Source: Thermoclostridium stercorarium subsp. stercorarium DSM 8532
GTDB taxonomy: Bacteria; Bacillota; Clostridia; DSM-8532
Direction of reading: 5' to 3'
DNA length: 64,000 nucleotides
Assembly (NCBI RefSeq): GCF_000331995.1
Contig: NC_020134.1
Span: 2,702,627 to 2,766,626 of the forward strand
The notes under the pieces are model-generated. The model was given only the letters and a program-made list of their open reading frames with translations, had not been told where the DNA came from and ran no database searches. The position numbers and the translations under genes were made by a program. Numbering within the stretch: position 1 is the stretch's first letter; every line of letters begins with the position of its first letter. This document shows, in pieces, positions 1 through 64,000 of the stretch.

Positions 1-217
1 CAACCAGATTATCATTTACCGGTGTGCACGTTGACTGGATAATGAAAACATCTGAACCTCTAACCACTTCGTTAATGCTTATCGCTATTTCCCCGTCACT
101 GAAGCGGCCAACGTTCGAAGCACCAAGAGGCAAACCTATCTTCGCCGCAATTTCCTCGGCAAGTTCCCGGTTTGAATTACCCGCAAAGATTTTTATGTCC
201 TTACCGTGTATGTTCAT
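1..217 (-). CDS. prs: Ribose-phosphate pyrophosphokinase, N-terminal part (cut by window start)
   Basis: Makes PRPP from ribose 5-phosphate and ATP in the cytoplasm, feeding nucleotide, histidine and NAD synthesis. Only the first 72 codons are inside the window. They read [16 protein letters not shown] and continue with GRFSDGEI and [12 protein letters not shown], which are the typical N-terminal signatures of bacterial Prs. The ATG at 217 follows a GGAGG (228-232) at good spacing. It lies 21 bp downstream of glmU on the same strand, as in the spoVG-glmU-prs order of Bacillus and Clostridia, so co-transcription is likely. The identification is secure; the length cannot be judged. Confidence 0.95.
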
Positions 218-238
218 TATATAACAACCTCCGTAAAA

Positions 239-1642
239 TTACTTTTCAGCTTTTTCCTCAGGTTTTCTCCCTCTTAACCTTCCTTTTTTTATTACCCAGT
301 TCTCTTTGACTGTCTGACGGCATCTGGCAATTGCAAGGGCGTATTCGGGGACTTCCTCGGTTATTGTTGATCCTGCGGCTATATATGCATCAGGCTTTAT
401 TTCCACAGGCGCAACAAGGTTTACGTTACATCCGATGAAACAGTTGTCACCCACGATGGTCTTATTCTTCTTCTCGCCGTCATAATTGACAAAAACAACG
501 CCACAGCCAATGTTTACGTTCCTGCCTACTTCCGCATCGCCCACATAAGTCAGATGCGAAATCTTTGTATCGTCGCCTATAACAGACTTCTTTATCTCTA
601 CAAAATCGCCAATTCTTACATTCTTCCCTATCTTGCTTCCGGGCCTGAGATAAGCAAAAGGCCCGACCTTGGTGTTATCCCCGATTGTGCTTTCAACTGT
701 AACAGAACTCAATACGGTAACATTATTTCCGATAACGGTATCGGTGATTTTCGAATTGGGCCCAATCACACAGTTCTGACCTATTTTCGTGCTGCCTTCA
801 AGGATTGTTGTGGGATATACAACCGTATCCATGCCTATTTCAACGTCACATCCGATAATACAGCTGTCGGGATCAAGAAAGGTAACACCGTTTCGCATGT
901 GCTCCTCAATGATTCGCCTGTTCAAAATTTTCTGAGCCCATGCCAGCTGAACACGATCGTTAATCCCCATGACTTCATCGCTGCAGTTTACCGAACTTGT
1001 ACCGACCTTTCCGCCGTTTGCAAGAATGATTGATAATGTATCAGTTAGATAGTATTCGTGCTGATTATTTTGATTTGACAATTTCCCCAGGGATGTTAAA
1101 AGAGACTGAATGTTAAAACAGTATATACCTGTATTAATCTCCCTGATTTTCAGCTGTTCCGGCGTGGCATCGCGGTGCTCAACAATTCCCGCCACCTGCC
1201 CGGACGCGTCTCTAAGTATCCTGCCGTAGCCTTCCGGTTTTTCAGGAAAAGCCGTTAAAACCGTCATGTCATTTCTATTTTCAGTATGCTCATGAATCAG
1301 CTCTTTTATGGTATCCGGCGTAATCAGCGGAGTGTCACCGCACAGGACCAGACATGTGCCTTTCTTACCGTCAAGCAAAGGCTTTGCCTGAAGAACCGCA
1401 TGCCCTGTGCCCAGCTGTTCTTTCTGCGAGACAAATTCCACGTTTCCTCCTATACATGCCCTTACCTGTTCTTCCTGATGCCCTGTAACAACAATGATGT
1501 TTTCTATTCCTGAAGCTTTAACGGCGTCTATTACCCAGTTAACCATTGGTTTCCCGCACAGTTCGTGAATAACTTTGGCTTTTGCGGACTTCATCCGCGT
1601 TCCTGCTCCTGCAGCCAGTATAACAGCATAAACCGATTCCAT
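239..1642 (-). CDS. glmU: Bifunctional GlmU: N-acetylglucosamine-1-phosphate uridyltransferase / glucosamine-1-phosphate acetyltransferase
   Basis: Acetylates glucosamine-1-P and transfers UMP to give UDP-GlcNAc, the precursor of peptidoglycan and of the TagO/MnaA polymers encoded later in this window. The protein has 467 aa. The N-terminal Rossmann pyrophosphorylase domain starts with LAAGAGTRMKSAKAKV and has LCGDTPLI. The C-terminal half (from about residue 250) is a left-handed beta-helix of hexapeptide repeats with GPFAYLRPGS and the conserved FVNYDG and KTIVGDN segments. I start it at the ATG at 1642 rather than 45 bp upstream, because GAAGGAG sits 10 nt before it and the protein then begins MESVYAVILAAG as in the family. 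It lies between spoVG and prs. Confidence 0.96.
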   Translation of the reverse strand: MESVYAVILAAGAGTRMKSAKAKVIHELCGKPMVNWVIDAVKASGIENIIVVTGHQEEQVRACIGGNVEFVSQKEQLGTGHAVLQAKPLLDGKKGTCLVLCGDTPLITPDTIKELIHEHTENRNDMTVLTAFPEKPEGYGRILRDASGQVAGIVEHRDATPEQLKIREINTGIYCFNIQSLLTSLGKLSNQNNQHEYYLTDTLSIILANGGKVGTSSVNCSDEVMGINDRVQLAWAQKILNRRIIEEHMRNGVTFLDPDSCIIGCDVEIGMDTVVYPTTILEGSTKIGQNCVIGPNSKITDTVIGNNVTVLSSVTVESTIGDNTKVGPFAYLRPGSKIGKNVRIGDFVEIKKSVIGDDTKISHLTYVGDAEVGRNVNIGCGVVFVNYDGEKKNKTIVGDNCFIGCNVNLVAPVEIKPDAYIAAGSTITEEVPEYALAIARCRQTVKENWVIKKGRLRGRKPEEKAEK

Positions 1643-1840
1643 ATGGATTTTACTCCTTCCCCGGTGACCTAAACTTGAAATAACCAATATTTATAACTAT
1701 ATTAATAATAAAACAGCAGAACCCAAAGTACATCAGGCCATATTCATTCTCTCACGTTTATTGTATTTTTTCAACATACAAAATAGACAAAAGTACCGGT
1801 ATTTTTTGCTCCGTCGGGATCAATAATGAAATGATTGCAC
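1643..1840. other. Non-coding gap upstream of glmU
   Basis: About 200 bp between the spoVG terminator and the glmU start. It is A+T rich with no credible reading frame. I find TTGTCT and TACAAT hexamers on the minus strand but with 19-bp spacing, so a glmU promoter is likely here but I cannot place it. The glmU ribosome binding site lies at 1653-1659. Confidence 0.4.
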
Positions 1841-1880
1841 TAAGAAAAGAAAAACGCACCGCCTTCTTCCGGCAGGTGCG
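1841..1880 (-). terminator. Rho-independent terminator of spoVG
   Basis: On the minus strand, CGCACC and GGTGCG pair around an inner GCC/GGC (hairpin 1855-1880), followed by TTTTTCTTTTC. It lies 74 bp past the spoVG stop. It may partly separate spoVG from glmU-prs. Confidence 0.8.
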
Positions 1881-1953
1881 GACGCGTCGAAATTTTTCAC
1901 AACCGAAAATACTGAAACTTATAAAAACAACCGTTCAAATCTTTATGCCTGTT

Positions 1954-2271
1954 TTATTCAGTTTTGTCTTCTGCCTCTGAACTGCTTTTTGCGGCTTTAT
2001 TCGCAACTTCTTCCTCAACCAGCATTGTCTGATATTTTTCAAGTATCGCTGACTGAATTTTTGCGCGTGCTTCAGAATGAATGGGATGCGCAATATCTCT
2101 GAATTCTCCGCTCGGTGTTTTTCTGCTGGGCATCGCGATGAACATTCCATTCTGGCTTTCGATAATTTTAATATCGTGAACCACAAACTCATTATCGAAT
2201 GTCACCGACACGACAGCCTTCATTTTTCCGTCCGTATCAATTTTCCTGATGCGGATATCAGTAATTTCCAT
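1954..2271 (-). CDS. spoVG: Septation/sporulation regulator SpoVG
   Basis: SpoVG is a small nucleic-acid-binding regulator affecting asymmetric septation, cortex formation and, in other Firmicutes, capsule and virulence genes. The 105-aa protein has the full conserved core: [11 protein letters not shown], then [29 protein letters not shown] and FRDIAHPI. The tail is acidic and low-complexity ([17 protein letters not shown]), which is usual. An upstream in-frame ATG at 2358 exists. I use the ATG at 2271 because AAGGTGG lies just before it and the family always starts MEITD. The gene is preceded by a SigH-type promoter and followed by a terminator, then glmU and prs. Confidence 0.96.
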
Positions 2272-2347
2272 TTCCGTACCACCTTCCGTATCCAAGTGTT
2301 GTGGTTGGGAAATTGCACACAAATTATGTAATTTCCCGTTATAGGTA

Positions 2348-2376
2348 TTATTCGCCACAAATTAAATAAATCCTTC
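2348..2376 (-). promoter_or_regulatory. SigH-type promoter of spoVG
   Basis: Minus strand: GAAGGATTT at 2368-2376 and GGCGAATAA at 2348-2356 match the SigH consensus (RnAGGAwww / RnnGAATww). Fourteen nucleotides separate AGGATTT from GAAT. spoVG of Bacillus subtilis is a classic SigH (Spo0H) target, so both sequence and context agree. The predicted start is near 2340, giving a leader of about 70 nt. Confidence 0.8.
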
Positions 2377-2551
2377 TTTTTTTCAGAATTTTATTAAAAA
2401 TTTTTTCTTTTATTTACCATATTCCTTATGAATATGCTTTGTGTAAAAATATTAACTGATTTGCATATAATGTATATGGATCAGGTAAACGCTGGATTGG
2501 CCACCGGCTGTTTTTTATTAAAGGGGACAGACAAAGTGAAACATTGTTATG

Positions 2552-2580
2552 TTGTGAATAATCTGTATATATAGTATAAT
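2552..2580 (+). promoter_or_regulatory. SigA promoter of murC
   Basis: TTGTGA (2552-2557), 17 bp, TATAAT (2575-2580). The predicted start near 2587 leaves a leader of about 105 nt before murC. No riboswitch fold is evident in the leader. The remaining part of the 421-bp gap 2272-2692 between the divergent spoVG and murC shows nothing else I can name. Confidence 0.7.
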
Positions 2581-2692
2581 GACGTTGGTTTCTGTTTTTC
2601 GTTGTAGTGTAACAGAGACCTGAAGCGGTTATAATTATATATATGAATTTTTTGGGAAAACATCCCCTCCGATAAATATTTGAGGTGTTACT

Positions 2693-4096
2693 ATGAGCGA
2701 GCTTTTGACGAGTTTATCCGGCAAAACCGTCCATATGGTTGGTATAGGCGGTATAAGCATGAGCGGTCTTAGCGAAATCCTATTAAGCATGGGTATTCAT
2801 GTTACCGGTTCGGATGTAAAAAATTCACCTATTGTTGAAAGATTAAAACTTAAAAACGTTCCTGTATTTTTAAAACAGGAACCTTCCAATATTACAAACC
2901 AGGATCTTGTCGTTTACACAGCGGCAATGCCCACCGATCACCCTGAGCTTGAAGCCGCCAGAAAAAAAGGCATTCCCGTTATTGACAGAGCTACGTTACT
3001 GGGCGAAATCATGCGCAGTTACAAAAAAAGCATTGCCGTATCGGGAACCCACGGAAAGACAACAACCACTTCTATGATTTCCTATTGCCTGATGGAAGCC
3101 GAAAAAGACCCCACCGTTCATATAGGGGGAGTTTTTGATGTCATTGGCGGCACCACAAGGGTGGGTTCATCCGAATTCTTTGTTACCGAGGCCTGTGAGT
3201 ATAAGGACAGTTTTCTGAAATTAAATCCTTATATGGCAGTCATTCTGAATATCGAACCCGATCATTTGGACTATTTTCATGACATCAACCAGATAGTTAA
3301 TTCCTTTTCGAAATTTGCAGGCAGTGTGCCGTCTGACGGTTTTGTTATAGGGAACGCAGACAATGAACATGTTCTTCGGATATTGGGACAGCTTAAATGC
3401 AGAACCATAACTTACGGGCTGACCTCTCCGAAAGCTTACTGGACAGCCAGAAACATTACTTTCGACGAAAACGGTTTTCCGTCTTTTCGCGTGGTCTGCG
3501 GAAAGAAAAGCATAATGCGGATGAAACTGAGCATTCCAGGCCTGCACAACGTAAGCAACAGTCTGGCCTGTATTGCCGCGTGCAATGCGCTGAATATCCC
3601 GCTGGACATTGTACAAAACAGCCTGAGGAAATTCAAAGGAACGCGCCGTCGCTTTGAACTTAAAGGTACCATCGACGGAATAAAGGTTGTGGATGATTAT
3701 GCCCATCACCCCACCGAAGTCATAGCCACCCTGAAATCCGCGCGAAGCTGTACCAGGGGTAAGGTTTTATGCGTGTTCCAGCCCCACACCTATACGCGGA
3801 CAAAAGAACTGATAGACGAATTTTCGAAAGCCTTCACCCTTGCCGATAAGGTTTATGTTACAGATATTTACGCCGCAAGGGAGAAAGACAATGGAATTAT
3901 TCATTCATCCGAGCTTGTCAGAAGAATCAACGAACATTTGAACAATGCGGTTTATATTTCTTCTTTTGAAGACATAGTTGATTCCCTTATTCACGATTCT
4001 TCCGCCGGCGATCTGGTTCTTACAATGGGAGCCGGTGATGTATACAAAGTTGGGGAAATGTTTCTTGCAGAAAAAAAAATCAGGGCGGTGGGATAG
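2693..4096 (+). CDS. murC: UDP-N-acetylmuramate--L-alanine ligase
   Basis: Adds L-alanine to UDP-MurNAc, the first amino-acid step of the peptidoglycan stem peptide, in the cytoplasm. The protein has 467 aa, normal for MurC. The N-terminal Rossmann domain has HMVGIGGISMSGLSEIL. The central Mur ligase domain has the ATP loop SGTHGKTTTTSM (near residue 120) and EACEYKDSFL. Later motifs are NIEPDHLDYF, GLHNVSNSLA and DDYAHHPTEV, the last two at the central/C-terminal domain join. The ATG at 2693 follows GAGGTG. It has its own promoter and ends in a terminator, so it looks monocistronic, divergent from spoVG and convergent with spoIIE. Confidence 0.97.
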   Translation: MSELLTSLSGKTVHMVGIGGISMSGLSEILLSMGIHVTGSDVKNSPIVERLKLKNVPVFLKQEPSNITNQDLVVYTAAMPTDHPELEAARKKGIPVIDRATLLGEIMRSYKKSIAVSGTHGKTTTTSMISYCLMEAEKDPTVHIGGVFDVIGGTTRVGSSEFFVTEACEYKDSFLKLNPYMAVILNIEPDHLDYFHDINQIVNSFSKFAGSVPSDGFVIGNADNEHVLRILGQLKCRTITYGLTSPKAYWTARNITFDENGFPSFRVVCGKKSIMRMKLSIPGLHNVSNSLACIAACNALNIPLDIVQNSLRKFKGTRRRFELKGTIDGIKVVDDYAHHPTEVIATLKSARSCTRGKVLCVFQPHTYTRTKELIDEFSKAFTLADKVYVTDIYAAREKDNGIIHSSELVRRINEHLNNAVYISSFEDIVDSLIHDSSAGDLVLTMGAGDVYKVGEMFLAEKKIRAVG

Positions 4097-4124
4097 AACC
4101 TTACCGTTTCCGGTAAGGTTCTTT
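4097..4124 (+). terminator. Terminator of murC
   Basis: Perfect 10-bp stem AACCTTACCG / CGGTAAGGTT (4097-4120) with a 4-nt loop begins directly after the murC stop and is followed by CTTTTC. The T-rich side is weak beyond four bases. The spoIIE stop codon lies immediately to the right. Confidence 0.7.
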
Positions 4125-6494
4125 TCATCCCGTTTTACGCCATACCTTTGCCACAAGTACGGTCATATCGTCATCTATGTTCTCGTCATCCCCGCAGGCT
4201 TTTTTTAGCAAACTGTCGGCCATTTCCTGTGGATTTAACATATTTTTCGTGCTAATCACCCTGTCCAGGAATTTTTCTCCAAAACCTTCGCTGAGCTTTT
4301 CGTAAACGCCGTCGGTCATCATTATAATAAACTCCCCGTCGGTGATTTTTCTCCTCTCGCACTGAACTGAGCCTTCCCGGTGAAACCCCGCGGGAAGGTT
4401 GTCAATCCGTATGTAGTCCATGCTGTTTCCGCTTACCACCAGGCTGGGCACGGCGCCCATTTTAAAAAATTCGGTTTCTCCGGTGTATAAATCTATCGAT
4501 GCCACATCCATAGTCGCATATTTTTCGGAATTCCTGGCAGATATCAGCATGTTCACAAGATTTAGCGACAGCCGTATTGAAACGCCGCAGTTCAAAAGCT
4601 GTTCAAACAGTCCTATTGCCGTTTCACTGAGTTTGTTTGCCTCCCTTCCGCTGCCCATCCCGTCGCTTAACGCCACAACGTACTTTCCGTTGTCGGTTTT
4701 CAGAAAAGAAAAAGAATCCCCCGAAACATTTGCCTTGCTTTTTTTCAGCCTTGATATTCCGGTTATTACTCCCAGGGCTTCCTTCTCCCTTAAAGATACA
4801 ATGCACAGTTCCCTGCCGCAGTTTTTACAGTCGCCTTCATCCATCACCATATTAACGCCCAAAACTTTTGTCACCGTGTCTTCAATCAGTTTCCGGCACA
4901 GCTTATGACCTTTGCAGCGGTCAAACCAGATTTCGGCATGGAACCTGCCGTTTTCATCCCTTTTCACTTCTGCCTTCATTACGGGAAAATCACTTTTTCT
5001 AAGCAACCCCTCGATGTTTTTTTCCTCTTCGCTGAAAAACTTAATTTTGTTTACCACTTCAGCCGAAATGCCGGTAAGTATTTCCGAAACACAGTATATT
5101 TGTTCGGGTATAATACTGCGGCTTTCATATAATATTTTCTGCCAAAGCCTGTCCACGCGCTTTATTTCAATCATTCTTGAAAGGGCGTCAATAACCGGCC
5201 CGCTTTTTACGCAAAAAAACGCCAGTTCCTTTTCGGCCTCACCGACGGTACCGGTACCTTCCGACTGGATTGAATCTATAAGATCGCACATTACCCTGTA
5301 GGTATAATACAGTTTCATTTCCCAGCATACGCTTGCTTTGTTGCACGAACTGCATATCTTTTGGGTGAGTTGATCTATTATGGAACCGCAAAAGTCGTCC
5401 CCGTCGAACGAATAATCCTGCAACTGACGTTCCATGGTATGGGCAAGCCTGTAAAAAGCTTTTGACATGCTGCATATTTTTTCCGCCGCGTAACGGCGTA
5501 TCCTTCCGGTTATTTCAGATTCGCCTTCGGGCTCGTCAATCCGGCTTTTTATCGACAAAACCTTTCCCACCCTTAAATCAGGAACAATCATGAACAGTAC
5601 TGCCGGGATCACCGCCTCGGCAAAATACAGGGGCAAATCAGGATACAAAATTAAAAAAATAAACTGCAGCAGAATAAACGTACTTCCAGCCGTAAACTTC
5701 GAACCGCGAAACATCCCCGTCGCCATGCCGGCTATCGAATACGCTCCTGCAAGGGATATGAAAGAATCATTGGAATCCGACAATGCAAGCCCTGCCATGC
5801 ATCCCGCACATGCTCCAAAACCCGGACCTAAATGCCTCGTGAGCATAAGGAGACCCAACCCTGCAATTATCCTGTCGATGCGGAACCATGCCACACCAAT
5901 TCCGGATATGCCAAGGATAAAGGCACTTCCAAGCACAAGTATTCCGAGATACCCTGTGTGTTTCCGCATATCACGGCCCTGCTGCGTTAATTCCCCATCG
6001 TGAACAGTTGCTGAAAACACAACGGTCAGAATATATACAATAACAGTTTCTATGACAGTAATAATCAGTGATTCAAGTATTTGCCCGGTGATAATGAAAA
6101 GAAATATCCCAGTAATTACTGTGGCGGCGGAAATTAATAATGAATTCCTGAAATACCCCGGATTTTTCTCATCCCGAAAAAAAATCTTTCCAATCCATTC
6201 ATAAAGCAGAATTATTGCGATTTGCCTTAATGATTCATAAAGATCTCCCCTGACAACATTCCAGAGGAAAATAAAAACTGCCATTAACACTTTAACAGCG
6301 GTGCCTTCTGATAAAGCTGCGTAAAAGGAAATGCCAAAAGGTCTCAGTACACCCAAAACGGTACCGTGAGATATTATTCCGCAAAAAGCCGACACAAACA
6401 GTTTTCTGGAAGTAAGGTTAAGCCTGTTCCATACTTCCGTCATCTTTTTGCCGGTAACCGCAATGCCACGGCTGTATACAGAAGTCCCTTTCAT
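4125..6494 (-). CDS. spoIIE: Stage II sporulation protein E (membrane PP2C phosphatase)
   Basis: Dephosphorylates SpoIIAA-P in the forespore to activate SigF and takes part in polar division. The 789-aa protein has an N-terminal half (to about residue 330) made of some ten hydrophobic segments, a middle FtsZ-interacting/oligomerisation region and a C-terminal PP2C-type phosphatase. Phosphatase motifs seen are VVALSDGMGSG and FIIMMTDGVYE, plus DDDMTVLVAKV at the end. A Cys cluster (CSSCNKASVCW, then NCGRELC) is present in the middle region, as in clostridial homologues. I start at ATG 6494 because GGGAGG lies 9 nt upstream; a longer in-frame start at 6554 lacks a binding site. Directly upstream is a striking nested inverted repeat. 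Confidence 0.95.
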   Translation of the reverse strand: MKGTSVYSRGIAVTGKKMTEVWNRLNLTSRKLFVSAFCGIISHGTVLGVLRPFGISFYAALSEGTAVKVLMAVFIFLWNVVRGDLYESLRQIAIILLYEWIGKIFFRDEKNPGYFRNSLLISAATVITGIFLFIITGQILESLIITVIETVIVYILTVVFSATVHDGELTQQGRDMRKHTGYLGILVLGSAFILGISGIGVAWFRIDRIIAGLGLLMLTRHLGPGFGACAGCMAGLALSDSNDSFISLAGAYSIAGMATGMFRGSKFTAGSTFILLQFIFLILYPDLPLYFAEAVIPAVLFMIVPDLRVGKVLSIKSRIDEPEGESEITGRIRRYAAEKICSMSKAFYRLAHTMERQLQDYSFDGDDFCGSIIDQLTQKICSSCNKASVCWEMKLYYTYRVMCDLIDSIQSEGTGTVGEAEKELAFFCVKSGPVIDALSRMIEIKRVDRLWQKILYESRSIIPEQIYCVSEILTGISAEVVNKIKFFSEEEKNIEGLLRKSDFPVMKAEVKRDENGRFHAEIWFDRCKGHKLCRKLIEDTVTKVLGVNMVMDEGDCKNCGRELCIVSLREKEALGVITGISRLKKSKANVSGDSFSFLKTDNGKYVVALSDGMGSGREANKLSETAIGLFEQLLNCGVSIRLSLNLVNMLISARNSEKYATMDVASIDLYTGETEFFKMGAVPSLVVSGNSMDYIRIDNLPAGFHREGSVQCERRKITDGEFIIMMTDGVYEKLSEGFGEKFLDRVISTKNMLNPQEMADSLLKKACGDDENIDDDMTVLVAKVWRKTG

Positions 6495-6578
6495 GTAAAA
6501 CGACCTCCCGGTTTTATCATTAGTAAAACTGTATAAATTGATTATACAGATCACTAATGTCTTTCGGTGTCGTTTTAC
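6495..6578 (-). promoter_or_regulatory. Nested inverted repeat embracing the spoIIE ribosome binding site and -10 region
   Basis: Three pairs of perfect arms share one centre: GTAAAACGAC / GTCGTTTTAC (6495-6504, 6569-6578), CATTAGT / ACTAATG (6518-6524, 6553-6559) and CTGTATAA / TTATACAG (6529-6536, 6542-6549). On the spoIIE strand the outermost arm ends at the base before the ATG, and GGGAGG lies inside the structure. The inner dyad also contains a TATAAT that could be a -10 box. It is either a leader RNA fold or a set of operator dyads. Confidence 0.6.
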
Positions 6579-6602
6579 AGTTTTTCCCGGAAAATTTCCG
6601 GC

Positions 6603-6818
6603 TCAGTTTTTTTCAGGGACTATTCCAATATCCGCCGCTACCTTGTCAAAAGCGTCAATTATGCACCGGGAGCCCGACCAGTTCTTGCACGTACTGCATG
6701 ATATGCCTTCTTCCTCATATATCCTCATTACAGCGCCCGAACCATACCTCCGCTGCCTGTAATGGCTGCAGTTTTCTCCTATGAGCCTGAGTTCGTCATA
6801 GAACATTGAACCGCTCAA
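6603..6818 (-). CDS. Small conserved cysteine-rich protein, unknown function
   Basis: I do not recognise a named family. The 71-aa product is soluble-looking and ends with a CxxC motif in CSTCKNWSGSRC, then IDAFDKVAADIG. Another Cys-His pair (NCSHYRQRR) lies earlier, so a small metal site is possible. Start choice: a TTG at 6818 lies 8 nt after GGGAGGGG. A GTG at 6821 and an ATG at 6806 are alternatives, and a longer frame to 6866 has no binding site. It follows pcrA on the same strand by 86 bp and is probably co-transcribed with it. It precedes the spoIIE region. Confidence 0.6.
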   Translation of the reverse strand: MSGSMFYDELRLIGENCSHYRQRRYGSGAVMRIYEEEGISCSTCKNWSGSRCIIDAFDKVAADIGIVPEKN

Positions 6819-6904
6819 CACAATCCCCTCCCGACAATATGAGCATTCTTCATGAAGTATGCCCACTGCAGGGAAAAATTATGTCGCAGTCCATAAGAAA
6901 ATCA

Positions 6905-9103
6905 TCATAACAGCTTCAGTTTCGCAAAAGAAGCCATCATCCTTTTCAGACCATATTCGTCAAAGATTATTTCCAGTTTATAATCCGATCCTTCCCGTTC
7001 TTTTTTTATTACCGTGCCCTCACCGAACTTTTTATGTATAACACGGGCCCCGACTTCAATATCACAGGGATCTGTTTCCTGTGCCTGCGAAAACGACGCA
7101 GTACGCTGTTTCCACGTCTCGGCGCCGATTAACCGGTTATTCAGTACGGAAATGCCGTCGTTGAAAGGCCTGTTTTCAGCATAATCCAGCAATTCCGGCG
7201 GAATTTCGTCAATAAATCTGGAAGGTCTTGTATATGTTGTATTTCCAAACAGCATTCTTGTTTTCGCATAGGTAAGGTAAAGATTTTCCTTTGCTCTTGT
7301 AATCCCAACGTAGCAGAGCCTGCGTTCCTCCTCCATCTCGCTTTCCGAACCGAAGGATCGCATACCGGGGAAAAGACCTTCCTCCATACCCGTAAGAAAC
7401 ACCACCGGAAATTCAAGTCCCTTGGCGCTGTGCATTGTCATCAGCACAACCCGGTCATCCTCTTCGTTCAAATCATCCACATCCGAAACAAGGGAGATTT
7501 GTGCAAGAAAATCCTCGACGGTGGGATTTGTCTCTTCACTGTTATTTACAAACTCCACCGCCACCGACTGGAACTCCCGGATGTTTTCAATCCTGCTTTT
7601 TGCCTCTTCCGTTCCTTCGGCCTCCAGTTCGCGAATAATACCGCTTTCTTCAACAAGCATTCTAATCCATTCCACCAAATCCATATATGAAAGCATCGTC
7701 CTGAACCTTGCCAGCGTATCGGTAAATGATTTAAGTTTTTCCGCCGCCCGCGCAAGTTCCGGGAAATTTTCAGGCTGCACTATCACCGAATAAATGCTTA
7801 CGCCGTGGGTTATCGCCAGTTGTTCGGCCTTGTCGATGGTGGCTTTGCCGATACCTCTTTTCGGCACGTTAATTATCCTCTTTAAGCTTATGTCGTCGTG
7901 CGGATTCTGTATAACCTTGAGATATGCAATAATATCCTTTATTTCCTTGCGATCATAGAATTTATGGCCGCCGATTATTTTATACGGTACACCGTTTTTC
8001 ATAAACGCATCTTCAAAAACGCGGGACTGGGCGTTTATTCTATAAAGGACGGCAAAATCCCGGTAACTTCGTCTGCCTTTCCTTACTTCGCTTTTAATTT
8101 GATTAGCCACAAAGTAAGCCTCTTCCTTTTCGTCCAGCGCTTCATATACCCGTACCTTATCCCCTTCCCCGTTTTCGGTCCACAGTGTCTTGGGCTTGCG
8201 GCCAAAGTTGTTCTTAATAACGTTATTCGCCGCATTCAATATATTGGCCGTTGATCTGTAATTTTGCTCAAGCTTTATTACCCGGCATCCTTTAAAGTCC
8301 TTTTCAAACTCCAGAATGTTGCGTATATTCGCTCCGCGCCAGCCGTATATTGACTGGTCATCGTCGCCGACCACGCAGACATTCCTGTGCTTCTGCGCCA
8401 GCATGCTCACCAGTACATACTGGGCGGTGTTTGTATCCTGATATTCGTCCACAAGGATGTATTTAAACTTATTCTGATAATATTCCAGTACTTCCGGAAA
8501 ATCATCAAATATTTTCAGAGTATACATTATAATATCGTCAAAATCCAGGGCATTGTTGGCCTTCAGTTTTTTCTGGTACAACTCATAAAGCCTTGCTATT
8601 TTGCTGAGCCTGAAATCCGAACCTGCCATTATGGCGTATTTTTCAGGATCAATCAGTTCATCCTTTGCCCTACCAATCTCCGCCAGCACCATTTTCGGCG
8701 GAAAAAGTTTTTCATTGTACTGAAGCTGGCTGATACAGTCCTTCATCAGTGTCTCCTGATCAGAAGTGTCGTATATGACAAAATTCCGGCCAAACCCGAT
8801 GCGTTCTATTTCCCGCCTTAATATTCTTACACAGCAGGAATGAAAAGTACCCGCCCATACATCAAGGGCTTTTGTACCAATCAGTTTTTCAAGCCGTTCT
8901 TTCATTTCCCCTGCGGCTTTATTCGTAAAGGTGATCGCCAGAATGTTATACGGCGAAACTCCTTTTTCTTCTATCAAATAAGCAATACGGTGGGTCAGTA
9001 CTCTGGTTTTCCCCGAACCGGCTCCCGCCAGAACCAGCAACGGGCCTTCGGTATGCAATACCGCTTCTTTCTGCTGTGGGTTCAATCCCTGAATAAGATT
9101 CAT
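6905..9103 (-). CDS. pcrA: ATP-dependent DNA helicase PcrA (UvrD/Rep family)
   Basis: A 3'-5' superfamily 1A helicase for replication restart, nucleotide excision repair and removal of RecA or RNA polymerase. The protein has 732 aa. Motif Q LNPQQKEAV is followed by Walker A AGAGSGKTRVLTHRI, motif Ia ITFTNKAA, motif II VDEYQDTN, motif III GDDDQSIYGWRGA, motif IV LEQNYRST, motif V MTMHSAKGLEFPVV and motif VI EERRLCYVGITRA. The C-terminus ends MASFAKLKLL, the Tudor-like tail typical of PcrA from Firmicutes. The ATG at 9103 follows GGAGG with 7-nt spacing. A consensus SigA promoter lies 47 bp upstream. Confidence 0.97.
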   Translation of the reverse strand: MNLIQGLNPQQKEAVLHTEGPLLVLAGAGSGKTRVLTHRIAYLIEEKGVSPYNILAITFTNKAAGEMKERLEKLIGTKALDVWAGTFHSCCVRILRREIERIGFGRNFVIYDTSDQETLMKDCISQLQYNEKLFPPKMVLAEIGRAKDELIDPEKYAIMAGSDFRLSKIARLYELYQKKLKANNALDFDDIIMYTLKIFDDFPEVLEYYQNKFKYILVDEYQDTNTAQYVLVSMLAQKHRNVCVVGDDDQSIYGWRGANIRNILEFEKDFKGCRVIKLEQNYRSTANILNAANNVIKNNFGRKPKTLWTENGEGDKVRVYEALDEKEEAYFVANQIKSEVRKGRRSYRDFAVLYRINAQSRVFEDAFMKNGVPYKIIGGHKFYDRKEIKDIIAYLKVIQNPHDDISLKRIINVPKRGIGKATIDKAEQLAITHGVSIYSVIVQPENFPELARAAEKLKSFTDTLARFRTMLSYMDLVEWIRMLVEESGIIRELEAEGTEEAKSRIENIREFQSVAVEFVNNSEETNPTVEDFLAQISLVSDVDDLNEEDDRVVLMTMHSAKGLEFPVVFLTGMEEGLFPGMRSFGSESEMEEERRLCYVGITRAKENLYLTYAKTRMLFGNTTYTRPSRFIDEIPPELLDYAENRPFNDGISVLNNRLIGAETWKQRTASFSQAQETDPCDIEVGARVIHKKFGEGTVIKKEREGSDYKLEIIFDEYGLKRMMASFAKLKLL

Positions 9104-9149
9104 CGTATTCCTCCGATTACTTTTTTAATTTTATTCAAATTGTAAATTT

Positions 9150-9178
9150 ATTATACAGGTTTATGTTCATTATTTCAA
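9150..9178 (-). promoter_or_regulatory. SigA promoter of pcrA
   Basis: Minus strand TTGAAA (9173-9178), 17 bp, TATAAT (9150-9155). Five of six and six of six consensus bases. The start would be near 9143, 40 nt before the pcrA ATG. Confidence 0.8.
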
Positions 9179-9340
9179 ACAACCGTTCTTTTGTCTGATT
9201 TCCTTCACCGGCAAGTTAAGGTAACTTAATTCCTGCGTATCCTGTATGAAGCCTTAGAATGGCATTACCTCACTCTCTTTTCTACACGGATAAAATGGGA
9301 TATAATATATAAGCCAAAAGCACAACGGAGGATAAAACAC

Positions 9341-10081
9341 ATGACAAGGACAGACATCCACGGTGTTAAAATCCATAACGTCACAATGCGCGAAGCCGTT
9401 CGTCTGATACAGACATGGGTCGAGGAGGAAAGCCGGGTTCCACGGGCGGTTTTCACTCCTAATTCGGAAATAATAATGCAGGCGCAGCGGGACCCGGAAT
9501 TCAAAGAACTTCTTAATTCGGCCGATCTGTTGGTGCCTGACGGGGCAGGAGTGATACTGGCTTCAAAAATACTGAAAACACCTCTCAAGGAAAAGGTTTC
9601 AGGAATAGACCTGACCAAAAATCTTTTCAGGGAGTTTGCCGGGAAAAACATAAGTTTCTACATACTCGGCGCCCAGCCCGGCGTGGCCGAAATGGCGGCA
9701 GTGAATTTGATTGCCGAGTATAAAAAGATAAAAATAGCAGGGTACGACCACGGGTATTTCAAACCCGAGGAGGAAGATGACGTAATTCAGCGGATAAACA
9801 GTGCCAAGCCCGACATAGTTCTTGTCGGAATGGGCGCACCTAAACAGGAATACTGGATAAACAGGAATATGTACCGCCTTAACTGCAAGGTCCTTATAGG
9901 CATAGGCGGAAGTATTGACGTATTTGCCGGCAAGGCGTCATTAGCCCCTGAATTTATAAGAAAAGCGGGATTTGAATGGCTGTACAGGCTTATAAAGGAA
10001 CCGCGAAGGATTAAGCGCATGATGGATTTGCCGCGCTTTTTGATTTTAACGTTAAAAAAACGTTTTTTCAGGAAAGTGTGA
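9341..10081 (+). CDS. tagA: WecG/TagA/CpsF family glycosyltransferase (GT26)
   Basis: GT26 enzymes transfer N-acetylmannosamine (or its uronic acid) to undecaprenyl-PP-GlcNAc at the inner face of the membrane. In Firmicutes this is the committed step of wall teichoic acid linkage-unit synthesis. The 246-aa protein has TPNSEIIMQAQ, ADLLVPDGAGVILAS, YILGAQPG, VGMGAPKQEYW and GGSIDVFAGK, the family motifs in order. The ATG at 9341 follows GGAGG. TagO (55.5-56.7 kb) and MnaA (54.3-55.5 kb) in this window could supply its acceptor and donor. A partial promoter with TATAAT near 9304 precedes it. It is followed 4 bp later by the DUF3810 gene. Confidence 0.9.
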   Translation: MTRTDIHGVKIHNVTMREAVRLIQTWVEEESRVPRAVFTPNSEIIMQAQRDPEFKELLNSADLLVPDGAGVILASKILKTPLKEKVSGIDLTKNLFREFAGKNISFYILGAQPGVAEMAAVNLIAEYKKIKIAGYDHGYFKPEEEDDVIQRINSAKPDIVLVGMGAPKQEYWINRNMYRLNCKVLIGIGGSIDVFAGKASLAPEFIRKAGFEWLYRLIKEPRRIKRMMDLPRFLILTLKKRFFRKV

Positions 10082-10085
10082 TAAA

Positions 10086-11213
10086 ATGGCCGGATTTTCC
10101 GAAAAACACGTTATGAACAAAAAACGGAAAACAGTAATGCTGACGCTTTCGGCAGCGCTCCTGCTGACCGCGCAGGCTGTAAAAAGGTGGGCCTCACAAA
10201 ATCCGCAGCTTGTTGAAAAATATTTTTCAAGGGGAATTTATCCTGTAAGTTCCAAAATCCAGACATCTGTTGCAAATCTCTTTCCCTTTTCTCTTTACGA
10301 ATTAGTCATAGTAATTCTGGTCATTTACGGGTTATACAGGATCGTCAGGCTTGTCCGCTCTGCTTTCAGGCGGGAATTTATCAGGGAGTTAACCGGTTTT
10401 TTTACCCTTGTGATTTTGCTTTTTTCCATTGGCATTTTTCTTTTTCAGTTCTTATGGAATCTTAACAATTACCGTCTGCCGCTTAAAGATCAGCTGGGGC
10501 TTGACGTAACCGGTAACTCAGTGGAAGCCCTGGCTGACACCTATGAAGCCCTGGTTCTGAGGGCAAACGACATACGCCGGACACTCTCGGACACCGGGGA
10601 TACCGTCAGGACCGGGAAGAAAGTGAAAAACATTCTCGAAACTGCATGGGAAGGATATATTACGCTGGCGGAGCAGTATGACCTTTTTCATTCACAAAAA
10701 GTGAAAGTGAAAGGCCTCATTTTCTCCCGCATACAGACAATATCCGGATACACGGGTGTTTACAGTTTCATTACCGGCGAGCCGAACATAAACACAGAAC
10801 CGCCGCTTGTTACCCTTCCCCACACGGCATGTCATGAAATTGCGCATCAGATGGGAATTACCTTTGAAGACGAAGCCAATTACGTGGCATTTCTGGCATG
10901 TAAAAATCACCCCGACGTACTGTTTCAGTACTCGGGGTATCTTTCGGCATTAACCTATACCGGAAATGCTCTATACAGAAATTCGCCCGAACTGTACGGC
11001 GAAATTTCCGGGCTTCTAAGTGAAAGCATAAAAAACGACCTGCGGGAAATACGAAACTTCTGGCACAGGTATCAGAAAGAAACCGCAACGAAAATCGCCG
11101 ACAGAATAAATGAGACCTACCTTAAAAGCAATAATCAGCCCGCAGGGATTCAAAGTTACGGAAAATTCGTTGATCTCCTTATAGCCCATTACCTTAAAAA
11201 CAATTCCATTTAG
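10086..11213 (+). CDS. DUF3810-family membrane protein with HExxH metallopeptidase motif
   Basis: The 375-aa protein has an N-terminal hydrophobic stretch (about 15-32) and two further membrane segments (about 75-95 and 105-125). The remaining part, from residue 135, is predicted outside the membrane. It contains HTACHEIAHQMG with the HEIAH zinc motif, and FEDEANYVAF about 10 residues on supplies a Glu that could be the third ligand, as in zincin peptidases. I know this arrangement from the DUF3810 family; the substrate is unknown. The gene starts 4 bp after tagA, so the two form one operon. An alternative ATG lies at 10113. A role in envelope protein processing is only an inference. Confidence 0.8.
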   Translation: MAGFSEKHVMNKKRKTVMLTLSAALLLTAQAVKRWASQNPQLVEKYFSRGIYPVSSKIQTSVANLFPFSLYELVIVILVIYGLYRIVRLVRSAFRREFIRELTGFFTLVILLFSIGIFLFQFLWNLNNYRLPLKDQLGLDVTGNSVEALADTYEALVLRANDIRRTLSDTGDTVRTGKKVKNILETAWEGYITLAEQYDLFHSQKVKVKGLIFSRIQTISGYTGVYSFITGEPNINTEPPLVTLPHTACHEIAHQMGITFEDEANYVAFLACKNHPDVLFQYSGYLSALTYTGNALYRNSPELYGEISGLLSESIKNDLREIRNFWHRYQKETATKIADRINETYLKSNNQPAGIQSYGKFVDLLIAHYLKNNSI

Positions 11214-11230
11214 ATTCATCTTTCGGGTGA

Positions 11231-13069
11231 TTACTGTTTCAGGAGGTCAACCACGCGCGTTGTAAGTACATATACACAATCCATCGTAACCGGGGATTCA
11301 GGGGTTATTTTCCCTGCAATTTCATCGGGGATGATGTTATTTTCCTTCGCCGTAACACATGCATTTCCGGGCTCAAACGGAATATCCAGCGCTTTCAGCA
11401 CTATTTCACAGGCTTTCTCTCCGGTAAGCAAGTTCTCGGTGGCATAAGGCCTTATACGGCTGTCAAGCTTCAGCGAATACTTTTCCGGTGCCGCCTTTAC
11501 AATCAGATTTATAATTAATGTTACAAGGTTTTCCTGATATGCTTCCACATCAAAGAGGTAGTCATTATCCGGCCCGCCTGCCACAAGGCCGTATTTAACA
11601 AGCTCCTTCACCGACGGCCATGCCCAGTGCCCTTCATTTGGGTTCTTCTCGTCAAAATCCATAAGGGTTATTCCCGATCTTTTCAGCAACTTCTGATAAT
11701 CCTCAAGCACATTTTCATCCGCATTGCACAGTTCGACAGGAGTTACATCGTTAATATAACAGTATGCCGCAGTTACTCCAAGGGCATGTCCGGCGGTAAT
11801 ACTTACCGGCATTCTGCCCGCGCTCGTTGCAGCAAGCGAGGAAAAGGAAGCCTTTCGTCCCGCCATAAGCAGGTTGTCATAATTTTTCGAAATGAAACAT
11901 TCGAGGGGAATGCTGTAAACCACTGGATTTCCAAGTATATACGTGTATTCTTCCGACAATTCGGCACTTATAAATTTGTCGGCATCTATCGGCCCCGTCG
12001 CCATTACTATTTTTGTGGGAAAATTCCTGTTCTCGAGAATGTCTTCGACAGTCAGCGTGTACCTGCCTTCAAAATGCCTGTATTCAGGAATATAGAAACC
12101 GGCAGGTCCTGTCTTGAACGAACAGTTTTCAAACGGTACAAAAGCGGTCTTAAGAAATGCGGTAAGCATTTTAGCCTCGGTTAATGCGTCATTAAAGGCT
12201 TCGTTTAACAGTTCTTTGTTGGCGACATTTACCTGATGCACGCGTATTCCGCTTATGACCACTTCATCATTGGGCTGGCCTATAATGCTGATATTTGAAA
12301 TCCTTATTCTGCTGCTGTGTTTCTGATACTGGCTTAAAACCTCCTTAAAATCCTGCAAATTCTGACTGTGCTTGCTGATACTCTGAACATCGTCCCACGA
12401 AACGTTTGATAATACAAAATTAAACTCCACAGGCATAAACGCATTCGGTACATTTATGTCCTCGGAGCCGACAAAATACGGAACCCCGCACAGAATCAGC
12501 AAATCCCCGTTCTCCGTAGCGTCTATGAAATAAGGGGCTTTTATTGTTTCAGTCATTCCGTCATGCCGGAACGAAACCGACTTTACCACGTTTGCCTCTG
12601 TTTCGGCAGACAAAAATTCGGCATTATACAAAACCGTGATATTAGGCTCTTCCGCAAGCATCTGCCTCACGGTAACGATATAATCCTCGTATGAAAAATT
12701 CCCGCCCGTGTCTCCGAACAGCTCGGTATATATACCGGTATTTAGGTTTGTTTTCTTTTTGTTTATAACCGCATAGTCAGGAGAAGTGTATGTAATCATT
12801 GCAGACTTTATATAACTTCCGGGATCCGGGTCCTCGGTCACCACCAGTGTTTCTATTCCGATCCTTGCCGCAGACAGTGCTGCCGCAATTCCTTCGGGCT
12901 CGGTTCCGAATACAACCAGCCCGTATTCGTTATCATTCCTTGAAAAACTGGTTTTCCGTATCCGTTTTTCAAGCTCCTGACCTGTTATAATAGGGAGGAT
13001 TCCAAACCTGAAAGTCAGAAAAAACAGCACACAAACTATTAAGTTCCGTATTATACGTTTCCTGTCCAT
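11231..13069 (-). CDS. Membrane-anchored FAD-dependent oxidoreductase with SLH-like C-terminus
   Basis: The 612-aa protein begins with a charged MDRKR and one hydrophobic segment (about 10-28), either a signal anchor or an uncleaved signal peptide. Residues about 45-450 are an FAD_oxidored (PF12831-like) domain. The dinucleotide motif is VVFGTEPEGIAAALSAA, in which the usual GxGxxG glycines are partly replaced. ATENGDLL and LLMAGRKASFSS are family-like later motifs. From about residue 465, GHWAWPSVKELVKYGLVAGG resembles an S-layer homology repeat, and a second weaker repeat with ITPESPVTMD follows. It lies 31 bp after an exported coiled-coil protein on the same strand. The substrate is unknown. 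Confidence 0.8.
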   Translation of the reverse strand: MDRKRIIRNLIVCVLFFLTFRFGILPIITGQELEKRIRKTSFSRNDNEYGLVVFGTEPEGIAAALSAARIGIETLVVTEDPDPGSYIKSAMITYTSPDYAVINKKKTNLNTGIYTELFGDTGGNFSYEDYIVTVRQMLAEEPNITVLYNAEFLSAETEANVVKSVSFRHDGMTETIKAPYFIDATENGDLLILCGVPYFVGSEDINVPNAFMPVEFNFVLSNVSWDDVQSISKHSQNLQDFKEVLSQYQKHSSRIRISNISIIGQPNDEVVISGIRVHQVNVANKELLNEAFNDALTEAKMLTAFLKTAFVPFENCSFKTGPAGFYIPEYRHFEGRYTLTVEDILENRNFPTKIVMATGPIDADKFISAELSEEYTYILGNPVVYSIPLECFISKNYDNLLMAGRKASFSSLAATSAGRMPVSITAGHALGVTAAYCYINDVTPVELCNADENVLEDYQKLLKRSGITLMDFDEKNPNEGHWAWPSVKELVKYGLVAGGPDNDYLFDVEAYQENLVTLIINLIVKAAPEKYSLKLDSRIRPYATENLLTGEKACEIVLKALDIPFEPGNACVTAKENNIIPDEIAGKITPESPVTMDCVYVLTTRVVDLLKQ

Positions 13070-13100
13070 AGCAATTACACCGACACCAAAAATTCACGCC

Positions 13101-13709
13101 TTACTGAACAGAATAACTGCCACGGATTAGCATGTAAGCCTTATCCGAAACCACCTTGACACCTCTTCCGTCATCACGGGAAGATATCAACAGATGCTGG
13201 TTGGGAACCTTATCACCTGTAACCAGATCCTTAGCTCCGGTTACATCGGCAAGGCCTCCGCTCATACCCGAAATAGCCGTGGTTTCTCCGCTTCTGACTA
13301 TTATTTCCGAGCCTGCGCCAAGCACAACCACCTGCCCTTTTGTTGCTTCAACAACCACAAACCCGCTTTCAAGGGCCTGTATTCTCTGTATAAGCTCCAG
13401 ATTTTGCTTCTCCAGGCTCTGGATTTTCGTATATGCGTCGATTATAAGATTGGTGAGATCTCTTATATCGGTTCTGAGATTATCGATGACTTGCTCATCA
13501 ACGCTTCCGGTTTGCTTAGAACTTCCTGTGGATTTACCGCTTCCGATTTTTTCCGCCAGTTTCTGGATTTGTTCGTCAACATAACTTTTTGTCACGAGAG
13601 GATCAAATTCACTACCGGGCTGCGCCGACGTCGCCGCGTGTGCAATGATTACTGTTGAGAGAATTGCCGCCAGTGCCATTAAAATATAAAACTTCCTCTT
13701 CCTCTTCAT
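13101..13709 (-). CDS. Exported coiled-coil protein of unknown function
   Basis: The 202-aa product has a basic start MKRKRKFYIL and a hydrophobic signal segment ending near AHAATSAQPG, so export is likely. Next come PGSEFDPLVTKSYVDEQI, a Gly/Ser/Thr linker, a heptad-like helical stretch (residues about 70-115) and a Val/Gly-rich beta-like C-terminus with GQVVVLGAGSEIIVRSGE. I have no functional name for it. It precedes the FAD oxidoreductase gene by 31 bp and probably forms an operon with it. The pair may work at the cell surface. Confidence 0.75.
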   Translation of the reverse strand: MKRKRKFYILMALAAILSTVIIAHAATSAQPGSEFDPLVTKSYVDEQIQKLAEKIGSGKSTGSSKQTGSVDEQVIDNLRTDIRDLTNLIIDAYTKIQSLEKQNLELIQRIQALESGFVVVEATKGQVVVLGAGSEIIVRSGETTAISGMSGGLADVTGAKDLVTGDKVPNQHLLISSRDDGRGVKVVSDKAYMLIRGSYSVQ

Positions 13710-13760
13710 CTTTTGTTACCCCCTGCATCAAAATATAACTCCCGCTTATTGATATATTAT

Positions 13761-13789
13761 TGCCAAAGGCCTTTTTCAGACCTTTGGCA
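13761..13789. repeat. Perfect 9-bp inverted repeat between ndoA and the coiled-coil gene
   Basis: TGCCAAAGG (13761-13769) and CCTTTGGCA (13781-13789) flank an 11-nt centre. It lies 59 bp beyond the ndoA stop and 52 bp before the coiled-coil gene start. No T-tract follows on either strand, so it is not a clear terminator. Confidence 0.45.
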
Positions 13790-13847
13790 GATTAACTGAT
13801 GGATTCTTCAGTTCGGGCCTCGTTATGAGCTTCCGCTGTATGTATTT

Positions 13848-14207
13848 CTACTGCATATAATTGGTTCCGAGGCCAAAACTGGTGCTTAGCGCTTCATTTA
13901 CTTTCTTCATGATGTTTTCGTCCAAATGGCCTGTTTTTTCACGCAGCCTTCTTTTGTCAATCGTCCTGATCTGTTCCAGTAAAATAACCGAATCCTTGCT
14001 CAGTCCATACATTTCTCCAGGTATCTCTATGTGGGTCGGAAGCTTGGTTTTGTTGAGTCTCGATGTTATTGCCGAAACAATTATGGTAGGACTGTATTTG
14101 TTTCCCACGTCATTCTGGATAACGAGCACAGGCCTTACACCACCTTGTTCCGAACCTACTACTGGACTCAAATCCGCATAGAAGATATCCCCTCTTTTAA
14201 TCTCCAT
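13848..14207 (-). CDS. ndoA: mRNA interferase EndoA (MazF/PemK type toxin)
   Basis: A sequence-specific endoribonuclease of type II toxin-antitoxin systems. The 119-aa protein closely follows Bacillus Endo[30 protein letters not shown], then SAIT, LPTHIEI and [14 protein letters not shown]. The ATG at 14207 is preceded by GGAGGAG; a longer frame to 14240 adds no conserved residues. It lies downstream of alr, as in Bacillus, but the usual CopG-like antitoxin gene (ndoAI/mazE) is not between them. Its own promoter lies at 14267-14295. In spore formers this protein is usually constitutively made and neutralised by the antitoxin. Confidence 0.93.
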
Positions 14208-14266
14208 ACAACCACTCCTCCGTGCTGGATTTGACCCCACTGGTATCCGATTTCCAATTTAATTTC

Positions 14267-14295
14267 ATTATATTTTTTTTCGTAGACCCCGTCAA
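14267..14295 (-). promoter_or_regulatory. SigA promoter of ndoA
   Basis: Minus strand TTGACG (14290-14295), 17 bp, TATAAT (14267-14272). Strong match. It makes ndoA transcription independent of alr. Confidence 0.8.
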
Positions 14296-14411
14296 ATTAA
14301 ATGTGCATTACATAAATTTTTGTCATCACTGTTATTTCTATCTATAATTAAGTATTACAATTTTTTAAAAGTTTCATACATTACCATATGACAGAAATTG
14401 TACAAAGGTTA

Positions 14412-15590
14412 TTAAAAAGTTTGCCTGAGGTAATTCACCACATTGACAACCTTTCCGCCTCTTAAATAAACCCGTGGGATCCTTTTTCCTATCAGACATA
14501 CAACCTCGTAATTTATAGTATTGCAAAGCTCCGCTATCTCTTCAACGGTTATCCTGTTATTTCCCTGAACACCGAATATCACCGCTTCATCTCCTGTCTT
14601 CACTTCCCCGTCTATATCCGTGACATCAACCATGCACTGATCCATACAGATCGTCCCCACGATAGGGGCATACTGCCCATGTATCAACACCCGGCCTTTG
14701 TTTGAAAGAAGCCTTGAGAAACCGTCAGCATACCCTATCGGCAATGTCGCTATGCGGCTTTTCCGCTTTGTCACGAATGTCCGGCCATAGCTTATCGGCG
14801 TTCCTTCCTCCACTTCCTTGACATGCACAACCTTTGCCTTCAGCTCCATCGCCGGCCTGATGTCAATAAGTTTCCTGTCCACCTCGTCGGACGGATACAG
14901 TCCGTAAAGAATTATGCCGGGCCGCACCATGTTCAGATGCAGGTTTGGGTATTGGATTACAGCGGCACTGTTGGCAATATGTTTCACGGGAATTAATATT
15001 CCTATCCGGTTAAGCTCCTGGACAATGCTTTCAAAGCGTTCGAACTGGAGCCTCGTATATTCCGGGTCGGCTTCATCGGCCGAAGCAAAATGGCTGAACA
15101 GTCCCTCTATAATTATACCCGGAAGTTCGCTTATTCTAACTACGTCTTTTACCGCACCGTATCCGGGCTTAAAACCTACTCTGCCCATTCCGGTGTCTAT
15201 TTTTATATGTATTTTCGCCTGCCTGCCCAGCTTAACCGCGGCATCGGACAAAGCTTTTGCAAGCTCATGGCTAAAAACCGTCTGTGTAATGTTATATTTA
15301 ATAATATCTTCGGCTCTCGACGGTTCGGTATAGCCTAACACCAGAATTGGAACCTTTATACCAAACTCCCTTAACTGGATTGCCTCGTCCAGCATTGAAA
15401 CCGCAAGCCTGCTTGCTCCGTTTTCCAAAAGAGTGGGAACCGTTTCAAACACGCCATGGCCATAAGCATCGGCTTTAACCACCGCCATTATTTCAGTCAT
15501 TTTACCTACTCGTTTTGCCACTTCCCTTACATTATGCGCTATATTGTCCAAATTGATTTCAGCCCATGCCCTGTAATAGTTAAAGCTCAA
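14412..15590 (-). CDS. alr: Alanine racemase
   Basis: PLP enzyme that makes D-alanine for peptidoglycan; Ddl at 35.2-36.3 kb uses it. The PLP lysine is in AVVKADAYGHG and the catalytic Tyr in PISYGRTF; KIDTGMGRVGF, IGYADGF and GTICMDQCMVD are further family motifs. I start at a TTG at 15590, which follows GGAAGGA by 6 nt and gives the family-like N-terminus FNYYRAWAEINL (392 aa). The alternative ATG at 15623 overlaps the nnr stop and has no clear binding site, but would add 11 residues. The gene follows nnr directly and precedes ndoA by about 200 bp. Confidence 0.94.
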   Translation of the reverse strand: MSFNYYRAWAEINLDNIAHNVREVAKRVGKMTEIMAVVKADAYGHGVFETVPTLLENGASRLAVSMLDEAIQLREFGIKVPILVLGYTEPSRAEDIIKYNITQTVFSHELAKALSDAAVKLGRQAKIHIKIDTGMGRVGFKPGYGAVKDVVRISELPGIIIEGLFSHFASADEADPEYTRLQFERFESIVQELNRIGILIPVKHIANSAAVIQYPNLHLNMVRPGIILYGLYPSDEVDRKLIDIRPAMELKAKVVHVKEVEEGTPISYGRTFVTKRKSRIATLPIGYADGFSRLLSNKGRVLIHGQYAPIVGTICMDQCMVDVTDIDGEVKTGDEAVIFGVQGNNRITVEEIAELCNTINYEVVCLIGKRIPRVYLRGGKVVNVVNYLRQTF

Positions 15591-15613
15591 AACACGTCCT
15601 TCCTTCCCTATTT

Positions 15614-17203
15614 TTATTCGCATGATTGAAAGATTTTATGAAGCCTTTCCTCTGCATGCCTTTTCCAAAGCATATTCCCAATCACATAAGGTATGACGGG
15701 CGGAATTTCACCCGCCCTGTAACCCGCCTGGCCGTAGCTTTTTCCGGCAAGCACTTCCCCGCATCTGCCATGAATGAATACGCCAAGGCACGCGGCCATT
15801 TCCGGGGTCACACGCATACCCGCAAACGAGCCTATCATGCCCGCAAGGACATCCCCCGAGCCTGCAACCGCAAGGCAATTATGGCCGCTCGTGTTAATAT
15901 AATATTTCCCGTCGGGACATGCTATAACCGTTCCCGCGCCTTTCAACACCACCACGGCACCGGTGTTCTTGCTCAGTTCTATGGCTTTCCTGCATCTGTC
16001 CTTCTGCACGCTTTCGGTACTTAACCCGCAGAGCCGTGAAAATTCCCCGGGATGGGGTGTAAGTATTGCAGGGGCTTTTCGTTTTTTCAGCACTTCAATG
16101 TCCAGCACGTTAAGCGCGTCGGCGTCTATCACAACAGGTACCGGGCAGTCGGCAACAAAACCGTTTACAAGCCGCTGTATTTCCGGCGCAGCGGACAAAC
16201 CCGGTCCTATAACCACAGTGTCCATGCCTGCCGCTCTGTTTAGAAGAAAATCAGTTTCGGTATCCGATATAATCCCGTCGTTGTCTTTCAGCGGGATTAA
16301 AACCGCTTCCGGAACAGTGGTTCCGTAAATTGGCGAAAGAGACTGCGGCACGGCCAGATATACAAGGCCGGTGCCTGTTTTGAAAGCCGATAACGCGGCA
16401 AGCGTACCAGCTCCCGTCATTCCTTTAGAGCCGGTTATGATCATTACCTTTCCAAATGTACCTTTATGCCCGTCTGCGGGTCTTTCCGGAATATACCGAA
16501 GCAGAAAATCTTCATCGAGAAGTTCGCCCGCAATGGCAGCCTGTTCTATCGCCTGTGGGGGTATACCGATATCGGCGATGACAATATCACCCGAATACTC
16601 CCTGCCGGGATACTGATAAAGCCCGGGCTTTGGCAACGAAAAAGTAACGGTTTTTTCGGCCTTAACAGCTATACTGCAAATCTGCCCGGTTTCCCCGTCA
16701 ATCCCTGAAGGAATGTCTATTGAAAGCACTCTTTTTCCGCTTTCGTTTATTATCGAGATAACATCGGCATAAAATCCTTTTATTTCCCCGCGAATTCCTG
16801 TTCCGAAAATACCGTCTATGATAAGATCCGAACCGTTTATAATCTCCTTTAATTCTCCAGCCGAATGGGAATTTGTACAATACCTAATGTCGGCATTCAG
16901 CTTCTCCAGAATATTCAGGAACACTCCGGCATCGCCGGATACTTTATCCCGTTCTGCGAGAGATATTACCGTCACGTCAAACTTTTTCATCAAATGTCTT
17001 GCGGCGGCGAAAGCGTCCCCGCCGTTATTTCCCTTTCCTGCTATAAGGGTTATTTTTGCAGAACCGCATTCCCGAAGCATCCCGGCTGCGGCTTTTACCA
17101 CGTTCAGCGCCGCATTTTCCATCAGGATTATACCCGGAATTCCGAATTTTTTTATCGCAATTTCATCGATTTCTTTCATCTGAGCGGGTGTCGCCAGTTT
17201 CAT
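15614..17203 (-). CDS. nnr: Bifunctional NAD(P)H-hydrate epimerase / ADP-dependent dehydratase
   Basis: Repairs hydrated NAD(P)H formed spontaneously or by GAPDH. The 529-aa protein fuses two domains. The YjeF-N epimerase (residues about 1-215) has MENAALNVVKAA, AGKGNNGGDAFAAARHL and SIDIPSGIDGETG. The C-terminal ribokinase-like dehydratase (about 225-520) has GSKGMTGAG, VIGPGLS, VIDADAL, LTPHPGEFSRL, VLKGAGTVI and AVAGSGDVLAGMIG. The ATG at 17203 follows GGAGG at longer than average spacing. It is the first gene of a run with alr on the minus strand. Confidence 0.95.
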   Translation of the reverse strand: MKLATPAQMKEIDEIAIKKFGIPGIILMENAALNVVKAAAGMLRECGSAKITLIAGKGNNGGDAFAAARHLMKKFDVTVISLAERDKVSGDAGVFLNILEKLNADIRYCTNSHSAGELKEIINGSDLIIDGIFGTGIRGEIKGFYADVISIINESGKRVLSIDIPSGIDGETGQICSIAVKAEKTVTFSLPKPGLYQYPGREYSGDIVIADIGIPPQAIEQAAIAGELLDEDFLLRYIPERPADGHKGTFGKVMIITGSKGMTGAGTLAALSAFKTGTGLVYLAVPQSLSPIYGTTVPEAVLIPLKDNDGIISDTETDFLLNRAAGMDTVVIGPGLSAAPEIQRLVNGFVADCPVPVVIDADALNVLDIEVLKKRKAPAILTPHPGEFSRLCGLSTESVQKDRCRKAIELSKNTGAVVVLKGAGTVIACPDGKYYINTSGHNCLAVAGSGDVLAGMIGSFAGMRVTPEMAACLGVFIHGRCGEVLAGKSYGQAGYRAGEIPPVIPYVIGNMLWKRHAEERLHKIFQSCE

Positions 17204-17407
17204 ATCGGAACGCCTCCGTACTGAAAATATTGCAGCTTTGCCGTTTTTTCCGCACCAATTTTAATTATACTAATGTAAATATGCCAAATCAATTTAGCCG
17301 GGCAGCTTATCGCCGGTATTTCCTAAATTCATGTTTAGCCTGCCGTTTCATGTGGTAAGTGATAATATGTACGAATTTCTAAATTAAAAAAGGGGAGTGT
17401 TCTGAAT

Positions 17408-17743
17408 ATGAAAAAACTGTTTAAATGTACGGTATGCGGTTTTGTATATGAAGGAGAAGAAGCTCCGGATTATTGTCCGAAATGCGAACAGCCGAAGGAT
17501 AAGTTTGTGGAGCTGAGCAAGGAGGATGCCGATAAAATTTACGCTTCCGACCGCACAAACGACATCCATATGGAAATAGTTGAGCTCTGCATGAGAATAA
17601 TCAAGTTATGTGAAGAAGGCATTCAGATCAATCTCGACCCGCCATGCGTATCCCTGTTTAACAAGGCAAAGAAGGAAGCATGGATAATCAAGCAGCGTTC
17701 TAAGGCAGAACTTGCAAGCCATATGAATAAAGGCAAATTCTGA
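17408..17743 (+). CDS. Rubredoxin-like domain protein with helical C-terminus
   Basis: The first 36 residues form a minimal rubredoxin-like iron or zinc knuckle with [14 protein letters not shown] and CPKCEQPKD. It lacks the length of a full rubredoxin and looks like the C-terminal knuckle of rubrerythrin. Residues 40-111 are predicted helical, with three further Cys (CMR, LCEE, PPCVS). No ferritin-like diiron EXXH motifs are seen, so it is not a rubrerythrin. An electron-transfer role or oxidative-stress role is likely by family, not shown. It has GGGGAG before ATG 17408, stands alone, and ends in a strong terminator shared with oppA. Confidence 0.75.
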
Positions 17744-17798
17744 TAACGAAATTCCTTGTGGGTCTGCCGTTAATGTATTATAAAATGGAAAAAGGAAC

Positions 17799-17833
17799 AA
17801 AAGCAGGTTTGCCGTTCGGCAGAACCTGCTTTT
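17799..17833. terminator. Bidirectional terminator between the rubredoxin-like gene and oppA
   Basis: Arms AAAAGCAGGTT / AACCTGCTTTT enclose an inner GCCG/CGGC. The stem is flanked by A runs on the left and T runs on the right, so it can end transcripts of both converging genes. Confidence 0.85.
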
Positions 17834-17887
17834 CCATGTTTGAACCGATATAACAAGGTGGAAAATTTCGTTGCCGGGTAAATCCGG

Positions 17888-19510
17888 TCATTCTTTGATT
17901 GTAGTATACATAAAGTACTTGTATCCAAGGGGGGAGGAATAAAAACCGTCCAGTTTTTCGCTCTTGAGATATATGTCAACGTAATAGTAAATAGGACACA
18001 CAACCCATTCGTCAAAAAGTATGTCTTCTGCTTTATGCATAAGTTCAATTCGTTCCTTCCTGTCCGAAGAAGACTTGATACGCCTTATCAGCTCGTCGTA
18101 CTCCGCATTTGACCATTGGGCGTCATTATTTCCGCCGCCGGTTATCCACATGTCAAGAAAACAGATGGGATCATTGTAATCGGCGGTCCAGCCGTTTCGC
18201 GCCATATAGTATTCACCGTTTTTGCGCGTATTCAAAAAAGTGTTCCACTCCTGTGAAGTCAGCGTTACATTTATCCCTATTTCCTTCCACATCGACTGAA
18301 GAGCTTCGGCTATCAGCTGGTGTCCCGTTCCCTCGTTGTAGATATATTCAATGGTCGGAATGCCCTCCCCGTTCGGGTATCCGGCATCGGCAAGCAGTTT
18401 TTTTGCCTCCCTCAGGTTTGCTTCATAAGCTTCTCCTGAAGGATCGTAATAGTTACCTCCAACTTCACGGAATTCCTTTGTGGGATCCACATCGAAAAGC
18501 CCGGTGGGAACAAAGGCGCCTGCAGGCTGCTGACCGGCTTTTCCTATGTTCTTCACTATATATTCCCTGTCTACTGCGAGTACAAGGGCTTTTCTGACCA
18601 TGGGATTGTTCAGCGGCGGTTTGGTTACGTTAAAACTGATATAGTACGTACCCAACTGTGCCTGCAGATTAAATTCAGGTCTTCCCTTCCATGCATCAAT
18701 TTCGTCAGTTGGTATAGAGTCGGCAAACAATATCTCGCCGTTTTTAAATGCCGCCATAATGGCATTGTCATCCGACATCAGCATAAACCGGATTTTGTCG
18801 GGTCCGGTTATTGAAGAAGCATTCCAGTAATTCGGGTTCTTTTTTAAAAGAATGTATGAATCATGCACCCATTCCTCGAGCATGTACGGTCCATTCCCAA
18901 TATACGTTTCAGGTTTAAGCGTCCATGTATCAGGGTTTGCCTCGACTATGTCCTGCCTTACGGGGAAAAATGCCGGGAAGGCGCACAATTCAAGGAAATA
19001 CGGGGTTACCGCCACCAGTTTCACAACCAGCGTCCTGTCATCAGGTGCGGTAACGTTCAGTTTTCCTTCGTTATAGCCCTCGATACATTCAAACATATAG
19101 GCATAGTCGGCGCCGGTTTCGGGGCTAATCGCTCTGTTCCATGAATATACAAAATCATGGGCTGTTAAAGGTTTTCCGTCGCTCCATTTAAGTCCCTCAC
19201 GTAGTTTAAAAGTGTATGTCAGTCCGTCGTCGCTGACAGTATGGGATTCTGCCTGAGCATAAACAGGAGTGCCGTTTTTGTCAAGAGTGGTTAATCCTTC
19301 AAACATGTGGATCAGCATTGTGGCCACATCGGAAGCGGAATTCAGTGTAGGGTCAATGGTATCCGGTTCCGAGCCGACATGCACTGCGAGCTCGACAGGT
19401 TTCGGAGTGGGTGTGGCACCTCCCTGCCCCTGCCGGTTGTCGGTTCTGCAGGAACTTAGCAGAATGCTTGTTATAAGGACAATGGACACAAGAAACAGAT
19501 TTTTTCTCAA
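17888..19510 (-). CDS. oppA: Oligopeptide ABC transporter substrate-binding lipoprotein OppA
   Basis: Captures peptides outside the membrane for the OppBCDF importer encoded upstream. The 540-aa protein has a lipoprotein signal with lipobox LLSSC near residue 21, a Pro/Thr linker, and the SBP family 5 signature HVGSEPDTIDPTLNSAS. LREGLKWSDGKPLTAHDFVYSW and GNGPYMLEEW are further OppA-like motifs. The start codon is TTG at 19510, with GGAG 10 nt upstream; no ATG is close. It is last in the opp order on the minus strand and is separated from oppF by a terminator and about 350 bp, so it may be transcribed separately. Confidence 0.93.
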   Translation of the reverse strand: MRKNLFLVSIVLITSILLSSCRTDNRQGQGGATPTPKPVELAVHVGSEPDTIDPTLNSASDVATMLIHMFEGLTTLDKNGTPVYAQAESHTVSDDGLTYTFKLREGLKWSDGKPLTAHDFVYSWNRAISPETGADYAYMFECIEGYNEGKLNVTAPDDRTLVVKLVAVTPYFLELCAFPAFFPVRQDIVEANPDTWTLKPETYIGNGPYMLEEWVHDSYILLKKNPNYWNASSITGPDKIRFMLMSDDNAIMAAFKNGEILFADSIPTDEIDAWKGRPEFNLQAQLGTYYISFNVTKPPLNNPMVRKALVLAVDREYIVKNIGKAGQQPAGAFVPTGLFDVDPTKEFREVGGNYYDPSGEAYEANLREAKKLLADAGYPNGEGIPTIEYIYNEGTGHQLIAEALQSMWKEIGINVTLTSQEWNTFLNTRKNGEYYMARNGWTADYNDPICFLDMWITGGGNNDAQWSNAEYDELIRRIKSSSDRKERIELMHKAEDILFDEWVVCPIYYYVDIYLKSEKLDGFYSSPLGYKYFMYTTIKE

Positions 19511-19811
19511 AACCTTTTCACTCCTTTTAACCGTTTAATGCGAACCTTGTATTGTATTAAAACCAGATTGCAGCAGAACCAGTTTTCGCTACAGTATAAA
19601 TATTTCCAGTTTTTATAAGGTTCATACATAGACTTGTACATATTAAAACCGTAATTAAACGTTTATACCTATGAAACCGGCAACCAAAACACAAAAAACG
19701 TGCTGAAACCGTTAACCCGGGCATCACGGAAAAGGGAACACAAGTGCTTTTCATTACTATTACCATAAGAAACTTTTACTATCTTGTTTTTGACTGTACC
19801 CTACCTGAACA
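19511..19811. other. Gap between the oppF terminator and oppA
   Basis: About 300 bp, A+T rich, with the oppA GGAG at 19521-19524. I see no credible gene. No good promoter pair stands out on the minus strand, although a separate oppA promoter would be expected here. Confidence 0.4.
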
Positions 19812-19854
19812 CATAAAAAATAAAGAGACGGTTTCTGTCTACTAAAACCGTCTC
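19812..19854 (-). terminator. Terminator after oppF
   Basis: Stem GAGACGGTTT / AAACCGTCTC (19825-19854) with an 11-nt loop, followed on the minus strand by TTTATTTTTTA. It lies 10 bp after the oppF stop. Partial read-through could set the ratio of oppA to the rest of the operon. Confidence 0.85.
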
Positions 19855-19863
19855 CTTTGTTTT

Positions 19864-20859
19864 TTATTTTATATAATGGCAGGCGGCGTAATGGCCTTTG
19901 CTTATTTCGGTCAGCTTAGGTTCCTCCGCGCTGCAGCGTTCATCAGCGTAAGGACAGCGGGTGCGGAAAGGGCATCCTCCGGGCGGATTTAACGGGCTTG
20001 GTACATCCCCGTCAAGAATAATTCTTTTCTTATTTCTGCCGGATACCGGATCGGGTATCGGGACGGCGGATATAAGCGTTTTGGTATACGGATGCACGTT
20101 ATGGAACACAAGTTCATGGCTTTCGGCAAGCTCCACAAGTTTTCCGAGGTACATTACGCCTATCCTGTTGCTGATATGCTTCACAATTGAAATATCATGA
20201 GCAATAAAAAGATATGTCAGACCCATTTTTTCCTGCAGTTCCTCGAACATGTTTACTATCTGGGCCTGTATCGACACGTCAAGGGCCGATATGGGCTCGT
20301 CGCAGACAATAAACTCGGGATTGACCGCCAAAGCCCGGGCAATGCCAATCCTCTGCCTTTGCCCTCCCGAAAATTCGTGAGGATAGCGACTGGCATGTTC
20401 ACTGCTTAAGCCCACCTTATTCAGCATTTCCATAATCATGTCGTTTCTTTCCTTTTTTGAACCCGCCAGTTTATTAATATCAATGGGTTCACCTATTATA
20501 TCGCCTACGGTCATTCTCGGATCAAGAGAAGCGTACGGATCCTGGAACACAATCTGCATTTTCCGGCGGTAAGGCTTCATGTCAGCCTTTGTTATATCCA
20601 CGCCGTCATAAATAATTCTGCCACCGGTGGGCTCATAGAGGCGCAGCAGCGTCCTTCCGGTGGTTGTTTTCCCGCATCCCGACTCACCTACAAGTCCAAG
20701 GGTTTCACCCTTGTTTATATAAAAGGATACGTCATCAACGGCTTTAATGTATTTTTTGCCGAAAAGACCGTTTTTTACAGGAAAATACTGCTTTAAATTC
20801 CGGACTTCCACTAAAGGGTGCGCCGGAATTCTAATTTGCTTTTCGGTTGTCCTGTCCAT
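19864..20859 (-). CDS. oppF: Oligopeptide ABC transporter ATPase OppF
   Basis: Second ATPase of the Opp importer. The 331-aa protein has Walker [17 protein letters not shown]-loop [14 protein letters not shown], signature [15 protein letters not shown], Walker [15 protein letters not shown] and H-loop AHDI. The C-terminal oligopeptide extension has [13 protein letters not shown], a Cys pattern linked to an iron-sulfur cluster in this subfamily. The ATG at 20859 follows GGAGGCG and overlaps the end of oppD by 29 bp, so translation is coupled. Confidence 0.95.
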
Positions 20860-21859
20860 TTTCGCGCCTCCTTTCCCGTTCGAAAGATTCCTTCTGCAGC
20901 ATCCAGCATGCGCTTTTATGGGTCTGGGTAATCTGTGTAAACTCGGGCATCCTTTTCAGACAAATCCTCATGCATTTTTCGCACCTTGGAGCGAACGGGC
21001 ATCCCGCCGGAGGGTTAAGCATGTCCACCGGTGTCCCGTCAATGGGTATAAGTTTTTCGTGCTTTTCTGAATCAATTTTCGGTATACTGCGTAAAAGACC
21101 CTTCGTATATTCATGTTTCGGGTTATAAAAAATTTCGTCGGTGGTGCCTTCCTCAACGACCTTTCCCGCATACATCACCGCTATCCGGTTGCACATGCTT
21201 GCGACAATGCCAAGATCATGAGTTATCATAATGATTGACATGTTTATCTTGTTTTTAAGCTCTGTCATCAAATCTATAATCTGTGCCTGTATCGTAACGT
21301 CCAGAGCGGTTGTGGGCTCGTCGGCGATCAAAAGCTTTGGCTCACATGCCAGGGCCATGGCTATCATCACCCTCTGGCGCATCCCCCCCGAAAGCTCATG
21401 GGGATACTGTTTCAGCCTCTTTTCAGGCTCGTTTATTCCCACCAGTTTCAACAACTCCACGGAACGCTCGTATATTTCCTTTCTGCTCAAATCGGTATGC
21501 AGCCTTAAAACCTCACGTATCTGATTACCTATTGTATAAACGGGATTTAACGACGTCATGGGATCCTGGAATATCATGCTTACTTCCTTGCCGCGGATCT
21601 TTCTCAGTTCTTTCTCCGACATTTCATTTATACGGTGTCCGTTGAAATCTATTGTCCCGCCGATGATTTTCCCCGGATAGGCGGTAATCCCCATTATGGC
21701 CGAGGCGGTAACCGATTTCCCGCTTCCGCTCTCGCCCACAATACCCAGCACGTCTCCCTCCTGCATGCTGATGGAAACGTCGTTCAGGGCTTTTACCTCT
21801 CCTGCGGGGGTGAAAAAAGAAAGTCTTAAATTTTTTATATCCAATAACGTTTTACTCAC
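20831..21859 (-). CDS. oppD: Oligopeptide ABC transporter ATPase OppD
   Basis: First ATPase of the Opp importer. Walker A is [15 protein letters not shown], the Q-loop [14 protein letters not shown], the signature [15 protein letters not shown], Walker [15 protein letters not shown], and the H-loop THDLG. The C-terminal extension has [14 protein letters not shown] start at GTG 21859, 6 nt after GGAGGGG, which gives [11 protein letters not shown] (342 aa); a longer frame to 21892 runs into oppC without a binding site. The stop of oppC is one base away, so the pair is coupled. Confidence 0.95.
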
Positions 21860-21860
21860 A

Positions 21861-22919
21861 TTACCCCTCCTGATTCTTGAGTTTAGGATCAAAAGCGTCC
21901 CTGAGTCCGTCTCCCAAAAGATTGAAGGACAGGATAATAAGGCTTATCATTATTGCGGGCGCCAGTAACCGGTGGGGATATGAGGTAATACCGCCTATTG
22001 CCTGGGACGCAAGAGAGCCAAGGCTCGGCATCGGCGCAAATACTCCCAGCCCCAGAAAGCTTAAGAAACTCTCCGTAAATATCGAAGACGGTATCTGTAA
22101 TGTGGTTGTCACAATAAGCGTCCCAATGCTGTTTGTCAAAAGATGCTTTCTTATAATTCTGCTGCCCGAAGCCCCCAACGCCTTTGCAGCCACCACAAAT
22201 TCCTGTTCTTTCAGCATAAGTACCTGGCTTCTTACAATCCTTGCCATTCCAACCCAGTACAGCAGCGAAAACACGACAAATATGCTTATAAGTCCAATTC
22301 CGACGGTATTTATCCACCCAAAACCCTTAACATTGTCCGAAAGTTCCTTCAGGGGGTATTTCAGCGTTACAGAAAGCAGTATTATAACGAGAATATCAGG
22401 GACGGTATAAATAATGTCCACCGTTCTCATCATAATCATGTCGATTTTGCCGCCGAAATAACCGGCTATGGCGCCGTAAACCGAACCTATTACCAGAATT
22501 ATCGCGCTTGCCACAATTCCGACCAGCAGCGATATTCTGCTCCCGACCATAATTCTAATCATCAGGTCACGGCCAAGGCTGTCGGTGCCAAGAATATGCG
22601 GAAATACTTTTTCCCCCGCTTCAATCCGCTCCATTTCAGCATCGGAATATTCCATAATGCCCAGGTTTTCACTTCCCCGTATCTGCTGTTCGTAGGAATA
22701 CGGGTAAAAGTACGGAACAATAAACGCAAAAATCATTATCAGTATAATAACAACAAGCGATACCATCGCCAGTTTGTTTTTTCTAAGCCTTCTGAAACCG
22801 TCTTTCCAGAAGCTCACACTTTCCCGCATAACAACAAGGCTCTGTTTTTCCGCATCGTCCGCAGGCAGAAAATCAGAAACATCAAGTTGAAAACTGAAAG
22901 GATTTTTCATTTTCTCCAT
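21861..22919 (-). CDS. oppC: Oligopeptide ABC transporter permease OppC
   Basis: Inner-membrane permease. The 352-aa protein has a cytoplasmic N-terminal tail with the RRLRKNKLAMVSL motif of OppC, a first membrane segment, then a periplasm-facing loop ending HILGTDSLGRDLMIR, and five further segments. The EAA-type loop reads VVAAKALGASGSRIIRKHLL. The C-terminus LLGDGLRDAFDPKL is typical. Start: ATG 22919 with GGAGGGA 11 nt upstream; a GTG at 22928 is too close to that site. It lies 15 bp after oppB. Confidence 0.94.
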   Translation of the reverse strand: MEKMKNPFSFQLDVSDFLPADDAEKQSLVVMRESVSFWKDGFRRLRKNKLAMVSLVVIILIMIFAFIVPYFYPYSYEQQIRGSENLGIMEYSDAEMERIEAGEKVFPHILGTDSLGRDLMIRIMVGSRISLLVGIVASAIILVIGSVYGAIAGYFGGKIDMIMMRTVDIIYTVPDILVIILLSVTLKYPLKELSDNVKGFGWINTVGIGLISIFVVFSLLYWVGMARIVRSQVLMLKEQEFVVAAKALGASGSRIIRKHLLTNSIGTLIVTTTLQIPSSIFTESFLSFLGLGVFAPMPSLGSLASQAIGGITSYPHRLLAPAIMISLIILSFNLLGDGLRDAFDPKLKNQEG

Positions 22920-22934
22920 CTCAGTCACTCCCTC

Positions 22935-23852
22935 CTACTTCAGTTTGATTCGCGGATCTATGATTTTATAGGCTATATCCACAATCACATTCAGAGTAAT
23001 AAGCAAAAATGCGAAGAAAATCGTCGTTCCCATTATAAGCGGATAATCCCTGTCGGTAATGGAGCCGACAAACTGGCTCCCCAGACCAGGTATTGTAAAT
23101 ATTTTCTCCACAACAAAGCTTCCCGTAAGAATACCAGCCAGCATGGGCCCGAGATATGTCACAACAGGAAGCACGGCATTGCGGAGGGCGTGCTTGAACA
23201 ATGATTTAAAACGGCTTAAGCCTTTGGCCCTTGCAGTCCGCATATAGTCCTGTCCCAGAACGTCCAGCATGCTCGAGCGCATTAGCCTTGAAATATATGC
23301 AGTGGGATAAAAGGCAAGGGAAACCACAGGGAGTATATAATGCAACGGCGAAGTAAGGCCAAATGTAGGCAAAACATGCAGTTCCACGCCAAAAAGGTAC
23401 ATCAGCACCGTTGCCACAACAAACCCGGGAACGGCTATACCCAGCGTGGAAACAAACATTATAAGCCTGTCAAACCATTTGCCTCTGTTCAGTGCGGCAA
23501 CAGCTCCCATGGGTATACCCACGAGAATTGCCAGCGCAACGGCCATTAATCCCAGCCTTGCAGAAACGGGAAATCTTGTTTTTATAATATCGTTAACTTC
23601 CTGACCTCGCATTTTCAGTGAAGTACCCAAATCCCCGTGAAGCAGCCTTTTCATGTAATTCACGTACTGGACCCCTATTGGCTGATCCAGTCCGTATTTT
23701 TCCTCAAGTGCCTTCAATGTCTGCGGTGAAGGCGCCTTTTCGGAAAGAAACGGGCCTCCCGGAACCAGATACATCAGGAAAAAGGTCAGCGTGGCAACCA
23801 AAAACAAGGTAACCACGGCAGATACAATTCTTTTAATTATATATGCACTCAT
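22935..23852 (-). CDS. oppB: Oligopeptide ABC transporter permease OppB
   Basis: First gene of the opp operon. The 305-aa membrane protein begins MSAYIIKRIVSAVVTLF with the characteristic first segment and PGGPF. Six hydrophobic segments are visible. The EAA-like loop reads DYMRTARAKGLSRFKSLFKHALRNA. The ATG at 23852 follows GAGGGG. A perfect SigA promoter lies about 190 bp upstream and the leader between them has no obvious riboswitch. Confidence 0.95.
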   Translation of the reverse strand: MSAYIIKRIVSAVVTLFLVATLTFFLMYLVPGGPFLSEKAPSPQTLKALEEKYGLDQPIGVQYVNYMKRLLHGDLGTSLKMRGQEVNDIIKTRFPVSARLGLMAVALAILVGIPMGAVAALNRGKWFDRLIMFVSTLGIAVPGFVVATVLMYLFGVELHVLPTFGLTSPLHYILPVVSLAFYPTAYISRLMRSSMLDVLGQDYMRTARAKGLSRFKSLFKHALRNAVLPVVTYLGPMLAGILTGSFVVEKIFTIPGLGSQFVGSITDRDYPLIMGTTIFFAFLLITLNVIVDIAYKIIDPRIKLK

Positions 23853-24040
23853 GAATGAACACCCCTCAATAAAGCAAAAAACCGTTTCTTCAACAAAAAT
23901 AAAAACAGCCCCGTGCGGACATAATAAATATTTATATTTTTTACATGTTGCCGCCCGTTGTTTTCAGGAATAAAATAAAAACTCAAACGGTATTGAAATC
24001 AGAATATAAAAATGCCTTATACCTGATTTGCATGTTTTTC

Positions 24041-24069
24041 ATTATACTTTACATAACGTTATCTGTCAA
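24041..24069 (-). promoter_or_regulatory. Perfect SigA promoter of the opp operon
   Basis: Minus strand TTGACA (24064-24069), 17 bp, TATAAT (24041-24046). All twelve consensus bases match. The spacer carries the small palindrome AACGTT, which could sit in an operator. The leader to oppB is about 180 nt. The rest of the 381-bp gap 23853-24233 holds the two terminators described separately. Confidence 0.9.
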
Positions 24070-24135
24070 TTTAACCAGGTAATATAATCCATGGTAATTT
24101 GTGTTTGTTTTTATAATAAAGAGGAGTTTTTTGAA

Positions 24136-24167
24136 ATAAAAAAAGCCTGCACTCAGACCAGTGCAGG
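24136..24167 (-). terminator. Terminator downstream of the truncated solute-binding protein
   Basis: Stem CCTGCACT / AGTGCAGG (24146-24167) with a 6-nt loop, followed on the minus strand by CTTTTTTTATTT. Second of two tandem hairpins after the gene remnant. Confidence 0.8.
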
Positions 24168-24190
24168 ACTTCCTCAAACAATTAAAATAA

Positions 24191-24220
24191 TGAGGTGGTA
24201 AACCGCAATTTACCACCTCA
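24191..24220 (-). terminator. First of two tandem terminator hairpins
   Basis: Stem TGAGGTGGTAAA / TTTACCACCTCA with a 6-nt loop, then TTATTTTAATT on the minus strand. It begins 14 bp after the stop of the solute-binding protein remnant. Confidence 0.75.
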
Positions 24221-24233
24221 TCTTAAGTTCCGT

Positions 24234-25052
24234 TTACTTTTTGTTGCATCTTTCATAAACCTGGGTTCTGATTTCACAGAATCTGTCAAGTCCCAGCTTC
24301 TTCATCGTCTGTATGTAGCTGTCCCAGTCTTTGTCGTTTTCAGGATCAAGATAACCCATTATAAATTGTGCGTAATATTGCTGAGCGGTCTGGTTAAGGC
24401 TGGTCGTAATGTCAGCCAGTTCACTGCTTTCTTCATCGGTGTATGTCATAACGGGAGAATTGAAGTAATAGTAACCTTCCCGGTTAAGGAATGTTTTCTC
24501 CAGTTCGGCAAGGTAAGGATAATAATACTCGTTCATATTCGGATGCTGTCTGCCGAATACTACAAATCCGTAATTCGTCAGAGTCTTGCCTTCGGATTTT
24601 AAAGGAGAAGACATCTGCTCGGTAAATACGTAATTGCCGCCTTCCTTTGTGTACGTTACACTTTCAATACCGTAGGTTCTGAATACCATACCTTCTTCGG
24701 TATGCAGCCAGTCCATATAGTCCATAAACCTTTCAGTGACTTCGTCGGAAGCATCTTCCGAAAAACCTATACCGTCCGCATTGTATAACGGGTTTCTCTT
24801 GAAATAGGTTGCCCTTTCGGGATTGCTTGACGGCATGACTTTTGCCCAGGTCCAGCTTGCTTCAGGGTTTTCGTTTCTTGACAGTCTGTTCATTTCACTG
24901 TCAATCTTTGAAGGATAACCCCATGCAACCATATGATTGCCCTTCGAAATTTCAGCATTCACCTGATCTGTTGTGCCTGTGGCAAATTCCGCAGGGCTTT
25001 CAAACGGATTATGCTTGTGTCTCCCACCGAATATACGCGTCTGCATGGCCAA
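24234..25052 (-). pseudogene. C-terminal remnant of an extracellular sugar-binding protein
   Basis: The 272-aa frame matches the C-terminal half of long (about 500-560 aa) solute-binding proteins of the LplA/YtcQ type that feed complex-carbohydrate ABC importers. Recognisable parts are HNPFESPAEFATG, VAWGYPSKIDSEMNRL, RFMDYMDWLHTEEGMVFRTYG and MTYTDEESSELADI. The signal peptide, lipobox and the first lobe are missing. The frame opens at a TTG without a binding site, just after the larA terminator, and no promoter is visible. It still has its own tandem terminators. I read it as the end of a gene whose front was removed by deletion, not a working protein. Confidence 0.75.
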
Positions 25053-25086
25053 TAAGACTGCATTATTCGTTAACGGCGGAAACGGT

Positions 25087-25120
25087 AAAAAAAAGAGTCT
25101 GCATTAAGGCCATGCAGACT
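25087..25120 (-). terminator. Terminator of the larA operon
   Basis: Stem AGTCTGCAT / ATGCAGACT (25096-25120) with a 7-nt loop, followed by CTTTTTTTTA on the minus strand. It lies 42 bp after the larA-family stop. Confidence 0.85.
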
Positions 25121-25162
25121 TAAATGCTTATTTAATTTTTCTAAACATGTTTTAACGCGTTT

Positions 25163-26437
25163 TTATTTTCCCTTAACCGCCCAAAGACCCAGTGCGGGAT
25201 TTGAGATATAGAAATATCTCTCGCCGCTGTATTCGACATAACCGTCGGTAATTCCTTCGGGCATATATTTCCTTTCGGCTTCCTCGTATGGCATGTATCT
25301 AAAGCCTACACCTTCCACCTCTTCACGGGTCAAATGTTTAACCGCGTAAGTAATGGTGAACCTGCCGTCGCTGGAACCGTGAATTAAATGGGCCGCCGCC
25401 GAAGGATTTTCCCTGAGATCGGCATTCTCGTTGTATTTTTTCAGCGTGTTTTCCCTTCCCTTATAGCCGTATTTTCTGATTAGCCTGTCTATGCCGTCGT
25501 CCTCTCCGAATTTCCTTACACCCGGTGCCAGGATTATCAGCTCCCCGCCGTCGGCTATTGCCATACGCGTGCGGTAGATGGCCTTGTTCCCCAGCCACGT
25601 ACTTTTAAACTCCCTCGGGTCAAGATACACAACCGCTTTCTTAATCGGCTCGTCAAGCCAGATCAGATTTTTCTCTCGGCTCAGTTCAACCGCCGCTTCA
25701 AACACTTTCCTGCTGTTGCCGGCAAACACCCCTTCAATCCTTACGTTGTCATGCGAGGCGGTGGTTACCGTCAGTATATATACCAGCGGCAGACTGTTCA
25801 GAAAATGTTCCTGGGCATAGTCAAAAACTTTTCTGACGGGGGAATGGTCCTTACCCATAATGCGCTCCATTCCGAAAACAGCGCCGAGTATATGACTGCG
25901 GTTAATGGTATCCTTGCCGCCGCACCCCACAAGTATATTTTTGGTATAGTTTGCCATTCCCACAACCTCATGAGGTACAACCTGGCCGATGGACAGGATA
26001 AGATCATACGAAGGATCCAAAAGGCGTTTGTTTATTTCCACCGGGAGAGGATCGTTTATAAGCCCTTCGGATACTTCGGCGACATAGCTTGCAGGAACCT
26101 CGCCTATCTTTACCACGTCCTCCCTCCAGTTGTGGACAAGCACCTCCTCATAAGGCACCATCCCCTCGAAAAAGACCTTTACCTGCTCTCTGGTCATGGG
26201 ATCGTGGGTGCCCAGCGCAGGCATGATGTCCACCTGCACCGAATCCTTAAGTTTTGAATAAATCATCGCGGTTATTTTCCCCGCTCCGGAATGCATGCGG
26301 GTGAAATCGGGAGGAAGAAGCAATATTTTTTTCAGGGGCTGTTTTCCTGCTTCGCCCAGCACTTCATCCACAATCTCGCGGAGTTCATCATCGGTTATGC
26401 CGTTATTCGCACCAGCAATTCTGATTATATCCCTCAT
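25163..26437 (-). CDS. LarA-family nickel-pincer racemase/epimerase
   Basis: LarA enzymes racemise or epimerise 2-hydroxyacids using a nickel-pincer nucleotide; known members act on lactate, malate, phenyllactate, hydroxyglutarate or gluconate. The 424-aa protein has the expected ligands and catalytic residues: LLPPDFTRMHSGAG, PALGTHDPMT, GQVVPHEVVGMANYTKN and GCGGKDTINRSH (the His and Lys set). Start: ATG 26437, 9 nt after GAGG; upstream in-frame ATGs lie inside a hairpin. It is last in an operon with 6-phosphogluconate dehydrogenase and a PfkB kinase, so a sugar acid is a more likely substrate than lactate. No larB, larC or larE gene for the cofactor lies in this window. Confidence 0.88.
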   Translation of the reverse strand: MRDIIRIAGANNGITDDELREIVDEVLGEAGKQPLKKILLLPPDFTRMHSGAGKITAMIYSKLKDSVQVDIMPALGTHDPMTREQVKVFFEGMVPYEEVLVHNWREDVVKIGEVPASYVAEVSEGLINDPLPVEINKRLLDPSYDLILSIGQVVPHEVVGMANYTKNILVGCGGKDTINRSHILGAVFGMERIMGKDHSPVRKVFDYAQEHFLNSLPLVYILTVTTASHDNVRIEGVFAGNSRKVFEAAVELSREKNLIWLDEPIKKAVVYLDPREFKSTWLGNKAIYRTRMAIADGGELIILAPGVRKFGEDDGIDRLIRKYGYKGRENTLKKYNENADLRENPSAAAHLIHGSSDGRFTITYAVKHLTREEVEGVGFRYMPYEEAERKYMPEGITDGYVEYSGERYFYISNPALGLWAVKGK

Positions 26438-26455
26438 CTCAACCATCCTCATACC

Positions 26456-26529
26456 GGCTAATTCGCAGACAAATTTCTGCGAATTAGCCATATTTTTTGA
26501 TTATATCCCTTTTCGCCGCAACGGCGAAA
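26456..26529 (-). promoter_or_regulatory. Two strong hairpins in the gnd-larA junction
   Basis: Next to the gnd stop is TTTCGCCG / CGGCGAAA (26511-26529, 3-nt loop). Just before the larA-family start is a perfect 14-bp stem GGCTAATTCGCAGA / TCTGCGAATTAGCC (26456-26489, 6-nt loop). Neither has a following T-run on the minus strand, so they look like intercistronic mRNA-processing or stability elements, or an attenuator, not terminators. Confidence 0.6.
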
Positions 26530-26532
26530 CTT

Positions 26533-27984
26533 TTAAACATTATATGTCGTGGCTGACGTGGTTCCGCCTTCACCTGTCCAGTTGGTATGGAAGAATTCGC
26601 CTCTTGGCCTGTCAACCCTTTCATAGGTATGGGCGCCGAAGTAATCGCGCTGAGCCTGCAACAGGTTTGCGGGCAATCTTTCGCACCTGTAAGCGTCGTA
26701 ATAACATAAAGCCGACGTAAATGCAGGAACAGGAATACCGTTCATTAATGCAACTGAAACAACTCTTCTCCAGCTGTCCTGAGCCTTTTCCACTTTTTCC
26801 TTGAAGAACGGATCCAACAGCAGATTTGTAAGGTCAGGATTCCTGTCAAAGGCTTCCTTTATCTTTCCAAGGAATTTTGAACGGATAATGCATCCTCCGC
26901 GCCACATCATCGCAATACCGCCGTAATTAAGGTTCCAGCCGTAGGTTTTTGCCGCTGAACGCATTAACGTAAAGCCCTGAGCGTATGAAACAATCTTCGA
27001 CGCATACAGAGCGTTGCGGATGTCTTCGATAAACGCTTTCCTGTCCCCTTCAAATTTCGGGACCGGTCCTGAAAGCACCTTTGACGCCGCAACCCTTTCG
27101 TCCTTCATCGCCGACAGGCAGCGGGCGAAAACAGCTTCCCCAATCAGTGTCAAAGGTATACCTTCGTCAAGGGCCGCAATGGCGGTCCATTTGCCCGTAC
27201 CTTTCTGGCCCGCGGTGTCAAGGATCTTATCCACCAGAGGCTGTCCGTCTTCGTCTTTGTACGCAAGAATGTCCCGGGTGATTTCAATAAGATAGCTGTT
27301 TAAATCGCCTTCGTTCCATTCCTTAAACACTTCATGCATTTCATCGGCGGTCATGCCAAGCAAATCCTTCATCAGGTGGTATGCTTCGCAAATCAGCTGC
27401 ATGTCGCCGTATTCAATGCCGTTATGCACCATTTTTACAAAATGGCCGGCGCCGTTTTCCCCCACCCAGTCGCAGCAAGGAGTTCCGTCATCAACCTTTG
27501 CCGCTATTGCCTGGAATATTTCCTTAACATGGGGCCAGGCTTCAGGGGAGCCGCCGGGCATCAGACTCGGTCCCTTCAAAGCGCCTTCCTCGCCGCCCGA
27601 TACTCCGGTACCGATATACAACAGACCCTTTTCTTCAAGGTATTTCGTGCGGCGTATTGTATCCGGGAAATGGGAATTTCCGCCGTCTATAATAATATCC
27701 CCTTTTTCAAGATGCGGAATCAGCATTTCGATAAAATCGTCAACGGGTTTGCCGGCTTTGACCATAAGCATTATCTTTCTGGGCTTCTTCAGCGAATTCA
27801 CCAGTTCCTCTATGGAATAAGTGCCGATAATGTTCTTTCCTTTCGCCCTGCCGTTTATGAAAGCGCTTACTTTTTCGGTAGTACGATTAAACACGGCAAC
27901 GGTAAAGCCCTTGCTCTCCATATTCATTGCAAGGTTTTCTCCCATAACCGCAAGTCCGATTAAACCAATATCCGCTTTGCTCAT
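26533..27984 (-). CDS. gnd: 6-phosphogluconate dehydrogenase, decarboxylating
   Basis: Converts 6-phosphogluconate to ribulose 5-phosphate and CO2 with NADP. The 483-aa protein is of the long dimeric type. Motifs: [17 protein letters not shown] (Rossmann GxAxxG), [61 protein letters not shown] with the catalytic Lys, and [11 protein letters not shown]. The ATG at 27984 follows GGGAGGG. It lies 27 bp after the PfkB kinase gene and 95 bp before the larA-family gene. No glucose-6-phosphate dehydrogenase gene is near, so its substrate probably comes from a sugar acid through the neighbouring kinase. Confidence 0.96.
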
Positions 27985-28011
27985 AAAAATCCCTCCCGTA
28001 CTAACTGTTTC

Positions 28012-29085
28012 TTATCTTTTTACGCGGGCATTGCCTTCCCAGATGCTCCATACCTGTTCCTCATCAGCAGGCTGGGCGTAGTCCGTCAGGAATGTGGTTG
28101 CCATTGCACCGGTGGCCCATCCGAATTTCACCCATTTGTCGGGCTCCCAGCCTTTCAGAATGCCATAGAGAAGCCCGCCGACAAAGGCATCTCCGCCTCC
28201 TATTCTGTCAAGTACGTGAATTTCACGGGGCTCTGCCACATGCCAGTTATCGCCTTCAAGCATAATTGCACCCCATAAATGCTTGTTTGCGCTCAATACC
28301 TCCCGAAGGGTGGTTGCAAATACCGAAATGTTCGGATATACCGATTTAACCCGGGCAATCATTTCCTTGAAATTGTCCATCTGACCCAGGATATCCTTTC
28401 CGCCGGCTTCAGGCCCTTCAACGCCAAGGCACAGCTGGTAATCCTCCTCGTTACCAATAAGAATGTCCGCAACACGTACTATTTCGGTGAAAATATCCCT
28501 CAGTTCCTTTTCGCGGTTTTTCCAGAAAGAAGCCCGGTAATTCAGGTCAAAGGATATTTTTGTTCCGTATTTTTTTGCGGTTCTGGCCAGTTCAAGGCAG
28601 AATTCGCCCGTTTCAGGGGAAAGAGCGGCAATCAGGCCCGACATATGAAGAATTTTAACACCGTCATGCCCGAACAATTTTTCCAGGTCAAAATCCTTTG
28701 CGCTTAAAGTTCTTCCCACTTCACCGGCACGGTCATTCCAGACCCTCGGCCCTCTTACGCCAAAACCCATATCGGCGATATTGAACTGGTGACGATATCC
28801 CCACGGCCCGCCTTGCGGAACTTCCTTGCCTTCATATTCAATATGCCGGCTTGCCAGATCATCCTTGATAAACCTTGCAATGGGACTGTCCTTAACAAAC
28901 GCGGTTAATACCTTGACCCTGAGTCCCAGATAGGAAATTACGCTGGCCACATTGGTTTCGGCGCTGGTAGCCTGCATGTAATACATATTACTGCAGTGTA
29001 CCGGCTGAAAATTGACTGGAGTAATCCTTACGCCCATGCTTGTCGGAACCACGAGAGCATAAACAGCATTTTCCTTCAGTTGCAT
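28012..29085 (-). CDS. PfkB-family sugar or sugar-acid kinase
   Basis: The 357-aa protein is of the ribokinase/PfkB fold. The C-terminal catalytic motif is DRIGGGDAFVGGLLYG, with the catalytic Asp in place, preceded by SFDLNYRASFW and ADILIGNEEDY. These segments resemble 2-keto-3-deoxygluconate kinases. The N-terminus (MQLKENAVYALVVPTSMG) lacks the usual GE motif at the start, so substrate specificity is uncertain. GGAGGGG precedes ATG 29085. As the first gene of an operon with gnd and a LarA-family protein, a gluconate-type kinase is the attractive inference; KDG kinase is the alternative. Confidence 0.85.
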   Translation of the reverse strand: MQLKENAVYALVVPTSMGVRITPVNFQPVHCSNMYYMQATSAETNVASVISYLGLRVKVLTAFVKDSPIARFIKDDLASRHIEYEGKEVPQGGPWGYRHQFNIADMGFGVRGPRVWNDRAGEVGRTLSAKDFDLEKLFGHDGVKILHMSGLIAALSPETGEFCLELARTAKKYGTKISFDLNYRASFWKNREKELRDIFTEIVRVADILIGNEEDYQLCLGVEGPEAGGKDILGQMDNFKEMIARVKSVYPNISVFATTLREVLSANKHLWGAIMLEGDNWHVAEPREIHVLDRIGGGDAFVGGLLYGILKGWEPDKWVKFGWATGAMATTFLTDYAQPADEEQVWSIWEGNARVKR

Positions 29086-29216
29086 TAATTGCCCCTCCTT
29101 TGTTCAAAATATTAAAATTTATTAATTATATTTTAAATCATTTTGTCAATTTTGGACAGGTTAAATATTCCATTTCAACTCCGAACGCTATCAACCCCTC
29201 AAAACGAAAATCAGCA

Positions 29217-30776
29217 TTAAATTGCCTGTATATCTTTGAATATTCCCACAGATGCAAAGAATAAACATACAACCACGAACAAATTCCATGCAGTAACCGA
29301 CAAAAGGGCATAAAATTCATTTCCGGCGCTATGATAAATCAGCATCAAAAAAATAATCCCGGGGAGTACGACAAAAAACGAAACGAAAAGCTTTACAAAA
29401 ATCAGCATGGCCTTACTGTGAGTTTTGCCGAAAAGCCGGCGGCACACTATATCGACGTAAATATATACCGCGCCGTAAAGCGTATAGCTCACAATACAAA
29501 GCAGTATAACAGGAATGCCGGCATCAAACATGAAACAGGCGATGGTAAACAGAATGGCGCCGTCAAGCAGGTTTTTAATGTTCTCCATAAGGGTGGCATA
29601 AAAAAGCTTTTTGACATTGGATTCCGGAATTAGGAATATATAATGTTTGCCCAACTCCATTGGCCATTTCCCCTGAACCACAAGAAAAAAAAGCATATAT
29701 GCGCTGAAAAACAATGTAATAAATACGCTTGAGGCTTCTTCGGGCATTATAAACTTAGAACCTATGCCGCCGAGAATAACTATTAACGTTGACTTGTCGA
29801 AAAAAAGGAAATAGCTTATCTTCCTGTATTCCAGCATATGCTTTTCAAAAATGGTTTTTGCGCCGCAGGAAGAAAACCCGCCTTTCACCCGTCTTATTTT
29901 TTTGGTTTCGAGACTTGCGTCCCGGCCTTCACGCTTTGCCCTTATTCTTGATTCAAATTCTTCGGTGGCGTTCAAAACATCCTCATAGAAATCCAGATTC
30001 ATTCCGGACATCGCAGCCATGCAAAACCCGATTATGACAACAAGAACAAAGATATTGACGAAGAAATTCAGGTCAATGCCGTACACGGCGGCTGACGCTA
30101 TTGCCGAAATCTGTCCGGAAACGGGAATGTACGAAAAAACAACGGAATTCAGATATGCGATCAAAGCATCGCCCAATGAGCGTTTTTCCGCCAGTGTTAA
30201 AACAAATCCCAGTATAAACAGTACTGCGGAAATATCAAGAATTCGTTTTACCAATATTCGCCTTTCTCCGCTTTTCGACGCAAAACTGTAAACAACCATT
30301 CCCAGTACGGGAGAAGAAACAGAATAAAACAGGACTGCAATAAGGAATGCGACAACGCCGTTTTTTGCGAGTATAAAATTGTTTTTTATATTGGGTATTT
30401 GAAAAAACGCAATTAAAACAACAAGCAAGGAAGTGCCCATACGTTTTATAAAACCGTATAAGAGCACATGGCTTGGCTTTAGCGGCGCAGTGAAAACCAT
30501 GTTCACGTCGGCAAAACGGAAATATGTGCTGCCCTTTTCAATTCCCCGCCTCAGCCCGGTATATAACGCCATTAAGTTGAAACCGGTAACCGCTGCGCTG
30601 AATAAATCGCCGTTAATGTTTCTTACCGTTCCAGAAGGCATAATCAGCGCAATTACGATAAAACACGCCAGCATCATTCCGATTATTATATATCCAATGA
30701 GCGCAAGGGGTTTATAGGCCAGCCCCCGTATGATGTTTTTCAGCTGTTTTCGTATTATAAAGAACATTGAGTTCAT
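29217..30776 (-). CDS. Putative ABC exporter permease, 519 aa
   Basis: A large polytopic membrane protein with about ten to twelve hydrophobic segments in two blocks, separated by a charged cytoplasmic stretch (RAKREGRDASLETKKIRRVK, residues about 280-300). It resembles the putative ABC exporter family (PF16962-like) found in Clostridia, in which the ATPase is encoded next door. Start: ATG 30776, which overlaps the ATPase stop as ATGA; GGGAG lies 9 nt upstream. No substrate can be named from sequence. Confidence 0.8.
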   Translation of the reverse strand: MNSMFFIIRKQLKNIIRGLAYKPLALIGYIIIGMMLACFIVIALIMPSGTVRNINGDLFSAAVTGFNLMALYTGLRRGIEKGSTYFRFADVNMVFTAPLKPSHVLLYGFIKRMGTSLLVVLIAFFQIPNIKNNFILAKNGVVAFLIAVLFYSVSSPVLGMVVYSFASKSGERRILVKRILDISAVLFILGFVLTLAEKRSLGDALIAYLNSVVFSYIPVSGQISAIASAAVYGIDLNFFVNIFVLVVIIGFCMAAMSGMNLDFYEDVLNATEEFESRIRAKREGRDASLETKKIRRVKGGFSSCGAKTIFEKHMLEYRKISYFLFFDKSTLIVILGGIGSKFIMPEEASSVFITLFFSAYMLFFLVVQGKWPMELGKHYIFLIPESNVKKLFYATLMENIKNLLDGAILFTIACFMFDAGIPVILLCIVSYTLYGAVYIYVDIVCRRLFGKTHSKAMLIFVKLFVSFFVVLPGIIFLMLIYHSAGNEFYALLSVTAWNLFVVVCLFFASVGIFKDIQAI

Positions 30777-31483
30777 AGAGCCTGGCTCCCTTCTGTGCAC
30801 CTGAAAAACACTTCTTCAAGCTTTTCGCCTTTTTCTTCCAGTTCCTGTCGTGTCCTGGCCAGCACAACCTTACCCCTGTTCATGATAAGGACCTTATCCC
30901 AGACCTCCTCAATGCTGTCTATTATATGCGTACTGATTAACACTGCGCATCCGGCGTTTTTGAGTTCGATAAATATATTTTTCAGCTCTTTAATGGCTTT
31001 TGGATCAAGCCCCACCATTGGCTCGTCAAACATAACCATTCTGGGATTAATTATTAGTGCGCAGCATATGCTGAGTTTCTGCTGCATACCTTTCGACAGC
31101 TCCTTGCCAAGTTTGTTCACCTTATCCTGCAAATCAAAGCGACAAATCAGTTTTTCCGCCCTTTCTTTCCAGCCGGCGTCCAGCCTGTAGGCACGAGCAA
31201 TGAATTCAATATGCTCATATACCGTTAAATATTCGTACACAGCCGCAGTTTCGGGCACATAGCCGAAAATTTTTTTTGCTTCCACCGACTTGCACGGATG
31301 TCCGTCAATCAGAATATCACCGTCAAACCTTAAAAGTCCGGCTATGGACTTTATCGTCGTACTCTTTCCCGCGCCGTTCGGCCCCAGTAATACGACAATT
31401 TCACCGTTTTCCACCTCAAAACTTATATTGTCAGCGGCAACGATATTATTATATTTCTTAGTCAACCCCTTAACCTGAAGCAT
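30773..31483 (-). CDS. ABC exporter ATP-binding protein
   Basis: The 236-aa ATPase has Walker A LLGPNGAGKSTTIKSIAGL, Q-loop YVPETAAVYEYLTVYEH, signature LSKGMQQKLSICCAL, Walker B MVMFDEPMVGLDP and the H-loop STHI. The YVPE Q-loop and lack of accessory domains fit the export type (ABC-2-like). ATG 31483 follows AAGGAAGGTG. Its stop overlaps the permease start by four bases, so the two are translated as a unit. Confidence 0.93.
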   Translation of the reverse strand: MLQVKGLTKKYNNIVAADNISFEVENGEIVVLLGPNGAGKSTTIKSIAGLLRFDGDILIDGHPCKSVEAKKIFGYVPETAAVYEYLTVYEHIEFIARAYRLDAGWKERAEKLICRFDLQDKVNKLGKELSKGMQQKLSICCALIINPRMVMFDEPMVGLDPKAIKELKNIFIELKNAGCAVLISTHIIDSIEEVWDKVLIMNRGKVVLARTRQELEEKGEKLEEVFFRCTEGSQAL

Positions 31484-31616
31484 AAATTCTCACCTTCCTT
31501 AAGTCACATGCCTTCTTATGCCGTATAACGGTATTATAACCATGAATTTTGCAAGCCTTACGCCAATGCTATAAACGCAGCAGACATGTATGAAGTTTTC
31601 TGCAAGGAATAAATTC

Positions 31617-31652
31617 CAAATAAAAAAGAGTGAGGTTAATTTACTCACTCTT
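31617..31652 (-). terminator. Terminator overlapping the stop of the SEC-C gene
   Basis: Stem AAGAGTGAG / CTCACTCTT (31626-31652, 9-nt loop) followed on the minus strand by TTTTATTTGG. The stop codon of the SEC-C gene (31641-31643) lies in the loop. It closes the ddl-murI-ywiB-argS-SEC-C series. Confidence 0.8.
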
Positions 31653-32147
31653 TGTTTTTCCACAGCACTTTTTATATTTTTTGCCGCTGCCGCACGGGCA
31701 GGGATCGTTTCTGCCGATTTTCTGAACGGTAACACGGCTGTCCTGATGGACCTGCATGCGGATTTGCCGCCTTTTTTCCTCCGCCAGGATGTCATTCCAC
31801 TGCGGCAGGGTATACAGCCACTCGGCCTTCACTTTAAGCATATTATAGTAAAGCTTTTCAAAATCAATATTTAAAGTAATCTCTGAATCCTCGTTCAGGT
31901 CCTCAAGGTTCAGCTTTTCGGTAAGGCTTGTGTTAATCCCGTCAAGAAAGCCCATGAAGACCACCGGCTCCATTGAAAAACCGCCGGCAAGTTCTTTTAC
32001 GGTACCTTTTAAAGTATTTTGCCGTTTCTCAAGAATTTCTTCATATGCCTTCTTTTCCAGGTCCAGGTATGATTCTATAAACTGCCTGTATGTAGCGGTA
32101 TTCTGGCTGTTTTCCAGCTTCTCTCTCCATTCCTGGTATAAACCCAT
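31641..32147 (-). CDS. SEC-C motif protein
   Basis: The 168-aa protein is mostly helical and charged, and ends with [18 protein letters not shown], the SEC-C zinc-binding motif known from the C-terminus of SecA and from many stand-alone proteins. The remaining 145 residues are not a family I can name. GGAG precedes ATG 32147. It lies 59 bp after argS and is probably co-transcribed with it. Function is unknown; SEC-C tails bind zinc and often nucleic acid, ribosomes or SecB. Confidence 0.8.
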
Positions 32148-32206
32148 ATGTTTTCTCCTTTCCTTATTTTTTCACCGGTATATTTATCCAAAGAGAGCGC
32201 AATTTA

Positions 32207-33898
32207 CTACATTTTTTCGGGGGCTTCTATTTTGAGCAAATCCAGTACGTTTTTTATCACAATTCTGGTGCAGTGGATAAGGAACAGTCTCGCCTGCATT
32301 AAATCCTCCCGTTCCCCCTTAACCCTGCATGCATTATAAAATCTATGGAAATGGGAAGCCACATCAATTACATAGTGAGTCAGCCGGCTTGGCTCCAGCG
32401 TTTGCGCGGCCATTCTGATTTCTTCGGGATATTCGGCAAGCTTTTTAATCAGTGCCAGTTCTTCGGGCTGCGTCAGCAGAGCCAGGTTAATCCTGTCGGC
32501 AGGAAGCATTTCTATATTTTCTTCATTAAGCTTTCTCAAAATGCTGCAAATCCTTGCATGGGCATACTGGACATAGAAAACTGGGTTGTTATTGGACTGC
32601 TCAACCGCCAGGTCCATATCAAAATCCAGATGACTGCCCGAAGTCTTCATGTTGAAAAAGAACCTTGCCGCATCCACGCCCACTTCGTCAAGCAGGTCGT
32701 CCAGGGTTATGGCGCGGCCTGTTCTCTTGGACATTCTTACAATCTCGCCGTCTTTGTAAAGATGAACAAGCTGGAACAGCACAATCTGCAGCCTGTCCTT
32801 CGAGATTCCCAGCGCTTCCATCGCGGCCTTCATTCTTGCCACATGTCCGTGATGATCGGCGCCCCAAAGGTTTATAACCCTGTCAAAACCTCTCTTTACA
32901 AACTTATTGCGGTGATATGCTATATCCGATGCCATATATGTCGGATAACCGTTTTGCCGTATCAGGACCTCATCCTTTTCAAGCCCTGTTTTTTCGGCAC
33001 TTAACCACACCGCACCGTCCTTTTCAACAACATATCCCCGTTCCCTTAAAATGTTCATTGTCTCTTCTATTTCGCCTTCATAAAGCGAGCTTTCGCTGAA
33101 CCAGACATCGTAATTTATCCTGTATCTGGTAAGACCGTCGCGGATCCTTTTAAGGTTCCTCGGCAGCGCATATTCAACAAGGGCCTTTCTTCTCTCCTCA
33201 GGGCTCTTATCGAGAAGATTGTCGCCATGTTCCTTTATATAGTCTTTTACATGATCTATAATATCCTCGCCATGGTATCCGTCCTCGGGGAACGGCACGC
33301 TGTCTTCCCCCATGAACTGCTGAAGGTATCTTGCTTCAAGGGATATCCCAAACTTCTCAATCTGGTTTCCAGCGTCATTAATGTAATATTCCCTTGTTAC
33401 ATTGTAGCCCGCCTTTTCAAGCACACTGGCTATGCAATCACCCAGCGCACCGCCGCGGGCATTGCCCATATGCAAAGGACCGGTGGGATTGGCACTGACA
33501 AACTCCACCATTACCTTTTCGCCGTTTCCGATATTTATTTCGCCGTAGTGTTCCCGTTTTTCGTCTATAAGCCTTAAAGTCCTGTACAGCCATTCGTTGT
33601 TGAAATAAAAGTTAATAAACCCCGGCCCCGCCACTTCAACCTTATCGATATACGTTCCTTCGGTTTTAATGTGCTTCACAATAACCTGAGCCAAATTCCG
33701 CGGCGCCATTTTCATCTGTTTTGCCATTTGCATAGCCAGGTTTGTGGATAAATCGCCAAAGGCTTCTTCCCTTGGCCTTTCAAACATAATTTTTGGAATT
33801 TCGGCCTCGGGAAGCTCTCCTTCGGATATTGCCCGAGAAATTGCATTTTTTACCGCAGTTTCAAGCTGTTCGGTAATTTCCTCATAAATACTGTACAT
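32207..33898 (-). CDS. argS: Arginyl-tRNA synthetase
   Basis: Class I synthetase, 563 aa. The N-terminal ArgRS additional domain is followed by SANPTGPLHMGNARGGALGD, which holds the HxGN (HIGH-equivalent) motif. YINDAGNQIEKFG, ADHHGHVARM and VRMSKRTG (KMSK-like) follow. The C-terminal anticodon-binding helices carry VQYAHARICSI and HFHRFYNACRV. ATG 33898 follows GAGGGATG. A YwiB-like gene lies 21 bp upstream, the order known from Bacillus (ywiB-argS). Confidence 0.97.
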   Translation of the reverse strand: MYSIYEEITEQLETAVKNAISRAISEGELPEAEIPKIMFERPREEAFGDLSTNLAMQMAKQMKMAPRNLAQVIVKHIKTEGTYIDKVEVAGPGFINFYFNNEWLYRTLRLIDEKREHYGEINIGNGEKVMVEFVSANPTGPLHMGNARGGALGDCIASVLEKAGYNVTREYYINDAGNQIEKFGISLEARYLQQFMGEDSVPFPEDGYHGEDIIDHVKDYIKEHGDNLLDKSPEERRKALVEYALPRNLKRIRDGLTRYRINYDVWFSESSLYEGEIEETMNILRERGYVVEKDGAVWLSAEKTGLEKDEVLIRQNGYPTYMASDIAYHRNKFVKRGFDRVINLWGADHHGHVARMKAAMEALGISKDRLQIVLFQLVHLYKDGEIVRMSKRTGRAITLDDLLDEVGVDAARFFFNMKTSGSHLDFDMDLAVEQSNNNPVFYVQYAHARICSILRKLNEENIEMLPADRINLALLTQPEELALIKKLAEYPEEIRMAAQTLEPSRLTHYVIDVASHFHRFYNACRVKGEREDLMQARLFLIHCTRIVIKNVLDLLKIEAPEKM

Positions 33899-33919
33899 AA
33901 AGTTATCATCCCTCTTTAT

Positions 33920-34336
33920 TTACTGAACTTTTACATTGAGAGTGGTAAAGCTTGTAAGCTGATTATTCACTTCGATAAAGTATTCCACATCAATGCTGCC
34001 ACCTGAATCGTCCATATTTACGGATACTTTCTGGGCCGTTACCCCAACCTCGAAGGTACCGTATTCGGTACTGTATTCGGAGGTATGCTTCCGTCCTTTC
34101 TGAAAAACCATTAAACTGCTTACATTCCCGGAACGGATAAGCGTAACCGAATCGGGTTCTATTTTCAGGGTGGTGGTTGTTCCCTCCATACCCGTTAAAT
34201 CGCTTTCATTATACGTGATATAGTAATTATCTCCTTCCTTGTAATAAACGCCTTCGGTAACAAAATTGAAAACATCTGCTTCCTTGTCCGGATGCTCCTG
34301 CACGCTGTTAACTGTAATCATTACGTCTTTCTTCAA
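33920..34336 (-). CDS. DUF1934/YwiB-like beta-barrel protein
   Basis: The 138-aa protein matches the DUF1934 family in length, in its start LKKDVMITVNSVQ, in YYITYNESDLTGMEGTTTTLKI and in the C-terminal FIEVNNQL. The family adopts a lipocalin-like barrel; its role is unknown. I start at TTG 34336, 7 nt after GAGGG, because the family begins with KKD; the ATG at 34354 has no binding site. It lies between murI and argS on the same strand. Confidence 0.82.
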   Translation of the reverse strand: MKKDVMITVNSVQEHPDKEADVFNFVTEGVYYKEGDNYYITYNESDLTGMEGTTTTLKIEPDSVTLIRSGNVSSLMVFQKGRKHTSEYSTEYGTFEVGVTAQKVSVNMDDSGGSIDVEYFIEVNNQLTSFTTLNVKVQ

Positions 34337-34411
34337 CGTTTTTCCCTCTTTCACATACTTAATAACTTAATATTTCTATATCATATTTACCATAAATTTT
34401 ACAAGTTTTAT

Positions 34412-35215
34412 TTAATAATTTTCCAAATCCACCCGTTCAATATTGGCAATCTCCTGTCCGAGTATCATTTTACCAAGTTTTTTGAACTTTTCCACGCTGT
34501 CACTTGTATAATACCGGTATGTGGCAGTTTCATTCCGGCTTTCAAGATTCTCTTTACGTAAAGTTTCCTTCAGAGCAACCGCCAGTTCTTCAGCCGAACT
34601 TACAAGAACCACATCATCACCCATGACTTTTCGTATTGTATCGGCAAGCAGCGGATAATGAGTGCATCCCAATACAAGAGTGTCTATCTGTGCCTGTTTC
34701 AGTTCCTTCAGATATTCTTCGGCAACCATCCGGGCAATTTCATTATCCCACCAGCCTTCTTCCGCGAGATTTACAAACAGCGGGCACGCCTTTGAAAAGA
34801 TCTGCACGCCGGGATTCACTTTCTTGATGGCTTCGTAATAAACGCCGCTTTGTATGGTTGCCGGCGTGGCTATTACCCCTATTCTTCCGTGTTTAGTTTT
34901 TTTTAGCGCGCTTTTTGCTCCCGATTCGATAACCCCGAGAACGGGCACGCCAACCGTCGTACTTAGTTCGGGAAGAGCCACCGCGCTTATCGTATTACAC
35001 GCCGCAACCAAAAGCTTAACATCCATCGACAGCAAAAAAGCCATATCCTGCTTCGTGTACTGAATAACAGTTTCCCGTGATTTTGTACCGTATGGCGCCC
35101 TGCCGTCATCACCAAAATAAATAATGCTTTCACTGGGAAGCTGCTTCATGATTTCCTTTACCACCGTCAGTCCGCCCAGCCCTGAATCAAAAACTCCTAT
35201 AGGTCTGTTATCCAT
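34412..35215 (-). CDS. murI: Glutamate racemase
   Basis: Makes D-glutamate for the peptidoglycan stem. The 267-aa protein has IGVFDSGLGGLTVVKEI, YFGDDGRAPYGTKS and the two catalytic Cys in AACNTISA and GCTHYPLLA. Start ATG 35215 overlaps the ddl stop by one base (TAATG) and uses a GAGGAG inside the ddl end, so it is translationally coupled to ddl. D-Ala-D-Ala ligase and glutamate racemase are thus made together. Confidence 0.96.
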   Translation of the reverse strand: MDNRPIGVFDSGLGGLTVVKEIMKQLPSESIIYFGDDGRAPYGTKSRETVIQYTKQDMAFLLSMDVKLLVAACNTISAVALPELSTTVGVPVLGVIESGAKSALKKTKHGRIGVIATPATIQSGVYYEAIKKVNPGVQIFSKACPLFVNLAEEGWWDNEIARMVAEEYLKELKQAQIDTLVLGCTHYPLLADTIRKVMGDDVVLVSSAEELAVALKETLRKENLESRNETATYRYYTSDSVEKFKKLGKMILGQEIANIERVDLENY

Positions 35216-36321
35216 TATAATCTCCTCTCAAACGATCTATAATACTCCTTACAGCGCAGTAACGAAAGCTCGATCAGTTTCTCCAGCAATTCTTTGTAGC
35301 TTATACCGACCGCCTCCCACAGCTTCGGATACATGCTTATGCTTGTAAAACCGGGCATCGTATTTATTTCGTTAATAATTACCTTCTGTGTGCGTTTTTC
35401 CACGAAGAAATCAACCCGGGCAAGAATCGCGCAGTCCAGCGCTTTAAACGCCGTCACGGCATCGGCGCGGATTTTTTCCACAATTTCCCTGTCCAGGTCG
35501 GCGGGTATGCAAATCCTTGAATCGGATTTTATATATTTGGCTTCATAATCATAAAACTCATTACAAGGAATAATTTCTCCGACGGTCGACGCAACAGGCT
35601 CGTCAAACCCAAGGACCGCACATTCCACTTCCCTGCCGTCTATATATTCCTCTACAAGGATTTTACGGTCATAATTCGCAGCATACTCAAGGGCTTTGGG
35701 AAGCTCATCCGGATGTTTTACCTTTGAAACGCCAACCGACGAACCCGCGTTTGAAGGCTTTACAAAACACGGGTATCCTATCAGAGTTTCAACCTTTTTC
35801 TGGACTTCGGATATATTGCTGTGAATCTCCGGCCTTTTCACCACAATATACTTTGCCTGGTTAAGACCCGCCTTTTCAAAAAGGACCTTGCTTACCGCTT
35901 TGTCCATTCCGACCGCCGACGAAAGAACGTTGCAGCCGACATAAGGAATTCCGGCCAGTTCAAGCAGCCCCTGAATTGTTCCGTCTTCACCGTTTACACC
36001 ATGCAATACGGGAAAAACAATGTCTACCGGGCGGCCGCATATTTCCTCAATAAATTTCCTTACAGACGGGAAAGTTGTCTCAGAACCGGCCTTGTTTTTT
36101 CCGAACTCCCGCCGTGCCTGTTCTTCCCATTCGCCTGTCCCTATGTATTTATATTCGCCATGATAAGGAAGCCATTCTCCGTTTTTTGTAATTCCCACAG
36201 GTAATATATCGAATTTTTCCTTATCGAGATTTTCAAGAACTGACTGGGCGGAAACCCGCGACACTTCGTGCTCGGATGACTGGCCACCGAAAAGGACAAT
36301 AACCCTGACTTTTTCTTTCAC
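35215..36321 (-). CDS. ddl: D-alanine--D-alanine ligase
   Basis: ATP-grasp ligase that makes D-Ala-D-Ala. The 368-aa protein has LFGGQSSEHEVSRVSAQSV, PVLHGVNGEDGTIQGLLEL, FVKPSNAGSSVGVSKV, EFYDYEAKYI and NEINTMPGFTSISMYPKLWE. The Tyr in YDYEAKY is the residue usual in D-Ala-specific enzymes, so a D-lactate ligase is unlikely. I start at GTG 36321, 6 nt after AAGGTG; a GTG at 36330 is inside that site. It heads the ddl-murI-ywiB-argS-SEC-C series with a promoter near 36431-36460. Confidence 0.94.
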   Translation of the reverse strand: MKEKVRVIVLFGGQSSEHEVSRVSAQSVLENLDKEKFDILPVGITKNGEWLPYHGEYKYIGTGEWEEQARREFGKNKAGSETTFPSVRKFIEEICGRPVDIVFPVLHGVNGEDGTIQGLLELAGIPYVGCNVLSSAVGMDKAVSKVLFEKAGLNQAKYIVVKRPEIHSNISEVQKKVETLIGYPCFVKPSNAGSSVGVSKVKHPDELPKALEYAANYDRKILVEEYIDGREVECAVLGFDEPVASTVGEIIPCNEFYDYEAKYIKSDSRICIPADLDREIVEKIRADAVTAFKALDCAILARVDFFVEKRTQKVIINEINTMPGFTSISMYPKLWEAVGISYKELLEKLIELSLLRCKEYYRSFERRL

Positions 36322-36430
36322 AATAATCACCTTCTAATCCGGAAATATATAGTACCATCGGCTTTGACACTTATATGAAACCTATCAAGCACCGCATTGT
36401 GCAATATGCTGCGATACAGAAGCTCCTTTG

Positions 36431-36460
36431 ATTATACATGAAACTACCCGTCTTTTACAA
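36431..36460 (-). promoter_or_regulatory. Promoter upstream of ddl, embedded in a hairpin
   Basis: Minus strand TTGTAA (36455-36460), 18 bp, TATAAT (36431-36436). The -35 box lies in the loop and right arm of a CCCGTCTT / AAGACGGG hairpin (36447-36466) that could also end gerM transcripts, though only TAGTTT follows it. The leader to ddl is about 100 nt. Confidence 0.55.
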
Positions 36461-36495
36461 GACGGGCAGACTTTTGGTCGACTGAATAAAATCTG

Positions 36496-36533
36496 CATGT
36501 TAAGCTGCCTGAAACATGTTAAGCTGCCTGAAA
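36496..36533. repeat. Perfect 19-bp tandem duplication abutting the gerM-like stop
   Basis: A 19-bp unit starting CATGTTAAGCTGCC occurs twice without interruption (36496-36514 and 36515-36533). The second copy ends at the base beside the stop codon of the lipoprotein gene. It looks like a recent replication-slippage duplication. Confidence 0.85.
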
Positions 36534-37229
36534 TCAGTCTTCAAGGATGTCCTCGTCATATGTTTCGGTTGCACCCGTTTCCTGAGCTTCGTCCTGGAAA
36601 AGGCCGTCATCCTCAGGAAGCACCGTAAAGCTTTGTTTCCTGTCAATTAACGATTCATTTCTCGGAAATGCGTTATCAAACCGGAAATTACCCTTGAATT
36701 CCTTCTGCTCCTTTCCGTTTATCAAAAACTTCACCGTTTCAATGTCTTTAAGCTCGGTAAGTGTATTAACAATAGAAAATATCGTGATTTCCTCAGCCTC
36801 CTTGCCGCCGGGATGATTGTCCACAAATTCCTTCGTCATGTCAACAATGGCGGTGCGTCCCTCAATTTTAACCGGTGATCTGAGGGAAGCTCCTTCAGGT
36901 ATTGTGGGTTTCAACTCACTGCTCGACGGCCCCTTAACAAGTTCCTTAACCAGTACCGAAGCCAGCTGTTCGGTTCCCTGCTTTGCATCTTCCATATTTA
37001 TATAGCGTATTTCGTTTACAAGACGGGTTCCGTCCTGATTCGAAAAATAAAGTGTTACAGGTAACTTTTCATTCAGCCTTCGTGCATCTTCCTCGCTTAA
37101 AACAATACTGCTTACCGGGCGTAATTCGTCCTCTTCAAGCTGTTTTAACGCTTTGTCGTCGGATTTAAGGCAACTGGTGAACAGTACAAGAAAAATCAGC
37201 GGCAAAGTTATAGCGAGAAATTTTTTCAT
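36534..37229 (-). CDS. GerMN-domain lipoprotein (GerM-like)
   Basis: The 231-aa protein has a lipoprotein signal with TSC at residues 18-20. One GerMN domain (about residues 55-175) carries LPVTLYFSNQDGTRLVNEIRY, ELVKGPSSSELKPTIPEGA, AIVDMTKEFVDNHPGG and VNTLTELKDIETVKFLINGK. GerM of Bacillus is needed for sporulation and cortex-dependent germination and has two such domains; this one has a single domain and an acidic tail. AAGGAG precedes ATG 37229. An inverted repeat folds back on the start codon. Spore-related function is an inference from family and from sleB/cwlD nearby. Confidence 0.85.
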   Translation of the reverse strand: MKKFLAITLPLIFLVLFTSCLKSDDKALKQLEEDELRPVSSIVLSEEDARRLNEKLPVTLYFSNQDGTRLVNEIRYINMEDAKQGTEQLASVLVKELVKGPSSSELKPTIPEGASLRSPVKIEGRTAIVDMTKEFVDNHPGGKEAEEITIFSIVNTLTELKDIETVKFLINGKEQKEFKGNFRFDNAFPRNESLIDRKQSFTVLPEDDGLFQDEAQETGATETYDEDILED

Positions 37230-37333
37230 GCTCCATAAACTCCTTTTCGGATTTGTCTAAAATATACCTATGCCTTTGACCGGACAAATATACTTCCGGA
37301 GAAAAGCAAATTTTTATTAGTTTATGGAGCATG
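37227..37333 (-). promoter_or_regulatory. 15-bp inverted repeat with one arm over the gerM-like start codon
   Basis: CATGCTCCATAAACT (37227-37241) and AGTTTATGGAGCATG (37319-37333) are perfect complements 77 bp apart. On the gene strand the downstream arm covers the bases from the end of the ribosome binding site through the ATG. A transcript starting upstream of 37333 could hide its own start codon. Confidence 0.65.
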
Positions 37334-37357
37334 AATAATTGTACCGCACGGGATTAA

Positions 37358-38236
37358 TCAGCTTTCCCTCTGAGAACGCACATATTCAATCATGCTTCTT
37401 CCCGCAATGGCTCCCTGGCCTACAGCCACGGCTATCTGTTTAAAAACTCCTGTGCAGTCTCCGGCCGCAAAAAGCCCCGGGATGTTTGTTTCCTGCCTCT
37501 CATTTACAATTATTGACTGTTCCCTGGTCAATATCCCCATTTTCAGCGCAAAATTCACGCTGGATGCCGTGCCATAGGCTATAAACATCCCGTCAAGGGG
37601 AAATTCCGATCCATCCTCAAATACTATTTTTTCAAGCACTTCGCCGCCTTCAAAGGCTGCAATCGGCTTTTCGTTTATTTCAAATTTGTCCAGCATGGAG
37701 GTTTCGGTGAACTCGGTTTTTTCACCGTTTGTAAAAACCGTTACGTTTTTCGTGAAATTAAGCAGCTCGTTTGCTTCATGCAGCGCAAAATCTTTGAACC
37801 CAAGAACCCCGACCTTTTTTCCGCGGTAAAAGAAGCCGTCACAGGTGGTGCAGTAGCTTATCCCCCTGCCTTCAAACTTTTTCAGGTTGCGTATTTTTAT
37901 ATTAGCCTGTTTCTGGCCGGTTGCAATCAGCACGGTGCGTGCCGTGTAAGTATTGTTGACGGTTTTTACATGGAAATTGTCTTCCTTTTCAATACCTATA
38001 ACTTCTTCTTTAAGAATTTCTCCCCCAAGGCGTTTTAACTGCTTTTCACCTTCGCTGATAATCCACTCTCCCGAAACAGGCTCGGAAAAACCGTAATAAT
38101 TCTCGATTTTTGAGGCTTTTCTCAGAACACTGTCTCCCAAACCAAGAACCAGTGTTTTAATATTTGCGCGTACCGTATACAGTGCGGCCGAAATACCCGC
38201 AGGGCCGTCGCCTATAATAATTGCATCATATATCAT
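37358..38236 (-). CDS. Thioredoxin-reductase-like flavoprotein lacking the NADPH motif
   Basis: The 292-aa protein has the FAD motif IIIGDGPAGISAALYTVRA, the redox pair in YCTTCDGFFYRGKKV (CxxC) and the second FAD motif GLFAAGDCTG, all as in TrxB. The NADPH site is altered: VGVLGFKDFALHEA stands where TrxB has GGGxSA, and the following HRRxxxR is absent (TVFTNGEKTEF). This pattern fits the ferredoxin-dependent flavin thioredoxin reductases described in Clostridium. AAGGAGGTG precedes ATG 38236. No thioredoxin gene is adjacent. NADPH-dependent thioredoxin reductase is the alternative, judged less likely. Confidence 0.82.
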   Translation of the reverse strand: MIYDAIIIGDGPAGISAALYTVRANIKTLVLGLGDSVLRKASKIENYYGFSEPVSGEWIISEGEKQLKRLGGEILKEEVIGIEKEDNFHVKTVNNTYTARTVLIATGQKQANIKIRNLKKFEGRGISYCTTCDGFFYRGKKVGVLGFKDFALHEANELLNFTKNVTVFTNGEKTEFTETSMLDKFEINEKPIAAFEGGEVLEKIVFEDGSEFPLDGMFIAYGTASSVNFALKMGILTREQSIIVNERQETNIPGLFAAGDCTGVFKQIAVAVGQGAIAGRSMIEYVRSQRES

Positions 38237-38334
38237 TACGTCTCACCTCCTTTCTGGTATTTTACAGTTTATAAGTCACAAGAACAAGCCCCAAGGCATA
38301 AAATGACACTGTAACATTCAACCGAGGTGATATA

Positions 38335-38631
38335 ATGAATGATTTCTCAAACTACCTACACGGCCAGATAACCAGAAAAAAAATAGAGAAAGGGATTGAA
38401 ATGCTGCGCAACGAGAGCGCCGCTGAACTTAGAAAAAAGCTACAGAGCGTAAATATCGACGAGGCCCTGAAAAAGCTTGACGAATACGATAAAAACCGTT
38501 TAAGGGAACTTGGGATTAATATAAGTGAATACAGAAACAGGATTACGGAGGCAGACATTCAAAAGATATATCAGGTTCTGGGCCGTGATGGCGAAAAGGT
38601 AATCAGGAAACTACGGGAACTTCTGCGTTAA
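38335..38631 (+). CDS. Small charged helical protein, unknown function
   Basis: The 98-aa protein is almost entirely helical and rich in Lys, Glu and Arg (RKKIEKGIEMLRNESAAEL, then KKLDEYDKNRLRELGI). No signal peptide, membrane segment or metal motif. I do not recognise the family. AACCGAGGTGAT precedes ATG 38335. It starts a three-gene plus-strand run with the next two small genes, divergent from the reductase gene and upstream of sleB. Confidence 0.7.
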   Translation: MNDFSNYLHGQITRKKIEKGIEMLRNESAAELRKKLQSVNIDEALKKLDEYDKNRLRELGINISEYRNRITEADIQKIYQVLGRDGEKVIRKLRELLR

Positions 38632-38673
38632 ACCAATTTTTTACCGATTGTTCTGTAAAGGGGGTAAATGTTC

Positions 38674-39063
38674 ATGGGGCAGAGCATGGACGACAAAATA
38701 AGGCAAATAACCGATATGCTTAACAATCCGGACGCTCAGGAAGGTATACGCCAGCTGTTCAGCTCCCTTAACCGGTCTCAGGACTATGCCCCGGCGTCAT
38801 ATGACGGGGATTATGCCGGCAACGCGGCGGAAAATACGGGGAATGCAGGGCAACTGATGCTTCGCGATACCGACTGGATCAGAAGAATACAGAACTTATT
38901 AAATCAGGTTAACAGTATAGAGGATTCCAGGATTAACCTTCTTAATTCAATACAGCCGTTTCTAAATCCCGTAAGGAGGGAACGCTGTGCCACATGCCTG
39001 AATATCCTTAAAATTGCAGGCATAATAAGGAATTTTACAAACAATGGCGGGAGGTTGTTGTAA
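38674..39063 (+). CDS. Small protein of unknown function, cluster member 2
   Basis: The 129-aa protein starts MGQSMDDKIRQITDMLNN and holds a helix, then an Asp/Gly/Asn/Ala-rich linker (DYAGNAAENTGNAG), then a second helical part with a CATC pair in RERCATCLNILKIAGIIRN. The pattern helix-linker-helix with ending basic residues is seen in clostridial proteins of unknown role. I start at ATG 38674 because GGGGG lies 9 nt upstream; the ATG at 38668 is too close. It overlaps the next gene by one base. Confidence 0.68.
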   Translation: MGQSMDDKIRQITDMLNNPDAQEGIRQLFSSLNRSQDYAPASYDGDYAGNAAENTGNAGQLMLRDTDWIRRIQNLLNQVNSIEDSRINLLNSIQPFLNPVRRERCATCLNILKIAGIIRNFTNNGGRLL

Positions 39064-39326
39064 TGTCCGGAAGCAGTGAACTGTTAAACATTCCGTTACC
39101 TACCGAAAAGGATAATATAAAATACCCGCAGGTACCTTCGGTGTCCGATGACTACCACGGCAATCTTCCCGATATAAAAGGCCTGCTGAAAAAAATACAG
39201 CTGGACGATGTTCTGCTGCTGGGACTTATCATCCTGATTGCGTCAGATGATGACTGCGACAATTTTCTTCTCGCCCTTTTGATTTTTATCTTCCTTGCAG
39301 GTCTTGACAAACTTTTTCCCTTTTAA
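39063..39326 (+). CDS. Small protein with C-terminal hydrophobic tail, cluster member 3
   Basis: The 87-aa protein has a Pro-rich polar front and a C-terminal segment VLLLGLIILIASDDDCDNFLLALLIF in spirit: two short hydrophobic stretches split by an acidic DDDCD. It could be a membrane-hairpin protein. I do not recognise the family, but similar acidic-split tails occur in small spore-associated proteins of Clostridia (inference). It starts at ATG 39063 overlapping the previous stop, with GGGAGG upstream, so the two are co-translated. Confidence 0.68.
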   Translation: MSGSSELLNIPLPTEKDNIKYPQVPSVSDDYHGNLPDIKGLLKKIQLDDVLLLGLIILIASDDDCDNFLLALLIFIFLAGLDKLFPF

Positions 39327-39356
39327 GGTGCCTGTTTAGCGGTTGAAAAATTTTGC

Positions 39357-39389
39357 CCGCTTCTTGCTTTACTGAGCCATAAGAAGCGG
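39357..39389 (+). terminator. Possible terminator after the three-gene cluster
   Basis: Stem CCGCTTCTT / AAGAAGCGG with a 15-nt loop, 30 bp after the last small gene. Only ATTTGCCTTT follows, so the T-run is weak. Confidence 0.4.
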
Positions 39390-39522
39390 ATTTGCCTTTA
39401 TATTTCCATTCATTGCATACATACGTAAAGAATAGTTTTCCCTTTTAGTGCGCACAATTTTACTGAAAAGAGAATTCGGTTAAATTCATGCCAGCGGAAA
39501 AAAACCTGAAATGAGGGAGAAT

Positions 39523-40209
39523 ATGCGAAAGGGAAAAATATTAAGGATTGTTTTTGCGCTTGTCATTGCCGCGGCCCTTTTATACCCCGTCCTGTCCGAC
39601 GTGGCAAGGGACTTTTTCGGATACAGCCATGCCGTTCTTTCATATTACGGCTCACGGGGGACCGAGGTTGTCAACATACAGAAAAAGTTAAAACAATGGG
39701 GATACTATAACGGTGAAATTGACGGTATTTTCGGATATCAAACCTATAAAGCGGTGAGATATTTTCAGTATAAAAACGGACTTAAAGTCGACGGAGTGGT
39801 AGGTCCCGAAACTCTGTCGGCGTTAGGGCTCCCCACAGGCACGAAACATTCGGTAACCGACAGGGACCTGGATCTTCTCGCCCATCTTGTGCACGGCGAA
39901 GCAAGAGGTGAACCGTATATAGGTCAGGTAGCGGTTGCGGCAGTGGTTCTGAACCGTGTAAAAGACAGCAGGTTTCCGAATACAATAGCGGGGGTCATAT
40001 ACCAGCCGGGTGCTTTTGATGCGGTTAGAGACGGGCAAATAAACCTTGAACCCAACGCCCAGTCATACAGAGCCGCCCGTGACGCAATGAACGGCTGGGA
40101 TCCCACATACGGATGTTTATATTATTACAATCCCAGTACCGCAACCAGTAAATGGATATGGTCAAGGCCTGTAATGCTGTCAATCGGAAAACACAATTTT
40201 GCGAAATAA
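39523..40209 (+). CDS. sleB: Spore cortex-lytic enzyme SleB
   Basis: A germination lytic transglycosylase acting on muramic-lactam-containing cortex. The 228-aa protein has an export signal (ILRIVFALVIAAALLYPVLS), a PG_binding_1 domain (GSRGTEVVNIQKKLKQWGYY to DGVVGPETLSALG) and a C-terminal Hydrolase_2 domain with LAHLVHGEARGEPYIGQVAV, which holds the catalytic Glu. VAAVVLNRVKDSRFPNTIAG and NGWDPTYGCLYYYNP follow. I start at ATG 39523 after AGGGAG; ATG 39511 is an alternative. No ypeB partner lies next to it. A terminator follows directly, and cwlD converges on it. Confidence 0.94.
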   Translation: MRKGKILRIVFALVIAAALLYPVLSDVARDFFGYSHAVLSYYGSRGTEVVNIQKKLKQWGYYNGEIDGIFGYQTYKAVRYFQYKNGLKVDGVVGPETLSALGLPTGTKHSVTDRDLDLLAHLVHGEARGEPYIGQVAVAAVVLNRVKDSRFPNTIAGVIYQPGAFDAVRDGQINLEPNAQSYRAARDAMNGWDPTYGCLYYYNPSTATSKWIWSRPVMLSIGKHNFAK

Positions 40210-40213
40210 CGGT

Positions 40214-40248
40214 ACAGGGATGCGTCATCCGCATCCCTGTATTTTTTA
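40214..40248 (+). terminator. Terminator of sleB
   Basis: Perfect stem ACAGGGATGCG / CGCATCCCTGT with a 5-nt loop, then ATTTTTTAT. Begins 5 bp after the sleB stop. Confidence 0.9.
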
Positions 40249-40292
40249 TGATATCAGAATTTCGATGGCAATATCCGGAGTATTTAGTGGAT

Positions 40293-41033
40293 TTACTGGG
40301 CGTCATTTACCTTATTGCGCTGTGCAAAATAATTGTCAATTCCTTTTTTAATGGCTTTCGCCAGCTTTTTCTGATAACTTTCGGTCCTTAATTTCTGTTC
40401 TTCCTGCTCATTGGACAGAAATCCGCATTCCACAATTACCGTAGGGGTTTTAAGATTGCGCAGTATCATGATTGGAGTGGTTTTTACCAGTGCCTCCCGT
40501 TTGTTGGTAGGATCGACGTCTTCCCTTAATACCTTCTGAATACACACCGCAAGCTTTTCACTTTCGGCCGAATTGGGCGGATAGAAAACCTGGGCGCCGT
40601 AATATTTACTGTCGCTGAAATCGTTTAAATGAATACTTACAACTATATCCGCACCGCCGTTGTCCATTATCTCCTTTCTTCGGGTCAAATCCTGCCTTCT
40701 TTTTTCGGTGATATCGGTAGTACCCTCACTGTAAACCAGTTTATCTTCTTCCCTGGTCATTATTACCTGGTATCCCGCCGATTTTAATTCCTCCGCGAGG
40801 AATTTTGCAATTGCCAGATTAATGTCTTTCTCCTTTGCGCCTGAATAACTGCTTACCTTTCCTGGATCTTCACCGCCGTGTCCCGCATCAACTATAACAG
40901 TGCCAAGGCTCGAAATTGATGATGCCGGGGTCGCTTCCACATCACCGCCGAGGTTAAGGCAATAAAGGGCAATTGACAAAAGGAAAATAAGTATAACGAG
41001 CGTTACATTGCTTTTTTTAACGAGTACGATCAT
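40293..41033 (-). CDS. cwlD: N-acetylmuramoyl-L-alanine amidase CwlD (spore cortex)
   Basis: Amidase_3 enzyme that with PdaA forms the muramic delta-lactam recognised by SleB. The 246-aa protein has a signal anchor (VTLVILIFLLSIALYCL), then VIVDAGHGGEDPG with the zinc His, AKEKDINLAIA with the zinc Glu, VVSIHLND with the second His, and VIVECGFLSN with the catalytic Glu. The length suits CwlD, without extra wall-binding domains. ATG 41033 follows a GGGGTG. It is convergent with sleB, whose substrate it helps to make. Confidence 0.9.
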   Translation of the reverse strand: MIVLVKKSNVTLVILIFLLSIALYCLNLGGDVEATPASSISSLGTVIVDAGHGGEDPGKVSSYSGAKEKDINLAIAKFLAEELKSAGYQVIMTREEDKLVYSEGTTDITEKRRQDLTRRKEIMDNGGADIVVSIHLNDFSDSKYYGAQVFYPPNSAESEKLAVCIQKVLREDVDPTNKREALVKTTPIMILRNLKTPTVIVECGFLSNEQEEQKLRTESYQKKLAKAIKKGIDNYFAQRNKVNDAQ

Positions 41034-41110
41034 AAATACACCCCGTCCTTTGTTTCATCTGTAATAACATATTCAAGGAGGGGTTGGCCATATACTTAAT
41101 ATTTCAGATA

Positions 41111-41689
41111 TTATTTTCTGTACCGGGCTTTTACATCCTTTTTGGCATTCTGCGGCTGTTTCTTTAATTTTTCAAATATTTTCAGTTTTTTAGTAATATA
41201 GAAGTTGTGAAATCCGGCCAAATATCCAAGTCCCGCAATAACGGGAATAATCAAAAGCACCACATGATAAGACCATTCGTCATGGGATATAAGCTTTGCA
41301 AGCCAGTACAACGGAGCCGTAAACGCCTGCAGCATCCGCCTTTTAAACGTGGTTAATTCGGCAGGTACATTAACCAGATAATAAACAAGCTGTATAAGAA
41401 GTATAGGCAATACCGCTATAAAACCATATTTAAATCCCTTATACGGCGGTGGATTAATGTTGTACTGCGGGCGTTTTTCCCTGAAAGCGGTATCCCGCAT
41501 ATCGCTGTACATCATCGCCGTCATCAGAAGAAAGACAATAACCGAAAAGATTGTAATTCCCGTCTCAAAATTTTCTTTAAACAATGAAAACACTATTGAT
41601 GAAAAAACTCCGAAAATGATTAGGGCGACAAAATAGTCCACCGTAATCCTCAAAGCCCGTTTTATCTGTGACCAGACTTTATTATCCAA
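41111..41689 (-). CDS. Membrane protein of unknown function
   Basis: The 192-aa protein has about four membrane segments (about 17-37, 43-60, 85-107, 140-160) and a basic C-terminal tail (KKLKIFEKLKKQPQNAKKD). I do not recognise the family. The start is TTG 41689, 5 nt after GGAGAGGAG. A good promoter lies at 41860-41888. It is 77 bp upstream of cwlD on the same strand and might be co-transcribed with it. Confidence 0.7.
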   Translation of the reverse strand: MDNKVWSQIKRALRITVDYFVALIIFGVFSSIVFSLFKENFETGITIFSVIVFLLMTAMMYSDMRDTAFREKRPQYNINPPPYKGFKYGFIAVLPILLIQLVYYLVNVPAELTTFKRRMLQAFTAPLYWLAKLISHDEWSYHVVLLIIPVIAGLGYLAGFHNFYITKKLKIFEKLKKQPQNAKKDVKARYRK

Positions 41690-42037
41690 TTAATCTCCTC
41701 TCCTGTCTTTCAGAAAATTATGGTTTTCAAAGGCTTTAACATATTTTCCCGGCCTCCGCGGCATCTTCTACACATTCTTTCCGGCTGACACGAACCGCAA
41801 TCAATTCCGAGTTTGCTGCGGATTATTCCGATTGGAACTAATTTTGATTTCTTTATTCAATTATACAAAAAGAAAATCTTTTAATCAAAGCCTTTACCGA
41901 TTTTTCATACGGCTTATATTTCCGACGGACAGATTTGAAATAAGCCGCATTATCATCATGTGTGGATATCAACGGGAATAAAATGGAATTACATGGTTTC
42001 TTCAGGCTCTAATTATTAGCCCAAACAAGTCATCCTC
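41690..42037. other. Divergent intergenic region with promoter and dyad
   Basis: No gene is visible. It contains the minus-strand promoter listed separately and an inverted repeat CGGCTTAT / ATAAGCCG (41910-41917, 41940-41947) about 20 bp upstream of its -35 box, which might be an operator. Confidence 0.45.
41860..41888 (-). promoter_or_regulatory. SigA promoter of the membrane protein gene
   Basis: Minus strand TTGATT (41883-41888), 17 bp, TATAAT (41860-41865). It leaves a leader of about 165 nt to the TTG start at 41689. Confidence 0.65.
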
Positions 42038-42066
42038 TTGCTGGTCAGTTTGGATTTAAATATAAT
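42038..42066 (+). promoter_or_regulatory. SigA promoter of the frameshifted gene at 42.1 kb
   Basis: TTGCTG (42038-42043), 17 bp, TATAAT (42061-42066). Start near 42073, 49 nt before the ATG at 42122 with its AGGAGG. Confidence 0.7.
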
Positions 42067-42121
42067 ATTATACATGTATGGAATATTTTATATTATATAC
42101 AAGAAAATAGGAGGATTTTTA

Positions 42122-42585
42122 ATGGGTTTTTTTCTTATTTTATATCCAAAAAATCTTTACCTGACGAAGTAATCAGAAAAGCACATGATGAACATTACAG
42201 TTTGTCCGATGTGACAAAATTTGTGAATGATGCAGGGAACGGTTTAAAATTTTACTCATTTAATCCAGCGGCAATTTATATTTCATCCCCGGACTTTATA
42301 CTGAACGCTAAAAATCCATACGACTGCAGAAAATTACCGCTGAATGAATTTTACAAGTGGATTATTGAGGAATTCAGTAAAACCGGCAATTTTCAATACA
42401 TACAGTTTTTTGAGGACTATACCAAGATAGTTGACGGTTACAGTGAAGTGTACTTTAAAAAATGCAGGAAGGAAGATATTACCCCTTCCCGTCTTCTGGA
42501 AGGTCTTACAGGCCTTTCAGAACCACTTAGGGATGATGTTTTATACAATGTAATTGTAACCGGAAAAGTACCACAAAATGATTAA
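42122..42585 (+). CDS. Unknown 154-aa protein requiring a -1 frameshift in a T7 run
   Basis: I do not recognise the product. A strong AGGAGG and ATG at 42122 lead into ATG GGT TTT TTT; in that frame a stop comes after 16 codons. The long frame, open to 42585, is one base back. Sliding back one base in the seven-T run (42127-42133) gives MGFFSYFISKKSLPDEVIRK joined to SLSDVTKFVNDAGNG and the rest without a break. A start at TTG 42202 in the long frame has no binding site. Possible readings are a sequencing error (true run of eight T), a disabled gene, or slippage-controlled expression. The gene is more A+T rich than its neighbours and may be acquired. Confidence 0.55.
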
Positions 42586-42604
42586 GCTGTGCTTTTGGGC
42601 GCTG

Positions 42605-42633
42605 AAAAAGCGGGGATTTATAAAATCCCCGCT
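42605..42633 (-). terminator. Terminator of the ykuK-like gene
   Basis: Perfect stem AGCGGGGATTT / AAATCCCCGCT with a 3-nt loop; the minus strand continues TTTTCAGC. It lies 18 bp past the stop of the ykuK-like gene and may serve the plus-strand gene as well. Confidence 0.8.
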
Positions 42634-42651
42634 GTGGTATTCATGACTGTT

Positions 42652-43182
42652 TCAGACCGCTTCCCTGTGCTCCACTTTAAAGTTTTTGCTGCATCTGTTG
42701 GCATAGCTGCTGGCAACAAAGGCATCAGGCTTGATTTTTGTGTCAACACCCATACCTTCGAAATACCCTATCATTTCCCTTATAAGTTTCCTGGTTTCAC
42801 CCTTTGTACCAATGTCTATATGCGCCTCCATTTTACAGTCAAAGTTCTTGTAATTCTCAGTAAATTCACACAGGGTATCGAATAACAAATCATGCAGTAT
42901 GGATAAAATTTCATAGGTTATTACCGTTTCCCTTGAAATTTTCTCCCTGAGATTGGTATATCTCCTGTTTTCCACCTTTTTCGCAACACAGCACCAGGCA
43001 CCCTGCCCAATTCTGTGAATATGAATACCGGTAGCAAAACATGTATAATTTCCTCTAACCTGCGAATCGGTTCCGACGGCAAGACGATAGCGCTGATTCG
43101 GGTTTTGGGCAATGAAATTCCTGATCATTTTGGCCACCGTCTCAATATCCATGTTCTTTTGAGTTGAGTTGAAAAATTTCAT
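42652..43182 (-). CDS. YkuK/DUF458 RNase H-like protein
   Basis: The 176-aa protein belongs to the DUF458 (YkuK) family with a predicted RNase H-like fold. It has RYRLAVGTDSQVRGNYTCF, where the Asp is a likely metal ligand, then HIDIGTKGETRKLIREMIGY and ASSYANRCS at the end. Function is unknown; no nuclease activity is implied. I start at ATG 43182 after GGTG; ATGs at 43221-43230 would extend the N-terminus. It lies 125 bp after pncB on the same strand. Confidence 0.8.
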   Translation of the reverse strand: MKFFNSTQKNMDIETVAKMIRNFIAQNPNQRYRLAVGTDSQVRGNYTCFATGIHIHRIGQGAWCCVAKKVENRRYTNLREKISRETVITYEILSILHDLLFDTLCEFTENYKNFDCKMEAHIDIGTKGETRKLIREMIGYFEGMGVDTKIKPDAFVASSYANRCSKNFKVEHREAV

Positions 43183-43306
43183 TTTTTCACCAACTATAGG
43201 CAAGGATTTAGAGGAAACCATACGCATCATCCGCTAAACCAAAATTGCCGTTTTTTCTGTATAATATAAAATATATGTTAACACTCATTAACTCGCCATA
43301 CAAGGG

Positions 43307-44770
43307 TTATTTTGCAATATTTTTGTTTCTGATATACGAATATTCCTTTAACATTTTGTCTTTTATATCCCACAGCGGTTTCGAGAGGTCAACATAGTAT
43401 CTGTGAGGGTTGTCGAACCTCGTTACCTCGTCCCACAGCGTTTCGGTCTGAGCAAGGCAATAGTCCCGAATCTCCTTGAGCGTCGGGCTTTTATACACGC
43501 ATTTTCCTTTGTCGAAAATCTTAACCTGAAGGTCCCTGACGCTGAAATTGGTAACGATCTTCCTTTTCCATGTAAACTCAGGGTCGAACAGTTCATACGG
43601 TTCATTTTCATTTATTACCTCATCGGGAAGGGTTAACAGGTCGGCAACTGCTTTTCCGGATTCTTTGTCGTAAAACCTCCATACTTTTTTAAACCCCGGA
43701 TTGGTTATCTTTTCAACATTCTCGCTTATTTTTATCTTAGGTATAATCCTGCCGTTCTCCTCAATGGCAACAAGCTTGTATACCCCGCCGAAGACAGGCT
43801 CCGAGCTTGACGTGATAAGCCTTTCCCCTACGCCGAAAATGTCCACTTTAGCACCCTGGACAAGTATATCCCGTATTCTGTATTCATCCAGCGAGTTCGA
43901 CGCAACTATCTTGCAGTCGGGGAAACCCGCCTCATCAAGCATCCTGCGTGCCTGTTTCGACAGATACGTGATATCACCGCTGTCTATTCTTATTCCCTTC
44001 GGTCTATATCCTTTTGGAAGCAGAACCTCGTTAAATACTTTTATCGCGTTTGGCACTCCCGACCTTAAAACGTCATAGGTATCCACCAGCAAAATGCAGT
44101 TGTCGGGGTACATATTCGCGTAGGCGCGGAAAGCTTCCAGTTCGTTCGGGAACATCTGAACCCAGCTGTGAGCCATTGTTCCCATCGCGGGTATTCCAAA
44201 TTCCCTTTCGGCAATGGTACATGCCGTTCCCACACACCCGCCGATATATGCCGCCCGTGCGCCGTATATCGCCCCGTCATACCCTTGAGCCCGCCTTGAG
44301 CCAAACTCCATCACGCTGCGTCCCTGAGCCGCCCTGACTATCCTGTTTGCCTTCGTGGCTATAAGGCTCTGATGGTTTATGGTCAGCAGAACCATTGTTT
44401 CAATAAACTGTGCCTGGATAACCGGTCCCCTTACGGTAACAACCGGCTCATTCGGGAATATGGGCGTTCCTTCGGGTATGGCCCATATATCGCATGTAAA
44501 CTTAAAATTTTTCAGATAGTCCAGAAACTCCTCGCTGAATATTTTTTTGCTTCTGAGGTAATTTATGTCCTCGTCGGTGAATTTCAAATTATTGATATAC
44601 TCAATAAGCTGCTCCACTCCGGCCATTATTGCATATCCGCCGTTATCGGGCACTTTGCGGAAAAACATGTCGAAATACACTATTTTATCGGCCAAACCGT
44701 TTTTAAAGTAGCCGTTTGCCATTGTAAGCTCATAAAAATCGGTTAACATCGTTAAATTCAATCTATCCAT
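43307..44770 (-). CDS. pncB: Nicotinate phosphoribosyltransferase
   Basis: Salvages nicotinate to NaMN for NAD synthesis with PRPP, so it uses the product of prs. The 487-aa protein begins MDRLNLTMLTDFYELTMANGY. GGYAIMAGVEQ, FGSRRAQGYDG, GTMAHSWVQMFPNE (with the phosphorylatable His), LVDTYDVLRSG and RIDSGDITYLSKQ follow in family order. It is of the longer Firmicute type. I start at ATG 44770 after GAGGGAG rather than 42 bp upstream. A 9-bp dyad lies 35 bp upstream of the start. Confidence 0.94.
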   Translation of the reverse strand: MDRLNLTMLTDFYELTMANGYFKNGLADKIVYFDMFFRKVPDNGGYAIMAGVEQLIEYINNLKFTDEDINYLRSKKIFSEEFLDYLKNFKFTCDIWAIPEGTPIFPNEPVVTVRGPVIQAQFIETMVLLTINHQSLIATKANRIVRAAQGRSVMEFGSRRAQGYDGAIYGARAAYIGGCVGTACTIAEREFGIPAMGTMAHSWVQMFPNELEAFRAYANMYPDNCILLVDTYDVLRSGVPNAIKVFNEVLLPKGYRPKGIRIDSGDITYLSKQARRMLDEAGFPDCKIVASNSLDEYRIRDILVQGAKVDIFGVGERLITSSSEPVFGGVYKLVAIEENGRIIPKIKISENVEKITNPGFKKVWRFYDKESGKAVADLLTLPDEVINENEPYELFDPEFTWKRKIVTNFSVRDLQVKIFDKGKCVYKSPTLKEIRDYCLAQTETLWDEVTRFDNPHRYYVDLSKPLWDIKDKMLKEYSYIRNKNIAK

Positions 44771-44804
44771 AAAATTCACTCCCTCAATACTATTACCCGG
44801 CTTA

Positions 44805-44835
44805 TTTAACAATATAGATCATTATTTGTTAAATT
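44805..44835. promoter_or_regulatory. Inverted repeat upstream of pncB
   Basis: ATTTAACAA (44805-44813) and TTGTTAAAT (44827-44835) form perfect 9-bp arms with a 13-nt centre. The position, 35 bp before pncB, fits an operator or a leader hairpin for NAD-responsive control; no regulator is identified. Confidence 0.45.
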
Positions 44836-44903
44836 TAAAGCATTGTCGGTTTTTAAATGAAAAAATAATAATTTTGTCTGGAGTCTTATGGTAAACATGT
44901 ATG

Positions 44904-44932
44904 TTGTTTATAAATTTTTTATGTAATATAAT
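44904..44932 (+). promoter_or_regulatory. SigA promoter of the esterase gene
   Basis: TTGTTT (44904-44909), 17 bp, TATAAT (44927-44932). Start near 44939, 60 nt before the ATG at 44999. Confidence 0.65.
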
Positions 44933-44998
44933 AAACTTGAAACCTTCAAAAATTACGCATTTTAGATTTTTTGAATCCTTTCCGGGGGAGGAAGATTT

Positions 44999-45868
44999 AT
45001 GCCAGAAATTAATGTAAAAACATTTAAAAGCAATCCAAGTCTCAGCGGAATGGCAAAGCTTGTTCCCGATGTCGTCTTTTCAAAAGTTTCGGGTGTTGAA
45101 CTGAAAATGCAGATAATAGTTCCCTGGGTAAATGAACAAACTTACGAGACAAACACTAAAAAATGGCCGCTCATTGTATTCCTGCAAGGCAGTGCCTGGA
45201 CTTTCCCCGATGTTTATTACCAGTTGCCTCAGCTTGCGACTATTGCAAGAAAAGGTTATGTCGTAGCCACAATAACCCACCGCAATTTCATGGAAGGCCA
45301 TCCCGCGCCGGCATTTCTGCAGGATGCCAAAACCGCAATTAGATTTTTGAGAAAAAACGCAGAAGAATACCATATCGATCCCGAACGCGTTTGTTTCTGG
45401 GGCACGTCTTCGGGAGGCAATACCGCGCTGCTTGTCGCACTGACGGGGGACGATCCAAAATACAAAACCGATGAATACCGTGAATTCTCTGACAGTGTTT
45501 CGGTTGCGGTCGACTGCTTCGGCCCGACCAACCTGGTAGGGCTTTTTGAAAAGGTGAAGGACACATTGGATCCCGCTCTTATTAACGGCCTTGTAGGAGG
45601 CAATGTTACAAAGCACATGGATTTGCTTAAAGAAATAAGTCCGCTGCTCATTCTTGAAAATAACAGGAACTATCCCCCCATTCTTCTGGTTCACGGTGAT
45701 GCCGACGCCGTTGTTCCGTATTCGGAAAGCGAAAACATGTACAACGCTCTTATTGAAAACGGCTATGACGCAGAACTTATACGTGTCGAGAACGCATCTC
45801 ACGAGGGTTCTTTCTGGAGCTGCGAGCTTATTGATGAAATAATGGACTTTATAAAGAGAAAACTATAG
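44999..45868 (+). CDS. Alpha/beta-hydrolase, esterase of the BD-FAE/acetylesterase type
   Basis: The 289-aa protein is a cytoplasmic alpha/beta-hydrolase without a signal peptide. The nucleophile Ser is in FWGTSSGGNTALL, the acid in VHGDADAVVPYSES, and the His in NASHEGSFW. The oxyanion region FLQGSAW replaces the usual HGGG. This resembles acetyl-xylan and feruloyl-type esterases (BD-FAE-like), which deacylate imported oligosaccharides. GGAGG precedes the ATG. The GH43 enzyme at 48.8 kb supports a hemicellulose link, but substrate is an inference; a carboxylesterase is possible. Confidence 0.82.
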   Translation: MPEINVKTFKSNPSLSGMAKLVPDVVFSKVSGVELKMQIIVPWVNEQTYETNTKKWPLIVFLQGSAWTFPDVYYQLPQLATIARKGYVVATITHRNFMEGHPAPAFLQDAKTAIRFLRKNAEEYHIDPERVCFWGTSSGGNTALLVALTGDDPKYKTDEYREFSDSVSVAVDCFGPTNLVGLFEKVKDTLDPALINGLVGGNVTKHMDLLKEISPLLILENNRNYPPILLVHGDADAVVPYSESENMYNALIENGYDAELIRVENASHEGSFWSCELIDEIMDFIKRKL

Positions 45869-45936
45869 TCGGTATAAGCCATTTTGACATGTTTAACTGA
45901 AATGTTCCAAATCTTGTGCATGAAGAGTATTAAATT

Positions 45937-45969
45937 GCCCGCTTTCTTTTTCGTACAAAGGAAGCGGGC
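45937..45969. terminator. Hairpin between convergent esterase and aldo/keto reductase genes
   Basis: Stem GCCCGCTT / AAGCGGGC with a 17-nt loop. T-rich sequence after it is weak on both sides. Likely terminates both convergent genes. Confidence 0.55.
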
Positions 45970-45978
45970 ATTTAACGC

Positions 45979-46971
45979 TCATAAATTCAGAATGTCATCT
46001 ATTTCCTGCAGCTCTTCGGCTGTAAAATTCAGATTGTCCAGTGCCCTGACATTGTCGGCTATCTGCTCCTTGCGGCTTGCGCCTATAATTGCCGAAGTTA
46101 CTTTTCCATTTCTCAGCACCCAGCTTAATGCCATCTGTGCCATAGACTGACCACGGCGTTTTGCAATCTCATTCAGTTTTCTGATTTTGCTCAGCAGTTC
46201 CTCTGTAATATTTTCCTTCTTCAAAAATATTGATTTCATTGCACGGGAATCTTCGGGAATGCCGTCCAGGTATCTGGATGTCAGAAGCCCCTGGGCAAGC
46301 GGCGAATAAACCACAGTCCCAATACCCTCTTCTTCCAGCACCTGTTGCAGGCCGTCTTCTATCCGTCTCTCCAGCATGGAATACCGCGGCTGGTTTACAA
46401 GCAACTTGACTCCCATCTGTTTTATAATCCGGGAAGCTTTTCTTGTTTCTTCAGGCCCATAATTGGACACACCCACATACAGCGCCTTTCCTTGCCTTAC
46501 GGCCTGTGCCAGCGCCTCCATAGTCTCTTCCAGCGGAGTATTCGGATCATACCTGTGATGATAGAAAATGTCCACGTATTCCAGCCCCATTCTTTTCAGG
46601 CTCTGATCAAGGCTTGCAATGAGGTATTTCTTTGAGCCCCAGTCTCCGTACGGGCCCTCCCACATGTAATATCCTGCTTTTGTGGATATAATAAGTTCGT
46701 CCCGGTAAGGCCTGAAATCTTTCTTAAGAATTCTGCCGAAATTTTCTTCCGCGCTTCCAGGCGGCGGACCATAATTGTTTGCCAAATCAAAATGGGTTAT
46801 TCCCAGATCAAAGGCGTATCTCACCATTTCCCTCTGATTTTCAAACGGGGATGAGTCTCCGAAATTATGCCACAGTCCCAGAGATAAGGCGGGCAGAAGC
46901 AATCCGCTTTTTCCGCAGCGGTTGTATTTCATTTTTTCATACCGGGTTTTATCCGCAACGTATTCGTTCAT
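45979..46971 (-). CDS. Aldo/keto reductase, YghZ/AKR14 type
   Basis: TIM-barrel NADPH-dependent reductase, 330 aa. Motifs include FDLANNYGPPPGSAEENFG with the catalytic Tyr, LIISTKAGYYMWEG with the Lys, DIFYHHRYDPNTPLEE with the His, and the NADPH-binding SAIIGASRKEQI. The AKR14 (YghZ) group reduces L-glyceraldehyde 3-phosphate and methylglyoxal; this activity is by family only. ATG 46971 is chosen because MNEYVADKTRYEKMKYNRCG matches the usual start; a longer frame to 47040 is unsupported. It stands alone on the minus strand. Confidence 0.88.
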   Translation of the reverse strand: MNEYVADKTRYEKMKYNRCGKSGLLLPALSLGLWHNFGDSSPFENQREMVRYAFDLGITHFDLANNYGPPPGSAEENFGRILKKDFRPYRDELIISTKAGYYMWEGPYGDWGSKKYLIASLDQSLKRMGLEYVDIFYHHRYDPNTPLEETMEALAQAVRQGKALYVGVSNYGPEETRKASRIIKQMGVKLLVNQPRYSMLERRIEDGLQQVLEEEGIGTVVYSPLAQGLLTSRYLDGIPEDSRAMKSIFLKKENITEELLSKIRKLNEIAKRRGQSMAQMALSWVLRNGKVTSAIIGASRKEQIADNVRALDNLNFTAEELQEIDDILNL

Positions 46972-47229
46972 AGTTTTAACCCCATTTCTTTTTTGTTTAA
47001 TTATATATTTATCCGTTCCCGGTCTTGGAATAACACTCAAATGCCACGCGATTATAATCCTAAATATAGTGTCCTGTTAATTGCGAAAATGGTTTCTGCT
47101 TTCTGACATCAGCTTTCCTTAAAAACCTTCTTCAATGATCTCGCCTTATTTCATTCCGACATCAGAGCAATGAATAGAACCTGCCCTTCAGGAAAAAACT
47201 AAATAACACAAAATCAGCAGGTGATCGAA

Positions 47230-48255
47230 GTGCATTTGTTCATGCCTGAAACGGTTGTATTTGAACCCGGTTCACTGCAGTACCCGCTTGGTGAAAAAAT
47301 TTATAAATTTTTTATGACAAAACCCGTGGAAATTGTCAAGGCTTCTCTTTCAGCCTTTACCCGCAATCTTTCAGGTCTGACCGAAAAACAGCGGTATGCC
47401 CGTTCAAAGACCATACTCGCGGTGTCGGTAAACCGTGAAAAAAAACTTGACGTCTGCAAGCCTTCTGCCGATTACTCCTTCAAGCTGGTAAGCAATTGCC
47501 CGGGAAGCTGCGAATACTGTTACCTGCAAACAAATTATTCATATAAACCTTACCTGAAAGTATTTGTTAACCTTGACGAGATATGGGACACGGTAGCCGG
47601 CTATATTCCGGAAACTCCCGGACAAATTGTGACCTTTGAGGCCGCAAGCAACGGCGATCCGCTTGCCGTGGAACATATCACCGGGAGCCTTGGCGAAACG
47701 ATAGAATTTTTCAGCAAGCTTCAAAACGGAAGACTCCGTGTTGTAACGAAATTTAATAACATGGATTTAATCACCGGCAAAAATCATGGCGGCCATACCC
47801 GTTTCAGGGTAAGTATAAACACCGAATATATAATCAGGCAGTTCGAACACAGAACCAGTACTTTCGAAGAAAGGCTTGAGGCCGCCGTAAAACTCGCCGA
47901 CGCGGGTTATCCGCTGGGGTTTGTTATCGCCCCCATAATGATTTACGAGAACTGGGAACGGGAATACCGCTCAATGCTTCAAAAGCTGCAGGAAAAACTG
48001 AAAAACCATAAAGTGAATGATCTTACTTTCGAACTAATCCAGCATCGCTATACCGAGCCCGCAAAGAAAAGGAGCCTTGAGCGGTTTCCGTATACAAGGC
48101 TGGATATGGACGATACCAGAAGAGAGCTTAAGTGGGGAAAATTCGGGAAATTCAAATATGTTTACCCGAAAGAAGACGCCGGAATGCTGAATGAAACATT
48201 AAGCGAGATAATTCATTCACTCTTTCCGGACGCGGTAATCGAATACTTTACTTAG
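47230..48255 (+). CDS. splB: Spore photoproduct lyase (radical SAM)
   Basis: Reverts spore photoproduct thymine dimers during germination. The 341-aa protein follows SplB in sequence order: MPETVVFEPGSLQYPLG, RSKTILAVSV, KPSADYSFKLVSNCPGSCEYC with the CxxxCxxC cluster, then YLQTNYSYKPYLKVFVN, KFNNMDLITG, TRFRVSINTEYII, FELIQHRYTEPAKKR and the ending IEYFT. The position of the B. subtilis catalytic Cys141 (EASCTSD) reads EAASNGD here. Start: GTG 47230, 6 nt after AGGTG; GTG 47221 and ATG 47242 are alternatives. Its stop overlaps the remnant of a phosphoesterase gene. Confidence 0.9.
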   Translation: MHLFMPETVVFEPGSLQYPLGEKIYKFFMTKPVEIVKASLSAFTRNLSGLTEKQRYARSKTILAVSVNREKKLDVCKPSADYSFKLVSNCPGSCEYCYLQTNYSYKPYLKVFVNLDEIWDTVAGYIPETPGQIVTFEAASNGDPLAVEHITGSLGETIEFFSKLQNGRLRVVTKFNNMDLITGKNHGGHTRFRVSINTEYIIRQFEHRTSTFEERLEAAVKLADAGYPLGFVIAPIMIYENWEREYRSMLQKLQEKLKNHKVNDLTFELIQHRYTEPAKKRSLERFPYTRLDMDDTRRELKWGKFGKFKYVYPKEDAGMLNETLSEIIHSLFPDAVIEYFT

Positions 48256-48554
48256 CTCTCTCCAATGTCACTATAACAAGTTCAGGCCTGCAGTTTATCC
48301 TGACGGGCAGAAGGCTGATTTTCTGCCCGAATTTTTCGCAGTAATTTGGAATTGTTTTTCCCGAACTCGGTATTGTGAAGATCCGACACATGAGCAATTT
48401 TGTATTGGAAAAACGATTCAGGAAGTCTTTCGCTGAATATGGTTATTCTGGAAACATCAATGGACGTATTTTCCCAAATAATCCAGTTCGCAAAGACCGA
48501 AAGAATTATCACCGTTAATACAATAATTTTTACCTTTCTGTTTCTGTATCCCAT
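48248..48554 (-). pseudogene. Metallophosphoesterase (YkuE-like) with large internal deletion
   Basis: Two parts of one gene are present and fused. The front (48554 to about 48330) has a basic MGYRNRKVK start, a membrane segment and the calcineurin-like motif IAHVSDLHNTEFGKNN. The back, in a different frame, reads ISLLPVRINCRPELVIVTL and LERAK, the usual C-terminus of this family, ending at 48248. About 200 central residues, with the other metal ligands, are missing. In the front frame a stop follows after about 15 shifted residues, giving a 90-aa stub. It is a deletion pseudogene whose 3' end overlaps the splB stop. Confidence 0.82.
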
Positions 48555-48733
48555 AAACCGCTTAAAACCTGTGCCTTTCTTTGTCTGTATTATTTTACTG
48601 TTTTACCGCACATAAATCCTAAGTACAAATTAAAACAGCAATAACAGTGCCGGTACGGTCATATATGTCTTTTTCCGTTAAAAAATTAACGCCGACAAAG
48701 GCTTTTTAGAATTTACGAAATAAATCGGTTTTA

Positions 48734-48763
48734 TTGATCCTTTTGATTTGCTTCTGCTATCAT
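48734..48763 (+). promoter_or_regulatory. Candidate promoter of the GH43 gene
   Basis: TTGATC (48734-48739), 18 bp, TATCAT (48758-48763). Moderate match; 45 bp before the ATG. Confidence 0.45.
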
Positions 48764-48808
48764 TTTATTAACAGCCAATATAAATGAAATAACACCGGAG
48801 GGCATTAT

Positions 48809-50341
48809 ATGCGTTACCATAATCCTATCATACCGGGTTTTTATCCTGATCCCAGTATCTGCAAAAAAGGTGATGATTATTATCTGGTAACCAGTTCCTT
48901 TGAATTTTTTCCCGGTGTACCCATTTTCCACTCAAAGGATTTGGTTAACTGGAAACAGATCGGTCACTGCCTGACCAGAAAAAGTCAGCTGGACCTGGAA
49001 GGCGTCCCATGCTCAAAAGGCATTTATGCACCCACAATCCGTTATAATCCCAATGATGATATGTTTTATATGGTTACGACAAATGTTACAAAAGGCGGCA
49101 ATTTCTATGTAACTGCCAAAGACCCCGCGGGTGAATGGTCGGATCCGATTTGGGTTGAACAGGGAGGCATCGACCCGTCGCTGTTTTTTGACGATGACGG
49201 AAGCGCCCATTTTATTTCAAACGCCAGAGACAGAAGCGTAAGCGGAGCAGGCTTTCTGTGTGCGCCCATTGATTTGAAAACGGGCAAATTTTTAAGACCT
49301 GCGACCCCGCTTTGGGGCGGAACGGGAGAAAGCGCCCCCGAAGGCCCTCATATCTATAAAATCGGCGGCTGGTACTACCAGATGATTGCCGAAGGCGGAA
49401 CCGAACTAGGCCATATGGTTACAATCGCAAGAAGCCGCGAGCTTTACGGAAAATACGAACCGTGCCCTTTTAATCCCATACTGACCCATCGACATCGCAA
49501 AGGGGATATAATCCAGGCTACCGGACACGCAGATTTAATCGAAGACAATGACGGAAACTGGTGGGCGGTGTTTTTGGGTTACCGCCAGACACATCAGTAT
49601 TTCCACCACCTGGGCCGCGAAACTTTCCTGGCACCCGTGTCATGGCGTGACGGCTGGCCTGTTATAAATAACGGCGAAGCCATTAAACTTGTCATGGAAG
49701 GCCCCGGCTCTGCCGTCCAAACGCTGAGTACCGACTATGAAACAGACTTCACTTCAGGAATTGACTTCAACTGGGTTCATTTGCGTAATCCGCAGGAAGG
49801 AGCCTGCGAAGCCGGTCCCAACGGCCTTATTCTGAGGGGAAATTCCTACACTTTGTCAGACATCGGAAATCCGGCTTTTCTTGGCATCAGGCAGCGGGAT
49901 CTTTCCAACCGGGTTGAGGTGGACATGATATTTTCGCCCAAGCTCAATTATGAGGAAGCGGGATTCACTATCTATTACAAATGCGACGCCCATATGGATG
50001 TTTATATAAGCAGGGTGAACAACGAAAATTATCTGTTCTTCCGCAAGGTTGTAGGTGAGATTAATCATGAGGCGGCACGTGTGCCTCTCGATATTGACAG
50101 AATAACTATCCGGGTCATTGCGGATAAACTTGAATACAGAGTGTATGCAGTAGTAAACGGCGCCGAAATATACCTTGGCAAAGGCCTGACCCGCCATGTT
50201 TCCACAGAGGCCCATGAATTAGGTTTTACCGGCGTTTTCTACGCCTTATACGCAACAGGAAACGGCAGAAACTGTGAAACCGAAGCCCTGTTCACCCGGT
50301 TCTCATACAAGGGCTTCGACAGAGAAGATATAAGTCTGTAA
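48809..50341 (+). CDS. Glycoside hydrolase family 43: beta-xylosidase/alpha-L-arabinofuranosidase
   Basis: The 510-aa protein has no signal peptide, so it works on imported xylo- or arabino-oligosaccharides. The five-bladed propeller domain (1 to about 300) starts NPIIPGFYPDPSICKKGDDYYLV in pieces: the first catalytic Asp is in FYPDPS, the pKa-modulating Asp is in GGIDPSLFFDD, and the acid Glu is in SAPEGPHIYK. The C-terminal 190 residues form a beta-sandwich (GH43_C2/DUF1349-like) with LRGNSYTLSD. This layout is that of XynB-type enzymes, which can be beta-xylosidases, arabinofuranosidases or both. GGAGG precedes ATG 48809. No transporter genes flank it directly. Confidence 0.92.
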   Translation: MRYHNPIIPGFYPDPSICKKGDDYYLVTSSFEFFPGVPIFHSKDLVNWKQIGHCLTRKSQLDLEGVPCSKGIYAPTIRYNPNDDMFYMVTTNVTKGGNFYVTAKDPAGEWSDPIWVEQGGIDPSLFFDDDGSAHFISNARDRSVSGAGFLCAPIDLKTGKFLRPATPLWGGTGESAPEGPHIYKIGGWYYQMIAEGGTELGHMVTIARSRELYGKYEPCPFNPILTHRHRKGDIIQATGHADLIEDNDGNWWAVFLGYRQTHQYFHHLGRETFLAPVSWRDGWPVINNGEAIKLVMEGPGSAVQTLSTDYETDFTSGIDFNWVHLRNPQEGACEAGPNGLILRGNSYTLSDIGNPAFLGIRQRDLSNRVEVDMIFSPKLNYEEAGFTIYYKCDAHMDVYISRVNNENYLFFRKVVGEINHEAARVPLDIDRITIRVIADKLEYRVYAVVNGAEIYLGKGLTRHVSTEAHELGFTGVFYALYATGNGRNCETEALFTRFSYKGFDREDISL

Positions 50342-50465
50342 CAGTCCAGACAAACCGGCTTTGGATGCCGTTTTGTCTGAATTTCCATGTCCGTAAACCC
50401 TTTACCTGACTACGTAATCCGAAAGGCTTACTGACTTAATACTTAACATAATTCAGCCAAGCACA

Positions 50466-50500
50466 AATAAAAAACCCACAGAAGTTTTTCTTCTGTGGGT
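50466..50500 (-). terminator. Terminator of the tRNA operon
   Basis: Perfect stem ACCCACAGAAG / CTTCTGTGGGT with a 5-nt loop, then TTTTTTATTT on the minus strand. It lies 3 bp beyond the tRNA-Cys 3' end. Confidence 0.9.
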
Positions 50501-50502
50501 AC

Positions 50503-50577
<75 letters not shown>

Positions 50578-50630
50578 AAATAAGATACAACAAAGAATAT
50601 ATATTCCCTCTATATTCTTTGTTGTTTTAC

Positions 50631-50705
50631 TGGAGCGGGATACGAGATTCGAACTCGCGACTTTCACCTTGGCAAGGTGACACTCTACCACTGAGTTAAT
50701 CCCGC
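50631..50705 (-). tRNA. tRNA-Gly (GCC)
   Basis: Acceptor GCGGGAT / ATCCCGC, anticodon loop TTGCCAA with GCC, T-loop GTTCGAAT, encoded CCA. Fourth in the operon. Confidence 0.95.
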
Positions 50706-50733
50706 ACAGTATAGAGGTTGTTCGCCTCTATTC

Positions 50734-50809
50734 TGGTGCCCAGAGGCGGAATCGAACCACCGACACGGGGATTTTCAGTCCCCTGCTCTACCGACTGAGC
50801 TATCTGGGC
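50734..50809 (-). tRNA. tRNA-Phe (GAA)
   Basis: Acceptor GCCCAGA / TCTGGGC, D-loop GCTCAGTCGGTAGAGC, anticodon loop CTGAAAA with GAA, T-loop GTTCGATT, encoded CCA. Third in the operon. Confidence 0.95.
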
Positions 50810-50812
50810 GTA

Positions 50813-50889
50813 TGGCGACCCGAAAGGGACTCGAACCCTCGACCTCTAGCGTGACAGGCTAGCGTTCTAACCGGCTGAACTATCGGGCC
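50813..50889 (-). tRNA. tRNA-Asp (GTC)
   Basis: Acceptor GGCCCGA / TCGGGTC with a G-U pair, anticodon loop CTGTCAC with GTC, T-loop GTTCGAGT, encoded CCA. Only 3 bp separate it from tRNA-Phe. Confidence 0.95.
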
Positions 50890-50912
50890 ATGTAATCTCT
50901 TTATTTTCAATG

Positions 50913-50988
50913 TGGTGGGCACAATAGGGCTCGAACCTATGACCCCCTGCTTGTAAGGCAGGTGCTCTCCCAGCTGAGCTATGCGCCC
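50913..50988 (-). tRNA. tRNA-Val (TAC)
   Basis: Acceptor GGGCGCA / TGTGCCC, anticodon loop CTTACAA with TAC, T-loop GTTCGAGC, encoded CCA. First gene of the operon, 40 bp after its promoter. Confidence 0.95.
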
Positions 50989-51029
50989 GTTTCGTCTTTC
51001 GCTATCCGCTATCGTCTCGCGGCTTTTTC

Positions 51030-51058
51030 AGTATACAAAATTATTTGCTTCTTGTCAA
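51030..51058 (-). promoter_or_regulatory. SigA promoter of the tRNA operon
   Basis: Minus strand TTGACA (51053-51058), 17 bp, TATACT (51030-51035). Eleven of twelve consensus bases. The IS30 element lies 34 bp upstream, so the insertion spared the promoter. Confidence 0.85.
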
Positions 51059-51079
51059 GTCGTTATTAAAAGTTTTTTT

Positions 51080-51092
51080 ATTAATAAATATC
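51080..51092. repeat. Direct repeat flanking the IS30 element, left copy
   Basis: ATTAATAAATATC here recurs at 52479-52491, exactly outside the other terminal inverted repeat. It is the likely target duplication made on insertion, unusually long for this family. Confidence 0.7.
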
Positions 51093-51205
51093 TGTAAATT
51101 GCAATATTAAATGCAACACCTATAGTGGAAATCATCCATAATTTTAGGTGTTAAAGTACAACATCATCTTTTAGCCCTTCTTAACTACTATCTTGAGCGA
51201 GTGCA

Positions 51206-51262
51206 GAGGGTAGTCAAGGGTTATCGATAGATAAGACAAAGTCTTTACCCTTGACTACCCTC
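51206..51262. repeat. Large hairpin inside the IS30 element, downstream of the transposase gene
   Basis: Perfect 16-bp arms GAGGGTAGTCAAGGGT / ACCCTTGACTACCCTC with a 25-nt centre (51206-51221, 51247-51262). An outer pair AGCCCTTC / GAAGGGCT (51174-51181, 51281-51288 region) encloses it. No T-run follows on the transposase strand. It may block transcription into the element or out of it. Confidence 0.6.
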
Positions 51263-51294
51263 AAATGAGCTTTAAAATATCTTGGATGAAGGGC

Positions 51295-52404
<1,110 letters not shown>

Positions 52405-52478
52405 TCATACATGATTTCTCACTATGGTTGTCAATTTTTTATTTCATTTTACTGTTGCATTTAATTTTACAACGAACC

Positions 52479-52491
52479 ATTAATAAATATC
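52479..52491. repeat. Direct repeat flanking the IS30 element, right copy
   Basis: Second copy of ATTAATAAATATC; see 51080-51092. It lies 23 bp beyond the stop of the radical SAM gene, so the insertion fell in the region just downstream of that gene. Confidence 0.7.
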
Positions 52492-52513
52492 AGAAATTTT
52501 TTGCAAAACCCGG

Positions 52514-53743
52514 TCAAAACATCCTCAACTGTTCATATAGCACTGTGTCCTCGGTTTCGACAAGGGAATTTCTTATGCTTTCGCTTTTAAACGGCACGTT
52601 GCCGTAATATTTCCCCTTGCATGTAATAAAATACTTGGCACGCTTTAAAACCACTCTGAACCTTTTCAGGTCGTCATAGGATATACTTCCAAGCCGCCTT
52701 GCCTTTACGATTTTCAACGCCGATTTCACACCTATCCCCGGCACTCTCAGCAGCATTTCATATGGCGCCTTATTTATTTCCACCGGGAAAAGGTGAAGGT
52801 TTCTCAGTGCCCAGCCGCACTTTGGATCCACATCCAGATCAAGATTCTGATGAAATTCGTCAACAAGCTCACTGGCCTGAAAACCGTAATATCTCAAAAG
52901 CCAGTCGGCTTGATAAATTCTGTGCTCGCGCAGCAGCGGAGGCTCGGTATATATCGCCGGCAGGTTGGGATGCTGGTTTACAGGCACATACGCCGAATAA
53001 TAAACGCGTTTCAGCCCGAAATTCCGGTAAAGATATTCGGCCAGGCGCAAAATCTGGGCGTCGGATTCAGGCGTTGCGCCTATAATCATCTGCGTCGACT
53101 GCCCTGCGGGGGCAAATACGGGAGTATGGCGGATTTTTCTTTTATCCTCATTGAACTCAAGAATCCTCTGATGAATGTAAGACATCGGCGTTATTATATG
53201 TTCATGCTGTTTATGGGGCGCAAGCATTTGCAGGCTTTTTCTTGTAGGGAGCTCAATATTGACGCTCACGCGGTCTGCATACAGCCCGGCCTGGTCAATG
53301 AGCACGGGATCGGCACCCGGAATGACCTTTACATGTATGTATCCGTTAAACCTGTAATTAACCCTTAAAAGCTTAAGGGTTTTAATCAGCAATTCCATTG
53401 TATAATCGGGCGATTTCAGAACCGCAGAACTTAAAAACAGGCCCTCTATGTAATTTCTGCGGTAAAACTGTATTGTCAGCTCGGCCAATTCCTCAGGGGT
53501 AAACGTGGCCCGCGGAATATTGTTTGTAACACGGTTAATGCAGTATGCACAGTCGTAAACGCATGCATTTGAAAACAAAACCTTCAAAAGGGAAATGCAC
53601 CTGCCGTCATCGGCCCATGAATGGCATATACCAGCCATATACGCATTTCCTATGCCACCGGGCGTATTCTTTCTTCCGCTTCCGCTTGACGCACACGATA
53701 CGTCGTATTTCGCAGAATCAGCCAGTATTCTAAGTTTTTCCAT
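52514..53743 (-). CDS. Putative DNA modification/repair radical SAM protein
   Basis: The 409-aa protein fits the radical SAM group known as TIGR03916, which normally pairs with a uracil-DNA-glycosylase-like partner (TIGR03915). The cluster motif is CVYDCAYCINR (CxxxCxxC), preceded by GIGNAYMAGICHSWADDGRC. The C-terminus has a helix-hairpin-helix DNA-binding segment LLRVPGIGVKSALKIVKARR. The start MEKLRILADSAKYDVSCASS is family-like, so I use ATG 53743; a binding site is weak, and a longer frame to 53791 exists. The partner gene is not next to it; the IS30 element and tRNA operon lie downstream instead. Confidence 0.88.
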   Translation of the reverse strand: MEKLRILADSAKYDVSCASSGSGRKNTPGGIGNAYMAGICHSWADDGRCISLLKVLFSNACVYDCAYCINRVTNNIPRATFTPEELAELTIQFYRRNYIEGLFLSSAVLKSPDYTMELLIKTLKLLRVNYRFNGYIHVKVIPGADPVLIDQAGLYADRVSVNIELPTRKSLQMLAPHKQHEHIITPMSYIHQRILEFNEDKRKIRHTPVFAPAGQSTQMIIGATPESDAQILRLAEYLYRNFGLKRVYYSAYVPVNQHPNLPAIYTEPPLLREHRIYQADWLLRYYGFQASELVDEFHQNLDLDVDPKCGWALRNLHLFPVEINKAPYEMLLRVPGIGVKSALKIVKARRLGSISYDDLKRFRVVLKRAKYFITCKGKYYGNVPFKSESIRNSLVETEDTVLYEQLRMF

Positions 53744-53917
53744 CAAATTCAACAGAATCACCCGAACATATGTTTGCTTATATTTTATCAAAATTAGTGA
53801 TAAGAATCAAATGTTATTCTGTTTCTAAAAAAATAAATTAACGCATATTTATTATTTAAACGCTGTATATAGCTGATAGTATTTGCAGCCAAAATTTAAT
53901 TTATTGGGGGTTTTCAA

Positions 53918-54346
53918 ATGAGTTTTATGGATTTGGAGGCGTTTCGCAAAACAGATGAACCGGTATGTGAATTCAATGATTTTGCCGGCAATTTCCCGGG
54001 TTATATTCTGAACCGGTATGTGACCCCAAGAACCGACATTTATCAGACAGACAAAACAATCATAATCAAATCCGAAGTTCCCGGAATTTCAAAAGACGAT
54101 ATGGAAATAATAGTTGAAAACACATATGTTAAGCTTTCCGGGCATAAAAGGAGGGTTAAAACTGCGAACAACGAAGAAATTTACCGTTCAGAACAGTTTT
54201 ACGGCAGGTTTTCAAGAATCCTTCCTCTTCCGTGCGAAGTTCAGCCCGACAAGGCGGTTGCCGAATACAGGGACGGAATACTGACCATTATAATCCCGAA
54301 ATCCGACAGCAAAACTTCCCACGGAAGAAGAATTGAAATTAAATGA
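53918..54346 (+). CDS. Hsp20/alpha-crystallin small heat shock protein
   Basis: ATP-independent holdase chaperone. The 142-aa protein has a short N-terminal arm, then the alpha-crystallin domain from PRTDIYQTDKTIIIKSEVPG to the conserved GILTIIIPK, with FYGRFSRILPLP in between. Usual length for bacterial Hsp20. GGGGG precedes ATG 53918. No CIRCE or HrcA element is visible upstream. Its 3' end overlaps the wecB/mnaA end by 8 bp in convergent orientation. Confidence 0.94.
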   Translation: MSFMDLEAFRKTDEPVCEFNDFAGNFPGYILNRYVTPRTDIYQTDKTIIIKSEVPGISKDDMEIIVENTYVKLSGHKRRVKTANNEEIYRSEQFYGRFSRILPLPCEVQPDKAVAEYRDGILTIIIPKSDSKTSHGRRIEIK

Positions 54347-55490
54347 ACGGTTCGGGTTTTTTATCGGTAAGCCCAAACCAGTACCGGACGGCACCCACAA
54401 TCCTTTCGGAAGCATGTCCGTCGCCGTAGGGATTAACACTGTGGGCCATTCTGCGGTATTCGTTTTCGTCTTCAAGCAGCCTTGAAGCTTCTTCTATTAT
54501 ATTTTCCTTTTCGGTACCCACCACTTTAACCGTCCCGGCTTCCACCGCCTCGGGACGTTCTGTTTCATTCCGCAATACAAGTACCGGCTTACCCAATGAC
54601 GGCGCTTCCTCCTGAAGCCCGCCGGAGTCTGTCAGCACAAGATATGACCTCGACAAAAGGTTGTGCATGTCAAGAACCTGGACTGGATCTATTAAATGAA
54701 CACCGGGCACTTCACCGAGAATTTCCCTTACAGGGCCCTGCACCTGGGGATTCAAGTGCACGGGATAGACTATTTCAACATCGCCTTCGTATTTCCGAAC
54801 TATTTCCTTTAACGCATGGCATATGTTTTTAAGCGGCTGTCCGAGGTTTTCCCTCCTGTGCGCCGTTACGGTTATCACCCTTTTGTTCCGGAAATCCACT
54901 TTTCTTAAAAATTCATTTTCAAACTCGTAATTGTCCGAAACAGTGGATTTTAACGCATCTATTGCGGTATTCCCGGTAATGTATATGTTTTCAGGGTTTA
55001 CTCCCTCCCTTACCAGGTTGTTGAAATTATTTCTTGTGGGTGAAAAATGGATGTCCGCAATGCATCCTGTCAGTTTCCTGTTCATTTCTTCAGGGAAGGG
55101 AAAATATTTGTCAAAGGTTCTCAGCCCCGCTTCAACGTGTCCGACGGGTATTTTGCAGTAAAAGGATGCCAGCGCGGCAGCGAATGTAGTGGTTGTATCA
55201 CCATGAACCAGGACCATGTCGGGCTTTAATTCCTTAAGCACCTTTTCCACACCGTCAAGCACAAGGTTTGTAATACCCGACAGTGTCTGTCCCTCTTTCA
55301 TTATGTTTAAATCGTAATCGGGGTTTATGTTAAAGATTTCAAGCACCTGATCCAGCATTTGCCTGTGCTGTGCGGTTACACACACCTTTGACACGAGGTC
55401 CTGCGTATTCTCAATAGCCTTTACAAGAGGTGCCATCTTTATGGCCTCAGGTCTTGTTCCGAATATTGTGAGTATAACAGGTTTGCTCAT
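54339..55490 (-). CDS. mnaA: UDP-N-acetylglucosamine 2-epimerase, non-hydrolysing
   Basis: Converts UDP-GlcNAc to UDP-ManNAc for the wall polymer linkage unit, the donor that the TagA-type enzyme at 9.3 kb needs. The 383-aa protein has IFGTRPEAIKMAPL, VHGDTTTTFAAALA, HVEAGLRTF, PFPEEMNRKL, TGNTAIDAL, TVTAHRRENLG and LTDSGGLQEEAPSLGKPVLVLR, all standard. ATG 55490 follows GGAG. It lies 12 bp after tagO and is translationally close to it. Confidence 0.96.
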   Translation of the reverse strand: MSKPVILTIFGTRPEAIKMAPLVKAIENTQDLVSKVCVTAQHRQMLDQVLEIFNINPDYDLNIMKEGQTLSGITNLVLDGVEKVLKELKPDMVLVHGDTTTTFAAALASFYCKIPVGHVEAGLRTFDKYFPFPEEMNRKLTGCIADIHFSPTRNNFNNLVREGVNPENIYITGNTAIDALKSTVSDNYEFENEFLRKVDFRNKRVITVTAHRRENLGQPLKNICHALKEIVRKYEGDVEIVYPVHLNPQVQGPVREILGEVPGVHLIDPVQVLDMHNLLSRSYLVLTDSGGLQEEAPSLGKPVLVLRNETERPEAVEAGTVKVVGTEKENIIEEASRLLEDENEYRRMAHSVNPYGDGHASERIVGAVRYWFGLTDKKPEPFI

Positions 55491-55502
55491 ACTTACACTC
55501 CG

Positions 55503-56687
55503 TTAAGGTTTTTCTGCCTGTTCGTGGGTATATTTTCGTGTCTGGTCATGAGCCTTATTTTTTTCTTCACCGTCGTCATGGATCCTTTCGGTTATTTCCT
55601 CATTCTGCTTGTCTCCGATAATCTCCGACAAATACCTTGCTCCGGCCACCACAAAAACGGATATTATGACCACAAGGATAATTGCAGGAAGAAGGCCCTT
55701 ATTGGCCAAAAGTATGGACACAAGACCCAAAGCGCCGCTTACGACATACAGTATCGTAACCGAGTATTTCGGGGAAATTCCCATATCCACCAGCCGGTGA
55801 TGTATATGCCCCCTGTCGGCCTGTCCGATTGGCTTTCTGTTAATAACTCTTCTTATAATCGCAAAAGCCGTGTCAAATATCGGAAGTCCCAAAGCAATAA
55901 GCGAAACAACCATCGTCAGTGCGGTATATGCCTTCGTCGCACCTTCAATGGATATGACCGACATAATAAAACCCAGGAAATAAGCGCCGGTGGAACCTAT
56001 GAATATCTTTGCCGGATTGAAATTATACGGCAGAAAACCCATAACGGCGCCTGCCAGCGCTACATACAACACCGCAAAAACGGCGTGAATATCGGGGGCC
56101 ATCATGACCGCAACAACGAAAAGCGACAGTGAAGCAATTCCGGTAACACCCGCCGCAAGCCCGTCCAGCCCGTCAATTAAATTTATTGCATTTGTGATTC
56201 CGACAATCCAGAAAATTGACAAAATCACAGATATCGTCTCATCAATGCTCACGTATTTTATATCCTTGACCGAAATCGTAAAATACTTAATCTTTGTTCC
56301 GGTAAAAACCACAATCGCGGCAGCGACAAGCTGTACCGGGAATTTAACCTTAGCCGACAGCGGATGTATGTCGTCTATGATGCCCATGGCTACGATAATT
56401 ATCAGCGCGACAAAAAAGCCTATCAATTTCATCGGCGAAATATCACTGAGCCATTTAATGAGTTCATCGGGCTGATACACCAGGAACTCATAGAAAACCG
56501 AAACCAGAAAGCCAGCGATCACGGCAAGGCCGCCCATAAGGGCAGTGGGCTTTTTATGCATTCTTCTGTCGTCCTTCGGAACATCAATCGCATTAAGGCG
56601 CACTGCTATCTTTTTTGCTATGGGGCAGGTAAAAAACGAAACAATCAGAGCTATCGCAAAAGGTATAATGTATTCATACTCCACCAT
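55503..56687 (-). CDS. tagO: UDP-GlcNAc:undecaprenyl-phosphate GlcNAc-1-phosphate transferase (TagO/WecA)
   Basis: Integral membrane enzyme that starts undecaprenyl-PP-GlcNAc synthesis for wall polymers. The 394-aa protein has about ten to eleven membrane segments. The active-site loops are present: VPKDDRRMHKKPTALMGGLA, GIIDDIHPLSAKVKFPVQL with the catalytic DD, NAINLIDGLDGLAAGV, and GQADRGHIHHRLVDMG with the HIHH that marks the WecA/TagO branch rather than MraY. The C-terminal tail is long and charged. ATG 56687 follows GAGGTG. mnaA follows directly. Confidence 0.95.
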   Translation of the reverse strand: MVEYEYIIPFAIALIVSFFTCPIAKKIAVRLNAIDVPKDDRRMHKKPTALMGGLAVIAGFLVSVFYEFLVYQPDELIKWLSDISPMKLIGFFVALIIIVAMGIIDDIHPLSAKVKFPVQLVAAAIVVFTGTKIKYFTISVKDIKYVSIDETISVILSIFWIVGITNAINLIDGLDGLAAGVTGIASLSLFVVAVMMAPDIHAVFAVLYVALAGAVMGFLPYNFNPAKIFIGSTGAYFLGFIMSVISIEGATKAYTALTMVVSLIALGLPIFDTAFAIIRRVINRKPIGQADRGHIHHRLVDMGISPKYSVTILYVVSGALGLVSILLANKGLLPAIILVVIISVFVVAGARYLSEIIGDKQNEEITERIHDDGEEKNKAHDQTRKYTHEQAEKP

Positions 56688-56744
56688 TTATATTTCGACA
56701 CCTCTTTTGTATAAAACAATTGCCAAAAATATTTTTCCCATCAT
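56688..56744 (-). CDS. Possible 18-aa leader ORF abutting tagO
   Basis: Minus strand: ATG ATG GGA AAA ATA to TAA encodes MMGKIFLAIVLYKRGVEI and its stop touches the tagO ATG. The frame stays open a little upstream (about 12 more codons) without a start. No strong binding site precedes it. It could be a coupling leader peptide, the tail of a lost gene or chance. Listed only for completeness. Confidence 0.2.
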   Translation of the reverse strand: MMGKIFLAIVLYKRGVEI

Positions 56745-56874
56745 ATAAGACAGTATAACCCCGCCGAATGTTCCGTGAGTGTCAAAAAATCATTTTTTAT
56801 ACTGAACATTTTTGAAATCATTCATATTATATCATTATAAACCGCAGGATTTTTTCATTTTATTTAAATATATG

Positions 56875-57345
56875 TTAAGCCTTAATTACACGGCTGTCAC
56901 CCGGGCCTTCGTACCGCACCACTCTGACCCCGGCCTCCTGTAATAACTCCATTGCAAGGCTGTCGGGATAATCGCCCTTGAATACTATTTTCTTTATACC
57001 GGCATTGATTATAAGCTTGGCACACAGAACACATGGCTGAGTTGTTACATACATCGTACCGCCGTTGACACTGGTTCCCGAATATGCCGCCTGGACAATC
57101 GCGTTTTGTTCCGCGTGGGCAGCCCGGCATATTTCATGCCGCTGCCCCGACGGAATGCCGAGCTTGTCCCTGAGACAGCCCACTTCCGCGCAGTGTTTGC
57201 ATCCTACCGGCGCGCCGTTATATCCCGTTGCAAGAATCCTCTTGTCTTTGACAATCAGTGCTCCCACCTGACGGCGCAAGCAGGTGGAACGTTTTTTCAC
57301 CAGCTCGACAATGTCCATGAAATACTCATCCCACGACGGTCTCAC
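56875..57345 (-). CDS. comEB: dCMP deaminase (ComEB-like)
   Basis: Zinc enzyme making dUMP from dCMP for dTMP synthesis. The 156-aa protein has the zinc ligands in [12 protein letters not shown] (HAE) and [16 protein letters not shown] (PCxxC), and extra CKHCAEVGC near residue 50. [12 protein letters not shown] is the family start. I use GTG 57345, 8 nt after AGGGG; GTG 57354 lies inside the binding site. In Bacillus the same gene is comEB of the competence operon; the other com genes are not here. It sits between upp and tagO. Confidence 0.92.
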
Positions 57346-57390
57346 ACATTTCACCCCTGAGCCTTTCCGCTGCCTTTTGCCTGTTTTTCC

Positions 57391-58029
57391 TTACTTTGTT
57401 CCGAAAAGCCTGTCTCCGGCGTCACCCAAACCGGGAACGATATAACCGTGTTCGTTTAACTTTTCGTCCACGGCAGCACAGTAAATGGCTACATCCGGGT
57501 GATCATTGTGAAGTCTTCGTATTCCTTCCTGGGACGCAATCAGGCACATGAATTTTATGTTTTTTACGTTCCTCTTTTTCAGGAAATTCACTGCTCCGCT
57601 GGCCGAGCCTCCGGTGGCAAGCATCGGATCCACAAGCACCACGTCCCGTTCGTCAATATCCGACGGGAGTTTGCAGTAGTATTCTATCGGTTCCAGCGTC
57701 TCATGGTCCCTGTAAATCCCTATATGACCCACACGTGCCATCGGAACAAGTTTCAAAAAGCCGTCTGCCATTCCGAGCCCGGCCCTGAGAATGGGTACCA
57801 CGGCCAGCTTCTTTCCCGCTATAACCTTGGTTTTTGCGACGGCCAAAGGAGTTTCCACTTCAATGTCCATCAGCGGAAGGTCCCTTGTAACTTCGTAACC
57901 CATTAAAACCGCAACTTCCGAAACCAATTCCCTGAATTCCTTCGAACTTGTATTCTTGTCCCTCAGTAATGAGACTTTGTGCTGGATAAGGGGATGATCA
58001 AATATAAAAACATTGTCCATATTCTGCAT
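57391..58029 (-). CDS. upp: Uracil phosphoribosyltransferase
   Basis: Salvages uracil to UMP using PRPP. The 212-aa protein shows [31 protein letters not shown], the PRPP loop [17 protein letters not shown], and the uracil-binding [14 protein letters not shown] at the C-terminus. ATG 58029 follows GGAAAGG. It lies between rpiB and comEB; this order is common in Firmicutes. Confidence 0.96.
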
Positions 58030-58082
58030 AATAAACCTGCCTTTCCTACTTTCTTTAGTTTTTTTTCATATTCAGAGACCTT

Positions 58083-58113
58083 AAAAAATGGAATGCCTGT
58101 AACAGACATTCCA
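58083..58113 (-). terminator. Terminator of rpiB
   Basis: Stem TGGAATG..CTGT / ACAG..CATTCCA with one mismatch, then TTTTTTAAGG on the minus strand. It lies right behind the rpiB stop and before upp, so upp likely has read-through or its own promoter. Confidence 0.8.
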
Positions 58114-58114
58114 C

Positions 58115-58564
58115 TTACTCCTTATATTCTTCTTCAATAGCGTTAATTTTATCAATTCTTCTCTGATGCCGAGCCTCATGGGAGAAAGGAGTTTCCATAA
58201 AGGTTTTAACTATGTCAAGTGCAAGACCGATGCCAAGAACACGGCCCCCAAGGGCCAATACATTGGCATTGTTGTGTTCTCTGGCCATTCGCGCCATATA
58301 TGTGTCGGTACACAAAGCCGCTCTGATTCCGGGCACCTTGTTTGCCGCAATGGATATGCCGATGCCTGTTCCGCATATCACGATGCCCAAATCACATTCA
58401 CCCGACGCTACAGCCTTTGCGACCACAACACCTATATCAGAATAGTCCACCGCTTCGGTACTGTAGGTGCCATAATCCCTGTAAGGTATTTTTTCACTGT
58501 CCAGATAACCTTTTATGGCTTCTTTCAGTTCGTATCCGCCATGGTCGCTTCCAATCGCGATCAT
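58115..58564 (-). CDS. rpiB: Ribose-5-phosphate isomerase B
   Basis: Interconverts ribose 5-phosphate and ribulose 5-phosphate; it links Gnd (26.5-28.0 kb) to Prs. The 149-aa protein has IAIGSDHGGYELK, VDYSDIGVVVAKAV, VICGTGIGISIAANK with the catalytic Cys, and REHNNANVLALGGRVLG. Typical length. AGGGGAG precedes ATG 58564. It lies 137 bp after the ywlE-like gene. Confidence 0.96.
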   Translation of the reverse strand: MIAIGSDHGGYELKEAIKGYLDSEKIPYRDYGTYSTEAVDYSDIGVVVAKAVASGECDLGIVICGTGIGISIAANKVPGIRAALCTDTYMARMAREHNNANVLALGGRVLGIGLALDIVKTFMETPFSHEARHQRRIDKINAIEEEYKE

Positions 58565-58701
58565 AAAAAATAAGTCTCCCCTTTTTCACACAAAGCCCTG
58601 TTTTTTCGTACGGAACTTCGGCTTGCCACGTTCCATAGTTCATTTTATAACAATAAGATAAATTGTGCAACAATTGCAGACACAGTACGCATGAATTTGC
58701 A

Positions 58702-59154
58702 TCAAAGTTTGTCCAGTATTCTAAGAAGCGCCGTTTCAATCTCCTCGGCACAGTCCTCATATACCTCCACGCCGTATCCGAAAGGATCGGATATATCCCA
58801 GTCATTTTTGGAATAACCGGCATATTCCTTCAGCGTGAAGACCTTGTCGGCCGCTTCAGGGTACACGTCAAGGATCATTCGCTTGTGGTCCCTTGTCATC
58901 GTCAAGACAACATAGGCATCCCTGATCATGTCAATATCCAGAACGCGGGCGTAATGCCCTGAAATGTCAAGCCCGTATTTTCTCATCGCCTCTATGGCCT
59001 CAAAGCTTGCACCATCGCCTTCGAAGGCATAAACTCCCGCCGACGAGCATGTATATTTATTGTCCAGGCCCTTGGCTTCAACAATGCTTTTAAAAAGCGC
59101 TTCAGCCATCGGGCTTCTGCATGTATTGCCGGTACATACAAACAGTACATTTTT
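58702..59154 (-). CDS. ywlE: Low-molecular-weight phosphatase, YwlE-type protein-arginine phosphatase
   Basis: The 150-aa protein has VLFVCTGNTCRSPMAEALF, the LMW-PTP P-loop; the Thr in CTGNTCRS is the residue that YwlE uses to select phospho-arginine rather than phospho-tyrosine. The general acid Asp is in DISDPFGYG. In Bacillus YwlE opposes McsB in marking proteins for ClpCP. Start ATG 59154 is chosen by family length; ATG 59196 is possible and neither has a strong binding site. It lies between tsaC and rpiB as in Bacillus. Confidence 0.9.
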   Translation of the reverse strand, partial: KNVLFVCTGNTCRSPMAEALFKSIVEAKGLDNKYTCSSAGVYAFEGDGASFEAIEAMRKYGLDISGHYARVLDIDMIRDAYVVLTMTRDHKRMILDVYPEAADKVFTLKEYAGYSKNDWDISDPFGYGVEVYEDCAEEIETALLRILDKL

Positions 59155-59210
59155 CATATCGCTGACTACCCCGTTCATTTTTATACTCTCATTCATATTA
59201 TTCCCGAATA

Positions 59211-60260
59211 TTATTCTCCGGCCTGTATTATTTTCCCTCCGGCCGCTTTTTCAATACGGTTCATCACCGCGAGGCCCATGCCCTCCTTCGGGATTGCCTC
59301 GACATATATCCTGTCGGCTCCCATTCTGTCACATTCCCTGAAAAGCCTGAATATGCTCGAAGCTATTTCAGCCGCATTTTCAATGCTGCCATAGGAAATT
59401 GCGTTTTTCAGGCCGTATTCCCGTATATGTTCTTTTGCCGCCAGTATTACCGATTTTATACCCGCATTTTCGTCGTCCGTAACCGCCTTTTTCAGCCACT
59501 CAGCAATATTTCCGTATTCTCCCGAAACGACAAACACATCGGCTTTCGGCGCATAGTGTTTGTATTTCATTCCCGGCGCCCTTGGCCTGTCAACCGGCTT
59601 TCTCTCCAAAATGCTTCTGTCCAGCTCCACCCGTCCTATTACCTGTTCTATCATCCGTGGTGTTATACCTCCGGGCCTTAAAATCACAGCCGGTTCAGAC
59701 GTCATGTCAACAACGGTGGATTCAACGCCAACCCGGCACGGGCCGCCGTCGATGATATAAGAGATTCTGCCGTCGAGATCCTCCAGCACGTGTTTCGCCA
59801 TTGTCGGGCTTGGCCTTCCCGAACGGTTCGCGCTGGGCGCAGCGACAGGAACACCGGCTTTGCGTATCAGCTCCAGCGCAATATCATTGTCAGGCATTCT
59901 TATTGCCACAGTATTAAGACCGCCTGTCGTAACGTCGGGAACAATATCGGTTTTTTTAAGAATAATTGTAAGGGGTCCGGGCCAGTAAGCCGACATGAGC
60001 TTCAACGCGTTGGGACTGATTTCGGTTACGAGAGGTTCCAGCATATCACGATCGGCGATATGCACAATCAGGGGGTTATCGGACGGGCGGCCCTTTGCGA
60101 TATAGATTGACCTAACGGCTTCGCTGTCCAAAGCATTTGCTCCGAGACCGTAAACCGTCTCGGTCGGGAAAGCCACCAGCTTTCCTTCCCTAAGCGCCAT
60201 AGCCGCTTCTATAAATTCGGGCGCATCCCCGGACGTAAATTCGATATATTTCGTCTGCAT
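59211..60260 (-). CDS. tsaC: L-threonylcarbamoyladenylate synthase (Sua5/YwlC)
   Basis: Makes the threonylcarbamoyl-AMP used for the t6A modification of tRNAs. The 349-aa protein has the YrdC domain (FPTETVYGLGANA, KGRPSDNPLIVHI, WPGPLTIIL, TVAIRMPDN, VPVAAPSANRSGRPSPT, GGPCRVGVESTVVD) followed by PGMKYKHYAPKADVF and the C-terminal Sua5 domain. So it is the long Sua5 form. GGAG precedes ATG 60260. First of the conserved tsaC-ywlE-rpiB-upp-comEB-tagO-mnaA run. Confidence 0.95.
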   Translation of the reverse strand: MQTKYIEFTSGDAPEFIEAAMALREGKLVAFPTETVYGLGANALDSEAVRSIYIAKGRPSDNPLIVHIADRDMLEPLVTEISPNALKLMSAYWPGPLTIILKKTDIVPDVTTGGLNTVAIRMPDNDIALELIRKAGVPVAAPSANRSGRPSPTMAKHVLEDLDGRISYIIDGGPCRVGVESTVVDMTSEPAVILRPGGITPRMIEQVIGRVELDRSILERKPVDRPRAPGMKYKHYAPKADVFVVSGEYGNIAEWLKKAVTDDENAGIKSVILAAKEHIREYGLKNAISYGSIENAAEIASSIFRLFRECDRMGADRIYVEAIPKEGMGLAVMNRIEKAAGGKIIQAGE

Positions 60261-60364
60261 TTCCTACTCCGTTCAAGTCCTTTCGGTAAATTCATCTTCG
60301 GTAATCAAATAGATTATAGCATAATTAAACAATGCTGCAAGCCGAAAGAACGGTTTCGGCAAAA

Positions 60365-61855
60365 TCATACATCTTTTGTCGCAAGTTCTATTATCTTCTC
60401 CACCGTTATGTCCTTTGTTGAAACATTGCATGCCAGAGTCCGGCTGGAAAGAACCGCAACGCGATCACAAATCCCCAGGATTTCCTCTATGTCCGAAGAA
60501 ATGAAAATTACGCCCACTTCTTTCTTTACCAGATCGTTTATAAAATTGTAAATGTCAATTTTACTTGCAATATCCAGACCACGGGTGGGCTCATCAAGTA
60601 TGAATATTTTTGCCCGGTTCATAATCCATTTTGCAAAAACTGCCTTTTGTTGATTACCGCTTGAATATTCAAGAATATTTTCCCTCGGATCCTGAGTTAT
60701 ATTCAGTTTTTTGATGTATTCCATAACCGACTGGGTCAATATTGAAGTGTTAATTTTCAGCGCATGGGCAAATCTTTTTAACGATGACACCGAAATATTG
60801 TCGCTTACGGAAAGGTAACTGAAAATGGAGTAGTTTATCCGGTCCTCGGGGATTAAAGCAATCCCGTTTGATATGGCTATGTACGGATCTGAAATTTTAA
60901 CTTCTGAACCGTTTATGAATATTTTGCCTTTGACATTATCCACCGCACCAAACAGGCATTTCGCCAGAAGAGTCCTTCCCGAACCTGCAAGCCCCGTTAC
61001 TCCCAATATTTCTCCCTTTCGCAAATCAAAACTAATATTCTGAAGTTTGTCTTCAAAACATAAGTCCCTTACCGACAATATAACGTCTCCCGTTTTTACC
61101 CTGATTTTCGGATACCTGTTTTTTATCTGCCGCCCGCTTATCAGCCGTATTATCTCATCCCTCGTACAGTCCGCGACCTTTCTTGTGTCAACGATTCTGC
61201 CGTCCCTGATTATCGTAATTCTGTCCCCGAGGAGAAATACATCATCCAGGCTGTGAGTAATGTAAAAAATACCGGCGCCTCTTTCCCGTATGCTTTTTAC
61301 CACATTACACATGAGTTCTTTTTCGTTCTGAGTAAGAGCGGCAAAAGGTTCATCCAGAATAACAATATCCGCCTCTGATACATAAGCCCTCAGAACTTCG
61401 CATATTTGCCGCTGTGCAAGTCCCAGTGAGGAAACCCTGTCATTTATCGATATGGGCAGATTAAACTCATCAAGCAGTTTCCGGCACATATAATTGAGTT
61501 TGTTGTAGTCAATGATCTTCAGAAACCTGTTTTTGTACGGCAAATTATTAAAGAACAGATTTTCGGCTATCGTGAGATTTGTCAGCATCTCAGATTCCTG
61601 TCTTACATAGGTTATATCCTTTTTCACGGCGGAAGAGTACTCACTGTATTTCAGTTCCCTGCCTTTCAGGAAAAACCGGCCGGAATCGGGCGGCAACTGT
61701 CCGCTGACCACATGCATAAGCAGGCTTTTGCCTGAGCGGTTCTCACCCATAATTACATGAATCTCGTTCGGGTATAAATCAAGGTTAATGCCGGACAACG
61801 AGAAATTCTCAATTCTCAAATTCACATTCTCCAGTTTTAAAACCGGTATTTCCAT
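60365..61855 (-). CDS. Sugar ABC transporter double ATPase (MglA/XylG/RbsA type)
   Basis: The 496-aa protein has two ABC domains. The first has Walker A MGENRSGKSLLMHVV (an N-R change in the usual GENGAGKS), a weak signature SSLGLAQRQICEV and Walker B VILDEPFAAL. The second has GLAGSGRTLLAKC, YSSGNQQKAVFAKW and FILDEPTRGLD. Monosaccharide importers of this type need a permease and a binding protein. Here it lies behind the broken deoR gene, with the ChvE-like gene divergent and no permease on its strand. Sequence is less conserved than expected, so activity may be reduced or specialised. ATG 61855 has a weak upstream site. Confidence 0.85.
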   Translation of the reverse strand: MEIPVLKLENVNLRIENFSLSGINLDLYPNEIHVIMGENRSGKSLLMHVVSGQLPPDSGRFFLKGRELKYSEYSSAVKKDITYVRQESEMLTNLTIAENLFFNNLPYKNRFLKIIDYNKLNYMCRKLLDEFNLPISINDRVSSLGLAQRQICEVLRAYVSEADIVILDEPFAALTQNEKELMCNVVKSIRERGAGIFYITHSLDDVFLLGDRITIIRDGRIVDTRKVADCTRDEIIRLISGRQIKNRYPKIRVKTGDVILSVRDLCFEDKLQNISFDLRKGEILGVTGLAGSGRTLLAKCLFGAVDNVKGKIFINGSEVKISDPYIAISNGIALIPEDRINYSIFSYLSVSDNISVSSLKRFAHALKINTSILTQSVMEYIKKLNITQDPRENILEYSSGNQQKAVFAKWIMNRAKIFILDEPTRGLDIASKIDIYNFINDLVKKEVGVIFISSDIEEILGICDRVAVLSSRTLACNVSTKDITVEKIIELATKDV

Positions 61856-61885
61856 GTTTTCTCCCTGGCCTTAAGCCACAAATAC

Positions 61886-62655
61886 TTATTCTTCATATAT
61901 GTCAACGGACGTATATACCTGAATGTTCAGGCCAAACAAATAATCCTTGTAGGAATCGTCCAATGCAGAATTTGTTATGATTTTGTCGGCAAGATCGACG
62001 CTGCCCACACGGTAAAGGGATTTCTCACCAAAGCAGTTAGCCAGGCAGACAACCGACACTATCTCAGCAGAACGTATGGCCTTTTGGATAAACGACGCCT
62101 TGCTTATGCTCGAGACCATAATTCCCGCCTGCTTATTAATGGCGTCAACCTCAACAAACAGATGTTTCACCGAAAAATACTGCATATTGTTTTCGGCCAG
62201 CTGGCCGTAGACGGCGTATTCCTTCACATCCCCGCCCAATAATATCACATTGTTTACAGGGGAATTGGCAAACTCCATCGCCACCCTCATATCATTCGTA
62301 AGAACGGTCAGGTTGCTCTTCTGCGTCAGTTTCCGCGCGATATAAACGTTGGTAAGCCCTTCGGTAATCATAATCATGTCGTTGTCCGAAACCAAATGAA
62401 AAACCGTTTCGGCATTTCCTGCCGTTGGGTTTTATATATATCAACAAATTCCTCTGCGTGCTCCTCTTCCGTATATTCCTTCAATATCGCGCCGCCGTGG
62501 GTACGCTCCAAAAAGCCCTCTTTCTCAAGCTTTTCCAGATCCCTTCTGATTGTTACTTCGGTAACATTCAGAAGTTCGCTCAGTTTCGCAACCGACACCT
62601 TATGCTCTTTTAACAGATAATTTTTAATTATCCTTATCCGTTCCGCTGCAAACAT
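61886..62655 (-). pseudogene. DeoR-family transcriptional regulator with frameshift
   Basis: The front frame (62655 to 62374) has the DeoR helix-turn-helix: ERIRIIKNYLLKEHKVSV, LSELLNVTEVTIRRDLEKLE and FLERTHGGA. The back frame reads NPTAGNAETVFHLVSDND, ITEGLTNVYIARKL, LTNDMRVAMEFA and VILLGGD, the sensor domain, ending at 61886. Adding one A to the four-A run (minus strand; 62430-62433) joins them as FVDIYKNPTAGNAETV. The regulator would be about 255 aa, the normal length. Error in the sequence or a true mutation cannot be told apart. It is divergent from the ChvE-like gene and upstream of the ABC ATPase, its likely targets. Confidence 0.85.
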
Positions 62656-62692
62656 ATCTTCACTGTCCGGTTCCTTTCCGCTTGATATGATT

Positions 62693-62721
62693 ATTTTATA
62701 TTACTTTTTTGAATATTTCAA
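62693..62721 (-). promoter_or_regulatory. Promoter of the deoR-ATPase operon
   Basis: Minus strand TTGAAA (62716-62721), 17 bp, TAAAAT (62693-62698). Reasonable match, 38 bp before the deoR ATG. Confidence 0.5.
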
Positions 62722-62775
62722 TGTCTTAAAACGAAAAAATAAATAAATAAACGCAACAATTCAAACAAAAATCTA

Positions 62776-62804
62776 TTGACACTATAACTAATTTTTGTTA
62801 ATAT
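62776..62804 (+). promoter_or_regulatory. SigA promoter of the ChvE-like gene
   Basis: TTGACA (62776-62781), 17 bp, TAATAT (62799-62804). Perfect -35. Start near 62811, which places the palindrome at 62874-62889 in the leader. Confidence 0.75.
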
Positions 62805-62873
62805 CGCAGAGGAATCGAACATAAATATAAATTAACAGAAAAAAATGAAAAAATAGAATTTTTGTTTTCAATC

Positions 62874-62889
62874 TATAGGGCGCCCTATA
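62874..62889. promoter_or_regulatory. 16-bp perfect palindrome in the leader of the ChvE-like gene
   Basis: TATAGGGCGCCCTATA reads the same on both strands. It is GC-rich inside an otherwise A+T-rich leader, about 65 bp after the predicted start and 35 bp before the ATG. An operator for a roadblock repressor is likely; the DeoR-family protein is one candidate. Confidence 0.6.
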
Positions 62890-62923
62890 TAAAAATAAAA
62901 AAATATTGGGGAGGACTTGGGGT

Positions 62924-64000
62924 ATGAAAAGTCTCAAAAAATTATTCGCATGTCTCCTTTCGCTGTTACTAATCCTTTCGCTCTCAGCCTGCAACACTTC
63001 TCCAGCCGGCAAAACCCAGACGACGAAAAAGGCGTACATAGGTATCTCAATGCCCACGCAGTCTTCGGAACGCTGGATCAAGGACGGCGGAACAATGAAG
63101 GAAATCCTTGAGAAAAGAGGATACACCGTCGACCTTCAGTTTGCGGAAGACGATATTCCCACTCAGAAAGCGCAGATTGAAAACATGATTATGAAGGGCG
63201 CAAAAGTTCTTGTGATAGCTCCGATTGACGGCTCCACCCTGTCGGAAACCCTGGATCAGGCTGGTAAAGACGGCGTCAAAATCATCGCTTACGACCGCCT
63301 TTTGGTAAACACCGACGCAGTTTCCTATTACGCTACGTTTGATAACAGAAAAGTGGGACAGCTTCAGGCACAATCCCTTCTGGAAGGCCTGAAAAAGCTA
63401 AAAGGCGATGGTCCCTACAATATCGAACTCTTTGCCGGTTCTCCCGATGACACGAATTCATACTACTTCTATCAGGGAGCAATGGATGTTCTGAAACCGT
63501 TAATCGACAACGGAACAATCCGCATTCCGTCGGGGCAGACAAAACAGGAGGAAATCGGTATTTTGCGCTGGGACGGCGCAGTTGCCCAGGCCCGAATGGA
63601 TGCGCTGCTTGCAGCACATTACACCGACGGCACCGTCCTCCACGGGGTTCTTTCACCCTATGACGGCCTGTCAAGGGGGATTATATCGGCTCTGATATCC
63701 TTCGGCTACACACCCGGCGATAATTTCCCCGTCGTTACGGGTCAGGACGCCGAAGCGGCTTCAATAAAACTTATTATATCCGGCGAACAGTATTCCACCA
63801 TTCTGAAGGACACCAGAAAACTGGCAGAAGTGGCCGCGAACATGGTTGAGGCGCTGCTTAACGGAACCGAACCTGAAATCAACGATACCGAAACCTACCA
63901 TAACAATGTCAAGGTAGTTCCCGCCTATTTGCTTGAGCCTTACATTGTAACCAAGGAGAACTACAAAGAACTGGTCATTGATTCGGGTTACCTGACAGAG
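62924..64000 (+). CDS. chvE: ChvE-like multiple-sugar-binding lipoprotein (3' end outside window)
   Basis: Binding protein of a monosaccharide ABC importer. The 359 codons seen start [15 protein letters not shown] with a lipobox LSAC near residue 24, then the periplasmic-binding-protein type 1 fold: [62 protein letters not shown] and [13 protein letters not shown]. These match ChvE/MmsE-type proteins for xylose, arabinose, glucose or galactose. GGGGAGG precedes ATG 62924. It lacks only the last residues. ATPase and permease genes (gguA/gguB type) would be expected beyond 64000. Confidence 0.9.

Follow-up and report, generated by a model that had tools for sequence, protein, structure and literature searches.

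A PfkB-family kinase, 6-phosphogluconate dehydrogenase and group-18 LarA operon as a proposed lower half of a hexuronate shunt in Thermoclostridium stercorarium

Genes and DNA features of the operon

Within the 64,000-nucleotide stretch analysed here (the window; NC_020134.1, positions 2,702,627 to 2,766,626), three minus-strand genes of Thermoclostridium stercorarium run in one direction, from a PfkB-family kinase through 6-phosphogluconate dehydrogenase (Gnd) to a LarA-family protein, with intergenic gaps of 27 and 41 bp. An earlier note, made from the letters alone, had described this arrangement, and Pfam matches above cut-off now back all three open reading frames.

28012..29085, minus strand: PfkB-family kinase, 357 aa, proposed gluconate (or mannonate) 6-kinase (Pfam PfkB, 77 bits)
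26533..27984, minus strand: 6-phosphogluconate dehydrogenase, decarboxylating (Gnd), 483 aa (TIGR00873, 804 bits)
26456..26489, no strand assigned: 14-bp inverted repeat in the Gnd–LarA gap, overlapping LarA at its listed start (repeat scan)
25163..26491, minus strand: LarA-family protein of group 18, 442 aa as listed, proposed D-mannonate/D-gluconate 2-epimerase (NF052594, E-V-A-H residues, likeness to 4NAR)
25096..25120, minus strand: terminator-like hairpin, 42 bp past the LarA stop (hairpin scan)
17894..23852, minus strand: Opp-type ABC transporter (SBP_bac_5, two ATPases, two permeases), downstream (Pfam)

The listed LarA start is probably at least 13 codons too early, with the true start at 26452 (M14) or later, because relatives begin at about M14 to M19, the first codons lie inside the inverted repeat, and residues 1-14 of the AlphaFold2 model have pLDDT values below 50. 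One repeat arm (GGCTAATTCGCA) is present in the same Gnd–LarA gap in two congeners. We rejected a conserved regulatory role for this hairpin: congeners have hairpins too, but the sequence is not kept beyond the genus. A small mobile repeat is likelier, given this restriction to the genus and the roughly 200 bp that separate the near-identical arms in congener G002. The hairpin past the LarA stop is a possible operon end, for which the seven terminator-like sites found against 6.3 expected in shuffles are weak evidence; a promoter scan likewise gave no excess over shuffles. Among the first 20 loci fetched from relatives, five have an OppB homologue after LarA.

The LarA-family protein and its PfkB partner

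The LarA-family protein matches NF052594 (NCBIfam, putative hexonate epimerase) at 636.8 bits against a curated cut-off of 500, placing it in LarA group 18, the "putative hexonate epimerase" group of published work; Pfam Lar_N is also above cut-off (48 bits). No assayed group-18 member is reported in the literature examined, including Table 1 of PMC7583248, though one of the nine proteins of PMC11770544 may belong to this group. The nickel-pincer His/Lys set noted earlier proved complete: R65, H96, H174, K184, H200 and K303 correspond to LarA R75, H108, H174, K184, H200 and K298, numbered as in PMC7583248, with the N-terminal equivalences set by alignment and K303~K298 being our own alignment reading. 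All six are invariant across 131 sequences.

The substrate site points to a specific activity. The D-gluconate 2-epimerase (GntE) signature is E, V, A and H at LarA positions F175, F176, W358 and T359 (PMC11770544), and enzymes carrying it are active on unphosphorylated D-mannonate (PMC7583248 and PMC11770544). The window's protein carries E175, V176, A367 and H368, the last two equated by alignment to 4NAR, and E-V-A-H is found in 128 of the 131 sequences. Its AlphaFold2 model (pLDDT 84) has the LarA fold, and its closest solved structure is 4NAR, Thermotoga maritima GntE2, both by profile (E 2.2e-45) and by model (Z 38.8 over 393 residues, 23% identity); other LarA-family structures reach Z 19 to 28, among them I. 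pallida LarA at 28 and the lactate racemase LarA of Lactiplantibacillus plantarum at about 26. The latter shares the fold and the NPN-binding and catalytic residues, but has F-F-W-T in place of E-V-A-H. GntE2 (LarAH20), a D-gluconate 2-epimerase, shares the fold, the NPN residues and the substrate-site E and A-H, and is likewise linked with gnd, in a regulon that also has gntK; it belongs, however, to group 20, and Thermotoga uses gntK where a PfkB kinase stands in the present operon. From these sequence and structural likenesses we propose that the protein is an NPN-dependent D-mannonate/D-gluconate 2-epimerase.

Gnd is secure, at 804 bits for TIGR00873 against a cut-off of 426.7, with Pfam 6PGD (468 bits) and NAD_binding_2 (175 bits) also above cut-off. 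The kinase is less easily placed. It carries a GGGD motif (residues 296-299) and stays below cut-off for all 15 of its NCBIfam matches at E 0.001, among which there is no gluconokinase model; it belongs to the PfkB family and may still function as a gluconokinase. Its nearest solved structure is the KDG kinase TM0067 of T. maritima (PDB 2afb; E 1.9e-80 with a 13-sequence profile, Z 39.7, 26% identity), which differs in its gene partners. This likeness, together with the UxuA gene of the same genome, would suit an ordinary KDG kinase in a loose sugar-acid gene group that forms no single pathway. We consider that quite improbable: the kinase scores only 99.9 bits against the 440 required by one KDG-kinase equivalog (NF041332) and 34 against 400 by another (NF052444), kinases of this subfamily stand with Gnd and LarA in genomes where UxuA is unmatched (for example G007, G008, G013 and G023), and KDPG-aldolase-like genes lie near group 18 in just 2 of 121 loci, both without the window-type kinase, in a search with one query sequence that divergent aldolases may escape.

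Gene context and the proposed route

The co-occurrence that the earlier note wished to see checked is extensive. LarA, Gnd and the window-type PfkB kinase stand together in 14 of the 20 loci first fetched, and within 6 kb of group 18 in 121 non-redundant loci we found Gnd in 95, PfkB in 62, a relative of D-mannonate oxidoreductase (SDR) in 48 and glucuronate isomerase (UxaC) in 21, a census that rules out a chance cluster. The 26 loci that lack Gnd within 6 kb include some short contigs; among the 69 loci with 4.5 kb or more of flanking sequence on each side, the respective counts are 57, 42, 24 and 14. Neighbours are nearly all on the same strand, and the 82 loci with at least three of the five genes show 31 patterns of content and order. 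Genes for mannonate-forming enzymes are thus found with the epimerase, kinase and gnd in relatives, and representatives from one locus (L030) score well above cut-off (SDR 431 bits against 281, UxaC 618 against 387). UxaE (representative 553 bits) lies within 6 kb at 10 of the 121 loci and UxuA at 3, and in two genomes (G046 and G135) LarA lies beside KDG-kinase-like and KDPG-aldolase-like genes.

We also compared genomes by their hexuronate genes. Among 61 genomes including that of T. stercorarium, with one partial UxuA and one split UxaC scored as present, group 18 is carried by 9 of the 12 that have UxaC without UxuA and by 9 of the 26 that have both (p 0.035, uncorrected for kinship). UxaC is absent from 3 of the 21 near carriers of group 18, and in T. 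stercorarium it is encoded away from the trio.

A second kinase family appears in some loci. FGGY kinases occur in 8 of the 121 loci, none of which has the window-type PfkB kinase (Fisher p 0.0025; 0.020 in well-flanked loci). Their best model is a gluconokinase, for which the representative gets no further than 242 of 649 bits, followed by xylulokinase at 204 bits. Of these eight loci, three contain a further PfkB-family kinase, and in one there is a KDG-kinase-like gene; 23 of the 69 well-flanked loci have neither an FGGY nor a window-type PfkB kinase.

We propose, with a probability of roughly 0.6, that the trio makes up the lower half of a hexuronate shunt running from hexuronate through mannonate, gluconate and 6-phosphogluconate to ribulose 5-phosphate, and that the known LarB, LarE and LarC enzymes are not its source of cofactor. 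The predicted route from hexuronate to ribulose 5-phosphate is well supported by gene context, from which, with the residues above, the substrates and the order of steps are drawn. D-glucuronate (and, with UxaE, D-galacturonate) would be converted to D-fructuronate and then to D-mannonate. Group-18 LarA would then turn D-mannonate into D-gluconate by inversion at C2, through a proton-coupled hydride transfer to the nickel-pincer nucleotide (NPN); K184 and H200 would hold this cofactor, and H96 and H174 would serve as acid and base. Phosphorylation of D-gluconate at C6 would fall to the PfkB kinase, and Gnd would carry out the oxidative decarboxylation of 6-phosphogluconate to ribulose 5-phosphate, recovering the reducing equivalents consumed in the mannonate oxidoreductase step. 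Such a shunt would bypass mannonate dehydratase, KDG kinase and KDPG aldolase. Against the route, UxuA is present in the T. stercorarium genome, where the classical pathway may also operate.

The route as such is not new: according to PMC6978723, Rodionova et al. 2012 proposed a path from mannonate to pentose phosphate for Thermotoga. The same source describes a hybrid galacturonate/phosphoketolase pathway in Lactobacillus suebicus that likewise links mannonate to 6-phosphogluconate and Gnd, with phosphorylation first, genes unidentified and a phosphoketolase exit. Because L. suebicus extracts phosphorylate mannonate before epimerising it, the shunt could run in the other order here, with PfkB as a mannonate kinase and the LarA protein as a 6-phosphomannonate 2-epimerase. 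Gene context is compatible with both orders. We nevertheless regard phosphorylation first as somewhat unlikely, since E-V-A-H is the signature of enzymes that act on the unphosphorylated substrate and gluconokinase-like FGGY proteins appear where the PfkB kinase is absent — an argument tempered by the suggestion, also in PMC6978723, that gluconokinase homologues of L. suebicus may be mannonate kinases. The work offers candidate genes for two hexuronate-shunt steps in fibre-degrading anaerobes, the epimerisation by a group-18 LarA protein and the phosphorylation of an aldonate by a PfkB kinase.

Cofactor genes in carriers of group 18

The earlier note found no lar cofactor genes nearby, and this holds genome-wide: across the 2,974,379 bases of the T. 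stercorarium genome (single contig, 100% complete) there is no LarC match even in a loose first search, and LarB and LarE match only far under cut-off. The sole LarB-like match is PurE, inside a purine operon, and none of the four partial LarE matches exceeds 27.5 bits, where the cut-off is 150. We take these four to be PP-loop paralogues. In T. maritima, by contrast, LarC is above cut-off, and its LarE has been characterised, according to the title of PMC9283937.

Carriers of group 18 often share this lack. LarB, LarC and LarE are all under cut-off in 14 of the 21 near carriers, the set on which the LarE model was run, and LarC was not found in 26 of the 40 class-wide carriers, the same 26 also having no LarB above cut-off; no larBCE gene lies within 6 kb of group 18 in any of the 121 loci at 100 bits. 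Divergent, split or unassembled LarB, LarC and LarE genes could produce such a pattern, as most relatives are draft genomes, partial sets (LarB and LarC without LarE in G004 and G045; LarC alone in G001, G021, G026 and G028) suggest that the LarE and LarB models may miss some forms, and G381 has a LarB piece of 54.9 bits, under cut-off, in a 92-aa frame. That explanation is highly improbable: the complete single-contig genome of T. stercorarium yields no LarC candidate, the LarC model scores above cut-off in six controls (T. maritima, C. glutamicum and four others), split LarC genes were detected too, and 24, 19 and 17 of the 61 genomes are above cut-off for LarC, LarB and LarE, respectively.

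For the pathway proposed in the earlier note, from mannonate through gluconate to ribulose 5-phosphate, these results cut both ways. The route gained comparative support from E-V-A-H, from GntE2 as the closest structure and from SDR, UxaC, UxaE and FGGY neighbours; the note had also held that absence of larBCE from the genome would refute it, and absent they are, as far as the models tell. We take this absence to pose a question of cofactor supply and not to refute the route, because it recurs in 14 of 21 and 26 of 40 carriers while the cofactor residues stay invariant. Seven cofactor and catalytic residues (D62, R65, H96, H174, K184, H200 and K303) are unchanged in 32 of 32 sequences from LarC-less genomes and in 19 of 19 examined from LarC-bearing ones. 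The LarA gene is under strong purifying selection (dN/dS about 0.05 against two congeners, with dS above 1), and published GntE activity required NPN (PMC7583248). The same pattern of missing genes could mean that in group-18 LarA the hydride is carried by something other than NPN (a nicotinamide nucleotide, for instance), or that the protein does no catalysis in hosts without LarBCE; invariance, selection and the published NPN requirement make this unlikely.

If the epimerase does depend on NPN, the cofactor or a late precursor might be taken up from neighbours or made by enzymes so far unrecognised. We place at just under an even chance the wider proposition that many plant-fibre-degrading anaerobes keep an NPN-dependent epimerase, have repeatedly lost LarB, LarE and LarC, and use NPN or a precursor from neighbours or from a second, unrecognised route. 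The downstream Opp transporter gains no support as an NPN importer, because it follows LarA in LarC-negative and LarC-positive congeners alike. We noticed no literature report of LarA without LarBCE, which is not proof that there is none. LarA-type enzymes whose nickel-pincer site is intact are common in genomes where the only known cofactor route is not found, and the cofactor is proposed to be scavenged, made by unrecognised enzymes or unneeded. Scavenging would make NPN a shared, vitamin-like cofactor, and movement between cells, a second synthesis route or an NPN-free enzyme would each alter the view of a young cofactor field.

LarC status did not cluster on the LarA tree (the best tree needs 14 or more changes, 7 of them forced by starred branches, against a shuffled mean of 15.6, with a bootstrap that had not settled). 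LarC might be kept for the sake of other LarA proteins. These, counted at more than 90 bits to PF09861 (our own line), occur in 10 of 14 LarC-positive and 11 of 26 LarC-negative group-18 genomes (Fisher p 0.10), counts that may be low, as PF09861 gave no match in the C. glutamicum control despite its GntE1 (PMC7583248). Within one genus, larE, larB and larC are adjacent in G002, G001 has LarC and a 62-residue LarE match, and G003 and T. stercorarium have none above cut-off. This series may record a stepwise loss of larBCE, and the epimerase operon is intact in all four.

Three adjacent genes and their candidate epimerase

The earlier note had described three same-strand genes with short gaps encoding a PfkB kinase, the 6-phosphogluconate dehydrogenase Gnd and a LarA-family protein. 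This holds: all three pass their Pfam cut-offs, and they are separated by 27 bp (PfkB/Gnd) and 41 bp (Gnd/LarA).

28012-29085, minus strand: PfkB kinase
26533-27984, minus strand: Gnd
26456-26489: 14-bp inverted repeat between Gnd and LarA, arm GGCTAATTCGCA
25163-26491, minus strand: LarA-family protein
24237-25052: 272-aa open frame with weak DUF3502 similarity (15.7 bits, below cut-off)
14418-17203: genes for alanine racemase and NAD(P)H-hydrate repair (YjeF), past the Opp-type ABC transporter block on its downstream side

The true LarA start probably lies downstream of the listed one, since homologues in relatives begin at about M14-M19, residues 1-14 of the predicted model have pLDDT < 50, and the initial codons fall inside the inverted repeat. 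The arm GGCTAATTCGCA recurs in the Gnd-LarA gap of two congeners, G002 and G003, with a near-identical opposite arm ~200 bp away in G002; the element looks like a small mobile repeat and the source of a false early start.

The LarA protein matches NCBIfam NF052594 (NPN_18_hexonate, 'nickel-dependent putative hexonate epimerase') at 636.8 bits (cut-off 500), a name that corresponds to group 18 as defined by Desguin et al. (2020). That study (PMC7583248) demonstrated D-gluconate 2-epimerase activity in representatives of groups 19 and 20; for group 18 it put forward a hexonate substrate as a hypothesis only. The closest solved chain is 4NAR (E 2.2e-45, profile of 17 sequences), identified in the same source as the Thermotoga maritima D-gluconate 2-epimerase GntE2, and its fold matches our model at Z 38.8 across 393 residues. 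The residues described as usual for GntE, E, V, A and H at LarA positions 175, 176, 358 and 359 (PMC11770544), correspond to E175, V176, A367 and H368 here, the latter two equated through alignment to 4NAR. This EVAH signature occurs in 128/131 group-18 sequences (the window plus 130 loci, copies retained, including the best 80 of 575).

A putative mannonate-gluconate shunt

Most likely, the LarA-family epimerase would convert mannonate to gluconate, the PfkB kinase would phosphorylate gluconate, and Gnd would decarboxylate the product. Reducing power spent on converting fructuronate to mannonate would be recovered at Gnd, as PMC6978723 argues for an analogous pathway. This route, as the earlier note had drawn it, gains from the EVAH signature and from SDR (a D-mannonate-oxidoreductase relative), UxaC, UxaE and Gnd neighbours; its order of steps is less secure, as the kinase may act before the epimerase, the sequence shown in L. 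suebicus extracts (PMC6978723). A mannonate-gluconate route was first proposed by Rodionova et al. 2012, as told in PMC6978723 and PMC3750489, and the pathway is a variation on it; the assignments of the PfkB kinase and group-18 epimerase are new and made by context.

Group 18 may stand in for mannonate dehydratase (UxuA). Across 61 genomes (our own and 60 relatives), it exceeded its cut-off in 9/12 genomes with UxaC (glucuronate isomerase) and without UxuA, versus 9/26 with both (p 0.035, kinship uncorrected); UxaC had no match in 3 of the 21 group-18 carriers in this set. Because the own genome encodes both UxuA (C1:485177) and UxaC (C1:2293582), the shunt would there run beside the classical route.

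Genomic neighbours and the kinase

Co-occurrence of the trio elsewhere, raised in the earlier note, was borne out in 14/20 of the relatives' stretches first fetched, which carry LarA, Gnd and a window-type PfkB together. We then pooled 130 loci, comprising 20 + 30 stretches from genomes and the best 80 of 575 genome_contigs loci (the latter biased to close relatives), and removed copies to leave 121, of which 69 were well flanked (>= 4.5 kb on each side).

Genes within 6 kb of group 18 (pool including the best 80 of 575)
Gene: all loci; well-flanked loci
Gnd: 95/121; 57/69
Window-type PfkB: 62/121; 42/69
SDR: 48/121; 24/69
UxaC: 21/121; 14/69

One representative SDR, from locus L030, matched D-mannonate oxidoreductase (PRK08277, 431 bits, cut-off 281), and one representative UxaC matched glucuronate isomerase (PRK02925, 618 bits, cut-off 387). 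In the same pool, UxaE (tagaturonate epimerase; representative 553 bits) lay within 6 kb in 10/121 loci and UxuA in only 3/121. Partner genes nearly always share the LarA strand (Gnd 93/95), and 31 content/order patterns occur among the 82 loci that hold no fewer than three of the five genes, which together speak for common function rather than a single inherited block.

Which kinase serves the shunt is suggested by exchange. An FGGY kinase, whose representative best matches gluconokinase (TIGR01314, 242 bits, below the cut-off of 649) followed by xylulokinase (204 bits), occurs in eight of the 121 loci (best 80 of 575 included); window-type PfkB is found in 0/8 of these (Fisher p 0.0025) and in none of the four that are well flanked (Fisher p 0.020). 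The exchange is suggestive, not proof, since three FGGY loci (L087, L095, L121) carry a further PfkB-family kinase, another of the eight (L089) has a KDG-kinase-like gene, and 23/69 well-flanked loci of this pool have neither kinase. It is mainly on this pattern that we call the PfkB protein a putative aldonate kinase; its closest solved relatives, by sequence and fold, are KDG kinases, and it scores far under the KDG-kinase equivalog cut-offs.

Other arrangements were also seen. At L026 (genome G046) and L089 (G135), group-18 LarA adjoins KDG-kinase-like and KDPG-aldolase-like genes (by eye and blast), a hint that the epimerase may instead feed an Entner-Doudoroff-type branch in certain hosts. 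One genome, G230, holds two closely similar group-18 loci (L099, L100); in both, LarA is accompanied by SDR, Gnd in reversed orientation, a PFK-like gene and UxaE. In seven loci, a protein cluster represented by YjeF is found no more than 6 kb from group 18. The frame at 24237-25052, which is probably what remains of the C-terminal part of a sugar-binding protein, occupies the place of a GH4 glycosidase in G001 and G002 and had no match among fetched loci outside the own genome.

Retention of the epimerase and the cofactor gap

The surprising part of the finding, and one open to testing, concerns nickel-pincer nucleotide (NPN), the LarA cofactor, whose known synthesis route is LarB, LarE and LarC (PMC7583248, PMC11796402). 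The genome-wide larBCE search proposed in the earlier note returned nothing over cut-off in the own genome (one contig, 100% complete): LarC had no match, LarE four partial matches (<= 27.5 bits, cut-off 150), and LarB a single match (46.7 bits, cut-off 175) that proved to be PurE within a purine operon. As controls, the models exceeded cut-off in 6/14 (LarC, including T. maritima and C. glutamicum), 6/14 (LarB) and 5/14 (LarE) known genomes.

The own genome is one of 14/21 near-set group-18 carriers missing LarC, and the same 14 have neither LarB nor LarE over cut-off. Among 392 class-wide genomes (95% completeness requested), 40 had a group-18 match, 39 over cut-off; LarC exceeded its cut-off in 14/40 and not in 26/40 (G070, with an 18.6-bit match, among the latter), and LarB in 0/26 of these (G381 holds a 54.9-bit piece). 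LarE searches covered the near set, including ten genomes common to both sets. Draft-assembly gaps alone are unlikely to explain the 26/40. Two near-complete genomes, G053 and G046, each have three LarA-family matches (one in G046 being group 18) and no LarB, LarC or LarE over cut-off, extending the pattern beyond group 18.

Partial sets, with LarB and LarC without LarE in G004 and G045 and LarC alone in G001, G021, G026 and G028, count against a simple picture. Within the genus, G002 has adjacent larE, larB and larC, and G001 has LarC adjoining a 62-residue LarE match with LarB not over cut-off. No enzyme of the route exceeds its cut-off in G003 or in the own genome; the trio is kept in all four, whatever their NPN-gene status. 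On a tree of 51 LarA sequences, LarC status does not cluster: it needs a minimum of 14 changes, 7 of them forced. D62, R65, H96, H174, K184, H200 and K303 are invariant in all sequences compared (32 from genomes lacking LarC, 19 from genomes with it and 80 others), and the LarA gene shows dN/dS ~0.05 against G001 and G002 (dS > 1); as judged from these sequence comparisons, the enzyme is retained in LarC-less genomes.
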